Positions 1 through 44,279 of a stretch of 44,279 nt of DNA are shown here, piece by piece. The notes under the pieces are model-generated. The model was not told the origin of the DNA and did no database searches. It saw nothing but the letters and a program-made list of their open reading frames with translations. The position numbers were made by a program, and so were the translations under genes. The number at the start of each line of letters is the position of its first letter. Position 1 is the stretch's first letter. The stretch is from Bacillota bacterium (GTDB lineage: Bacteria; Bacillota; Clostridia; Peptostreptococcales; Anaerovoracaceae): contig JAFRKJ010000033.1 of assembly GCA_017431785.1 (NCBI GenBank), forward strand, positions 1-44,279. Reading direction: 5' to 3'.

Positions 1-1
1 A

Positions 2-1429
2 GGCGTCATCGTATTTGGTCTGATGATATCCTATGCGGAACTTCTGGTAAACCTGCCGCGTTCCGGATCATTCATTGCGTACACCAATGAATTCCTTGGA
101 CCAACAGTATCCACCGGTTTCGGTTGGGCATTCTGGTTCAACTGGGTATGCTATGTACCGTCAGAAGCAATCGCGGTATCATCAACACTGCAGGCCATTA
201 CTGGTCTGAACAGTACAGTTACCTATGTTGCATTCGCCATAGGTACCATGATGGCATTGACATTGATCAACTGCTTCGCAGTAGATATCTTCGCGAAGAT
301 CGAGTCGGGTCTGGCTATCACAAAAGTAATTATCATTATTGTATTCATCATTGTCGGACTCGGTATCTGGGTCGGCTTCTGGGGCAGCCCGCAGGGCGAA
401 CTGGCAGCTTACAACATCACGGAAGGCTTCAAGGGAGCAGGCGTTAACTTTAATCCTGAAATGAATGCATTCGACAACTGGTTCCCTCATGGTATCCTGA
501 TCATCTCGGTCATGATGGTAGTAGTACTTGTAACCATGCAGGGTACTGAGATCGTAGGTCTGGCAGCAGCGGAATCAAAGAATCCTGAAGTTGCAGTACC
601 AAAGGCATGCAGAAGCGTCGTATATCGTATTGTCGCTCTGTACCTGGCACCGCTGCTTCTGGTCATCCTGATCTACCCGACTGCACTGGCAGACGATGCG
701 ACACCAATATTTGCTGAAGTCGCGAGAGACTACGGACTGACGCCATTCTTCTACATCTTTGCTGCGGTCGTCATGGTAGCAGCATTCAGCTGTGGTAATA
801 CAGGATTCTATGGAACAGTGCGTGCGATGTATGGTCTGTCCACAGAGGGTCTGGCTCCGAAGTTCCTGAGCCGTCTGTCAAAGAACCAGGCGCCGAGAAA
901 TGCCGTATTCTTCACGATGGCATTCATGTGGGTCGTACTGCTGACCGGCCTGACGGCCAATGTAACAGGACACCTCTCAGATATCTACGGAAAACTGCTG
1001 TCCATGTCCGGATTCACCGGCACACTGGCCTGGGTAGGTATCATCGCATCCCAGAAGAGAATGCGTGTCAGATTGAAGAGAAATGGATACGACCCGGAGA
1101 AGGTCCTCAAAGCGAAAGTACCAAAGCCTATGGCATGGGTGCCATGGTTCGCACTCATTGCGCAGATCATCTGCCTGATCATGCTGGCATTCGCAACACC
1201 TGTTGAAAATGCTTACATCAATGGTATGAAAGCGCAGGGTCTGGAGCCTGATATTGATGTCGGTGACTGCGGCGGCGGCCTCGCAGTGTTCTGCGTTGCA
1301 ACTTCGGCAATCATCATCCCGATGATCGTTTACTGGATTCAGAACAAACGCGGCAAGGTCGGACATGTCGTCACGCTTCATGGAGATGAGAAGACATTTG
1401 AAGAGACATTCCCGCCTATTAACAAATAA
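2..1429 (+). CDS. amino-acid permease (APC superfamily), 5' end outside window
   Basis: Secondary transporter of the amino acid-polyamine-organocation superfamily, in the cytoplasmic membrane. The reading frame is open from base 2 and runs through the ATG at 23 without a start signal, so the true start and roughly the first one to two membrane segments lie left of the window. The visible 475 residues hold about ten hydrophobic segments. The start reads VFGLMISYAELLVNLPRSGS, which matches the TM2 region of lysine or aromatic amino-acid permeases. An internal TEIVGLAAAESKNP is the usual APC signature around TM6, and a basic cytoplasmic loop (QKRMRVRLKRNGYDPEK) precedes the last pair of helices. 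A strong terminator follows 21 bases after the stop. The substrate is not clear; a LysP/GabP-like amino-acid carrier is most likely. Confidence 0.85.
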   Translation, partial: GVIVFGLMISYAELLVNLPRSGSFIAYTNEFLGPTVSTGFGWAFWFNWVCYVPSEAIAVSSTLQAITGLNSTVTYVAFAIGTMMALTLINCFAVDIFAKIESGLAITKVIIIIVFIIVGLGIWVGFWGSPQGELAAYNITEGFKGAGVNFNPEMNAFDNWFPHGILIISVMMVVVLVTMQGTEIVGLAAAESKNPEVAVPKACRSVVYRIVALYLAPLLLVILIYPTALADDATPIFAEVARDYGLTPFFYIFAAVVMVAAFSCGNTGFYGTVRAMYGLSTEGLAPKFLSRLSKNQAPRNAVFFTMAFMWVVLLTGLTANVTGHLSDIYGKLLSMSGFTGTLAWVGIIASQKRMRVRLKRNGYDPEKVLKAKVPKPMAWVPWFALIAQIICLIMLAFATPVENAYINGMKAQGLEPDIDVGDCGGGLAVFCVATSAIIIPMIVYWIQNKRGKVGHVVTLHGDEKTFEETFPPINK

Positions 1430-1450
1430 AGCCACAGTCTAGAAGTATAT

Positions 1451-1492
1451 AGACAACAAAAGGCGCCTCCGCAGAGGCGCCTTTTGTTGTCT
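1451..1492 (+). terminator. strong bidirectional rho-independent terminator
   Basis: A perfect 19-bp inverted repeat (1451-1469 with 1474-1492) has a CGCA loop. The outer part of the stem is A-rich on the left and T-rich on the right, so it can end transcription in both directions. It closes the permease gene. Confidence 0.9.
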
Positions 1493-1641
1493 GAAATCAT
1501 TATACTAATCTTCTCTTATGGAAGAAGAAAACAACTTTAGTATATTCATATTGTGATACGTAAATATAAAATAAAGCTGAAAGCAATTATTAAGAATCCT
1601 TAAATGAGAGCAGATTATTCAAATGACGGAATAAGCAAAAG

Positions 1642-1675
1642 AAAAAAGGACCTGAGAACATGCTCTCAAGTCCTT
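1642..1675 (-). terminator. minus-strand terminator of a decayed gene
   Basis: A 12-bp stem with one mismatch (1646-1657 with 1664-1675) has a 6-base loop. On the minus strand it is followed by a run of six T, then CTTTT. It lies 14 bases past the stop codon of the minus-strand remnant at 1689, so it belongs to that gene and not to the plus-strand operon. Confidence 0.75.
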
Positions 1676-1688
1676 TATCGTTCTTGCA

Positions 1689-1844
1689 TTACAGATTCAG
1701 GTTGGCTTTGTATTCTTCGAAGTTCTTTTCCAGCTCTGCTTCGCGCTCCTGTCGCTTTGCCTTCAGAGCAGCCTTCATGTCTGCCTTTCTAGTCTGGCGC
1801 AGCCTGTCAATCAAACAATTGTATAATCTGCTCTGTTTTTTTGT
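1689..1844 (-). pseudogene. 3' remnant of a minus-strand gene (charged, helical C-terminus)
   Basis: On the minus strand an open frame of about 51 codons ends at TAA (1689-1691). Its C-terminal part is rich in Lys, Glu, Arg and Ala (for example MKAALKAKRQEREAELEKNF) and should form an amphipathic helix or coiled coil. There is no convincing start: the only ATG, at 1778, leaves 29 residues and lacks a ribosome site, and the frame is blocked upstream by a stop near 1847. A proper terminator sits just after the stop. I read this as the surviving tail of a truncated gene. A functional microprotein of 29 residues is possible but less likely. The parent family is not recognised. Confidence 0.5.
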
Positions 1845-1949
1845 TTATGCCATTTGCGCATGAGCTGGTCTTGCCTTTGCATTAAACATTTCAGACACGG
1901 GGTGCTACCATAAGATTAACAAGCAAGTTATCGAAGGGAGGGTGTCGAA

Positions 1950-2336
1950 ATGGAGTATACAGTCTCATATAGAACCTATTTGTCGAAAGAAACAACGCAA
2001 AGTCTGAAAAGGCTTCTCGATAAAACGAAGGCTATTTCTGAGATTCAAGTCAATGGGACAGTATATATGGAACGGAAGGACTACAGGATGCTGCAGAATA
2101 TCGATGAGATTGCAAATGATAATAACTTCAGACAAATCAAGCCAGTGTACGGAGCAGTGCAGTTGTTGAATCTGTTTGAAGGCAAAACAGAAAGAGTCAG
2201 GATCTCATCCAAAAGCAGCGGAGCCATTTCGGATTTTTATGCGCAGATGAAGAAAACGATGCCAGCTGTGCCGGATTTGATCATAGCACGCAAGAACGAA
2301 ATAGAGATCATTCCCAACGGCATCTATGAGGCATAA
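1950..2336 (+). CDS. uncharacterised 128-residue protein
   Basis: I do not recognise this family. The protein is 128 residues, hydrophilic and without a signal peptide or membrane segment, so it is probably cytoplasmic. It starts MEYTVSYRTYLSKETTQSLK. Its centre resembles alternating strands and helices (EIQVNGTVYMERKDYRML, then VYGAVQLLNLFEGKTERVRI), which suggests a small alpha/beta or regulatory domain. I considered LytTR, but the spacing of hydrophobic and basic residues does not fit. A GGGAGGG ribosome site lies about 7 bases before the ATG. It is the first gene of a three-gene unit with the short protein at 2378 and the nitroreductase at 2614. Confidence 0.65.
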   Translation: MEYTVSYRTYLSKETTQSLKRLLDKTKAISEIQVNGTVYMERKDYRMLQNIDEIANDNNFRQIKPVYGAVQLLNLFEGKTERVRISSKSSGAISDFYAQMKKTMPAVPDLIIARKNEIEIIPNGIYEA

Positions 2337-2377
2337 GCCCGAACAATATGATTATTTAAGAAAGGAGAATGATAGAC

Positions 2378-2617
2378 ATGAGAATCACCCCGGAAGCATT
2401 TATTGAAGAACAGAAGGAAAAGTCATATGAAGAATTGCTCTCAGTCCGTGACGAACTGATTGGAGTCATCAGAAAATTTGAAGCAGACGACGAACAGGAT
2501 CCGGAAGACGTTCTGGTCAGTCCTCTGCCGGATGGCAATTACTATTGCAACCTGAAACTGCTGGGAGGTCTTTGCAACCTGATTGCGGAAAAGTTTGGAG
2601 AGGAGAACGTCCGATGA
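2378..2617 (+). CDS. uncharacterised 79-residue acidic protein
   Basis: A small acidic protein, not recognised. The N-terminal half is predicted helical (EAFIEEQKEKSYEELLSVRDEL). The C-terminal half has a PLPDGNYYCNLKLLGGLCNL segment with two cysteines too far apart for a metal site of known type. The ATG at 2378 was chosen over the in-frame ATG at 2369 because GGAG at 2364-2367 lies 10 bases before the former and only 1 base before the latter. The stop overlaps the ATG of the nitroreductase (ATGA, 2614-2617), so the two are probably translationally coupled and functionally linked. Confidence 0.65.
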   Translation: MRITPEAFIEEQKEKSYEELLSVRDELIGVIRKFEADDEQDPEDVLVSPLPDGNYYCNLKLLGGLCNLIAEKFGEENVR

Positions 2618-3132
2618 ATGAAGTGATCAAAACAATAGAAGAGCGGAGAAGCATAAGAGCCTTTCGCGATGAGCAGATTACAAAAGAGCAGCTGGAGACG
2701 ATTCTGGAAGCAGGAAGCTACGCTCCCAGCGGCATGGGGCAGCAGGCGAGCATGATGGTTGCGGTGCAGGATTTGCAGATCATCGCGCAGATGAGCGGGA
2801 TGAATGCTCAGGTCATGGGTATGGACATCGATCCGTTCTACGGTGCGCCGACCGTCGTTGTGGTCTTTGCTGACAAGGACCGCCTGACATATGTCGAGGA
2901 CGGAAGCCTGGTGATTGGAACGATGATGCTCGCGGCAGCTTCGATTGGCGTCGACTCCTGCTGGATCCATCGGGCGAAGGAGACCTTTGAAACAGAAGAG
3001 GGCAAAGCGTTAAAGAAGCAGTGGGGCGTTCCCGAAAACTATGTCGGGATCGGAAACTGCATTCTCGGATACCGTGAAGGGGAGCTCCCGGATGCGGCGG
3101 AGAGAAAACCGGGCCGTATCGTATGCGTGTAG
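2614..3132 (+). CDS. nitroreductase-family FMN oxidoreductase
   Basis: FMN-dependent NAD(P)H oxidoreductase of the nitroreductase superfamily, 172 residues, at the short end of the family. The N-terminal motif IEERRSIRAFRDEQI is the family hallmark, with the RRSIR basic residues contacting the FMN phosphate. PSGMGQQ at about residues 38-44 and the later GVDSCWIHRAKE and GIGNCILGY segments follow the normal order of the fold. The ATG at 2614 overlaps the preceding stop by 4 bases and has GGAGAGGAG 8 or more bases upstream; the same frame stays open further upstream without a start signal. Such enzymes in anaerobes reduce quinones, enones or nitro compounds; the substrate here is unknown. A terminator follows at 3171. 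Confidence 0.85.
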   Translation: MNEVIKTIEERRSIRAFRDEQITKEQLETILEAGSYAPSGMGQQASMMVAVQDLQIIAQMSGMNAQVMGMDIDPFYGAPTVVVVFADKDRLTYVEDGSLVIGTMMLAAASIGVDSCWIHRAKETFETEEGKALKKQWGVPENYVGIGNCILGYREGELPDAAERKPGRIVCV

Positions 3133-3170
3133 CATTTTGATGCGGAGGCAAGCGACGTAGATATTAACAA

Positions 3171-3212
3171 ACAGCGCTGCAGAAATTGATCTGCAGCGCT
3201 GTTTTCGTCTTT
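3171..3212 (+). terminator. rho-independent terminator after nitroreductase
   Basis: A perfect 12-bp stem (3171-3182 with 3191-3202) has an 8-base loop and is followed by TTTCGTCTTT. It separates the nitroreductase operon from the hydrolase cluster. Confidence 0.85.
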
Positions 3213-3244
3213 ATGCAATTTTTACATAACAAGCGGACAATCAT

Positions 3245-3286
3245 GAATTTCTCATTTGCGTCTGGCCTATTTACAATAAAGTCAAG
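3245..3286 (+). promoter_or_regulatory. promoter element A (shared with elements at 7487 and 12698)
   Basis: GAATTT, then exactly 17 bases, then TATTTACAAT, then AAAGTCAAG. TACAAT (3272-3277) is a plausible -10 box, and TTCTCA (3249-3254), 17 bases upstream, a weak -35 box. The same arrangement with the same spacing occurs before the cupin gene and in the gap before the pyruvate:ferredoxin oxidoreductase. Being weak at -35, it probably needs an activator. Confidence 0.6.
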
Positions 3287-3360
3287 CAAAACAACACAAC
3301 ACTCTGATCAATCATCTATTACGAAGCAAAAGCACAGTAGAGACTAAGGAGGAAAGAGAT

Positions 3361-4377
3361 ATGTCAAACAAGCCATTAGCAGATTATGTGAAACTGCCGA
3401 CATTTGATGAATACAAAGAATGGTTCAAGGCGTTCGCAGATCTGAAGAGAGAAGACGGTATCGTCCAGGTCACATGGAAGACGAACGACGGTCCGATGCA
3501 CCACAGCGGTATGTCCCACAGAGCTGCCAGCCAGCTGACCAGAATGCTGTCGCTGGACTATGAGAATGAGATCATCATTTTCACACACATTGGCGACAAC
3601 TGGATGATCGAATCCGATGCCAATGGATGGGAGACTTATTCAAAGCTTCCGAGAGAAAGATTTGAACACCAGTACTTTGATGACACGAACCTGATCAAGA
3701 ACATGGTATTCGACCTCGATGTTCCGACCATCGGCGTTATGCCGGGACCCGGATTCCACTGGGATTCCGCTTTCCTCTGCGATGTGACGATCGTAACAGA
3801 AGATACCAAAATCGAAGTTCCGCACGCACAGGGTGGACTAGTGCCAGGAGACGGTATGGGACTGATGTTCCAGCACTATCTGGGAACCAAGCGCGGCAAC
3901 TACTACATGATGACGACCCGTCAGATCACTGCGCAGCAGCTGCTGGACGCCGGTGCCGTCAGTGAAGTGACGAAGAAGGGTGAAGCGGTCGAGCGTGCAT
4001 GGGAGATCGCGAGAATGTGGAAGACCATGCCGTATGAGAATAGAACGATTATGTCGAACCTGGCGAAGAGACCGCTGAAGAAACTGCTCATGGAAGATCT
4101 GAAGCTGCACACAGTCAGTGAACAGTATGCGTCAATGCTCCGTGTCGCTGCAGGCACGCTGGGTGACGAAAATTCAGAACAGCAGGACGAGAAGTACATC
4201 AGCCGCGTCAATGACTATCGCTATGCGACAACAGATATGGAACAGCCGATGACCAAGGAACTCTGGCGCGGAATGCCGAAGAGAGCCAAGGAATGGTGGG
4301 ACAAGGTCAACAGCGGCGAAATCGAAAATCCGTATGAATTCGAGCACAGCAATGAGCCGGATTGGTACAAGTTCTAG
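3361..4377 (+). CDS. crotonase-superfamily hydrolase, 6-oxocamphor hydrolase-like (paralogue 1)
   Basis: Crotonase-fold protein of 338 residues. A plain label would be enoyl-CoA hydratase, but the active site resembles 6-oxocamphor hydrolase (OCH), which cleaves a C-C bond in cyclic beta-diketones by water attack without CoA. From memory of OCH, its key residues are His122, His145, Asp154 and Glu244. Here the matching positions are His133 (GFHWDSAFLCD), His155 and Asp164 (PHAQGGLVPGDG, same 9-residue gap) and Glu254 (VSEQY). The following stretch, QHYLGTKRGNYYMMT, also parallels OCH (PHVLGSNRGRYFLLT). About 70 extra residues at the C-terminus, rich in Trp and acidic residues, are not typical of crotonases. 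AAGGAGGAAAGAG precedes the ATG. First gene of an operon with its paralogue and an SDR. Substrate unknown. Confidence 0.75.
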   Translation: MSNKPLADYVKLPTFDEYKEWFKAFADLKREDGIVQVTWKTNDGPMHHSGMSHRAASQLTRMLSLDYENEIIIFTHIGDNWMIESDANGWETYSKLPRERFEHQYFDDTNLIKNMVFDLDVPTIGVMPGPGFHWDSAFLCDVTIVTEDTKIEVPHAQGGLVPGDGMGLMFQHYLGTKRGNYYMMTTRQITAQQLLDAGAVSEVTKKGEAVERAWEIARMWKTMPYENRTIMSNLAKRPLKKLLMEDLKLHTVSEQYASMLRVAAGTLGDENSEQQDEKYISRVNDYRYATTDMEQPMTKELWRGMPKRAKEWWDKVNSGEIENPYEFEHSNEPDWYKF

Positions 4378-4406
4378 TAAAAGAGCAGATCGAAAGGAGA
4401 GTAGCA

Positions 4407-5426
4407 ATGGCACAGCCTTTAGCAGATTATGTGAAACTTCCGGAACTGGAAGAATATAAAGAATGGTTCAAAGACTTCGCGGATCTCTACAGAGAAGACG
4501 GAATCCTGCAGGTTACATGGAAGACCAATGACCATCAGATGTGTCACAGCGGCATGTCCCACAGAGCGGCAAGCCAGCTGACAAGATTCATCTCTATGGA
4601 CTATAAGAATGAAATCATCATCTTCACGCACTTGGGTGACAGCTGGATGACAGAATCCGATCCAAACGGATGGGAGACCTATTCAGAACTTCCGAAAGAA
4701 AGATTCCAGCACCAGTACTTCGATGACACAAACCTGATCAAGAACATGGTATTCGATCTGGCCGTACCGACGATCGGCGCCATCCCGGGCCCTGGATTCC
4801 ACTGGGATTCCGCAATGCTCTGCGATGTTACGCTCGCATCAGAAGATACCTGGATGGAGGTACCGCATGCACATGGCGGACTGGTACCGGGGGACGGCAT
4901 GGGTCTCATGGCACAGCATTACTTCGGGACGAAGAGAGGAACTTACTACATGATGACAGCCCGTCAGTGGACAGCGCAGCAGATGCTCGACTGGGGTATG
5001 ATCAGCGAGATCTGTAAGAAGGGTGAAGTTCTTGACCGTGCATGGGAGATCGCGAGAATGTGGAAGACCATGCCGTATGAGAACAGAACCATCATGTCTG
5101 ATCTGGCGAAGAGACCGCTGAAGAAACTCTTCGTAGACGATTTGAAACTCCACACAGTCAGCGAACAGTACGGATCGCTGCTCAGAATTGCTGCCGGTGA
5201 AATGGGAGATACCAACGCAGGACAGCAGGATGAGAAGTATATCAGCCAGACCAATGACTGGAGATACCAGAATGACTGGATGCAGCAGCCTCCGACGAGA
5301 GAAAGTTGGGCAGGCTTCCGGACCAAACCGTTCGAATGGTTCAAGGAAGTAGAAGCAGGCAACGCAGTCAATCCATTCGAGCTCAAAACGATTGAGCCGT
5401 ACAGACCGAAGAAGGAAGACGAGTAA
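4407..5426 (+). CDS. crotonase-superfamily hydrolase, 6-oxocamphor hydrolase-like (paralogue 2)
   Basis: A second OCH-like crotonase of 339 residues, clearly a tandem duplicate of the gene 30 bases upstream, with long identical stretches (for example QYFDDTNLIKNMVFDL). All four putative catalytic positions are kept: His132, His154, Asp163 (PHAHGGLVPGDG) and Glu253. Differences cluster in likely pocket residues (ITAQQLLDAGAVSEV versus WTAQQMLDWGMISEI) and in the C-terminal extension, so the pair may differ in substrate or stereochemistry, or form a hetero-oligomer. The ATG at 4407 was chosen because AAAGGAG lies 7 bases upstream; the frame is open to 4362 without a signal. It should act in the cytoplasm on the same pathway as its paralogue. 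Confidence 0.75.
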   Translation: MAQPLADYVKLPELEEYKEWFKDFADLYREDGILQVTWKTNDHQMCHSGMSHRAASQLTRFISMDYKNEIIIFTHLGDSWMTESDPNGWETYSELPKERFQHQYFDDTNLIKNMVFDLAVPTIGAIPGPGFHWDSAMLCDVTLASEDTWMEVPHAHGGLVPGDGMGLMAQHYFGTKRGTYYMMTARQWTAQQMLDWGMISEICKKGEVLDRAWEIARMWKTMPYENRTIMSDLAKRPLKKLFVDDLKLHTVSEQYGSLLRIAAGEMGDTNAGQQDEKYISQTNDWRYQNDWMQQPPTRESWAGFRTKPFEWFKEVEAGNAVNPFELKTIEPYRPKKEDE

Positions 5427-5492
5427 ACGATATCATGCAAAAGCATCAGAGATCGATGAAAAACATAGTTAAGAAACAAGGAGGAGATAACA

Positions 5493-6374
5493 ATGCCTAA
5501 AGTATATGACGGAAAACTGACAAACATGTTCGATATCAGTGGAAAGAAAGCAGCAATCTTTGGCGGCGCCGGCGGATTCGGCAAAGCCATCGCAGAAGGA
5601 TTCGCAGCCAATGGAGCAGATGTACTGATCCTTTCCAGAAGAGAAGAAGCGCTGAAGGCTGCGGCCGAGGAAATCAAGGCAGTCGCGGCAGAAGGTGTGC
5701 AGGTAAAATACTATGCATGCGATGCATGCGTTGAAGAAGAGGTCATCGCAGCAAGAGATTACATGGTAAGCGAAGAGGGTCTCGGCGGATGCGACATCCT
5801 GGTCAACACGCAGGGCCTGAACAAGAAGATGTTCTCGTGGGAGATTGACTCCGAGTATTGGGAGAAGATGCTGAAGACAAACATCACCTCCACTATGTAC
5901 ACCAACCGCTACTTCGGCAACTGGATGAAAGAGAATAACACAGAAGACGGCAAGGTCTATGATGAAGCGGAATTCACATCCGGCCAGCCGTCACCTTGTC
6001 AGGGCTACGGCAAAATCATCAACATGAGTTCTGTCCGCGGTATCAGAATCATCGGCAACGGCGGCATGGGCAACGTAGGATACTGCACAACGAAGGGCGC
6101 AGTCGAAATGCTGACCAAGTCCTTCGCGGCAGACTTGAGACCGAACATTCAGGTCAACGCTATCGGACCGAACATTACTTATACACCGATGATGGTTGGC
6201 CTTCTCCCGCCGGATGAAGAAACCAGAAACGGAATCGCAGCGCCGCTTCCTGCACAGAGAATCGGTTACGAGATCGACGTTGTCGGCGTCGCGCTGTTCC
6301 TCGCTTCAGCAGCTTCCGATATGGTTACAGCTACTACGATCTATCCGGACGGCGGACTGGTTGCAACATCATAA
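5493..6374 (+). CDS. short-chain dehydrogenase/reductase
   Basis: NAD(P)-dependent short-chain dehydrogenase of 293 residues, slightly longer than the usual 250. The Rossmann nucleotide motif GGAGGFG is at residues 24-30, preceded by a 17-residue leader (MPKVYDGKLTNMFDISG). The structural motif is NTQG instead of NNAG (105-108). Asn130 sits in KTNITS, Ser179/180 in INMSS, and the catalytic Tyr197 and Lys201 in YCTTK. An insertion of about 18 residues before the serine strand and a Gly/Asn-rich loop between Ser and Tyr are unusual. The C-terminus (TATTIYPDGGLVAT) is FabG-like. AGGAGGAG precedes the ATG, and the gene is 66 bases after the second hydrolase. It probably interconverts a ring ketone and alcohol in the same pathway. 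Confidence 0.85.
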   Translation: MPKVYDGKLTNMFDISGKKAAIFGGAGGFGKAIAEGFAANGADVLILSRREEALKAAAEEIKAVAAEGVQVKYYACDACVEEEVIAARDYMVSEEGLGGCDILVNTQGLNKKMFSWEIDSEYWEKMLKTNITSTMYTNRYFGNWMKENNTEDGKVYDEAEFTSGQPSPCQGYGKIINMSSVRGIRIIGNGGMGNVGYCTTKGAVEMLTKSFAADLRPNIQVNAIGPNITYTPMMVGLLPPDEETRNGIAAPLPAQRIGYEIDVVGVALFLASAASDMVTATTIYPDGGLVATS

Positions 6375-6414
6375 AGCAAAAGCAACAGAGAAATACAAAA
6401 CGCCTCTTTAATCA

Positions 6415-6448
6415 AAAGCCGGCTCTCATTACTCAGAGAGCCGGCTTT
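6415..6448 (+). terminator. bidirectional terminator between SDR and LysR genes
   Basis: A perfect 13-bp stem (6415-6427 with 6436-6448) has an 8-base loop. AAA on the left and TTT on the right let it serve both convergent genes. Confidence 0.85.
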
Positions 6449-6466
6449 GCTGTTAAGCAGTGAATC

Positions 6467-7363
6467 TTAAAGCGTGTTGTAAAAAATCTTGAAATCCTGC
6501 ACAAAGGTCTGCAGGGACTGTTTCGGATTCTTTGTTTTCCAGATCAGATTGAGAGGAACTACGCAATCCTCGTCAGAAATCGGAACCGTAATCAGGTCTT
6601 CTGCAATGAAACTCAGGTGCTGCGGAATCAGGAAAACGCCGATTCCTGCTTTTGCGTAAAACATTCCGGATTCGAAACTCGTCACTTCTTTGGCAACCTG
6701 CATGCGAAGATCCTTCTTCTCAAACAGACCCTTATGGAAATTAGCAGTGTAGGGGTTGTTTGTCTCGGAATAATTGATCAGCGGGTAGGTGGACAGCTCC
6801 TGCAGCGTGATGGACTCCCGGGTGCTGATGTCATGGCGAGGGGAGACCACAGCGAAGAGGTTGTCTTCATATACAACATCGCTGTCCAGATCCTTACTGA
6901 TAGATGGATCGGAACCAACGTGTGTTACGAAGGCGAGGTCCATCCGATCCTCCAGAACAGAGGCTGTCAGATCATCCAGATTGCCGGAGTCATAATCGAT
7001 CTCGATATTTGGATGCGCAGTCTGGAACCATTCGGCGAATTGGTAAAGGAATGGCCTGACGGCATATTCCAGAAAACCAATGGTCAGTGTGTCGCTGGAG
7101 GTATCTGCAGCATTTCTGATGTTGATCAGCGCGGAGTCGAAAGTGCTGGCCACCTCCTGCAGCTGCGTGGCGCACAGTTCGCCAAATTCAGTAAGCCGGA
7201 CGCTGTGGGTATCTCGTATGAATAGCTGCCCACCGAGAGTCTCCTCCAGGTCATGGATATGCCGACTGAGTACAGGCTGCGTGATATAGAGAAGATTTGC
7301 CGCCTTGCTGTAATTGAGATGTTCTGAGAGCACCAGAAATTCTTTGATTCTGTTGATATCCAT
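6467..7363 (-). CDS. LysR-family transcriptional regulator
   Basis: LysR-type regulator of 298 residues: an N-terminal winged helix (MDINRIKEFLVLSEHLNYSKAANLLYITQP, the classic LysR pattern) and a C-terminal effector-binding domain starting near residue 90 (DTLTIGFLEYAVRP). The ATG at 7363 (minus strand) is preceded by AAAGGAG at 9 bases; the frame stays open further upstream without a second site. It is divergent from the cupin-transporter operon and convergent with the hydrolase operon, the standard position for the regulator of a catabolic island. The inducer would be the substrate or an intermediate. Binding sites probably lie in the 7364-7606 gap, where a dyad is visible at 7398. Confidence 0.92.
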   Translation of the reverse strand: MDINRIKEFLVLSEHLNYSKAANLLYITQPVLSRHIHDLEETLGGQLFIRDTHSVRLTEFGELCATQLQEVASTFDSALINIRNAADTSSDTLTIGFLEYAVRPFLYQFAEWFQTAHPNIEIDYDSGNLDDLTASVLEDRMDLAFVTHVGSDPSISKDLDSDVVYEDNLFAVVSPRHDISTRESITLQELSTYPLINYSETNNPYTANFHKGLFEKKDLRMQVAKEVTSFESGMFYAKAGIGVFLIPQHLSFIAEDLITVPISDEDCVVPLNLIWKTKNPKQSLQTFVQDFKIFYNTL

Positions 7364-7397
7364 GAAATCGCTCCTTTCAAGCAAAGCAATTGTCAGT

Positions 7398-7419
7398 GTT
7401 GTAACAATATTTTAACAAC
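7398..7419. promoter_or_regulatory. candidate LysR operator dyad
   Basis: An imperfect inverted repeat of GTTGTAA and TTAACAAC arms is separated by an AT-rich centre, containing the T-N11-A pattern typical of LysR boxes. It sits 35-56 bases upstream of the LysR start codon in the divergent intergenic region, a normal place for autoregulation. Confidence 0.45.
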
Positions 7420-7486
7420 TCAAAGTAGTGAAATCAATGGTTTTAACTTCTGCTATTCCAAATGAACATAACCAGAGTAGGGAACG

Positions 7487-7528
7487 GAATTTCCTTTCTG
7501 TTTTACCGGTATTTACAATGAAATCAAG
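7487..7528 (+). promoter_or_regulatory. promoter element B (shared element)
   Basis: GAATTT, 17 bases, TATTTACAAT, then GAAATCAAG. It is identical in layout to the element at 3245, with the same outer words and the same spacer length but a different spacer sequence. TACAAT at 7514-7519 would be the -10 box of the cupin-MFS-MFS-MDR operon, 88 bases before the cupin ATG. Confidence 0.6.
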
Positions 7529-7606
7529 AGATGAGATCAAGTGTTTTGTAACCGTTAACAGAAAAATCTGAAAATAGTCAACAAAGAGTTGAAAGGAGAA
7601 TCAATC

Positions 7607-7957
7607 ATGAATAAAGTAGAAGTAAACAAGTCTGAAGCATATAACGCACCTGGACATTTTGACATGAGAGCCATCCGTCTGCACGGACCGGCCAATGACT
7701 GTCAGGCTTTTTCACTGGGAATGTCCCATTTCCTGCCAGGCGGCGGCACAGCATACGTTGAACCGCCGGTAGAACTGGTCTATTTCATCCTGGACGGCGA
7801 GCTTACCGTACTGGACAAGGACGATAATGTGATCGAAGTTCTCGGAAAGTATGATTCCATGCACTTCGCAGCAGGCGAGGGAAAGCAGATTCTGAACAAG
7901 ACCAACTACATTACCACCATGCTGGTCATCGCAAGTCCTCTGCCGAAGATGGACTAA
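7607..7957 (+). CDS. small single-domain cupin protein
   Basis: A single cupin barrel of 116 residues. The centre (GGGTAYVEPPVELVYFILDGELTVLDKDDNVIEVLGKYDSMHF) follows the cupin 1 pattern, but the usual first motif G(X)5HXH is replaced: the His pair is absent and Glu residues (VEPPVELVYF) take its place. The second motif keeps His at DSMHF. Metal binding is therefore uncertain. The ATG at 7607 has AAAGGAG at 8 bases. It heads the transporter operon divergent from LysR. In similar clusters small cupins act as isomerases, ligand binders or ring-modifying enzymes; no specific function can be assigned. Confidence 0.75.
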   Translation: MNKVEVNKSEAYNAPGHFDMRAIRLHGPANDCQAFSLGMSHFLPGGGTAYVEPPVELVYFILDGELTVLDKDDNVIEVLGKYDSMHFAAGEGKQILNKTNYITTMLVIASPLPKMD

Positions 7958-8012
7958 GAAAAAGCTTACGAAAAAGCAAGTCAAATAAATGACAGAAAGG
8001 AAAGGTGTCATT

Positions 8013-9296
8013 ATGCAGACTACAAAGAAAACAGGAATGTACAACTTCGGCGCGAGAGGCTGGTCGGTCGTCGGTTTCCAGATTGTCTGGCTGTTCTTCA
8101 TGACAGGCATGACTGTTGACGGACTGAACATCATCGTGCCGGGAATCGCAGCGTTCAGAGGCTGGGATCCGAATACGATTTTATCATTTTCTACGCCTGC
8201 ATCCATTATCGCGCTGATTCTGTGCGCACTGTGGGGCGGATTCATCATCAAGGTCGGCGCCAAAAAAACGATGCTCATCACCATGGTGGCCGCAGGTCTG
8301 GCAACGATCTTCTACGGGAATGCATCGACGATCCCACTCTATTTCATCGCACTGGTGCTGATGGTCACACTGATCAACGCTTTTGCAATCAATGTCGGTA
8401 TGGCAATCACAACGAACTGGTTCCCGACGAAAAAAGGCGTTGTTATGGGTGTCGCCACCATCGGTATGAACCTGGCAAGCGCTTTGATCAGCCAGATCCT
8501 CAATCAGCTCTCAGGACACTGGGGTATTTCGGGAGCAATCACCATAATGGGATGTGTCATTCTGTTTGTTGCGCTTCTGACGGCGATTTTCGTCAAGGAA
8601 AAGCCGGAAGACGCCGGATGCTTCCCGGATAATGACCCGGAAGTTGCGAAGCTGATCGAGGCAGAAGAGGAACGGACGAAAGATGAAAGGCCTGCAGGAT
8701 ATAAGCAAGCCCTGAAGAACAAGTACGTATGGCTCTTCGGTATCGCTTACGGCTTCTTCGGGATGGCCACTGTCGGTATCATGTCACAGCTTGTCGGCTT
8801 CTTCATGGAAACCAGAGGATGGGAACTCCAGACTGCGCTGAACACGGTCACCATCGCAGCGGTAATCGGTATGGCCGGATCTGTTATGTGGGGAACCATA
8901 GACCAGAAAATCGGCACCAAGAAAACGTCAACCATTTTCGGCATCTGGTATTGCATCGGCATCCTGCTGCTGCTTGCGCCGAACACCTTCATTATGTGGA
9001 TCGGCATCGTGATGCTGGGCGCTGGAATCGGCGGCAATGGTAACTTCCCGCCATCGATGACAGCACTGGCCTTCGGACGGAAGGACTTCCCGACCTGCTA
9101 TGCATGCGTTAACACAATCGTAGGTATCGTCAGATCCTGTTCCTTCATCATTCTGGCAATCCTGCGCGGATTCACCGCCGGCTATGCAGTACCGTACACA
9201 TTCTTCGCAATCGTAGCGCTGATTGGCGGCCTGATGTTCATCTTCATCCACGTCAAGGTAGCAGTCGGAAATGAAGACTACGACCATGAAGGATAA
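8013..9296 (+). CDS. MFS transporter 1
   Basis: Major facilitator superfamily permease of 427 residues with about twelve hydrophobic segments in two halves joined by a charged loop (residues 205-225, rich in Glu and Asp). After TM2 the GGFIIKVGAKKTML loop is a variant of MFS motif A. GAGIGGNGNFPPSMTALAFG in the second half suggests a substrate-lining helix. The architecture resembles organic-anion (OFA-type) or carboxylate carriers, but specificity cannot be told. The ATG at 8013 follows GGAAAGG by 7 bases and was preferred over the open frame beginning at 7989. It follows the cupin by 55 bases and probably imports the cluster substrate. Confidence 0.85.
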   Translation: MQTTKKTGMYNFGARGWSVVGFQIVWLFFMTGMTVDGLNIIVPGIAAFRGWDPNTILSFSTPASIIALILCALWGGFIIKVGAKKTMLITMVAAGLATIFYGNASTIPLYFIALVLMVTLINAFAINVGMAITTNWFPTKKGVVMGVATIGMNLASALISQILNQLSGHWGISGAITIMGCVILFVALLTAIFVKEKPEDAGCFPDNDPEVAKLIEAEEERTKDERPAGYKQALKNKYVWLFGIAYGFFGMATVGIMSQLVGFFMETRGWELQTALNTVTIAAVIGMAGSVMWGTIDQKIGTKKTSTIFGIWYCIGILLLLAPNTFIMWIGIVMLGAGIGGNGNFPPSMTALAFGRKDFPTCYACVNTIVGIVRSCSFIILAILRGFTAGYAVPYTFFAIVALIGGLMFIFIHVKVAVGNEDYDHEG

Positions 9297-9334
9297 ACGC
9301 AGAATATATTGACATTTATAATATCTCCAAACTG

Positions 9335-9364
9335 ACGCCGACTGCCGGGGCTGGCAGCCGGCGT
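9335..9364 (+). terminator. intra-operon stem-loop (attenuator or processing site)
   Basis: A 12-bp GC-rich stem with one mismatch (9335-9346 with 9353-9364) has loop GGGGCT. It is followed only by TTGC, not a T-run, so it is a poor terminator. It lies between the two transporter genes, 21 bases before the second ATG, and may stabilise the upstream message or lower expression of the second transporter. Confidence 0.5.
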
Positions 9365-9385
9365 TTGCATAAAAAGGAGCAGTTC

Positions 9386-10606
9386 ATGAGCGCAAATTAT
9401 AGTAAAACAAAAATCAAAATCGGAATCTACGCAATGGCAGTCCTCATGATGGGAATCGTCGGTGTGTCCGGATCCCTGACGGTAATCGGGGCTCAGTTTT
9501 CTTCTGCATCCCAGTCGATGATCCAGAGCATCATCTCTATTCCGTGTTTGGCGGTCCTGCCGACAACGCTTCTTTCCGGAAAGCTGATGGGGAACATGCC
9601 TAAGAAAACGCTGGGGATCATCGGGATGGTGATCTTCCTGGTCGGAGGCGTTGTTCCGGTCTGTTTGACTTCCCTGCCGGTCATCTTGGTCTTTCGCGGG
9701 ATCTTCGGCATAGGCGTGGGCATTGTGCAGGCAGTGGCTTCCGCCCTTGTAGCCGAGAACTTCATCGGTCCGGAGCGGGAAGAGGTGCAGGGGACGATGA
9801 CCTCTGCACAGATGCTGGGTTGCGCAGTCATGGTATTTGCCGGAGGCTGGCTCGGCGATATCGCGTGGAACGCGTCGTTCCTTGTGCACGGGATCGCCAT
9901 CCTGTCGCTGATCATCGCATTCGTTTGTCTGCCGTTGGTCAGGGCACCGAAGAAGGACAGCACGGACGTTGTTGCTTTTGCGGAAGGCGGCGAAGCAGCC
10001 GGCGGCGGGCGGGGGAAGACTCGTCTGAACAAAAGCTCCTGGAGCTGGGCCGGCATCACATTTCTCCTGTTCATCGGCGTGCAGGTGTACACGGTCTATA
10101 TTTCCTACGTGCTTAGCGAGAAATCGATCGGCGGCGCGGCGGAGTCCGGGGCGACAGTGGCAGTTGCCTGTATCGGCGGCTTTATCATGGGGATCCTCTA
10201 TGGGAAACTGGCCGGAAGAGCAGGGAATCTGACCTTCGCAACAGGGCTGTTCGTCATGGCGCTCTCCTATCTGATCCTGGCTCTTGCCGGAAGCATGACA
10301 GTGATCTACCTCGGTGGCTTTGTCTACGGCATCGCCATGGCAATCTGTATGCCGGCGGCCTTCGTCAACACGGCGAATTCCGTAGACGCCTATTCCTCCG
10401 CAATGGCGCTTTCAATCACCATGTGCGCACAGAACCTCGGCCAGTTCATCTGCCCATATATTATGAATTTTATAACAGGAATAACAAGCAGCGCACAGCC
10501 TAGTACGCTGACCTACCTGCTGGCAGCGATATTGCTTGCCGCCATGGGCATACCTGCGGTGTTCTGGGGCATACAGAAAAGTAGACAAAAAGGAGAGACA
10601 ACATGA
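9386..10606 (+). CDS. MFS transporter 2
   Basis: A second major facilitator permease, 406 residues, about twelve membrane segments with a central Gly-rich loop (FAEGGEAAGGGRGKTRLNKSS, about residues 198-218). The GKLMGNMPKKTLGIIG loop after TM2 is a motif-A variant, and the GIFGIGVGIVQAVASALVAE region around TM4 is typical of drug/solute antiporters. It is not a close copy of transporter 1, so the operon may carry an importer plus an exporter, or carriers for two compounds. AAGGAG lies 6 bases before the ATG. Its stop overlaps the next start by 4 bases (ATGA at 10603-10606), coupling it to the MDR oxidoreductase. Confidence 0.85.
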   Translation: MSANYSKTKIKIGIYAMAVLMMGIVGVSGSLTVIGAQFSSASQSMIQSIISIPCLAVLPTTLLSGKLMGNMPKKTLGIIGMVIFLVGGVVPVCLTSLPVILVFRGIFGIGVGIVQAVASALVAENFIGPEREEVQGTMTSAQMLGCAVMVFAGGWLGDIAWNASFLVHGIAILSLIIAFVCLPLVRAPKKDSTDVVAFAEGGEAAGGGRGKTRLNKSSWSWAGITFLLFIGVQVYTVYISYVLSEKSIGGAAESGATVAVACIGGFIMGILYGKLAGRAGNLTFATGLFVMALSYLILALAGSMTVIYLGGFVYGIAMAICMPAAFVNTANSVDAYSSAMALSITMCAQNLGQFICPYIMNFITGITSSAQPSTLTYLLAAILLAAMGIPAVFWGIQKSRQKGETT

Positions 10607-11592
10607 AAGCAGCATATATCAATTCGTTTGGAGGACCAGAACAAATACAATACGGAGATATGCCGAAGCCAGTTCCGGCGGCGGACGAGATCCTTGTCCG
10701 CAACAGGATCATCGGCGTGGGCAAACCTGACTTCCTCGTCAGAAGCGGCAATGACCCATATCTGGCCAAGTCGTTGCCCGGCCTCATCATCGGTAATGAG
10801 AGTGCAGGAATTGCCGAGGAGGTCGGCCCGGAGGTGAAAGGCATCAAACCGGGCGACAAGGTCGCAGTTCTGAATGCAACAGGATGCGGATCTCACGCGG
10901 AATACTCTTGCTCAAAAGAACAATATGTCATCAAACTGCCTGATGGCGTCGAGCCTGAAATGGTTCCCGGCGTATTGAATCTGCAGGTGGCGTACGCATT
11001 GCTGTTCGATGCGGGAAGACTCGGGGAAGGGGACAGTATGTATATCTCCGGCGCCGCAGGTGGAATCGGAACCACCATGGTGCAGATGGCAAAAACATCT
11101 GGAATCAGGGTAATCGCATCTGCATCAAATGAAGAAAAGTGCGCCGTTCTGGAGCAGCTCGGTGCAGATACGGTCTTCAATTACAAGGAAAAGGACGAAA
11201 AGGAGATCGTCCTCAGCGCAACGAATGGCGTTGGCGCTGATGTCATCTACGACCAGACAGCAGGAAAAGAGCTTGCAGGGAAATTTGATTATCTGGCAGA
11301 TTTCGGTCAGATCATTCTGTACAACTGGCTTAATGGTTCACCTGAATTACCGCAGCTTGAGACGATTGTCAAGCGCGCCTGGCATGCACAGGCGATTCGG
11401 TCCTTTTCATTCCACGTCTATGATAATAAATTGGAGAGACGGCTGTCGAACGCCGCGAAATGCTTCGACATGATTCGACGCGGCAATGTCAGACCGTATG
11501 TCTGCAAAGACTTCCCGCTGGAAGAGGCCCGCGCCGCCCATGAACTTCTGGACAGCGGCAGCGCCATCGGCAAAATCATCATGCACCCATAG
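10603..11592 (+). CDS. zinc-independent MDR oxidoreductase (quinone/enone reductase-like)
   Basis: Medium-chain reductase of the quinone oxidoreductase type, 329 residues. The N-terminal GroES-like domain begins MKAAYINSFGGPEQIQYGD and lacks the structural zinc cysteine cluster, so it is a zinc-free member. The Rossmann motif AAGGIG is near residues 150-155. SASNEEKCAVLEQLGADTVFNYK is the usual strand after it, with Ser and Asn suggesting NADPH preference. The family reduces quinones or alpha,beta-unsaturated ketones. Being last in the transporter operon and translationally coupled to it, it probably performs a double-bond reduction on the imported compound before ring opening. A terminator follows. 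Confidence 0.85.
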   Translation: MKAAYINSFGGPEQIQYGDMPKPVPAADEILVRNRIIGVGKPDFLVRSGNDPYLAKSLPGLIIGNESAGIAEEVGPEVKGIKPGDKVAVLNATGCGSHAEYSCSKEQYVIKLPDGVEPEMVPGVLNLQVAYALLFDAGRLGEGDSMYISGAAGGIGTTMVQMAKTSGIRVIASASNEEKCAVLEQLGADTVFNYKEKDEKEIVLSATNGVGADVIYDQTAGKELAGKFDYLADFGQIILYNWLNGSPELPQLETIVKRAWHAQAIRSFSFHVYDNKLERRLSNAAKCFDMIRRGNVRPYVCKDFPLEEARAAHELLDSGSAIGKIIMHP

Positions 11593-11612
11593 TGAATCAG
11601 AACAGACATTAC

Positions 11613-11648
11613 AAAACCGACCGGCAGTCGAGCTGCCGGTCGGTTTTT
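11613..11648 (+). terminator. bidirectional terminator between MDR and ADC-like genes
   Basis: A perfect 15-bp stem (11613-11627 with 11633-11647) has loop TCGAG. AAAA on the left and TTTTT on the right serve both convergent genes. Confidence 0.9.
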
Positions 11649-11686
11649 GAATCATGTATATTATTTAGGAGTGATTATGGTTTCCT

Positions 11687-12550
11687 TTAACGGAGGATGT
11701 AGCAGGTGTAGTAAACACCCGGATCCTTATAAGTGAAGTGTCTTGTGGCAAGGATACGCTTTGGCTGAAGCTTTGCAAGCCCTGCGCCGATGCGCCATCC
11801 ATGAGGCCAATCTTCCCAGGTCGTAGCTGTCCACTTGATGCTGCCCATGCCCCATTCACTTTCGGAGGCGCCCAGTTCATAAGGATAGTCTTCCGGCTTT
11901 TCAAAAGCAGGGAGAACGACAGGGTAAGCACAGTCCGGCGTGCAGTAGTTGTCCTCGTATGGCTCGTCCTTTTCTCTGACCTTCGGGATGTACTTGTACT
12001 GGAACTTGCCCTGAGCACGTCCTTCGACCTTCTTGACTTCTTCGATATCTTCCTCGGAGGCCTTGATGTTCGTGTCGACAGTCATCTCCAGGAACGGCTT
12101 GCCCCATGCTGATGCCTTGCAGGAGTACTTTCCGTCGAGTTTCTCGATGAGCGGAATCTCTGCGAAATACTTGGCATAGCCCATGGAATCACGTCCGCCG
12201 ATGATTGGATCGGCATGGTTTTCGAACATGGTCAAAATAAGGTCTCCATCCATGTCATCACGCTCGCCCTTGAAGTGAACAGGGCAGCTGATGTTGATAA
12301 GAGTATATCCTTTGCCGGCCATCCAGCTGCAGCCGAAGAATTCGCAGAACTTGATGTTGACATATGGCTCCAGAAGTTCATAGCATTCCGGAATCATACT
12401 TTCAAGAACTTCGCGATCTGTTTCATACGTAAGGGAAATCACGTTAATATCTGCGGGTGAATGAAGGGAAGTATCATTGATACCGTGTTCATTCTCGCCA
12501 CCGATGAATACCGGCATAAAATACGGTTTCTTTTCAAACTTCAGACTCAT
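11687..12550 (-). CDS. acetoacetate decarboxylase-fold enzyme
   Basis: Acetoacetate decarboxylase (ADC) superfamily protein of 287 residues. The region around the Schiff-base lysine is recognisable: IIGGRDSMGYAKYFAEI (residues 116-131) with Lys127 where classical ADC has Lys-Lys. The second lysine, which lowers the pKa of the first in the clostridial enzyme, is Tyr here. This favours a variant chemistry (imine-based decarboxylation, aldol, dehydration or cyclisation) as seen in divergent family members. An acidic/basic stretch near residues 165-195 (EEDIEEVKKVEGRAQGKFQYK) and conserved WTATTWEDWPHGWRIG follow. GGAGGA precedes the ATG at 12550 on the minus strand. It is convergent with the MDR gene and transcribed away from the oxidoreductase gene; likely a late step of the island pathway. 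Confidence 0.8.
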   Translation of the reverse strand: MSLKFEKKPYFMPVFIGGENEHGINDTSLHSPADINVISLTYETDREVLESMIPECYELLEPYVNIKFCEFFGCSWMAGKGYTLINISCPVHFKGERDDMDGDLILTMFENHADPIIGGRDSMGYAKYFAEIPLIEKLDGKYSCKASAWGKPFLEMTVDTNIKASEEDIEEVKKVEGRAQGKFQYKYIPKVREKDEPYEDNYCTPDCAYPVVLPAFEKPEDYPYELGASESEWGMGSIKWTATTWEDWPHGWRIGAGLAKLQPKRILATRHFTYKDPGVYYTCYILR

Positions 12551-12697
12551 GAGATTGTCCTCCTTTTATTGAATGCAATAGGTTTTGTTCTTCGTTTAAG
12601 GTTTCTTTCTGATTCTATTTTAACAGCGCCCGGCCGATATGTTTAATTCTATGAAACTGATTGCTCATGCAGAAAATGCATAACGCAGGAAGGCAAC

Positions 12698-12739
12698 GCA
12701 TTTCTGATTTTGTATCAACTTATGTACAATAAAGGCAGA
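12698..12739 (+). promoter_or_regulatory. promoter element C (shared element)
   Basis: GCATTT, 17 bases, TATGTACAAT, then AAAGGCAG. Same layout and spacing as elements A and B, with TACAAT at 12725-12730. It points toward the oxidoreductase gene and would give a leader of about 310 bases. Confidence 0.55.
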
Positions 12740-12888
12740 AAGAAACGTACAGAAATCAATAACAATCAGCAAAATACAGTTGTTAAGCAGTACTTTCTTT
12801 TATCCGGATGACAAAAAATTCACGGAATCAGGGCTGAAAACACAGCGAAATCAGGCCGCAGATTGTTAATGATTTATCATCCAGAAAC

Positions 12889-12902
12889 GTTGAAAATTCA
12901 AC
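12889..12902. repeat. short dyad GTTGAA-AA-TTCAAC
   Basis: 6-bp inverted arms with a 2-base centre, followed by ATTTTT. The centre is too short for a good RNA hairpin, so a protein-binding dyad is more likely. Function unknown. Confidence 0.35.
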
Positions 12903-12939
12903 ATTTTTAGGCGATGGAAATTACTTACATCTTGTATAC

Positions 12940-12957
12940 TGTATTAATTTTAATACA
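12940..12957. promoter_or_regulatory. palindromic operator candidate upstream of PFOR
   Basis: TGTATTAA, TT, TTAATACA: perfect 8-bp arms. A third half-site TGTATTAA lies at 13000-13007, past the probable -10 box. The palindrome sits 3 bases upstream of the TTGACA box at 12961, so a dimeric regulator here could activate or block transcription. Confidence 0.55.
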
Positions 12958-12960
12958 TTA

Positions 12961-12989
12961 TTGACAGCGTGGTTATAATGCAGTAAATT
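12961..12989 (+). promoter_or_regulatory. probable promoter of the oxidoreductase gene
   Basis: A perfect TTGACA (12961-12966) lies 17 bases before TAAATT (12984-12989). The expected start of transcription is near 12996, about 50 bases before the GTG start codon. Confidence 0.5.
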
Positions 12990-13048
12990 GGCAAACAAAT
13001 GTATTAAAACCAGAACAAGACGGACGAAATTGCAAAGGAGGAATATCC

Positions 13049-16000
13049 GTGAGACAGAATCGTATGTTAACAATGGACGGTAATACTGCCGCGGCACATG
13101 TATCTTATGCATTCACAGACGTAGCCGCCATATACCCGATCACACCATCATCACCGATGGCGGAAACCGTTGACGAGTGGGCGGCATATGGAAAGAAGAA
13201 TATATTTGGACAACCTGTTAAAATTGCGGAGATGCAGTCCGAGGGAGGAGCAGCCGGAGCTGTGCACGGTTCTCTGCAGGCGGGAGCGCTGGCAACAACA
13301 TATACATCATCTCAGGGACTGCTTCTCATGATTCCGAACATGTATAAAATGGCAGGAGAGCTTTTGCCGAGCGTCATTCACGTTGCAGCAAGAAGCGTTT
13401 CAACCCATGCGCTCTGTATCTTCGGCGATCACTCTGACGTCATGGCCTGCAGGCAGACAGGCTACGCAATGTTGTGTTCCAGTTCTGTTCAGGAAGTCAT
13501 GGATTTAGGTGGAATCGCACACCTTTCGGCAATCAAAGGACGCGTTCCGTTCCTGCACTTCTTTGACGGCTTCAGGACATCCCATGAAATACAGAAGATC
13601 GATGTGTTCAATCACGACGACTTCCGTAAGCTGGTGGACTGGGACGCCATTGAACAGTTCCGGGCCAGGGCTCTGAACTCAGAGCACCCGGTCATCCGAG
13701 GCACGGCACAGAACCCGGACGTCTACTTCCAGGGCAGGGAGGCCGCGAACAAATACTATGAAGAGATTCCGGGGATTGTTGCGGACTACATGGAACAAAT
13801 CAGCGAACTGACCGGCAGAAGTTATAAACCATTTGATTATGTCGGCGCACCGGATGCGGAGAATATCATTGTTGCGATGGGATCCATCTGCGAAACCATT
13901 GAAGAGACTATGAATAAAATGCTTGAGGACGGACATCGCGTAGGCCTGATCAAAGTCAGACTATATCGTCCGTTCGTCAAGGAATACTTCATGGATGTTC
14001 TGCCGAAAACAGTTGAGAGAATCGCAGTGCTGGACAGAACGAAGGAACCAGGCGCACTCGGAGAGCCTTTGTATCAGGATGTGAAGACAGCACTCTACGG
14101 AATGCGTAACGCACCGGAAGTTTACGGCGGTCGTTATGGAATTGGATCCAAAGACACCACACCGGGCATGATCCACTCAATTTACGATAACCTTTATCAT
14201 AAAGTGCCGAAGAACAATTTCACAGTAGGCATCGAGGACGATGTGACCGGACGGTCCCTCCCATATACGGAAGGCATCGCCAGAGAGCCGAAGGGCACAA
14301 TCAAATGCAAATTCTGGGGACTCGGTTCTGACGGTACGGTTGGCGCCAACAAGACCGCAATCAAGATCATCGGTGACAAAACTGATTTATATGCACAAGG
14401 ATATTTCGATTACGACTCGAAGAAATCCGGCGGTCTGACAGTTTCACACCTGAGATTCGGCGAACAGCCGATTCAGTCCACGTACCTGATCAACCGCGCG
14501 GACTTCGTTGCCTGTCACAACCAGGCGTACATCCGCCAGTACGACATGCTCAAAGAACTGAACAAAGGGGGCACATTCCTGCTCAATTGCCTTTGGGAGG
14601 ATCCGGAGGAAATCGAGAAGAATCTTCCGCCTAAGGTCAAACGGGATCTTGCGAAGAAAGAAATCAACTTTTATGTAATCAACGCGTGGAAAATCGCTGA
14701 GGAAATCGGCCTCGGCAGCAGGATCAACATGATCATGCAGGCGGCGTTCTTCCAGCTGACCGGCGTTATTCCAATCGACAAAGCCGTCGAATATTTGAAG
14801 GAAGGCGTTGAGAAGACCTACAAGCGCAAAGGCCAGGATATCGTGGATATGAACTGTAAGGCTGTTGACGCCGGCATCCGGTTCATCAAGAAAATCGACG
14901 TTCCTGAGGAATGGGCTGATGTCGAAGACGGCCGCGATCCGTTGCTGGAACTCCCTGCATTCGTAGAGCATGTTCAGATTCCTATGAACTCCAAGGAAGG
15001 TGATGATCTGCCAGTCAGCGCGTTTGCAGTTGCAGCGGACGGTTCATTCCCGCCGGGAACAGCAGCTTATGAGAAGCGCGGTGTAGCCGTATATCTTCCG
15101 CAGTGGAACAAGGACACGTGCCTGCAATGCAACCAGTGTTCCTTCGTATGCCCACACGCCGCCATCAGGCCGATGCTGGCAAGTGATGAGGAACTGGAGC
15201 AGGCGCCGGCAGGCTTTGAAACCATCAAGGCCTTCGGCAAGAACGTTGATGGTCTGAATTACAGGATCCAAGTGTCCGCCATGGACTGCCTTGGCTGCGG
15301 GAATTGCGCTGATATCTGTCCGGCGAAGGAAAAGGCGCTTGTGATGAAGCCGTATCGGGAAGTTGTCCATGAAGCGGATAACTGGGAGTTTGGAATCAAG
15401 CTGCCGAAGAGAGATAATAAATACAACCCTGACACGGTCAAGGGAAGCCAGTTCAAGAAGCCGTATATCGAATTCTCGGGCGCCTGTGCAGGATGTGGAG
15501 AAACACCGTATATCAAGCTCGTCACACAGCTCTTTGGAGACAGGATGATTATCGCGAACGCGACAGGATGTTCCTCCATCTGGGGCGCATCAGCACCATC
15601 CATGCCGTACTGTAAGGATGAAGATGGCAGAGGGCCGGCCTGGGCAAACTCACTGTTCGAGGACAACGCCGAGTTCGGCTATGGCATGGTTATGGCAGTC
15701 AAACAAATGCGCGAGAAAATCGAGCGCAATATGAAGGCGCTGCTGGAGCTGGATGTAGACGAGTCCCTGAAGGTGGCGCTCGAAGAATGGCTGGAGTTCA
15801 AGGACGACCGCAAAGAGACTCGCGAAAAGAGTGAAAAGGTTTTGGACGCAATTGAGCATCTGGATACCAATGACAATGTGGTGATCGGTCTTTGCAACAG
15901 AATCATGGAAGCAAAGGACTATCTGGTCAAGAAGTCTATGTGGGCCGTCGGAGGTGACGGGTGGGCCTACGATATCGGTTACGGCGGATTGGACCACGTA

Positions 16001-16594
16001 CTGGCATCCGGAGAGGATATCAATATTCTCGTGTTCGATACAGAGGTTTATTCCAATACCGGCGGACAGGCGTCAAAAGCGACGCCGGCAGCCGCCATCG
16101 CTAAGTTCGCAGCATCCGGAAAGCGAATCAAGAAGAAGGATCTCGGCCTCATGGCCATGTCTTATGGGTATGTTTATGTTGCGCAGGTCGGCATGGGTGC
16201 TGACAAGAACCAGCTCATGAAGGCACTGCTGGAAGCAGAAGCTTATGACGGCCCGTCCCTGGTCATCTGTTACGCTCCGTGCATCAACCACGGAATCAAG
16301 AAAGGAATGGGCAAGTCCCAGGAGAACATCAAAGACGCAGTTGAATCAGGTTACTGGCACCTTTACCGCTACAACCCGGAGAGAAAAGAGGAAGGGAAGA
16401 ATCCGTTCGTTCTGGATTCTGCAGAGCCGACCGCCTCGTTTAAGGATTTCATCATGGGTCAGATTCGGTATTCATCCCTGGCGAAAGAATTCCCATCCAT
16501 TGCGGATAAACTCTTCGATCAGGTAGAAGAGGACGCCCGCCATAAGTATGAAACATATAAAGCCCTGGCACAGCAGGAACAGTCGTTGTTCTAA
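13049..16594 (+). CDS. nifJ: pyruvate:ferredoxin (flavodoxin) oxidoreductase
   Basis: Single-chain pyruvate:ferredoxin oxidoreductase of 1181 residues, the usual full length. It converts pyruvate, CoA and oxidised ferredoxin to acetyl-CoA, CO2 and reduced ferredoxin in the cytoplasm. The N-terminal domain opens [30 protein letters not shown]. A two-cluster ferredoxin domain has [12 protein letters not shown] near 690 and [12 protein letters not shown] near 750. The C-terminal thiamine-diphosphate domain begins [13 protein letters not shown] near 810 and includes ATGCSSIWG and [13 protein letters not shown] near 969. The start is GTG at 13049 with AAAGGAGG 7 bases before. Not co-transcribed with the island, but it shares the promoter element upstream, which could tie pyruvate or acetyl-CoA metabolism to substrate use. 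Confidence 0.96.
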   Translation: [1181 protein letters not shown]

Positions 16595-16647
16595 GATCAG
16601 CAGAGCTTATATCGTACTATCAAAGCAGGAATATCCATTGTTTTTTT

Positions 16648-16684
16648 GCGGAAACCCAGCGTTATCATGGGTTTCCGCTTTTTT
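16648..16684 (+). terminator. rho-independent terminator after PFOR
   Basis: A perfect 11-bp stem (16648-16658 with 16668-16678) has a 9-base loop and is followed by six T. Confidence 0.9.
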
Positions 16685-16724
16685 GAATTCTTTATTCCCG
16701 TGCACATCGTTGAGAATGAATATC

Positions 16725-17207
16725 TCATGTGTTACATATGAATAAAACAGGCATGATTTCATAAGCACCGCCATGGATCCACACCATGACAGGCTTCTTT
16801 TCTGCAGACGCTTCATCCGCCTTCCATATATCCAGATGCAGACAGTCTTCGCCTTGAGGGAAGAGAGCCGCGAAGTCGAGCAATCTCTGGTGAGGGCTTT
16901 TGCCGCTGTAATACGCTTCATATACGCCGTCATCCGGAGCAATATCAACTGGCGCTTTCCAGCGAAGCTCGCCAGCAGGCTGGTTGCCGACATATGGAAT
17001 GCCCTTGTACGCGATGATGTTCTCCGTCTTCCTGCCGACAAAAGTGCCATTGATGCACTTTACAGCCAGTGATTTGTCGTAATTTACGTCTGTGATTCTT
17101 TGGTTTTCACCATATAGCGAGTTTGCGAACTCTTGCATCTCGCTTAGTTCACTCAGGAACTCTTCCGTCATACATGCAGTGATCGGGTCCTTAATCATGT
17201 CACTCAT
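16725..17207 (-). pseudogene. carboxylesterase type B, N-terminal remnant
   Basis: About 152 residues match the start of type B carboxylesterases (para-nitrobenzyl esterase group): GIPYVGNQPAGELRWKAP, then GEDCLHLDIWKAD, then KPVMVWIHGGAYE, the oxyanion-hole region. Right after HGGAYE the similarity stops and the frame ends within ten unrelated residues. The family is about 500 residues, and the catalytic Ser, Glu/Asp and His all lie in the missing part. The remainder is not in the 130 bases before the oxidoreductase terminator, so the gene was cut by a deletion and cannot be active. The start at 17207 has only a weak GCGGAAC site. Confidence 0.8.
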
Positions 17208-17418
17208 TGTTCCGCTCTACTTCTGTTGCTGATCAATTTTGTATTTTGAAAACGAAGTAGTCTTTCGCGATATCATCATATCACATTTGGGATGTCAGAA
17301 AACGAGAATCCTTAACAGTTTCGGGTTTTCTATTTCATCTCATTGGGGTATAATCGTCAATAAGAAAGAGCGATTGAAACCGAATCGTACATTAGAGATT
17401 ATTTTGAGAGGAAAGATA

Positions 17419-17625
17419 ATGATTATAATAGACAGAACCAAATGTGTTAGCTGCGGTACATGCAGCGCCATGACGCTTACCTTCACATGCCTGCAGAACA
17501 CAGGCGATTACGAGGTCTATGCGGAGCCTCCAAAACAGGACCGCGATTATGTGCAGAGAATCATGCGGGAGTGCTGGGCACACTGCATCTATCTCAGCGG
17601 AGACACCTGGGAAGAGGACGAGTGA
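17419..17625 (+). CDS. small monocluster ferredoxin-like protein
   Basis: A 68-residue acidic protein with CVSCGTC near the N-terminus (CxxCxxC), a further Cys in TFTC, and CWAHC in the second half. The pattern fits a single 4Fe-4S ferredoxin, where the fourth ligand normally sits in a Cys-Pro context; here Trp and Ala replace the usual residues (ECWAHCIYLSG). The C-terminus is GDTWEEDE. It would carry electrons at low potential in the cytoplasm, for example from the pyruvate oxidoreductase upstream. The ATG at 17419 has AGAGGAAAG about 6 bases before it; the frame is open from 17239 but without a site. TATAAT near 17355 is a likely -10 box. Confidence 0.75.
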   Translation: MIIIDRTKCVSCGTCSAMTLTFTCLQNTGDYEVYAEPPKQDRDYVQRIMRECWAHCIYLSGDTWEEDE

Positions 17626-17648
17626 TAAAGCGAGCGTGAAAAACACAA

Positions 17649-17678
17649 AGTCTGAGGTGGAAACATCTCAGGCTTTTC
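17649..17678 (+). terminator. stem-loop terminator with GAAA tetraloop
   Basis: An 11-bp stem with two G-U pairs (17649-17659 with 17664-17674) is capped by GAAA and followed by TTTTCATTT. It ends the ferredoxin gene. Confidence 0.7.
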
Positions 17679-17734
17679 ATTTCCGGAGAGACTTGTGGTA
17701 GAATAATAGAAACTATGAAGACAGGAGGGACATC

Positions 17735-18415
17735 ATGAATTACGAAATCATAGGGGGAGCATTCCCGGCAGTAAAATGCACACTTGAAAAAGGAGAAGCT
17801 GTAAAATGCGAAGGCGGATCCATGAGCTGGATGGACAGCGGAATCAAAATGTCCACAGAAGGCGGCGGCGGAATTGGCAAGGCATTAGGAAGAGCCTTCT
17901 CGGGTGAAAAGATATTCTTTAACCGCTATGAATGCGCAGCAGGGCAGGCGGAGATCGTCTTCGCATCTTCATTTCCCGGATGTATTGTTCCGGTTCAGCT
18001 GGCAGCAGGACAAAGCATCATAGCACAGAAAGATGCGTTTCTTGCCTGCGAAGAGAGTGTCAATGTTGCAACTCATATCCACGAGAAAGTAGGCGGCGGA
18101 TTATTCGGCGGCATGGGATTTATCATGCAGAAATTCACTGGCCCGGGTGTGGTATTTTTAGAAATCGACGGAAGTCTCGAGAAATACGAACTGGCGGCGG
18201 GAGAATCTAAAATCGTAGATGGACCGCATCTTGCCATCATCGGAAACAACGTTAAGTTCAGAGTTGAGAGAATCAAAGGCGCAAAGAACATTATGTTCGG
18301 CGGGGAAGGCCTGTTTAACACTGTTGTAGAAGGTCCCGGCAATGTTTGGCTCCAGTCTATGCCGATCTCCAATGTCGCTGCGCAGATTGCGAAGTTTATT
18401 CCTACATCGGACTAA
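17735..18415 (+). CDS. AIM24 / TIGR00266 family protein
   Basis: A 226-residue all-beta protein of the AIM24 (TIGR00266) family. The glycine-rich pattern GGSMSWMDSGIKMSTEGGGGIGKALGRAFSGEKIFFNRYE is the family signature, followed by a second similar half (KVGGGLFGGMGFIMQKFTGPGVVFLE). No signal peptide. The family is widespread in bacteria with unproven function; it may bind membranes or form a trimeric scaffold. ACAGGAGGG precedes the ATG. The next gene starts 5 bases after its stop, which suggests an operon with the PAP2 phosphatase and VanX-like lipoprotein, and so a role at the cell envelope. Confidence 0.88.
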   Translation: MNYEIIGGAFPAVKCTLEKGEAVKCEGGSMSWMDSGIKMSTEGGGGIGKALGRAFSGEKIFFNRYECAAGQAEIVFASSFPGCIVPVQLAAGQSIIAQKDAFLACEESVNVATHIHEKVGGGLFGGMGFIMQKFTGPGVVFLEIDGSLEKYELAAGESKIVDGPHLAIIGNNVKFRVERIKGAKNIMFGGEGLFNTVVEGPGNVWLQSMPISNVAAQIAKFIPTSD

Positions 18416-18420
18416 ACGCA

Positions 18421-19065
18421 ATGACTAATAGTGTATTCATCCGCAGGGCAGCGGCAATCGCGGCATTGGTTGCCTTTGCAGCGCTGCTTGTGTGTGTCAT
18501 AAAAGATTGTACGGCCGGTTTCGACGACCCGATCAGAGAGTGGTTTTACAGCCTGCGCAGTCCGGCGCTTACGGGTGCGGCCATTGTGATTACAACGCTG
18601 GCCAATAAATATGTCATCATTGGGCTTTGTCTCCTGCTGCTGATCATTCCGCGTACCCGCATGACCTTCGGGATTCCACTGTCCGTCGGCGCGTTGGTTA
18701 CGATGCTGATGAACAGCCTCATCAAACACGTTGTTGAGCGCCCTCGACCTGAAGTGGTGCACCTCGTAACGGAACACGGTTTTTCCTTTCCGAGCGGACA
18801 CTCGATCACCAGCATGTTCTTTTACGGGTTTGCCATCTGGCTTATCTGGCGGTATGTGGATAACCAGACGGCCAGACGGATACTAACGGTATTGTTGGCC
18901 ATTCCGATGCTTCTGGTCGGGCCAACCCGGATCTATCTTGGCGTGCACTTTCCAACGGATGTCCTGGGCGCGTGGTGTCTGGGGTTCGCTGCAATCGTAC
19001 TGTTTATTGAAATCGTCTGTATTTATGATAAGAAGACGGCGCTTAAATCAGGAGGAGTGAAATGA
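18421..19065 (+). CDS. PAP2-family membrane phosphatase
   Basis: Type 2 phosphatidic acid phosphatase of 214 residues with about six membrane helices. All three catalytic motifs are present: KHVVERPRP (about residues 100-108), FPSGHS (about 122-127) and TRIYLGVHFPTDVLG (about 168-182). Such enzymes remove phosphate from undecaprenyl pyrophosphate, phosphatidylglycerol phosphate or phosphatidic acid on the outer membrane face. The ATG at 18421 lies 5 bases after the AIM24 stop with no clear ribosome site, so translation is probably coupled. The stop overlaps the VanX-like gene by 4 bases. With a D-Ala-D-Ala dipeptidase as neighbour, recycling of the peptidoglycan carrier lipid is the likeliest role. 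Confidence 0.9.
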   Translation: MTNSVFIRRAAAIAALVAFAALLVCVIKDCTAGFDDPIREWFYSLRSPALTGAAIVITTLANKYVIIGLCLLLLIIPRTRMTFGIPLSVGALVTMLMNSLIKHVVERPRPEVVHLVTEHGFSFPSGHSITSMFFYGFAIWLIWRYVDNQTARRILTVLLAIPMLLVGPTRIYLGVHFPTDVLGAWCLGFAAIVLFIEIVCIYDKKTALKSGGVK

Positions 19066-19877
19066 AAAAGATAGGTTATTTGCTGACATCGCTATTGCTT
19101 TCCGCAATCTTATCGATTGGATTCCTGTGCGGATGTGGAAATACAGCTTCCGAGGAAGGGAATGAAACAGCAAACGCAGATGCAAATGCAACAGAAGCCG
19201 TTGCAGAAGAACCGACGACCGCAGTAGCGGAAGATGGCGTTACGCTCTCAAATGATTCGTCCGACTTTGTACTGGTTACAGATGTTGTTCCGGATGCAAT
19301 CTTTGAAATACGATACTATTCTACTTACAACTTTGTCGGAGATCGTATTGACGGGTATGAAGAACCGCTCGCCTTCATGACCAAGGAGGCGGCCGATGCG
19401 CTCAAAGAAGTAAGTGATGATGTGAAAGATGACGGGTACCGTTTGAAAATCTATGATGCATACCGTCCGCAGGAAGCGGTTACGAACTTCGTGGAGTGGG
19501 CAAAGGATGAAGAGGATACAAGAATGAAAGAATACTTCTATCCGGAGCTGGATAAGGACGTTCTCTTCCCGCAGGGCTATATTGCAGAGCACTCCGGACA
19601 CAGCAGAGGAAGCACAGTGGACCTCACGCTCTTTGACATGGAAACTGAGAAAGAAGTCGATATGGGCGGAACCTTCGATTACTTTGGAGAAGAAAGCCAT
19701 CCAGACTACAAAGGCATCACGGAAGAACAGTACAACAACAGAATGATTCTGAGAGAGGCCATGACAGAGCATGGATTTAAGCCGCTTCCGGAAGAGTGGT
19801 GGCACTTCACATTGGAGAACGAGCCATATCCGGACACGTACTTCACCTTCCCGGTCAACAGCGAGGTCTTGAACTAA
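19062..19877 (+). CDS. VanX/DdpX-like D-alanyl-D-alanine dipeptidase, lipoprotein
   Basis: Predicted zinc dipeptidase of 271 residues anchored as a lipoprotein: a basic start and hydrophobic core lead to a lipobox (LCGC, near residues 22-25), then an Ala/Glu/Thr-rich linker to about residue 65. The catalytic domain has the VanX zinc motif SxHxxGxxxD (Ser178, His180, Gly183, Asp187) and ExWWHF near the C-terminus, plus YDAYRPQEA, which holds the conserved Arg. VanX hydrolyses D-Ala-D-Ala dipeptide in the cytoplasm. An extracellular form is better suited to trimming or recycling wall peptides, so vancomycin resistance should not be assumed; no VanH or VanA homologue is nearby. Translationally coupled to the PAP2 gene. 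Confidence 0.85.
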   Translation: MKKIGYLLTSLLLSAILSIGFLCGCGNTASEEGNETANADANATEAVAEEPTTAVAEDGVTLSNDSSDFVLVTDVVPDAIFEIRYYSTYNFVGDRIDGYEEPLAFMTKEAADALKEVSDDVKDDGYRLKIYDAYRPQEAVTNFVEWAKDEEDTRMKEYFYPELDKDVLFPQGYIAEHSGHSRGSTVDLTLFDMETEKEVDMGGTFDYFGEESHPDYKGITEEQYNNRMILREAMTEHGFKPLPEEWWHFTLENEPYPDTYFTFPVNSEVLN

Positions 19878-19890
19878 AAAAAGCAAAAAC

Positions 19891-19924
19891 AAGGCCCGAG
19901 ACCATAGCGGTTTCGGGCTTTTGT
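19891..19924 (+). terminator. terminator after the dipeptidase gene
   Basis: A 10-13 bp stem with G-U pairs (core 19894-19903 with 19909-19918) has loop ATAGC and is followed by TTTTGTGTT. Confidence 0.8.
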
Positions 19925-19974
19925 GTTATAATGCAAGACAGAATCATTAACGCATTAAAACGAGGAGTTTTCAC

Positions 19975-20895
19975 ATGGAAAATCAGATGAGAGATAAAGC
20001 CGAAGAGCAGCTGAAAGAAATCACACAGGAAATCATGGATGATTACAGGCAGGGCAGAGACATCGACAAGATGAATGTCTTCGAGCAGCCGGAGAGAGAC
20101 GTGGTCGTCGATATCGTGAACAAGATGCTGAACATTCTGTTTCCGGGATACTATCGTGATAAAACATATAAGTTCTTCAACCTGGAAAACAAGATTTCCG
20201 TCCTGATTGAAGATGTCATGTACAATCTGACGGATCAGATCGCCATTGCCCTTGAGTACGATGACGAACTGAGAAGTCTGGGCGGTGCGCCGCTGGTGGG
20301 AGACGCCTGCACGAGCGTGCGCGCACAGATGCTTGCTGTTGATTTCTTCAAACGCGTTCCAAAGATCCGCCACATGGTAAATACGGATCTGCAGGCGACC
20401 TTTGATGGGGACCCGGCAGCCGACAACAAGGAAGAAATCGTCCTCTGTTATCCGGGGCTGCTGGCAAGTACCATTTACAGAATCGCCCATGAGCTCTATG
20501 AGCTGAAGGTTCCGATCATCCCGAGAATGATGACAGAATATGCGCACAACACGACGGGTATCGATATCCATCCGGGCGCAACGATTGGCGAATATTTCTT
20601 CATGGACCACGGCACTGGTATTGTCGTTGGATCGACATCAATTATCGGCGAGCATGTGAAAATCTATCAGGGCGTAACTATAGGAGCCCTCTCCACCAGC
20701 GCAGGACATGCGCTGCACGGCACCCGCCGCCACCCGACCATTGAGGATAATGTTACGATTTATTCAGGGGCATCCATTCTCGGCGGCGAGACAGTCATCG
20801 GAGAAGGATCGATCATCGGAGGTAACGTATTCCTCACATCATCCGTCAAGCCGGGTTCACGTGTGAACATGCAGAATCAGGAAGAGTTCATTTAA
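19975..20895 (+). CDS. cysE: serine O-acetyltransferase
   Basis: Serine acetyltransferase of 306 residues, making O-acetylserine from serine and acetyl-CoA, the first step of cysteine synthesis. It is the long EpsC-like form: about 185 residues of helical N-terminal domain, then a left-handed beta helix of hexapeptide repeats (IDIHPGATIGEYFFMDHGTG, IVVGSTSIIGEHVKIYQGVTIG, IEDNVTIYSGASILGGETVIG). The catalytic Asp-His pair is in FFMDHGTG, and the second His region in GHALHGTRRHP. A hydrophobic, non-charged C-terminal tail typical of enterobacterial feedback-inhibited CysE is absent. ACGAGGAG lies about 8 bases before the ATG. No O-acetylserine sulfhydrylase is adjacent. Confidence 0.93.
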   Translation: MENQMRDKAEEQLKEITQEIMDDYRQGRDIDKMNVFEQPERDVVVDIVNKMLNILFPGYYRDKTYKFFNLENKISVLIEDVMYNLTDQIAIALEYDDELRSLGGAPLVGDACTSVRAQMLAVDFFKRVPKIRHMVNTDLQATFDGDPAADNKEEIVLCYPGLLASTIYRIAHELYELKVPIIPRMMTEYAHNTTGIDIHPGATIGEYFFMDHGTGIVVGSTSIIGEHVKIYQGVTIGALSTSAGHALHGTRRHPTIEDNVTIYSGASILGGETVIGEGSIIGGNVFLTSSVKPGSRVNMQNQEEFI

Positions 20896-20918
20896 CGATC
20901 ACAATTGCGTGATATAAT
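20891..20918 (+). promoter_or_regulatory. promoter giving a probable leaderless message
   Basis: TTTAAC (20891-20896), 16 bases, TATAAT (20913-20918). The ATG of the next gene begins at 20925, exactly where transcription should start, and there is no ribosome site between. The -35 box overlaps the cysE stop codon. Confidence 0.6.
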
Positions 20919-20924
20919 CAATCT

Positions 20925-21521
20925 ATGAAAAAGAAAAGCATCAACACAAAAAGAATCATCAATATATTCATAGCGGTTGTTCTTGCCGTTGCAATGAGCG
21001 GCTTCCTTGGCGCGTGCGGCGACAAGGATTCCGTAGAGGAAACGGTGGAGATCACAACCCCTTCCGAGGAAGCAGAGACAGAGGAGCCGATTTATGAGCA
21101 AGCGGTAGCAGAAGGGGACGATGACGCGGAGGGAGAAGAAGCAGAGGACGACGAAGATACCGACGAAGACACTGAAGACACTGATGAAGATGCTGACGAG
21201 CAAGATGACGCCAACACCTCCCAGTACGCAAAGATCTACAAGGATTGCGATGCCAAAATGAAAGATGCAACAAAGCAGTATGTCAAATCACTGAACAGCG
21301 ATAAATTCTCTCTTTCAAAGAGTAAACTGTATGATGCGACTCAGGACAAGATCAAAGAACTCGAAAAGGTATATGACGACGGCAAAGACAAAATGGTCGA
21401 GGCCATGCTTGCAAGTACGGAAGACGATGGAAAAGAGTACAAGAAATACTTCAAAAAGATGACGGAAGCTTATTCGGAATACTCCCGCGAAATCACATCC
21501 GTATACACTGACGCCTTCTAG
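20925..21521 (+). CDS. acidic lipoprotein of unknown function
   Basis: A 198-residue predicted lipoprotein: positively charged start (MKKKSINTKR), hydrophobic core, lipobox LGAC near residues 28-31. A very acidic linker of Asp and Glu with Thr spans about 37-95. A helical, lysine-rich C-terminal domain (about 100-198) resembles a coiled coil (KMKDATKQYVKSLNSDKFSLS). The function is not recognised. The sharp charge split, acidic linker then basic helix, may span the wall or bind cations. The gene appears leaderless: TATAAT ends 6 bases before the ATG and no ribosome site is visible. A terminator at 21558 follows. Confidence 0.75.
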   Translation: MKKKSINTKRIINIFIAVVLAVAMSGFLGACGDKDSVEETVEITTPSEEAETEEPIYEQAVAEGDDDAEGEEAEDDEDTDEDTEDTDEDADEQDDANTSQYAKIYKDCDAKMKDATKQYVKSLNSDKFSLSKSKLYDATQDKIKELEKVYDDGKDKMVEAMLASTEDDGKEYKKYFKKMTEAYSEYSREITSVYTDAF

Positions 21522-21557
21522 AACAGTTGCAGTAAAGATCGTTAACAGACAATAAAC

Positions 21558-21577
21558 AGAGCCCCATATGGGGCTCT
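21558..21577. terminator. bidirectional terminator between lipoprotein and aroA
   Basis: A perfect 8-bp stem AGAGCCCC / GGGGCTCT has loop ATAT. It touches the aroA stop codon at 21578. T-rich flanks exist on both strands (TTTAAT on plus, GTTTATTG on minus). Confidence 0.8.
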
Positions 21578-22846
21578 TTAATATTCGATTTCTCCGCCCA
21601 ACAAGTCGAAGTCCTTGTAAAAGTCCGGGTAGGATTTCGTCACAGCAATTGGATTGGAGATATACACCGGCTCACGGCAAAGGCAGGATGCGATGGCTGC
21701 CGACATGGCGATGCGGTGATCCCCGTAGCTGTCTACTGTTCCACCTTCCAGGAAGGCTTTGCCGGTGAAAGAGAGCCAGTCTCCGCCATAAGAAACATCT
21801 GCATCCAGATTATAGAGTACAGAATAAATCGCTTTTAGACGATTTGACTCTTTGAACTTGAGCCGCTCGGCGTGTGTAATCATAGAAGTCCCTTCCGCAA
21901 AGGACATGAGAACGGCGAGGATCGGTGTCAGGTCCGGCGTCTGCGCAACATCCACATCCATGCCCTTGAGAATGGATGCCTTGGAGCGGATGGTGACTGT
22001 GCCATCCACCTGGGGCTGTATATCCAGATCTGCGCCCATCTCCGCGAGAATGCGGAGGATCTCCTTGTCCCACTGGCAGGATTCCAGACGAAGACCTGTG
22101 ACCGTGATGTCCCCGCTCAAGGAACCTGCGGCCAGCCAGAATGCGGCATTCGACCAATCGCCGTCCAGGGCGATTCCGGGTTTTTCTCGGTATACCTGAT
22201 TGCCGGGAATCTCATAATGGAAGAATCCATCTTCTGTTTGGGAAACCTGCACTTCTATATTGAAAGACTTCAGCACATCCAGCGTCATATCAACGTATCC
22301 GGCTGATTCCAGTTCGGTTGTGAGTGTAATGCTGCTGTCGCCGTCAACGAGGGGCAGGGCGAAGAGCAGTCCCGTGATAAACTGGGAGCTCACATTGCCG
22401 GCAAGAACATAATCACCGGCGACGAGTCTTCCGGACACCTCGCAGATTTCCTTGAAGCGGTCTGTATTCTTATTAGAGCCCATCCGGAATCGGCAGCCAT
22501 GCCGCTCCATCTCTTCCTTTAAAGGAGAGAGCGGTCTGTCAGGCAGCCGTCCCGTTCCGAGAAAAGTGGCGTGCTCTTTGAGCGCCATGACGACAGGAAG
22601 CATGAAGCGCAGTGTGGAGCCGCTTTCCCGGCACTCCAGATATGGAGTGTTCTTATCGAGCTGGCCGATGCAGGCCATTGTTGCCTCAATATCATCAGAA
22701 AAAGCAGGGATCTCAATACCGCCTTCCAATGCACTGCCCTGCAGTTCGGAAAGTTTCCTTGCGATGAGAAGCCGGTGGGCGTGTGATTTTGACGGCATGG
22801 CCTCAATCGTTCCGGTCAATTTACGCGGTGTGATTTTGATCTCCAT
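21578..22846 (-). CDS. aroA: 3-phosphoshikimate 1-carboxyvinyltransferase (EPSP synthase)
   Basis: Enzyme of the shikimate pathway joining shikimate-3-phosphate with phosphoenolpyruvate; 422 residues, full length. The N-terminal substrate loop is MPSKSHAHRLLIA (Lys and Arg contacts kept). The PEP-binding region reads RESGSTLRFMLP where most enzymes have GNAGTAxR, a divergent form also found in some Clostridia. GDWSNAAFWLAAG and the C-terminal DHRIAMSAAIA motif are normal. It lies 4 bases after aroB on the minus strand, so the two form one transcript. The changed PEP loop could alter glyphosate response, but this cannot be judged from sequence alone. Confidence 0.94.
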   Translation of the reverse strand: MEIKITPRKLTGTIEAMPSKSHAHRLLIARKLSELQGSALEGGIEIPAFSDDIEATMACIGQLDKNTPYLECRESGSTLRFMLPVVMALKEHATFLGTGRLPDRPLSPLKEEMERHGCRFRMGSNKNTDRFKEICEVSGRLVAGDYVLAGNVSSQFITGLLFALPLVDGDSSITLTTELESAGYVDMTLDVLKSFNIEVQVSQTEDGFFHYEIPGNQVYREKPGIALDGDWSNAAFWLAAGSLSGDITVTGLRLESCQWDKEILRILAEMGADLDIQPQVDGTVTIRSKASILKGMDVDVAQTPDLTPILAVLMSFAEGTSMITHAERLKFKESNRLKAIYSVLYNLDADVSYGGDWLSFTGKAFLEGGTVDSYGDHRIAMSAAIASCLCREPVYISNPIAVTKSYPDFYKDFDLLGGEIEY

Positions 22847-22850
22847 GATT

Positions 22851-23948
22851 CTATCTCCCTTGTGCTTTTGTCAGTCCGGATGCAATGAAGACCTCCAGGT
22901 CGCTGATCGGCAGTTCCTTCATCGCGCAGGTGCCGGGCTGGTCGGGATAAATGATGGTTATTCTATCTGCCTCGTGTTTTTTGTCATCTTTTGCTGCGGC
23001 AGCGAGGTCCGCTGCAGTGCAATCTGTATAAACAGGATATGCAAAGGCATCAATGGCACTTTTGATAAAGCCTGCCATTGGCGTTCTGCTCCATCCGCGT
23101 TCATCTGCAGCCAGTGCAGTCAGATACATTCCTGTCATCACGGCGAAGCCGTGGGGAATGGTGTAATTGCTGCACTTTTCGATTGCGTGTCCAATCGTGT
23201 GGCCGAAGTTGAGCAGCCTGCGGCTGCCTCCCTCGCGTTCGTCTTCTTCCACGATTTCCTTCTTGACCTGTATTGCCTTTGCAATGGCAGCAGGAAGTCC
23301 TTCGCTGATGACGTCGAAGATGCTGGTGTCACCGATAAAACCGGCTTTGATGACTTCGGCAAGACCATTCAACAGTTCTGTTTTATTCAGTGTTTCGAGT
23401 GCCTTTGGATCTGCGATAACCAGCGATGGCTGCCAGAACGTGCCAAGCATATTCTTGCCCGCATCTGTGTTGACCCCCGTCTTACCGCCTACGGACGAGT
23501 CCGCCATGGCGAGAAGTGTCGTCGGGATCTGTATATACGGAATGCCCCGCATATAGATGGAGGCTGCAAACCCCGCCAGATCTCCGCACACACCGCCGCC
23601 TAGAGCGATGATGAAATCATTCCGTCCGAAGTGATTCTCAGACAGAAACCCGCACAAATCTTCCGCAGTGCGCAGTGACTTGCTCTTTTCGCCTGGATTG
23701 AAGACGTAGACATGAACCGTGTAACCGGCTTCCAGAAGTCCGGTGAGGAGCGGATGCGGTTTCTGACCATATAATTGGCATACTGTTTTATCACACACAA
23801 CACAGCATTTACGTGGCGCCGAATTGGCAGCACGCCCGTCTTCCACCGGCGGAAGAACTTTCGAAATGTGTTCCGCAGCGGTCGCCAGAAGCCCCTCTTC
23901 TAAGAGGATCTCATATGCTTTTGAAGTGTGGATGGTGATAGTTTCCAT
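22851..23948 (-). CDS. aroB: 3-dehydroquinate synthase
   Basis: Second enzyme of the shikimate pathway, NAD- and metal-dependent, 365 residues. The nucleotide motif GGGVCGDLAGFAASIYMRGI and TTLLAMADSSVGGKTGVN are diagnostic. Metal ligands are expected at Glu in LAEVIKAG, His in NFGHTIGHAIE and His in YTIPHGFAV, all present. An insertion (PPVEDGRAANSAPRKCC) near residues 30-48 is not standard. AGGAGAAAACCC precedes the ATG at 23948. First gene of the aroB-aroA operon; the promoter must lie in the 115-base gap shared with the divergent NUDIX gene. Confidence 0.95.
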   Translation of the reverse strand: METITIHTSKAYEILLEEGLLATAAEHISKVLPPVEDGRAANSAPRKCCVVCDKTVCQLYGQKPHPLLTGLLEAGYTVHVYVFNPGEKSKSLRTAEDLCGFLSENHFGRNDFIIALGGGVCGDLAGFAASIYMRGIPYIQIPTTLLAMADSSVGGKTGVNTDAGKNMLGTFWQPSLVIADPKALETLNKTELLNGLAEVIKAGFIGDTSIFDVISEGLPAAIAKAIQVKKEIVEEDEREGGSRRLLNFGHTIGHAIEKCSNYTIPHGFAVMTGMYLTALAADERGWSRTPMAGFIKSAIDAFAYPVYTDCTAADLAAAAKDDKKHEADRITIIYPDQPGTCAMKELPISDLEVFIASGLTKAQGR

Positions 23949-24063
23949 GGGTTTTCTCCTGTTCTTTTAAATTATACATCAAAGACAAAAGGCAGTATAT
24001 AAAAAAGATGTGCCGGGGATGTGCTATAATCTGAAGCAGAAAAAACGGCTTGGAGAAGAACTG

Positions 24064-24558
24064 ATGAAGAAAGCAACGCTTTGCTATATAAGAAGAGCAG
24101 CGGCATCAGGTTATGAGTATCTGATGCTCTACCGCAATAAGAAAAAAGAAGACCCCAATGAAGGCAAGTGGATCGGTGTAGGCGGCAAATTCGAACCTGG
24201 AGAAACACCGGACGAGTGCATGCTTCGGGAAGTAAAAGAAGAAACCGGGTTATCCCCGGACAGCTATCACTTCTGCGGCGTGATCCATTTCTTTTCAGAT
24301 CAGTGGGAAGATGAAGACATGTACCTGTATCGGGCAGAAATCGCATCAGATGCATCCGTTTCTGCAGAAGCAGCGGACGCTTTTGCACTTTGTGAGGAAG
24401 GTGAACTCAGATGGATACCGGAACAAGCGCTGATGGACCTTCCTATGTGGGAGGGGGACAGGCTGTTCCTAAAGCCGCTCATCGAAGGTGCCGACAGCAT
24501 AAACATGACCCTGCAGTATGAGGGTGACAAATTGGTTCATTTCAACAGTTTGCTGTAG
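24064..24558 (+). CDS. NUDIX hydrolase (8-oxo-dGTPase-like)
   Basis: NUDIX hydrolase of 164 residues. The box GGKFEPGETPDECMLREVKEETGL (split as GGKFEPGE and REVKEETGL) is complete, with the REVKEE metal ligands. The sequence before it, YLMLYRNKKKEDPNEGKWIGVG, is typical of MutT/8-oxo-dGTP diphosphatases, which clean the nucleotide pool. The ATG at 24064 has TTGGAGAAG about 9 bases upstream; the frame is open from 24010 without a site. TATAAT at about 24025-24030 is a likely -10 box. Its 3' end overlaps the convergent DUF1847 gene by 22 bases. Confidence 0.88.
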   Translation: MKKATLCYIRRAAASGYEYLMLYRNKKKEDPNEGKWIGVGGKFEPGETPDECMLREVKEETGLSPDSYHFCGVIHFFSDQWEDEDMYLYRAEIASDASVSAEAADAFALCEEGELRWIPEQALMDLPMWEGDRLFLKPLIEGADSINMTLQYEGDKLVHFNSLL

Positions 24559-25199
24559 TACCCGTCCGCCTGATAGAGGGCCGCTGCAGGATTGTGGCCG
24601 AGGACACGGTCTTTGGTCACCAAAGTGGTGCAGAGAGCATTGGAATACTTATAGAAGAGACTGTCATGACCGACACACAGACCGATCACAATATTGAGGT
24701 CGGTCTTTTTTTCGTTCAGGATCTTTGCCTGAAGGATCGGGTTGCAGATATGTGGTCCGAGAGACTCCTGCTCAGGGTCGAGACCGATGTCCGTTTTTCT
24801 GATGGCGCCCACCTTGCAGGCGGTGCCGTATACTTCGAAGCCTTTGTGCCGGAAGATTTCGGCCGCAGTGCGAGCCTCGCGCAGCAGTCCTACACAGGTC
24901 GCGATGCCGAGTTTGGCTGCGCCGATCTTGCTGGCGAATTCACAGATCTCTTCGATGCGTGTCATCTTGCAGTAGTTTTCGAATTCGACCGTGGCGGATG
25001 CTTTTGCAATCAGACTGTCTTCAGGATCGTTCAGATATTTGTCCATAGACTCATCGCAGAGAGGCGCAGCTTCTCCGCCATCTTTGATATCTGCGGTAAG
25101 GCAGAAGGATGGATAAGTTCCATGTTTACCGTCGCATGCGCCGGCAGCGCAGTCGATGCAGCTGCGGCAGATGGTTTCCGTTTTGTTTTCAGTGCTCAT
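24537..25199 (-). CDS. DUF1847 cysteine-rich metal-binding protein
   Basis: A 220-residue protein of the DUF1847 family found in anaerobes. The N-terminal CRSCIDCAAGACDG provides a cluster of cysteines likely to bind a metal or iron-sulfur cluster. Further cysteines occur in ENYCKMTR, GIATCVGLLREA, TACKVGAIRK, HICNPILQA and GLCVGHDSLF, all in family-typical places. It is probably cytoplasmic. Function unproven; a redox or metal-dependent role is plausible. GGAGGAGAC precedes the ATG. The gene ends inside the NUDIX gene (22-base tail-to-tail overlap), with no terminator between them. Confidence 0.85.
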   Translation of the reverse strand: MSTENKTETICRSCIDCAAGACDGKHGTYPSFCLTADIKDGGEAAPLCDESMDKYLNDPEDSLIAKASATVEFENYCKMTRIEEICEFASKIGAAKLGIATCVGLLREARTAAEIFRHKGFEVYGTACKVGAIRKTDIGLDPEQESLGPHICNPILQAKILNEKKTDLNIVIGLCVGHDSLFYKYSNALCTTLVTKDRVLGHNPAAALYQADGYYSKLLK

Positions 25200-25227
25200 A
25201 AGTGTCTCCTCCGGCTACTATATTAAT

Positions 25228-25249
25228 ACAAAACCAACACAAAACCAAC
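25228..25249. repeat. tandem 11-bp direct repeat at the htrA promoter
   Basis: ACAAAACCAAC is repeated twice without a gap, one helical turn apart. It covers the place where the -35 box of the protease promoter should be (TATAGT at 25262-25267 as -10). This geometry is typical of OmpR-class response regulators binding as head-to-tail dimers. Confidence 0.55.
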
Positions 25250-25302
25250 ATAATCAGGTGCTATAGTATCGTCAAGAGGGGACATGTATTGAGGGAAATA
25301 CC

Positions 25303-26880
25303 ATGGAAGAAAACAGAAACGAAAACTTTACAAATTACGAACCGAACTTCGTGATGAAGGATCCGGAACCAATTGCGGAGAACCCATCCTATGTGACGGC
25401 GGATACCGTTTCCGGTGAGGAATTGTTTGGAGATGACCTTTATGACGAAAGCTTTTTCGAGAAAAAAGGTCCAACGCCTCAGCCGACGACACCGACGGAA
25501 GGGGAGGGACGCTACAGAGATCCAAGGGAGAAGTTCAAAAGCGGATCCAGCGCTTCAGCGCGCTGGAGCGGCGGAAAGGCAAGAGCAGACAGTGAGTTTA
25601 CAACAGACAGCAGCAATAAAGGCAGTAGCGGCTTTCAATCTGGCATTAGCAGCGGTGGCTATGGCGGCGGCATCGGCGGAGGAAACATCAGAAAAAAATT
25701 CAAAGATGCAGGGAAACAGTCAAAGCCGATAACGTTGACGAAGAAATCGCTGGCACTTCTCATCACATGTTGTATGGTGCTCTCCTGCCTGTTTGGGTTT
25801 GCCGGTTCACGGATTGGAAACAGCATGTATCACGAATCGAATTCACCAGTCGCCTCGACTGAGGCAATGGATACAGCAAGTGGAGGCACTGTTTCGACGA
25901 CAGGGTACAACCTTCAGAACGCAACAGGAAGCAACCTGACGATACAGGAAATTACGCAGACAGCGCAGAAGAGCGTTGTTGAAATAAAAACAGAAGGCGT
26001 GGTCAGTGACAGCTGGATGCAGCAGTATGTAACGGAAGGTGCAGGAAGCGGCGTCATCATCAGCAAAGAAGGATATATCATGACGAACAACCACGTCATC
26101 AATGGTGCAAGCAAGATCACGGTCACAACTTACGATAAGCATTCCTATGAAGCGACGGTTGTCGGCACAGATTCAGTGAACGATGTGGCAGTACTGAAGA
26201 TCAAGGCTGCAGGACTGACACCTGCCGTCTACGGCAACAGCGATCAGCTGCAGGTCGGAGACATGGCAGTTGCAATCGGCAATCCGCTCGGTGAATTAGG
26301 CGGAACGGTTACAGCCGGCATCATCAGCGCCAAGGACAGAGAGCTATCCATCGATGGCAAGACCATGAAGCTTCTGCAGACGGACAGCTCAATCAATCCA
26401 GGCAATTCCGGAGGCGGTCTCTTCAACGGAGATGGACAGCTGATCGGTCTGGTCGTAGCGAAGTCGGCAGGGTCCGATGTTGAGGGGCTTGGGTTCGCTA
26501 TCCCGATCAATACTGCGGCAGAAGTAGCGCAGCAGCTTATGGACAAAGGCTACGTAAGCGGACAACCATGGACAGGGATGACCTACACGGAAGGCAGCAG
26601 CGGACTGGATTTCCTCTTCGGAGACAGTACAGGTGGAACAGTCTACATTTATTCCGTTGAAACGAAAGAAGCGAAGGAAGCAGGGTTCAAGGCAGGCGAC
26701 GTTGTCCTGGCAGTTGACGAACATCAAATCACATCGATCGACGACCTTTCCTCGATCATCTCAGCTCACAAGGTCGGGGATAAACTCAAGTTCATGATCG
26801 TGCGGGACGGAGAGACGAAGGAACTGTCATTACGGCTGCAGGAAAAGACGAAGGATCAGCTTCAGGATCAAAACAACTAA
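25303..26880 (+). CDS. HtrA/DegP-like serine protease with PDZ domain
   Basis: Membrane-anchored S1C serine protease of 525 residues for quality control of exported proteins. The order is: cytoplasmic N-terminal region of about 147 residues, disordered and rich in Gly, Ser and charged residues; one membrane helix (about 148-168); a Ser/Thr linker; the trypsin-like domain with His264 (TNNHV), Asp294 (VNDVAVLK) and Ser369 (PGNSGGG); and one PDZ domain in the last 100 residues (TVYIYSVETKEAKEAGFKAGDVVL). The triad is intact. The long cytoplasmic part is typical of Gram-positive HtrA. GAGGGAAATACC precedes the ATG. Regulation by an envelope-stress response regulator is suggested by the 11-bp repeats at 25228. 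A terminator follows. Confidence 0.93.
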   Translation: MEENRNENFTNYEPNFVMKDPEPIAENPSYVTADTVSGEELFGDDLYDESFFEKKGPTPQPTTPTEGEGRYRDPREKFKSGSSASARWSGGKARADSEFTTDSSNKGSSGFQSGISSGGYGGGIGGGNIRKKFKDAGKQSKPITLTKKSLALLITCCMVLSCLFGFAGSRIGNSMYHESNSPVASTEAMDTASGGTVSTTGYNLQNATGSNLTIQEITQTAQKSVVEIKTEGVVSDSWMQQYVTEGAGSGVIISKEGYIMTNNHVINGASKITVTTYDKHSYEATVVGTDSVNDVAVLKIKAAGLTPAVYGNSDQLQVGDMAVAIGNPLGELGGTVTAGIISAKDRELSIDGKTMKLLQTDSSINPGNSGGGLFNGDGQLIGLVVAKSAGSDVEGLGFAIPINTAAEVAQQLMDKGYVSGQPWTGMTYTEGSSGLDFLFGDSTGGTVYIYSVETKEAKEAGFKAGDVVLAVDEHQITSIDDLSSIISAHKVGDKLKFMIVRDGETKELSLRLQEKTKDQLQDQNN

Positions 26881-26896
26881 TCATAAAAACACACCG

Positions 26897-26928
26897 CCGG
26901 GGCGCTGAATACGCACCCCGGTTTTTTC
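26897..26928 (+). terminator. terminator after htrA-like gene
   Basis: CCGGGG pairs with CCCCGG (26897-26902 with 26916-26921), with extra GCG/CGC pairing inside, and is followed by six T. Confidence 0.85.
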
Positions 26929-27010
26929 ATATTTTGCACCCATGGGCTGCAGAATTATGGTAAAATAAAAAAGTTATTGAAAGAAGGGATTCCAGAAGGG
27001 ATATTTGACG

Positions 27011-27442
27011 ATGAAAGATGTACTGGTAAAGATAAAAAGTCATCAGGTGAGCAGGGAAGCTGGTGAGGATGAAATGGAATTCATCACCGAAGCAAAGCTC
27101 TACAGACGTAACAATACAACCTATCTTCTCTACGAGGAAAGCGAGTTCAGCGGCATTCCGGGATGTAAGACCCGGCTCAGGCTCAGAGAGGGCGATGTGC
27201 AGATGAAGCGGTTCGGCGACGGAGCGGGAGCAGGAAGCGAGATCGTCTTCGAGAAGGGCAAACGCAACGTGGGATTTTATGATACGCCGTTCGGACCGAT
27301 CGAGATCGAGATCCTGACAAACGAACTGAACAGCACAGTTTCAGAAGAAGGCTGCGGTGAGTTGAATATCGACTATGAAGTGAGCCTCAAAGGTCTGCTC
27401 GAGGGAAGAAACCACATCAACATCACAGTTATGCAGCAGTGA
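27011..27442 (+). CDS. DUF1934 beta-barrel protein
   Basis: A 143-residue protein of the DUF1934 family (YwiB-like, calycin/lipocalin fold). The pattern of short strands is clear: FITEAKLYRRNNTTYLLYEESEFSGIPGCKTRLRLREGDVQMKRFG, then FYDTPFGPIEIEILTNEL and GELNIDYEVSLKGLLEGRNHINITV, the family C-terminus. No signal peptide. The ATG at 27011 was preferred to the TTG at 27005 because AGAAGGG lies about 10 bases before it. The exact function is not known. It is 57 bases ahead of the DUF1846 gene, probably in the same transcript. Confidence 0.85.
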   Translation: MKDVLVKIKSHQVSREAGEDEMEFITEAKLYRRNNTTYLLYEESEFSGIPGCKTRLRLREGDVQMKRFGDGAGAGSEIVFEKGKRNVGFYDTPFGPIEIEILTNELNSTVSEEGCGELNIDYEVSLKGLLEGRNHINITVMQQ

Positions 27443-27499
27443 TGTCTGTTACCATGTTAAATATTGATATTCATATAGATGGAAAGGAAGTGAGGCATC

Positions 27500-29017
27500 A
27501 TGCAGAAGATTGGCTTCAGTGCGGAAAAGTATATTGAAGAGCAGTCCAAGTACATTCTGGAAAGAATCGAACGCGGCGGCGGAGACAGGCTGTACCTGGA
27601 GTTTGGAGGCAAACTGGTCCAGGATAAACACGCCATGAGAGTGCTGCCGGGGTTTGATGAAAACGCTAAAATCAAACTTTTACAGAAGATGAAGGATCAG
27701 GCGGAGATCATTATCTGCGTCTATTCCGGAGACATAACGACCAACAAGACAAGAGCGGATTTCGGAATCACTTATGACCTGGAAGTGCTCAGACTGATCG
27801 ACGTTTTCAGAAAGTATGATCTGGAGATCAACAGCGTCGTTGTTACGAGATTCGAAGAAGATTCCCCTGCTGTGACCAAGTTCATCAACAAACTGGAACA
27901 GCGCGGCATCAAAACTTATAAACACCGCTTTACCAAGGGGTACCCGACGGATGTCGACACCATCGTAAGCGAAGAAGGATACGGTGCGAATCCGTATATA
28001 GAAGTGACAAAACCACTGATCGTTGTGACAGGACCGGGAGGCGGCAGCGGCAAGCTGGCTACAAGCCTTTCCCAGCTGTATCACGAGAACATCCGCGGGC
28101 GCAAGGCGAGATATGCGAAGTTCGAGACCTTCCCGATCTGGAACTTGCCGCTGAAGCATCCGGTTAACGTGGCTTATGAAGCGGCAACAGCAGATCTGAA
28201 AGATGTGAACATGATCGACTCCTTCCATCTGGAGGCTTATGGAGAACCGGCGGTCAACTACAACAGGGATCTGGAAGTATTCCCTGTCGTCAAGAGAATC
28301 ATCGAGAAGATCACCGGTGCTGAAGCAGAGTATAAATCTCCGACAGACATGGGGGTCAACAGAGCGGGATTCGGCATCATCGACGACGAAGTCTGCAGAG
28401 AGGCGGCCTGTCAGGAGATCATCAGAAGATATCTCATCGCTGAGTGTGATTTCAAGAAGGGCAAAATCGGCGCCGATATCCTGGAGAGACAGAAACTGCT
28501 CATGGACGACATGGGGCTGAAGATAGAAGACAGACCTGTCGTCGTGCCGGCAAGAGAATACGCAGAGATGAAGCGGAATCTGAATCCGAGATATACCAAT
28601 GTCGTCGTCGTAGCGATGCAGCTCGATGATGGAACGATCATCACAGGACGAAGCTCAAGACGAATGGTTGCGGCAGCTGCTGCAATCCTGAACGCGGCGA
28701 AGAAGATGAGCGGCATCGCAGATGAGATCCACCTCATCGCACCGAGCATTCTGGAGAGAATCCAGAATCTGAAGACGGAGCTGCTCCAGTCAGAGAAATC
28801 ATCCCTGAACTGTGAGGAAGTTCTGACGGCGCTTACCATCTCCGCAACGACTAACCCGACTGCGGAAGCTGCGCTCAACAAGATCGCAGAACTAAGAGGA
28901 TGCAAGGCGCACTGTACCGCTATCCTGAGTGACAAAGACGAAAAAACACTCAAGGGTCTGGGTATCGATGTGACGAGTGATCCTGAATATGTAACGAACA
29001 ACCTGTATTACAGCTAA
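27500..29017 (+). CDS. DUF1846 (UPF0371) family protein
   Basis: A 505-residue cytoplasmic protein of the DUF1846 family, common in Firmicutes and Actinobacteria. The start ([23 protein letters not shown]) and [20 protein letters not shown] are near-invariant in the family. A glycine-rich loop, [22 protein letters not shown] (about residues 174-195), looks like a nucleotide-binding loop. The fold is known but the reaction is not; a nucleotide-dependent ligase or transferase is possible. AAAGGAAGTGAGG precedes the ATG. Glucose-6-phosphate isomerase follows 48 bases later. Confidence 0.9.
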
Positions 29018-29065
29018 ACAAAAGGCAGTAATCCAGATTGAAATAATGAGTAGAGGGAAACCAAA

Positions 29066-30289
29066 ATGAACATCATTGCGAAAGTAGATAAAACCGGTAT
29101 TCCGGCAGCAGAAATTGAAGCAATGCGTCCCCAGGCAGGACAGGCTCTCGACAGACTTTGGTCGGGCAACGAGCCGATGACCGGATGGGTCACGCTGCCG
29201 GTGAACAGGAACAATGAGGAGCTCGACAGAATCCAGCAGATTGCTGACATCATTAAAGACGAGGCAGAACTTCTGGTCGTCATCGGTATCGGCGGTTCCT
29301 ATATGGGCGCAAAGGCAGCAATTGAGGCGCTGCCGAAGGCAGCATCCGGAATCGAAGTTAGATTCATGGGCAACAACCTGTGTACGGACTACTACTTTGA
29401 GACCCTGGAGGCCATCAAAGAGAAGAATACCATTCTGTGCGTCATCTCCAAATCAGGAAACACTATGGAAGTCAGGACGGCCTTCGAAGTGGTCAAACCG
29501 ATTATGGTAGAGAAATACGGGAGCGTGGCAGAGGCGTCCAAGAGAATCCTCGCCATCACAGATGAAGAGACGGGAACACTCAGATCCGAAGCAACGGAAT
29601 TCGGTTATTCCACACTGCCTGTTCCGGGCAATGTGGGAGGCAGGTATTCTATCGGAACGCCTGTAGGGCTTTTGCCTATGGCCGTGAGCGGTATCGATAT
29701 CATAGAATTTCTGGACGGCGCGAAGGAATGCGCAATAGATGCGGGATGGGACCACGATCTGGCGGATTACGCCATCGCCAGACATCTCCTCGAGAAACAG
29801 GGCAAGGTGGTTGAGGTCTTCGGACTGTGCCACTCCCGCCTGCATTACCTTGGCGAGTGGATGAAGCAGCTATTCGGCGAGAGCGAAGGCAAAGAGGGCA
29901 AAGGCCTCATGCCGACGAGCCTCATGTATTCCACAGACCTGCATTCCATGGGACAATACATGCAGGAAGGCAGACAGATTTTCATGGAAACACTGATGAT
30001 CGTCGACGAACCGACCGTATCCATAGAAATACCGGGCGGACCGCAGAAGGGAAAGACCGTAGCGGACATCAACGCGGCAATGATCGGCGGCGTAACAAAG
30101 GCGCATCAGCAGGCCGGCATTCCGATTGCGGAAGTGCACATTCCGAAACTGGATACGAGGAACTTCGGACAGCTGATCTACTTCCTGGAGACGACCTGCG
30201 CCATTACGGCAATGCTGAACGATGTGAATCCGTTCGACCAGCCTGGCGTGGAAGCGTACAAGAGGGAAATGCACAATCTGCTGGATTAG
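29066..30289 (+). CDS. pgi: glucose-6-phosphate isomerase
   Basis: Phosphoglucose isomerase interconverting glucose-6-phosphate and fructose-6-phosphate, 407 residues, about 40 shorter than the usual bacterial short form because the N-terminus is reduced. The sugar-phosphate SIS domains are clear: VVIGIGGSYMGAKAA (residues 72-86) and CVISKSGNTMEVRTAFE (131-147). The family signature appears as GGRYSIGTPVGLLP, and the end carries the expected QPGVEAYK with the catalytic Lys. GAGGGAAACC precedes the ATG. It is probably co-transcribed with DUF1846. No terminator was found after it; a new promoter begins 60 bases downstream. Confidence 0.93.
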   Translation: MNIIAKVDKTGIPAAEIEAMRPQAGQALDRLWSGNEPMTGWVTLPVNRNNEELDRIQQIADIIKDEAELLVVIGIGGSYMGAKAAIEALPKAASGIEVRFMGNNLCTDYYFETLEAIKEKNTILCVISKSGNTMEVRTAFEVVKPIMVEKYGSVAEASKRILAITDEETGTLRSEATEFGYSTLPVPGNVGGRYSIGTPVGLLPMAVSGIDIIEFLDGAKECAIDAGWDHDLADYAIARHLLEKQGKVVEVFGLCHSRLHYLGEWMKQLFGESEGKEGKGLMPTSLMYSTDLHSMGQYMQEGRQIFMETLMIVDEPTVSIEIPGGPQKGKTVADINAAMIGGVTKAHQQAGIPIAEVHIPKLDTRNFGQLIYFLETTCAITAMLNDVNPFDQPGVEAYKREMHNLLD

Positions 30290-30349
30290 GGCAGCGGCAG
30301 CAAAGGCAACAGGAACTTTGTTAATAATTAGTTTAATGCTCCAAAAGCC

Positions 30350-30378
30350 TTTACAAGGCGTGGAGAGCGGTATATAAT
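30350..30378 (+). promoter_or_regulatory. strong promoter of the hbd gene
   Basis: TTTACA (30350-30355), 17 bases, TATAAT (30373-30378), with a leader of about 55 bases to the ATG. Confidence 0.75.
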
Positions 30379-30440
30379 AACTCTGTATGAAAGAGTTAAT
30401 ATTTTAACAATCTTAACGATTGACTAAGGAGGATAATATT

Positions 30441-31289
30441 ATGAAAAAAATTGGTGTAATGGGAACAGGTACTATGGGATCCGGCATCATTCAGGTATGC
30501 GCAGCAGCTGGCTATGATGTAGTTGTCAGAAGCAGCAAGCAGGAGTACATTGACGGTGCGCTGGCTAAGATCGACAAGAACCTGTCCAAGATGGTCTCCA
30601 GAGAGAAGATTACTGAGGAAGACAAAGCGGCCACACTGGGACGCATCTCCGGCGGCACCACCTTTGATGTTTTGGCGGATTGCGATCTGATCATCGAGTC
30701 CTCCACAGAAAACATGGATAAGAAAAAAGAGCTGTTCGCAGAGCTGGACAAGGTTTGCAGGGACGATGCTATCCTGGCAACCAACACTTCCGCACTCTCC
30801 ATCACTGAGATCGCAGCTGTTACATCCAGACCTTCACAGGTCATCGGTATGCACTTCTTCAACCCAGTTCCTGCAATGAAGCTGGTTGAAGTCGTTAAGG
30901 GCATCGCAACTTCCGATGAAGTTAAGGATGCAGTAGTCGCAGCAACAGAGAGCCTGAAGAAGACTCCGGTAGAAGTAGCTGAGGCTCCGGGATTCGTTGT
31001 TAACAGAGTTCTGATCCCGATGATCAATGAAGCAGTCGGCATTCTGGCAGACGGTGTTGCTTCCGCAGAAGGTATCGATACAGCAATGAAGCTTGGTGCA
31101 AATCACCCAATGGGACCTCTCGCACTGGGCGATCTGATCGGACTGGATGTTTGTCTGGCAATCATGGAGACACTGTTCAATGAATACGGTGATCCGAAGT
31201 ACAGACCAAATCCGCTGCTGAGAAAGATGGTAAGAGCCAACAAGCTGGGCATGAAGACTGGCGAAGGTTTCTTCGTTTACAACAAATAA
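30441..31289 (+). CDS. hbd: 3-hydroxybutyryl-CoA dehydrogenase
   Basis: NAD(P)-dependent 3-hydroxyacyl-CoA dehydrogenase of 282 residues, the exact length of clostridial Hbd. It reduces acetoacetyl-CoA to 3-hydroxybutyryl-CoA in butyrate formation. The Rossmann motif is GTGTMGSGI (residues 7-15). The catalytic His is in [17 protein letters not shown] near 140, and [14 protein letters not shown] starts the C-terminal helical domain. AAGGAGG lies 9 bases before the ATG at 30441. It stands alone between its own promoter and terminator, unlike the common bcs operon of crt, bcd, etfBA and hbd, so the other butyrate genes must be elsewhere. Confidence 0.95.
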
Positions 31290-31302
31290 ACTTACAACAA
31301 AG

Positions 31303-31338
31303 AGACCGCCTGCAGGATACTGCACGGCGGTCTTTTTA
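31303..31338 (+). terminator. terminator after hbd
   Basis: AGACCGCC pairs with GGCGGTCT (31303-31310 with 31326-31333), with an inner TGCAG/CTGCA stem and loop GATA, followed by five T. Confidence 0.9.
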
Positions 31339-31447
31339 TGCGGTTTTTGCTGGAAATCATGCGGCGCATAGTGTAATATATAGGCGTTAAATCTTTTAAA
31401 TCAATTCCAGTAACCCCATCTGATTTAATTCTGAAAGGACTCTTAGT

Positions 31448-33004
31448 ATGTGGAAAACGATGGACGAGGCTACTTTAAAGTCGAAAAAAGTAGCTGAACT
31501 GAAAGAAATCGCCAAGACGTTTGGCCTGAAAGGCTATGAAAAAATGCGTAAGGCGGAGCTTATTGCGGCCCTTATGATCGATGAAGAGCCAAAGGCAAAA
31601 ACAGCAGAAACAGCTGATACGCCGGCAAAACCGGAAAAGAAAGCAGTCAAAGCCCAGGAAGATTCTGCGGAAACAGCAGAGACTCCGGTTGAGGAGGCAT
31701 CCGAGGCAGAGGAAGAAGCCGTACAGGAAGAAGCTGCACCGGAAGAAGAAAAGAAACAGAAAAAGCGCGGACGCAGAGGCGAAGGCCGGAAAGGAGAATC
31801 CCACAAGGGCGAATCCCATAAAGGAACACGCGTCACGAAAGGCGACAAGGTGCCGGAGCAAGTCGTCCCGGATAAAGATGACCGTTATGAAGCGGAAGGT
31901 ATTCTTGATATGGCGGAGGACGGATTCGGATTCCTCAGATTCAACAACTTCCTGACCAGCGATAAAGACATTTACGTTGCACCGGCACAGATCAGAAGAT
32001 TCAATCTGAAGACGGGCGATAAGGTCAAGGGAATCTGCAGACCGCCGAAGGGGGATGCCAGATTCGGAGCGCTCCTCTATGTAGTAAGTGTAAACGATGA
32101 AGAGCCGGGTGCAGCGATCAGGCGTCCGGACTTCAACAGTCTGACACCAATCTTTCCAAGGGAGAAACTCGTCATGGAAGATGGCAGACAGGAATTGAGT
32201 CTGAGAATCATCGATCTCATCGCACCGATCGGAAAAGGTCAAAGAGGTCTGATCGTCGCGCCGCCAAAAGCAGGCAAGACTGTGCTTCTGAAAAAGATCG
32301 CAAACAGTATTGAGAAGCACTATCCTGAAATAGAGATGATCGTCCTTCTCGTTGATGAAAGACCTGAGGAGGTCACCGACTTCAAACGCAGTCTCATCAA
32401 CGAAAAGAGCGAAGTCATATATTCAACATTCGATGAACAGCCGCAGCACCATGTCAAAGTAGCGGAGATGGTACTCGGCAGAGCGCAGAGACTGGCAGAG
32501 CAGGGGAAAGATGTTGTGGTTCTTCTGGACAGCATCACGCGTCTGGCCAGAGCATACAACCTGGTGGTTCCGCCTTCGGGCAAGACCCTGAGCGGCGGTT
32601 TCGACCCGGGCGCTCTCCACAAGCCAAAGAAGTTCTTCGGTGCAGCGCGTAAGCTGGAGGAAGGCGGAAGTGTAACGATACTGGCCACCGCCCTTGTAGA
32701 AACGGGAAGCCGCATGGACGACCTGATTTACGAAGAATTCAAAGGCACCGGCAACATGGAGTTGTTCCTCGACAGAAGATTGTCTGAGAAGAGAATCTTC
32801 CCGGCGATCGACCTTGCCAAGTCCGGTACACGTCGTGAAGATCTGCTGATGAGTCAGGATGAGATGCAGGCAGTCTGGGCCATGAGAAGAGCACTCGGCG
32901 GCAGAGATAATATGGAAGCCACCGAAGCGATTCTCGACAACCTGCAGATGACAAGAGACAACCAGACATTTATTGAAGTAATACAGAAAGTAAGATTTAA
33001 GTAG
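31448..33004 (+). CDS. rho: transcription termination factor Rho
   Basis: Hexameric RNA-dependent ATPase that ends transcription. 518 residues, longer than the 420-residue E. coli form because of an inserted low-complexity segment (about 45-135, Glu/Ala/Lys then Arg/Gly, ending [19 protein letters not shown]). Rho N-terminal SAP-like helices come first ([30 protein letters not shown]). The RNA-binding domain follows ([17 protein letters not shown]). The ATPase domain has PPKAGKT near 273, [14 protein letters not shown] and the Q-loop region LARAYN. AAAGGA lies 8 bases before the ATG. First gene of a run with DUF1385, prmC and tilS. Confidence 0.95.
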
Positions 33005-33039
33005 TGCCGCAGAAGACAGCACAATAACAGAAACAACGA

Positions 33040-34110
33040 ATGGATCTCAAAAAGATTTTCATTAAAGATGCCTGCCCGACCAAAATGGGAGGACAGGCCG
33101 TGATGGAAGGCATCATGATGAAGGGCGAAAAAAAGACCGCCCTTGCAGTGCGCATTCCGAACGGCAATATAGAGATTGAAACCAAGAAGACGAAGACTTA
33201 TGGGAAGTGGATGAAAGTCCCGATCATCAGAGGCGTCGTTGCCTTTGTGGATTCCCTTGTTTACGGTACGAAAACACTGATGAATTCGGCGGACATCCTC
33301 AGCGAGTACGATGACGAAGAGTACGAACCGAGCAAGTTTGAAATCTGGTTCGAGAAAAAGTTCGGCAGCGAAGCCCTTTGGAAGTTGCTCATCTATTTCT
33401 CTGTGGTTATAGCGCTTGCTTTTTCGATCGGCGTGTTCATTCTGCTTCCGACCTGGGTGGCGTCTGTCGCCAAGCTCGTTTCGACCAACGTCATCTGGAT
33501 CAACCTGGTGGAAGGGCTTTTGCGTATTGCACTGTTCATCGGTTACATCTGGGCAGTATCCTTCATGCCGGACATGAAGCGGGTCTTCCGCTTCCACGGC
33601 GCGGAGCATAAGACGATTCACGCGTTTGAGAATCTGCCGAGGAAGACCGTTGCAACAGAAGACGGCGCCGAAGGAATGGCAGCCATGCCTGACCTGAAAG
33701 GACTGACCGTAGAAGAGTGCCGGCAGTATCCGACGCTGCATCCGCGGTGCGGTACCAGCTTCCTGATGTTCGTATTCATCATTGCGCTGGCATGTCACGT
33801 GCTTCTCGGCTGGCCGGTTCTGTGGGTCAGAATCGTGACGAGGCTGCTTTTGCTTCCTGTGATTGCAGGTCTTTCTTATGAACTCCTCAAGTGGGCGGGT
33901 CGCAGTGACAGTTGGCCGGTGAAGATTCTCAGCATGCCTGGACTTTGGCTTCAGAAGATCACGACCGCGGAGCCGGACGATTCCATGCTGGAAGTTGCCA
34001 TTGCTGCTGTCAATGCAGTATGTGATGACAAGCCGCCACGCAAGTATACGATCAGACCGGAAACAAGATATGAATATCCGCATGTATGGGATATCGAAGA
34101 CAGGAGATAG
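33040..34110 (+). CDS. DUF1385 membrane protein
   Basis: A 356-residue integral membrane protein of the DUF1385 family. The start MGGQAVMEGIMMKG is the family signature. Hydrophobic segments lie near 118-140, 160-182, 240-262 and 268-284, and a conserved FRFHGAEHKTIHAFE, with histidines and glutamate, follows the second membrane pair and may bind a metal. The gene is a common neighbour of prmC in Clostridia, where its function is unknown. The ribosome site is weak (AACAGAAACAACGA), so it may depend on rho translation 35 bases upstream. Confidence 0.88.
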   Translation: MDLKKIFIKDACPTKMGGQAVMEGIMMKGEKKTALAVRIPNGNIEIETKKTKTYGKWMKVPIIRGVVAFVDSLVYGTKTLMNSADILSEYDDEEYEPSKFEIWFEKKFGSEALWKLLIYFSVVIALAFSIGVFILLPTWVASVAKLVSTNVIWINLVEGLLRIALFIGYIWAVSFMPDMKRVFRFHGAEHKTIHAFENLPRKTVATEDGAEGMAAMPDLKGLTVEECRQYPTLHPRCGTSFLMFVFIIALACHVLLGWPVLWVRIVTRLLLLPVIAGLSYELLKWAGRSDSWPVKILSMPGLWLQKITTAEPDDSMLEVAIAAVNAVCDDKPPRKYTIRPETRYEYPHVWDIEDRR

Positions 34111-34133
34111 GGGAACAGGAGAGATACAGATAG

Positions 34134-35063
34134 ATGAAGACTAGAATTCTGATCAATGAAGGAGAATACCGACTGACAAAAGCTGGCGTCATGGATGCGC
34201 ACATTGATGCCGAAGAGCTCTACTGCTTCCTTAAAGGATGCGACAAAGTCGTCCTGTTCCTCATGAAGGAAGAGGAAGCGGACAAAGAAACGGAAGAAGC
34301 ATACTTCAAGCTCATCGAGGAGAGAGCGTCCCGGATTCCGCTGCAGCACATCACTGGCAAACAGGAGTTCATGGGCTTTACCTTCATGGTCAGCCCGGAT
34401 GTTCTGATTCCTCGTCAGGATACAGAGGTGCTGGTGACCGAAGCTGCGAAGCTTTTGCGCGATGAGCGGAAGGCGGCAGCGCATAACAAGTCAAAGTCCC
34501 GCGGCGGGCTGTTCAAAATGTTCAGCGCACCACCGGAACAGAAAGTGCTGGACCTCTGCTGCGGAAGCGGTGCGATCGGCATTTCCCTTGCGAAGATTTG
34601 CGAAGATCTGTCGGTTACTGCGACAGATATCAGTGAGGCGGCGATTACGCTGGCAAAGGAAAATGCGAAAACAAACCGCGCGGAGGTGGAATTCCTGCAG
34701 GGGGATCTCTACGATGCCCTTCGTGATACAAGCAAAGGCAAGCGTGTCCGCAGCTACGATATGATTGTAAGCAATCCGCCGTATATAAAGACCAATACCA
34801 TCGCCATGCTTCAGGAGGAAGTGAAGGACCATGAACCGATGCTCGCTCTGGACGGAGGCAGGGACGGACTGGATTACTATAGAAGAATCATTGCCGATGC
34901 ACATTTGTACCTAAAAGACAAAGGTTGGCTCATGCTTGAGATCGGCTATGATCAGGGAGAAGATCTGCGCAAGCTGATTATAGAAACAGGAGGGTTCCGT
35001 ACACCTGAGGTGATCCACGACCTGGCAGGCCGTGATCGGGTAGTAAAGTGTCAGAAAGTGTAG
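34134..35063 (+). CDS. prmC: release factor glutamine methyltransferase
   Basis: S-adenosylmethionine-dependent N5-glutamine methyltransferase that modifies the GGQ motif of peptide-chain release factors. 309 residues. The N-terminal helical domain includes RIPLQHITGKQEFMGFTF, a family marker. The SAM motif is VLDLCCGSGAIGISLA (near 138-153) and the catalytic NPPY is near 214-217. A short insertion (RDERKAAAHNKSKSRGGLFKMFSAPPE) between the domains is unusual and basic. The usual partner prfA is not adjacent in this window. GGAGAGATACAG precedes the ATG, and tilS starts 6 bases after the stop. Confidence 0.93.
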   Translation: MKTRILINEGEYRLTKAGVMDAHIDAEELYCFLKGCDKVVLFLMKEEEADKETEEAYFKLIEERASRIPLQHITGKQEFMGFTFMVSPDVLIPRQDTEVLVTEAAKLLRDERKAAAHNKSKSRGGLFKMFSAPPEQKVLDLCCGSGAIGISLAKICEDLSVTATDISEAAITLAKENAKTNRAEVEFLQGDLYDALRDTSKGKRVRSYDMIVSNPPYIKTNTIAMLQEEVKDHEPMLALDGGRDGLDYYRRIIADAHLYLKDKGWLMLEIGYDQGEDLRKLIIETGGFRTPEVIHDLAGRDRVVKCQKV

Positions 35064-35069
35064 GAAGAA

Positions 35070-36143
35070 ATGCTGAAGGCGGAGAAGCAGATTCGTGAGA
35101 CGATCTGCACCCACAATTTAATAGAGAAAGGCGATCATATCGTCATGGGTCTGTCAGGAGGCCCTGATTCGGTATGCCTGTTTCATGTGCTGCAGAAGAT
35201 AGCGGAAGAGATGCAGCTGATCATTCATCCGGTCCACATCAATCACAGGTTCCGGCCGGGCGCTGCGGAGGAAGACCAGGCGTATGTGGAGAAACTGAGC
35301 CAACAGTACGGTCTAAAGGCAGAAGTGTTCACAGTGGACTGCAATGCACTGGCGGAGGAACTCAGCATGACGAGCGAAGAAGCAGGGCGCAAGGCGCGGT
35401 ATGATGCGTTCTTACAGGTTGCCGAAGAGATTGGCGGCCACGTGAAGATTGCCGTGGCGCACAATGCCAACGATCAGGCAGAGACAGTGCTGTTCAGAAT
35501 TCTCCGGGGAACCGGCATGGATGGTATCGCCGGCATGGCCTACGAGAGAGAAGAGAGGCGCGGTGCTGCAGGTGCAGGCGGAAGCTCCTTCCGAATCATC
35601 AGGCCACTCCTCGACACATGGCGGGAGGATGTGGAGGAATACTGTTCGGAGATGGAACTGCATCCTGTCACCGACCACACCAACAACGAAGAACTCTATG
35701 CGAGAAACAAAATCAGGCTTGACCTGATTCCATATATAGAAGCGAAGTACAACAGCAACTTCCAGGAGGGACTGGTCCGCATGGCGAAGATCGCCGCGGC
35801 GGATAAAGACTTCTTCTGGACGGAAACGGCGCAGGCATACGAGAGGCTGAAAGTGCCGGCCGCTGAGAACCTGAAAGTGCCGGCCGCCGCAGAGGCGGCT
35901 GACAGCGCCGGGGATGCCTTTGCAGTAGTCCTGGACTGGCGGGGATTGGCGGAATGTCACGAGGCGCTGCGTCACAGAGTCATCCTGAAAGCCTTCAGTG
36001 ACATCGGGCTTGAGAAGGATATCACGGCAGAACGTCTTGAGGCAGCCGATAAAATCATACTCGGGCGAGTTGGCGGGAAAAAGGTTGAATTCCCGCATGG
36101 ACATACACTTTATGTTGGGAAAGGAGTTGTTGAGATATCATGA
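35070..36143 (+). CDS. tilS: tRNA(Ile)-lysidine synthase
   Basis: Modifies the CAU anticodon of isoleucine tRNA by adding lysine to C34, essential for AUA decoding. 357 residues. The ATP-pyrophosphatase loop SGGPDS is at residues 29-34, HINHRFRPGAAEEDQ and VAHNANDQAETVLFRILRGTGMDGIAGM follow in the correct order, and DHTNNEELYARNKIRLDLIP marks the end of the catalytic domain. The protein stops after the middle domain and lacks most of the C-terminal TilS domain found in B. subtilis. An in-frame 24-base duplication near residues 260-275 gives LKVPAAEN then LKVPAAAE. The ribosome site is weak (GGAAG). The stop overlaps the next ATG by 4 bases. Confidence 0.93.
   Translation: MLKAEKQIRETICTHNLIEKGDHIVMGLSGGPDSVCLFHVLQKIAEEMQLIIHPVHINHRFRPGAAEEDQAYVEKLSQQYGLKAEVFTVDCNALAEELSMTSEEAGRKARYDAFLQVAEEIGGHVKIAVAHNANDQAETVLFRILRGTGMDGIAGMAYEREERRGAAGAGGSSFRIIRPLLDTWREDVEEYCSEMELHPVTDHTNNEELYARNKIRLDLIPYIEAKYNSNFQEGLVRMAKIAAADKDFFWTETAQAYERLKVPAAENLKVPAAAEAADSAGDAFAVVLDWRGLAECHEALRHRVILKAFSDIGLEKDITAERLEAADKIILGRVGGKKVEFPHGHTLYVGKGVVEIS
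35847..35887 (+). repeat. 24-bp-spaced direct repeat inside tilS
   Basis: The 17-base word CTGAAAGTGCCGGCCGC occurs at 35847-35863 and 35871-35887, 24 bases apart, keeping the frame. It appears to be a recent small tandem duplication in a linker. Confidence 0.85.
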
Positions 36144-36451
36144 ACAGGATTGAAGAAGAGAAATTAAAGGTTTTGCTCTGTGTAGCGAAATGCAAACAGC
36201 GTGTCGGCCGCGGTTTGGCAATCGATGTGCTGAAAGGAAGCCACAGTGTGCGCGTGTTCAACAGGCGTCTTCAGTTGAATTCTGCATTTGGCAGCCTGAA
36301 AGAATTAACCGAGGAGAAACTTGACGCGCTGATTCAGGAACTGGAGGAAGAGGGCATGATCGTTGAGACAGACGATGAATATCCAAGGCTTGTATTAACA
36401 GAGGCCTCGAAGGAACTGCTTCACGATCACGTAGGAGAGCTGGATCTTTGA
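36140..36451 (+). CDS. stand-alone RQC winged-helix domain protein
   Basis: A 103-residue protein matching the RQC domain normally found behind the helicase core of RecQ: RGLAIDVLKGSHSVRV, then FGSLKELTEEKLDALIQELEEEGMIVETDDEYPRLVLTEASKELL. This corresponds to the RecQ pattern of a LxGS core helix, an LI-LxxxG wing and a final LT-x-A/G-x-x-LL. There is no helicase or HRDC part. RQC domains bind double-stranded DNA or fork junctions. It is translationally coupled to tilS and sits where most Firmicutes have hpt (tilS-hpt-ftsH). I assign the fold with moderate confidence; a winged-helix regulator is the alternative. Confidence 0.65.
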   Translation: MNRIEEEKLKVLLCVAKCKQRVGRGLAIDVLKGSHSVRVFNRRLQLNSAFGSLKELTEEKLDALIQELEEEGMIVETDDEYPRLVLTEASKELLHDHVGELDL

Positions 36452-36467
36452 TTCCACCTGTAAATTG

Positions 36468-36497
36468 TTGTGCAATTGGTGGTTTTTATGGTAGAAT
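36468..36497 (+). promoter_or_regulatory. promoter of ftsH
   Basis: TTGTGC (36468-36473), 18 bases, TAGAAT (36492-36497), about 45 bases before the start codon. Confidence 0.6.
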
Positions 36498-36547
36498 AAC
36501 GTGCAAATTTGTTTCTAAACAACAAATAACATGGAGGGCAAGAAAAC

Positions 36548-38797
36548 TTGAGAAAAGGAAGATTAGGGAAAAACATTACAATTTATGTGTTGATCTTTGC
36601 CATTGTGCTGGGATTCTTCTGGTTCTTTAACGCAGATAAAGATCAGGGCATGAAGCAGATCAAGACTTCAACGATGATCAACCACCTGAAATCCAATGAG
36701 GTGGAGAGCATCAATGTAACAGATACGAAACTCACGGCGAAGCTGGAGGATGGAGATGTCGTCTACTCCTTTGTCAACAACTCCGTCGATTTGAATTTCA
36801 TATACGATAAATACATCATGCCTCAGGTGGATGCGGGAACACTGAAACTGGAGAGCGATCCGCCGAAGCAGGATTCTGTATGGCTCACGCTGCTGCCGAC
36901 ACTTCTGATGATCGGCATCATGGTGGCGTTCTTCGTATTCATCATGCGGCAGCAGGGCGGTGGAGGCAAGGCGATGGCCTTCGGCAAATCCAGGGCCAAG
37001 CTGGCCAAGCAGGAAGACCTGAAGAAGATCACATTCAAGGACGTCGCCGGACTCAAGGAGGAGAAGGAAGAACTGGAGGAAATCGTAGATTTCCTGAAAC
37101 ACCCGGCCAAGTACAACAGCTTAGGTGCCAGAATTCCTAAGGGAATACTGCTTGTAGGCCCTCCGGGAACCGGTAAAACATATATTTCAAAGGCAACAGC
37201 AGGGGAAGCAGGCGTACCGTTCTTCACCATCAGCGGTTCGGACTTTGTTGAGATGTTTGTCGGTGTCGGTGCCTCCAGAGTCAGAGATCTCTTCGACCAG
37301 GCGAAGAAGAATGCGCCTTGCATCGTATTCATAGACGAAATCGACGCAGTAGGACGTAAGAGAGGCGCCGGTCTGGGCGGCGGCCATGATGAAAGAGAGC
37401 AGACCCTCAACCAGCTGCTTGTCGAGATGGACGGATTCGCCGAGAATTCCGGCATCATCATTCTGGCTGCGACCAACAGACCTGACGTACTCGATCCGGC
37501 ACTGCTCAGACCGGGACGTTTCGACAGACAGATCGTCATCGGAATTCCAGACATTACAGGAAGAGAAGAGATCTTCAGGGTTCATTCCAGAAACAAGCCT
37601 CTGGATGAAGGTGTTGACCCTAAGGTTCTGGCGAGAAGAACACCGGGCTTCACGCCTGCAGACATCGAGAACATGCTCAATGAGGCGGCCCTTCTTGCGG
37701 CGCGCAGAAACGGCATGGTCATCAGGATGGAGGAAATCGAAGAAGCCATTACGAAGGTCATCGCAGGACCGGAGAAGAAGAGCAGGGTGATCAGCGACGA
37801 CGAGCGGAAGCTGACCGCATTCCACGAAGCAGGTCACGCGGTTGTCGCACACTGTCTGCCGAAGTCTGATCCGGTGCATCAGATCACGATCGTACCGAGA
37901 GGAATGGCCGGTGGATTCACCATGATCCTGCCAAAGGAAGATAAGTACTACGGAACCAAGGAAGAGATGAGAGAGCAGATCATCCATCTGCTTGGCGGAC
38001 GTGCCGCCGAGAAACTCACTCTCGATGATATCAGCACAGGTGCATCCAACGATATCCAGAGAGCTACGGATATCGCCAGAGAGATGGTCACCAAGTACGG
38101 CTTTAGTGAGAAGCTTGGACCTGTCAATTACAGCTCATCGGACGAAGTATTCCTGGGCAAAGACTTTACATCCAAGCAGGCATACTCTGAAGAGACAGCA
38201 AACGAAATTGACGAAGAAGTGAAGGCCATTGTTGAAGAAGCATACGATGCCGCCATCACGATTCTTGAAGAACATATCGATCAGCTCAGAGCAGTCGCTG
38301 AGGGACTTCTCGCCATTGAGACCCTCGATGGCGATCAGTTCATCGCACTCTTTGACGGCACTAAGACGCCGCAGGAACTGAGCGAAGATTTTGCCGCTGC
38401 CAAGGAAGAGAGAAAAGCGAAGGACAAGGAAGAAGCAAAGGCAGCCGTAAAGAAGAGAAAGCAGGAGCGCCAGAGGGCAAAGGAAGAAGCCGAGAAAAGG
38501 GCGCAGGACAAGCTGGACGAGCTGACGGAGATGATCGAAGAGCAGGGCAAGAACGCGAAGTTCAAACCGAGAGTCATGACCTATAATGACATGACACAGG
38601 ATCCGACGCCGATCGAAAAACCGGTGGAGGCGAAGAGTGAACCGTTGGATCCGGAAGTTCAGGAAGAACTGCCGGACGCGGAATTCGAAACAGTCGAAGA
38701 GCCAACGGCGGAAGAACCAGTCATTGAAGAAGCAACGGATGAAGCACCAGCAGACGAAGATCCGGCAGAAGCTTCGGAAGACAAAGAGGATGAATAA
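36548..38797 (+). CDS. ftsH: ATP-dependent zinc metalloprotease FtsH
   Basis: Membrane-bound AAA+ protease degrading unfolded membrane and regulatory proteins. 749 residues, about 100 more than usual. Two membrane helices (about 9-26 and 115-136) flank the extracellular domain. The ATPase has GPPGTGKT near 204-211, [15 protein letters not shown], and the second region of homology [10 protein letters not shown]. The zinc site HEAGH is at 426-430. After residue 600 comes a Lys/Glu/Arg coiled coil, then a highly acidic, Pro-Glu-Ala tail to the end ([22 protein letters not shown]). The start is TTG at 36548 with GGAGGG 9 bases upstream; no ATG suits the first helix. PucR follows 2 bases later. 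Confidence 0.96.
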
Positions 38798-38799
38798 GA

Positions 38800-40371
38800 A
38801 TGAAGTTGACCGTGAAAGAGTGTCTGGAACTGAATGCTTTTGCAGGAGCGGAAGTTCTTGCATATGAAAAAGGGCTTACATGTAATGTAAGCTCTGTTTC
38901 AGTATTCGAGGGAACAGATGAAGAAGATCTCAACTTGTTCGGCAACAACAGATCCGAGATGCTTTTGACAGGATTTCTCGGCGCAAAGGGCGATGTGGCA
39001 AAGCAGTGCCGTCTCGTTGAGAAGATCGCCAGGAAAGGCTGTCCGGCGCTGGCAGTATTCTTCGACGGAAGAGCTGCAGGCAAAGTGGATGACAACGTTG
39101 TTGCAGCAGCAGAGAAAGCGGGGCTGACACTCATACGAATGGCTCCTGAAATCCGGTACGGAGAAGCAATCGAGGGAATCATGGACAGTATTCTGTACGG
39201 GGAGAATTTCAATAATTCCCTCATCAATAATACCGTGTTCCATCTGCTGAATTTTGAGAAACATTCCAGCTTCCCGGATGCCGTCAGAGAGGCGGCCATC
39301 AACAATGATTTCCAGCTGATCATCCTCAGCGAAGAGTTCAATCCGGTGCTCACAGTTGAGACGAGGCATAAAGCGACCATTGCCGACGCCATCCGGCTCG
39401 GCAGAGAAAGTACCATCACAGGAGATGCAGGCAAAGTCTATACACAGATCGATGTCAATGGCGTGCTGACGTACTGGGGTCCCGTGAACATCGGCAGCGA
39501 CAAGTACTTCATGTTCATCGTGGATAACGAGGACGTCTACACAGCAGGCGAAATGACCAAGCTGGCGGAGATCATAGAGCTTGCCATGGGCATGTGGAAG
39601 TATACGCCGGAAAGAGACGCGAAAGCAGATTTCATCAAAGCGCTCATCAGAGGCAATAAATCCTTTGCTTATAACCTGCAGGATGAAGCACGGATCGATG
39701 CCCAGGATATCATCTGCGCATTCTTCTTCAAAGGTATCTCAAGAGATGAAGAAGCGCATGCTTTTGCGGAATTCGAAATGGGAACAGACCTCGAAGTGAT
39801 GCACATTAACGAGGACGATGAGACATACGGCATGATTCTTAAAACAGAGCACACCCCTGCGGACACGGAGCTTTTGTCCAAGTGCGGGGCGCTGTTCGAT
39901 AGGCTGAAGGAGAACCGGGCAGGCCGGATTTTCCATGTTATGGGGGTCAATGGAATCGAAGGCGTTGGGGATGCGTACAAACTCATCAACGAGAGCTGGA
40001 CCTTCGCCCAGAACGTATTCCCATACAAGAGAGTGTTCACTAAGTATGAACTGACGCTTGTCAACAACTGCATCAACATACAGATACAAGGCGGCTTCGT
40101 ACACAAGAACTACACGGAGCTCCTGGAACCGTTCAGACAAATGGGCGGAAGCAAAGGCCGCCAGCTGCTTGAAACACTGGAGACTTTTGTGCTCGATGCA
40201 GGTATGAGTACAGGTAAAACGGCGCAGATCATGGACGTGCATACGAACACAGTGCAGTATCGTCTGAAGAAGATCAACGAACTGCTCGGTGTCGAAGTAA
40301 CAGGAAGCAGAACCACGCCGGGACTGACCATGGCGCTGGCCCTGAAACGGCTGGAACGTGCGGTAAGCTAA
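38800..40371 (+). CDS. PucR-family transcriptional regulator
   Basis: A 523-residue regulator of the PucR/CdaR type. The N-terminal PucR domain ([35 protein letters not shown] to about 125), a GGDEF-like central region without catalytic residues, and the C-terminal HTH_30 domain ([39 protein letters not shown]) are in the family order. Such proteins sense small metabolites, often purines, sugar acids or amino acids. The gene begins 2 bases after ftsH, so it is expressed with the protease, and lies upstream of glyA, a possible target since SHMT supplies one-carbon units for purines. The ligand is unknown. Confidence 0.9.
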
Positions 40372-40407
40372 AACGCATAAATTCCTGCATACAGGCGGCG
40401 CTGGTGC

Positions 40408-40436
40408 TTGTCGGCTTATGCGGGATTGAGTATAAT
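40408..40436 (+). promoter_or_regulatory. promoter of glyA
   Basis: TTGTCG (40408-40413), 17 bases, TATAAT (40431-40436), 42 bases before the ATG. Confidence 0.7.
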
Positions 40437-40478
40437 AGAACTGTTAAGTATCAGAGTATAAAAAGAAGGAGAGAGGTT

Positions 40479-41732
40479 ATGTATTTTAACTATCTGGACA
40501 AGGCTGATCCTGAAGTAGCAGCATCCATCAGACGTGAAATCAACCGTCAGGAAACCAAGATCGAGATGATCGCATCAGAGAATTTCGTAAACTACGAAAT
40601 CATGGAAGCGGCAGGAAGCGCGCTGACAAACAAGTATGCGGAAGGCTATCCGGGCAAGAGATATTACGGCGGATGCGAATTCGTTGACGAAGTGGAACAG
40701 CTGGCTATCGACAGAGCATGCAAACTGTTCGGCGCTGACCATGCAAACGTACAGGCACATTCCGGAGCAAATGCGAACACTGCTGTTTATCAGGCAGTAC
40801 TGGATTACGGTGATACAGTGCTCGGTATGGACCTGTCAAACGGCGGACACCTGTCACACGGATCCCCGGTAAATATTTCAGGTAAATCATATAACTTCGT
40901 TTCATACGGATTGGGCGAAGATGAGAGAATCGACTATGACGACGTCAGAGCAAAGGCAAAAGAACACCAGCCGAAACTCATCGTTGCCGGTGCATCTGCA
41001 TATCCGAGAGCAATCGACTTCAAACTGTTCAGAGAGATCGCTGATGAAGTAGGCGCACTCCTCATGGTTGACATGGCTCATATTGCAGGTCTCGTTGCAG
41101 CCGGACTGCACGAGAATCCGGTTCCTTATGCAGATATCGTAACGACTACGACACACAAGACGCTCCGCGGGCCGAGAGGCGGAATGATCCTCTGCAGAGA
41201 AGAGTTCAAGAAGGCAATCAACTCCGCAATCTTCCCGGGACTGCAGGGCGGACCGCTCATGCACATCATCGCTGCTAAGGCAGTATGTCTGCATGAGGCA
41301 ATGCAGCCTGAGTTCAAGGTCTATCAGCAGCAGGTCATCGACAACTGTCAGGCACTGGTTGAAGGCATGAATGCACATGATTTCGAACTGGTATCCGGCG
41401 GCAGTGACAATCACCTGATTCTGGTGAAACTGCTCAACAAGGAAATCTCAGGAAAGAAGGCCGAAAGACTTCTGGATGAGGCGAACATCACAACAAATAA
41501 AAACGCCATCCCGAACGACCCTCGTAAGCCGATGATCACATCTGGTCTGAGAATGGGAACACCGGCCATGACAAGCCGTGGATTCAAGGAAGATGACGTG
41601 AAGGCAGTAACAGATGCCATCGCACTCGTCATCGACAGCAAGGGTGAAGATGAAGCCAAGATGGATGAGGCAAGAGCCATCGTCAAAGGACTGACGGACA
41701 AGTATCCGCTTCACAGAAATTTCCCTTACTAA
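40479..41732 (+). CDS. glyA: serine hydroxymethyltransferase
   Basis: PLP enzyme interconverting serine and glycine with tetrahydrofolate, the main source of one-carbon units. 417 residues, standard length. [10 protein letters not shown], the [20 protein letters not shown] segment and [11 protein letters not shown] are conserved. The PLP lysine is Lys227 in [14 protein letters not shown]. The ATG at 40479 has AGAAGGAGAGAGG about 5-8 bases upstream; the frame is open from 40404 without a start signal. It has its own promoter and a strong terminator, so it is a single-gene unit, perhaps controlled by the PucR regulator in front. Confidence 0.96.
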
Positions 41733-41778
41733 GTAAAGGCAACAGATACTGCCATTGACTTTGCATAATCAGAACCGA

Positions 41779-41807
41779 AAGAGCTGCAAAAGCAGCTCTT
41801 TTTTTAC
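41779..41807 (+). terminator. terminator after glyA
   Basis: A perfect 9-bp stem AAGAGCTGC / GCAGCTCTT (41779-41787 with 41792-41800) has loop AAAA and is followed by a run of T. Confidence 0.92.
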
Positions 41808-41849
41808 AGAAATATAATGTATACAAGCCTTGTTTTTGGTGATTTTTGG

Positions 41850-41878
41850 TTGAAATAAAAGGTGCGTTGGGATATAGT
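41850..41878 (+). promoter_or_regulatory. promoter of the decarboxylase operon
   Basis: TTGAAA (41850-41855), 17 bases, TATAGT (41873-41878), leaving a leader of about 95 bases before the first ATG. Confidence 0.6.
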
Positions 41879-41979
41879 ATTTGTGGTATGTTGTCGCTTG
41901 ACATCTGTTTCGTGATGCAGGTGACAAATAGTCATGAGTACCAATATCCAAAATACTTTTATTAGGAGGAAGTAACCAA

Positions 41980-43536
41980 ATGAACAAGCTTGAAAAGCTC
42001 CTCGAAAAGAAAGAACATCTCTATATGGGTGGAGGAGAAAAGAGGATCGAGTCACAGCACAAAAAAGGCAAGCTGACGGCTCGTGAAAGACTGAACATCC
42101 TGTTCGACAAGGATACCTTCGTTGAGATGGATACCTTCGTTAAGAACAGATGTCCGTTCTATGGAATGCCTGAGAAGGACATGCCTGGTGACGGTGTCGT
42201 TACCGGATATGGACAGATCGACGGCAGACTGGTATTCGCGTTCGCACAGGACTTCACTGTTGGCGGCGGATCACTGGGTGAATACCACGGAGAAAAAATC
42301 GTAAAAGTACAGGGAATGGCACTGAAGATGGGAGCTCCGTTCGTAGGACTTCAGGATTCAGGCGGTGCCAGAATCGAAGAAGGCGTTGCCCCGCTTTCAG
42401 GATTCGGCAAGATATTCCACAACAACACTATTTCATCAGGCGTTATCCCGCAGATTTCTGTCATCATGGGACCATGCGCAGGCGGAGCTGTATATTCACC
42501 GGCAATTACAGACTTCATCTTCATGGTTGACCAGACATCACAGATGTTCATCACGGGACCTAACGTAATCAAGACAGTAACCGGCGAAATCGTTACATCA
42601 GAGCAGCTGGGCGGAGCAAGAACCCACAACACAGTCAGCGGCGTTGCTCACTTCATGGGCGCAAACGACGAAGACACACTGATGCAGGTAAGAGAACTGC
42701 TCACCTATCTGCCTTCCAACAACAAGGAACTTCCACCGACATATGCATGTACAGATGACGTTAACAGACTCATCCCTGAGTTCAACACGATCATTCCTGA
42801 GAACCCTAACAAGGCATACGACATGTATGACATCATCAGGGGCATCGCAGACGATGGCAAGATCTTCGACGTCAATGCAATGTACGCGAAGAACATCATC
42901 ACTTGCTTCATCAGAATTGGTGGATCAACAGTAGGCGTTATCGCCAACCAGCCTGCAGTCGGCGCAGGATGCCTGGACATCAATGCGTCAGACAAGTCGG
43001 CCAGAATGGTAAGAAGATGCGACGCATTCAATATTCCGATTCTGACACTGGAAGACGTTCCTGGATTCCTGCCTGGAACCAATCAGGAATACGGCGGCAT
43101 CATCAGACACGGAGCCAAGCTGCTCTATGCTTACTGCGAAGCAACCGTTCCTAAGATTACAATGATCCTCAGAAAGGCATACGGCGGCGCATACATAGCA
43201 ATGTGCAACAAGGAGCTGGGATCTGACATGGTACTGGCATGGCCGTCAGCACAGATCGCTGTAATGGGTGCGGAAGGCGCTGTAAACATCATGTCTTCTG
43301 TCAAGGCTGAACTGAAGCAGGTTGAGGATGATGATGAACGCGAAGCACTGAGAAAGCAGAGAATCGACGAGTACGAAGAACTGTTCAATAATCCGTACTA
43401 TGCAGCAGGCCTCGGTTATGTAGACGATGTCATCGAACCGGCAACTGCTCGTCAGAGAATCGCAAGCGCGCTCGACATGCTGAAGACCAAGAAGGAAACT
43501 CTGCCGCCAAAGAAGCACGGCGACATTCCGCTCTAA
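41980..43536 (+). CDS. mmdA: carboxyltransferase alpha subunit of Na+-translocating methylmalonyl-CoA decarboxylase
   Basis: Biotin-dependent carboxyltransferase of 518 residues, the length of MmdA and PccB proteins. The crotonase-like N half has GKLTARERLNILFDKDTF and DFTVGGGSLGEYHGEKI. The acyl-CoA binding pair is LQDSGGARIEEGV with MGPCAGGAVYSPA, and in the C half EDVPGFLPGTNQEYGGIIRHGAKLLYAY and LRKAYGGAYIAM. It transfers the carboxyl group from methylmalonyl-CoA to carrier biotin; the beta subunit then releases CO2 and pumps Na+. The gamma-type and carrier genes downstream favour the decarboxylase over propionyl-CoA carboxylase. AGGAGG precedes the ATG. Glutaconyl- or another acyl-CoA remains possible. 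Confidence 0.9.
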   Translation: MNKLEKLLEKKEHLYMGGGEKRIESQHKKGKLTARERLNILFDKDTFVEMDTFVKNRCPFYGMPEKDMPGDGVVTGYGQIDGRLVFAFAQDFTVGGGSLGEYHGEKIVKVQGMALKMGAPFVGLQDSGGARIEEGVAPLSGFGKIFHNNTISSGVIPQISVIMGPCAGGAVYSPAITDFIFMVDQTSQMFITGPNVIKTVTGEIVTSEQLGGARTHNTVSGVAHFMGANDEDTLMQVRELLTYLPSNNKELPPTYACTDDVNRLIPEFNTIIPENPNKAYDMYDIIRGIADDGKIFDVNAMYAKNIITCFIRIGGSTVGVIANQPAVGAGCLDINASDKSARMVRRCDAFNIPILTLEDVPGFLPGTNQEYGGIIRHGAKLLYAYCEATVPKITMILRKAYGGAYIAMCNKELGSDMVLAWPSAQIAVMGAEGAVNIMSSVKAELKQVEDDDEREALRKQRIDEYEELFNNPYYAAGLGYVDDVIEPATARQRIASALDMLKTKKETLPPKKHGDIPL

Positions 43537-43548
43537 GGAGGTGACAGC

Positions 43549-43974
43549 ATGGATACATCCAACATGAGTTTAATGGAAATATTCTCGAATCCAGATACGA
43601 TGCATTCACTGACATTCGGGGAGAAGATGCTGGCATCCACCATTACGATGATCATGGGACTGGGTATCACATTTACAGTACTCATTCTAATATGGATCTT
43701 CATCGCGATCATGGGTAAAGTTCTGGGAACCGGAGCAAAGAAACCTGCTGCAGCACCAACGGCAGCCGCAGCACCGGCACCGGTTGAAACGAAAGCACCT
43801 GTGGAAGAGGCATCAGACGACAGCCTGGTAGCAGTCATAGCGGCAGCCATTGCTGCTTATCAGGGAGCAAATGCAAACAACCTGGTTGTAAAGAAGATAA
43901 TACGACTTTCAGGAGACAACACCCCTTGGGGCGTATCCGGACTGGAAGACAGGCTCGACACCAGAAGAAGATAA
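43549..43974 (+). CDS. mmdD: OadG/MmdD-type small membrane subunit of the decarboxylase
   Basis: A 141-residue subunit with one membrane helix (about residues 33-58, ITMIMGLGITFTVLILIWIFIAIMGKVL), then an Ala/Pro linker and a helical C-terminal domain (SLVAVIAAAIAAYQGA, then VKKIIRLSGDNTPWGVSGLEDRL). This is the layout of the gamma/delta subunit of sodium-pump decarboxylases, which holds the alpha subunit on the membrane. AAGGAGG is 8 bases before the ATG, and the gene follows mmdA by 12 bases. The gene order A-D-C is that of Veillonella methylmalonyl-CoA decarboxylase. Confidence 0.88.
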   Translation: MDTSNMSLMEIFSNPDTMHSLTFGEKMLASTITMIMGLGITFTVLILIWIFIAIMGKVLGTGAKKPAAAPTAAAAPAPVETKAPVEEASDDSLVAVIAAAIAAYQGANANNLVVKKIIRLSGDNTPWGVSGLEDRLDTRRR

Positions 43975-43997
43975 TCTAAGTGAAAGGAAAAAGTAAA

Positions 43998-44279
43998 ATG
44001 AAAAAGTACAACATCACTGTAAACGGAACAACATATGCAGTTGAAGTAGAAGATCTGGGCGGAGCTCCTGCACCAGCAGCAGCGGCAGCACCTGCACCAG
44101 CTCCGGCAGCAGCACCTGCACCAGCAGCAGCTCCTGCACCTGCTCCATCACCTGCAGCAGCACCAGCAGCAGGCGGCGCAGCAAGCATCACAGCACCCAG
44201 GCCAGGAACAGTTCTGGACGTCAAAGTTTCAGAAGGTCAGGCAGTTAACGCCGGCGACGTAGTACTCATCCTCGAAGCA
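43998..44279 (+). CDS. mmdC: biotin carboxyl carrier subunit, 3' end outside window
   Basis: Biotin carrier protein of the decarboxylase; 94 residues visible. The N-terminus MKKYNITVNGTTYAVEVEDLG is typical of MmdC/GcdC. It is followed by a flexible Ala-Pro linker (residues 23-62), built of alternating GCA/CCT/CCA codons, that lets the biotin domain swing between subunits. The biotinyl domain then begins (ITAPRPGTVLDVKVSEGQAV, with Arg where Met is common). The window ends at LILEA, so the biotin-bearing Lys of the usual AMKM motif lies just outside. AAAGGAAAAAG precedes the ATG. The membrane beta subunit is expected downstream. Confidence 0.9.
   Translation, partial: MKKYNITVNGTTYAVEVEDLGGAPAPAAAAAPAPAPAAAPAPAAAPAPAPSPAAAPAAGGAASITAPRPGTVLDVKVSEGQAVNAGDVVLILEA

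Follow-up and report, generated by a model that had tools for sequence, protein, structure and literature searches.

A candidate OCH-fold variant of phloroglucinol-type ring cleavage in anaerobic gut and rumen bacteria

Gut and rumen bacteria appear to open the phloroglucinol-like rings of plant polyphenols with a kind of enzyme unlike the known one. The sequence evidence comes from a gene island in the window, i.e., the whole stretch of 44,279 nucleotides analysed here, which encodes two putative C-C hydrolases related to 6-oxocamphor hydrolase (OCH1 and OCH2). Considering homology, residue conservation and gene association, we lean towards the view that this island serves phloroglucinol-type ring cleavage by anaerobes, in a variant based on the OCH fold. 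If true, two unrelated folds would have evolved in anaerobes to open such rings. The anaerobic phloroglucinol pathway of Clostridium scatologenes, as given in the accessible text of PMC10470551, consists of PGR, the ring-opening cyclase DPGC, the 3HAD-like TfD and TAL, a BKACE.

The island and its putative hydrolases

The tandem crotonases, SDR, MDR, ADC-fold protein, cupin, two MFS carriers and LysR regulator announced by the original prediction are all found at 3361-12550, and the same gene order is seen in the near relatives L003 and L004. The features, including a unit located just upstream, are:

2614..3132, + strand: NTR, nitroreductase-family protein (PF00881); separate upstream unit, probable associate
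3169..3204, + strand: terminator-like hairpin with a 15 bp stem, between NTR and OCH1; pattern match only
3361..4377, + strand: OCH1, crotonase-fold, 6-oxocamphor/beta-diketone-hydrolase-like putative C-C hydrolase, 338 aa; PDB 2j5g and 1o8u are the best matches
4407..5426, + strand: OCH2, paralogue of OCH1 in its own clade, 339 aa; ATG at 4407 behind GAAAGGAG
5493..6374, + strand: SDR, proposed ring (keto) reductase (PF13561)
6467..7363, - strand: LysR regulator, divergent from the cupin unit (PF03466/PF00126)
7607..7957, + strand: cupin-like protein; its relatives adjoin the PGR-position SDR in DPGC clusters
8013..9296, + strand: MFS carrier 1 (PF07690), of family C3, recurrent in OCH and DPGC clusters
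9386..10606, + strand: MFS carrier 2 (PF07690)
10603..11592, + strand: MDR, PIG3/quinone-oxidoreductase-like (TIGR02824, 205 bits, under the cut-off of 297)
11687..12550, - strand: ADC-fold protein, possible beta-keto-acid decarboxylase (PF06314, E 1e-26; PDB 3cmb, E 8e-32)

The regions upstream of OCH1 and of the cupin share a putative common promoter element, TATTTACAATRAARTCAAG (alignment score 39; mean 22.7 and maximum 41 in 300 shuffles). This is a hint only: the upstream regions of ADC and PFOR gave comparable scores, 39 and 41.

The assignment of OCH1 and OCH2 as OCH-type C-C hydrolases, nearer to 1o8u and 2j5g than to CoA crotonases, is supported by sequence comparisons with proteins of solved structure. 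Both proteins pass the superfamily model PF00378 (45 bits for OCH1 and 43 bits for OCH2; cut-off 27). Their nearest PDB entry is 2j5g, the Alr4455 beta-diketone hydrolase (E 8e-31 for OCH1, 9e-32 for OCH2), and 6-oxocamphor hydrolase 1o8u gives 3e-28 and 4e-29, other crotonases being much weaker (next best, 1e-5 and 3e-8). Residues H45, H122, H145, D154 and E244 of 1o8u, which we take to be catalytic in 6-oxocamphor hydrolase, correspond to H53, H133, H155, D164 and E254 of OCH1 in alignments counted by hand. None of the five positions varies in the 71 family members compared, 69 of the 338 columns being invariant overall (13 of 84 gene calls, shorter than 300 aa or containing X, were dropped from this set); the match of putative catalytic residues put forward in the original prediction is thereby borne out.

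It is very improbable that OCH1 and OCH2 are ordinary CoA-dependent crotonases, either enoyl-CoA hydratases or BadI/Oah-like ring hydrolases. They do pass Pfam ECH_1, and CoA enzymes lie near OCH in relatives, but their PDB scores reach 100-114 bits to beta-diketone hydrolases versus at most 37 bits to CoA crotonases, and the OCH His/Asp/Glu set is invariant. Furthermore, no NCBIfam crotonase model exceeds its cut-off among the best 25 of the 44 (OCH1) and 48 (OCH2) matched, all of which stay far below, with top scores of 58.6 and 64.8 for a cut-off of 354.

Of 47 genomes, 18 have members of both the OCH1 and the OCH2 clade, which lie on separate contigs in 7 of those 18. Flavonifractor, Pseudoflavonifractor and Coprococcus catus are cultured carriers of OCH; Eubacterium ramulus does not figure in the set of 68 loci.

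Partner genes and the proposed route

An OCH gene was called in 68 of 69 sources, the window being one of the 68 and L070 the exception. Partner genes were counted in these 68, on gene maps whose ORFs were chosen with a hexamer score, the families being identified by Pfam/NCBIfam on examples. They comprise BKACE (21 sources), HAD (18), thiolase (16), CtfA (12), CtfB (13), another CoA transferase (14), cupin (10) and a window-like SDR (17). Of the four kinds BKACE, HAD, thiolase and CoA transferase, 33 sources have one or more and 35 have none. The absence of CoA ligase and transferase from the cluster, stressed in the original prediction, holds for the window and fails for many relatives; its corollary, a chemistry running on free acids until late, is not supported in general, given that a CoA transferase occurs in 26 of the 68 sources and a downstream-type gene in 33.

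The OCH hydrolases of Flavonifractor, F. plautii ATCC 29863 included, share their cluster with the kinds of enzyme that follow ring opening in the known phloroglucinol pathway (BKACE, 3HAD-like protein, thiolase and CoA transferase), and there is no DPGC inside it. No window-like SDR or cupin is found at nine loci of this type (L010, L011, L013, L015, L016, L017, L038, L043 and L057). Four further genomes carry an OCH-BKACE-HAD-CtfAB-thiolase set, to which one of them (L194) adds SDR and cupin. In the window, L003 and L004, neither BKACE, thiolase nor CoA transferase adjoins OCH. The Olsenella locus L045 has the order cupin-SDR-ADC-MMSDH-transporter-OCH2, in which MMSDH is a CoA-acylating (methyl)malonate-semialdehyde dehydrogenase (533 bits, cut-off 448), and its genome lacks a BKACE match. 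Several other loci consist of a lone OCH gene among neighbours that read as housekeeping-like, such as ribosomal-protein and ABC-transporter genes. The idea that lone OCH1 loci adjoin a substrate gene was dropped on this reading; since such neighbours look like housekeeping genes, only co-occurrence is informative.

A terpenoid ketone route, also envisaged in the original prediction, is hardly credible. The degradation of a bicyclic diketone, as for 6-oxocamphor, would agree with the family and active-site residues of OCH1 and OCH2; however, no terpenoid-related gene was noticed in the window or in the relatives' neighbourhoods examined, the partners are polyketide-acid enzymes, and the record titles of OCH carriers that name a source refer chiefly to animal gut or rumen.

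The window SDR shares 70% identity with the SDRs of the L006 and L035 clusters, which hold BKACE and HAD. SDRs of this type occur in 22 of 51 OCH genomes; 16 of the genes lie outside the main clusters, and another pathway gene is present in 10 of the 10 such loci examined, one of which (L218) carries an OCH gene itself. No structure named phloroglucinol reductase figures among the best 60 of its 138 PDB matches. The cupin has no Pfam match at 1e-3 (Cupin_3, E 0.006) and no PDB match below E 0.3, although three relatives match Cupin_2 (E 4e-11 to 1e-14). In one genome, the cupins of the OCH locus and of the DPGC locus are 94% identical. ADC-fold genes are also found in L003, L004, L025, L026 and L045, and in the alignment of the window protein with 3c8w one lysine falls on the first Lys of GFPKK, presumably the catalytic (Schiff-base) lysine.

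The window-type layout could be read in another way: the SDR would oxidise a cyclic polyol or quinate-like acid, the cupin would isomerise the product, OCH would cleave the diketone and the ADC-fold protein would decarboxylate, a malonate-semialdehyde-type dehydrogenase acting last in L045-type clusters. The MMSDH of the Olsenella cluster, in a genome without BKACE match, and the ADC genes of the window, L003, L004, L025 and L026 would suit this scheme, as would the best NCBIfam names of the window SDR, which are glucose/gluconate dehydrogenases. Yet the SDR of a phloroglucinol cluster draws the same sugar-dehydrogenase names, and the closeness of the window SDR to those beside BKACE and HAD also argues against a polyol or quinate origin, which we regard as quite unlikely.

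For the favoured phloroglucinol-type route, the activities, their order and the substrate that we infer are as follows. The SDR, perhaps together with the cupin, would produce a cyclic 1,3-dione by reducing or tautomerising a ring of the 1,3,5-trihydroxybenzene type. OCH1 and/or OCH2 would then add water and cleave a C-C bond (retro-Claisen) without CoA, by means of the His/Asp/Glu site. In relatives with a full cluster, the linear product would be converted to acetoacetyl-CoA and acetyl-CoA by the HAD-like dehydrogenase, BKACE, thiolase and CoA transferase. In the window, where the layout has ADC and no CoA genes adjoining OCH, the ADC-fold decarboxylase may act instead, or the downstream enzymes may be encoded elsewhere in the genome.

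Some observations point away from a phloroglucinol-type route. Identity between the window SDR and PGR-position SDRs is no higher than 27-29%, 35 of the 68 sources are devoid of downstream genes, several of them being lone OCH loci, and Olsenella holds its OCH2, SDR, cupin, ADC and MMSDH set without BKACE. The lack of downstream partners beside OCH in the window, L003 and L004 and that of a window-like SDR or cupin at the nine Flavonifractor-type loci count on the same side. The literature describes OCH acting on bicyclic and 2,2-disubstituted diones; diones of the phloroglucinol type, by contrast, are enolised.

Relation to the DPGC module and possible link to flavan-3-ol A-ring fission

The original prediction of OCH-type hydrolases acting in a reduce-then-hydrolyse, phloroglucinol-like logic gains from the recurrence of the SDR and cupin families in a DPGC cluster, L122 (cupin-SDR-3HAD-cyclase-BKACE-MFS), which has the same families as OCH clusters with another ring opener, and from the BKACE, 3HAD-like, thiolase and CoA-transferase genes added in relatives. 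A resorcinol route is also conceivable; no resorcinol-reductase-like gene was noticed in passing. The window NTR is 72.5% identical to the NTR within the DPGC-type cluster of a near relative (G009/L120). No cyclase-family PF04199 (DPGC) match was found among the ten window cluster genes scanned. In G000, the sole PF04199 match lies on another contig, and no BKACE, HAD or SDR was called in the 17 kb examined there.

With free (dihydro)phloroglucinol as substrate, the OCH module might plainly stand in for DPGC as a non-homologous replacement. Its partner families are the same and, in a family sample of 250 genomes, 12 of 18 strong-OCH genomes lack An112-type DPGC; however, 6 of the 18 carry both, so that mutual exclusion was rejected, and the two tend, if at all, to occur together (Fisher p 0.048; the weak OCH genomes G461, G475 and G648 were left out, and the same 250 genomes were assumed for both searches, whose listed genomes overlap). 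Furthermore, An112-type DPGC is present in 17 of 47 OCH genomes, and the near relatives G009 and G010, which are negative for it, have a divergent cyclase near BKACE. Plain replacement thus seems rather unlikely. Since both modules coexist in some genomes, the OCH substrate probably differs from that of DPGC and would be a substituted rather than a free phloroglucinol.

One such substrate could be derived from catechin. The accessible parts of PMC9281540, PMC8145700 and PMC11887054 report, as an activity, that Flavonifractor plautii cleaves the A-ring of diphenylpropan-2-ol derived from catechin, and a review presents this chemistry as a reverse Claisen reaction taking place twice in a row (PMC6359708, accessible text). 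A genome of F. plautii carries an OCH2-OCH1 cluster (L057), from which we infer the link. We tentatively propose, as a possibility still on the doubtful side, that gut bacteria have in the OCH2-OCH1 cluster their A-ring fission system for catechin-derived diphenylpropan-2-ols. The trihydroxyphenyl ring of 1-(dihydroxyphenyl)-3-(2,4,6-trihydroxyphenyl)propan-2-ol would undergo two retro-Claisen hydrolyses in succession, with 4-hydroxy-5-arylvaleric acid (and valerolactone) and acetoacetate as products; CtfAB and thiolase would then use the acetoacetate. In window-type clusters, decarboxylation by ADC after the first hydrolysis and before the second would lead to the same acid, together with CO2 and acetone. 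Several other Flavonifractor clusters are bordered by a PTE-family lactonase-like gene, whose product might act on the lactone; no PTE-like gene is found at the F. plautii locus L057.

No published gene for the F. plautii activity was found in the searchable literature, and the accessible texts on flavone reductase, an in-silico flavonoid survey and Catenibacillus hold nothing on catechin A-ring genes. F. plautii KCTC5970 was among 37 cultures tested in PMC10619559, in whose accessible text the word valerolactone is absent. Phenyl-gamma-valerolactones are prominent human metabolites of flavan-3-ols, and their production differs between people (PMC9281540 and PMC10841028, accessible parts). The OCH cluster is a candidate for the step turning tea and cocoa flavanols into valerolactones. 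If true, the phenyl-gamma-valerolactone-forming step would have named genes in a cultured species, an activity hitherto without gene would become directly testable, and OCH genes would serve as a metagenome marker.

Comparison with known systems

OCH1 and OCH2 resemble 6-oxocamphor hydrolase (1o8u/1szo) and Alr4455 (2j5g/2j5s), which are their nearest solved sequences, in the five active-site residues. They differ from them in being about 75-80 residues longer and occurring in anaerobes, and many of their relatives cluster with polyketide-acid cleavage genes. With the C. scatologenes pathway, as described in the accessible text of PMC10470551, relatives of the island share the SDR, 3HAD-like, BKACE, thiolase, CoA-transferase and MFS families, and the gene content of L122-L124 indicates that the cupin family is shared with the phloroglucinol pathway too. 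By contrast with that pathway, OCH-type crotonases, often as two paralogues, would replace the Mn-dependent cyclase-family DPGC as ring opener.

The OCH island and its putative hydrolases

The OCH island is a real, conserved module, which lies at 2614-12550 of the window with the following gene order:

NTR, nitroreductase-family gene
OCH1, 3361-4377, plus strand, crotonase-fold protein of the 6-oxocamphor hydrolase (OCH) type
OCH2, 4407-5426, plus strand, tandem protein of the same type
SDR
LysR, minus strand
cupin
MFS1
MFS2
MDR
ADC-fold (acetoacetate-decarboxylase-like) gene, minus strand

This order recurs in two relatives whose OCH1 is 99% (L003) and 97% (L004) identical. A terminator-like 15-bp stem sits between NTR and OCH1; OCH1-OCH2-SDR and cupin-MFS1-MFS2-MDR look like two co-directional units, the LysR gene appearing divergent from the latter. 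The 3' side holds PFOR (assigned by reading), then chiefly housekeeping genes. The source genome (2.72 Mb, 96 contigs, the window being contig C78) is 81% complete with 5% contamination. Elsewhere in the window, a 3-hydroxyacyl-CoA dehydrogenase-like gene (PF02737, PF00725; 30420-31289) lies among unrelated neighbours 18 kb from the island, and EPSP synthase and 3-dehydroquinate synthase genes adjoin on the minus strand (21578-23948), no other shikimate genes being noted nearby. A statistically weak stretch, TATTTACAATRAARTCAAG, is common to the regions 5' of OCH1 (3205-3360) and 5' of the cupin gene (7364-7606).

As the original prediction had named them, OCH1 and OCH2 are putative OCH-type hydrolases: in phmmer searches against the PDB, both are closest to the Alr4455 beta-diketone hydrolase and 6-oxocamphor hydrolase, CoA crotonases matching much more weakly. 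His45, His122, His145, Asp154 and Glu244 of 1o8u, which we take to be the catalytic residues of 6-oxocamphor hydrolase, align with H53, H133, H155, D164 and E254 of OCH1 (counted along the printed chain), and these five positions are invariant in 71 of 71 full-length relatives. In 1szo, another solved OCH sequence, position 122 is occupied by Ala, consistent with an active-site mutant. Among the best 25 matches listed for each protein, no NCBIfam crotonase model was passed. A quick tree separates an OCH1 clade (28 rows, SH-aLRT 98) from an OCH2 clade (25 rows, SH-aLRT 94), its deeper rows having long branches and unsure placement.

Distribution and partner genes

Scanning one genome per species (84,980 species), which detects close relatives only, yielded 68 OCH loci, mostly from Oscillospiraceae, Lachnospiraceae and other Clostridia by record title; where titled, the source is chiefly animal gut or rumen, many loci having no stated source. 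Carriers include Flavonifractor plautii ATCC 29863, Pseudoflavonifractor phocaeensis, Coprococcus catus and Olsenella profusa. The family is rare: it occurs in 1 of 391 genomes of the window's class, namely the window's own, and in 21 of 250 genomes (18 strong cases) from the family to which Flavonifractor An112 belongs. Both clades, assigned from tree and blast labels, are present in 18 of the 47 carriers examined, F. plautii being counted although an assembly gap interrupts its OCH1; in seven of the 18 (G409, G410, G413, G416, G418, G419, G430) they lie on separate contigs. Other carriers, many of them draft MAGs, show one clade only, but O. profusa, a named strain, also has a single copy. 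Distant homologues (35-37% identity) occur elsewhere in the family (L197:3369-6541 in G461; L198:7420-8280 in G475), one at L197 lying immediately 5' of genes resembling NuoE and NuoF. In a Clostridiales Family XIII locus (L028:352-4465), OCH1 is flanked by alcohol-dehydrogenase-like and Old-Yellow/2-enoate-reductase-type (PF00724) genes.

The An112 locus reads LysR, MFS, DUF362, a 94-aa protein, 3HAD-like (3-hydroxyacyl-CoA-dehydrogenase-like), MFS, CtfA, CtfB, thiolase, OCH2, OCH1, BKACE and a PTE-like lactonase. F. plautii ATCC 29863 (L057) keeps this order through BKACE and lacks the PTE-like gene; several other OCH clusters have phosphotriesterase-family lactonase-like genes at their edge (L013:12026-12961, L006:17636-18616). 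Counting the window, 68 sources have a called OCH gene; BKACE accompanies it in 21, HAD in 18, thiolase in 16, cupin in 10 and a window-like SDR in 17. The suggestion that the chemistry may run on free acids until late is too narrow: the absence of CoA ligase and transferase genes on which it was based applies to the window's cluster, but 26 of the 68 sources have a CoA transferase (CtfA 12, CtfB 13, a second type 14). Of BKACE, HAD, thiolase and CoA transferase, 33 sources have one or more and 35 have none. BKACE matches number 62 across 19 carriers, about 3 per ~3-Mb genome, so that the chance of one in a 20 kb stretch is roughly estimated at ~2%. The core set of OCH, BKACE, HAD, CtfAB and thiolase occurs in four further genomes (L192-L195) in two arrangements, the contigs ranging from 52 kb to 4.3 Mb; phosphotransacylase and kinase genes are also present in L068 and, by reading, in L058.

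The window-type SDR was matched 23 times, in 22 of the 51 carriers scanned; seven of these matches adjoin OCH in clusters already identified. Ten of the 16 others were read: five adjoin a cupin gene (L212, L214-L217), five have HAD, BKACE or thiolase (L211, L212, L213, L219, L220) and one has an OCH gene (L218).

A proposed route and a candidate substrate

We lean modestly towards reading the module as a variant of phloroglucinol-type ring cleavage that uses the OCH fold; the general chemistry first proposed is judged right, while the terpenoid reading found no support. Most likely, the ring would be reduced by the SDR and then undergo C-C hydrolysis by OCH, as family and residues suggest; in full clusters, the gene families point to oxidation of a beta-hydroxy acid and to BKACE, thiolase and CoA-transfer reactions as the probable next steps. 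No BKACE, thiolase or CoA transferase gene adjoins OCH in the window. Its genome has two BKACE matches, both on other contigs; one has an internal stop, and the called piece of the second is 41% identical to the BKACE of L068. The least certain part of the scheme concerns the window layout, where the ADC-fold protein could act between two hydrolysis steps by decarboxylating a beta-keto acid. The OCH2 cluster of O. profusa (L045:4830-11008) combines ADC with a CoA-acylating (methyl)malonate-semialdehyde dehydrogenase, and BKACE has no match in that genome, which points to a different pathway tail.

According to the accessible parts of the sources, cleavage of the diphenylpropan-2-ol A ring by F. 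plautii yields 5-aryl-4-hydroxyvaleric acid and valerolactone (PMC9281540, PMC8145700, PMC11887054), the valeric acid step being credited to F. plautii together with E. lenta (PMC13057332), and a review describes this cleavage as two consecutive reverse Claisen reactions (PMC6359708). In our own derivation, hydrolysing the trihydroxyphenyl ring twice would give exactly 5-aryl-4-hydroxyvaleric acid and acetoacetate. As candidate A-ring genes, the pair of OCH paralogues in an F. plautii genome, with its thiolase and a CoA transferase of the acetoacetate type, would fit this scheme. In the accessible portions of the open-access literature searched, no gene for A-ring fission was found; that literature also yielded nothing tying 6-oxocamphor hydrolase to an anaerobic crotonase and, as far as searched, the OCH module is undescribed.

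Comparison with the known phloroglucinol module

The known pathway, as given in the accessible part of its report, comprises the phloroglucinol reductase PGR, the Mn-dependent cyclase-family ring opener DPGC, the dehydrogenase TfD, the BKACE-family TAL and a thiolase, with a cluster reported in F. plautii and E. ramulus (PMC10470551). The An112 DPGC locus (L122) consists of cupin, SDR, 3HAD, cyclase, BKACE and MFS genes, and C. catus (L123) has a similar set. Near relatives of the window (L120, L121) have a divergent cyclase, 37% identical to that of An112, with 3HAD, NTR, BKACE, thiolase and MFS. These gene sets indicate partner families common to both modules. DUF362 and a protein of ~86-104 aa also travel together in OCH and DPGC-type clusters (L013:2380-3925; L120:13009-13919), the small protein of L013 having no Pfam or NCBIfam match.

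In one genome, a cupin of the OCH module and one of the DPGC module share 94% identity, and the window NTR shares 72.5% identity with its L120 counterpart, whereas the SDR (26-36% identity), HAD (29-36%) and BKACE (37-50%) of the two modules form separate lineages. An112-type DPGC is present in 17 of 47 OCH carriers. The draft of F. plautii ATCC 29863, which has at least 211 contigs, gave no match to it, in contrast to the phloroglucinol cluster reported for F. plautii NZ_CP015406.2 in the accessible part of PMC10470551. Among the 250 family genomes, six have both OCH and An112-type DPGC, 12 OCH alone and 34 DPGC alone (p 0.048). The OCH and DPGC modules are separate and may occur together, which speaks for different substrates.
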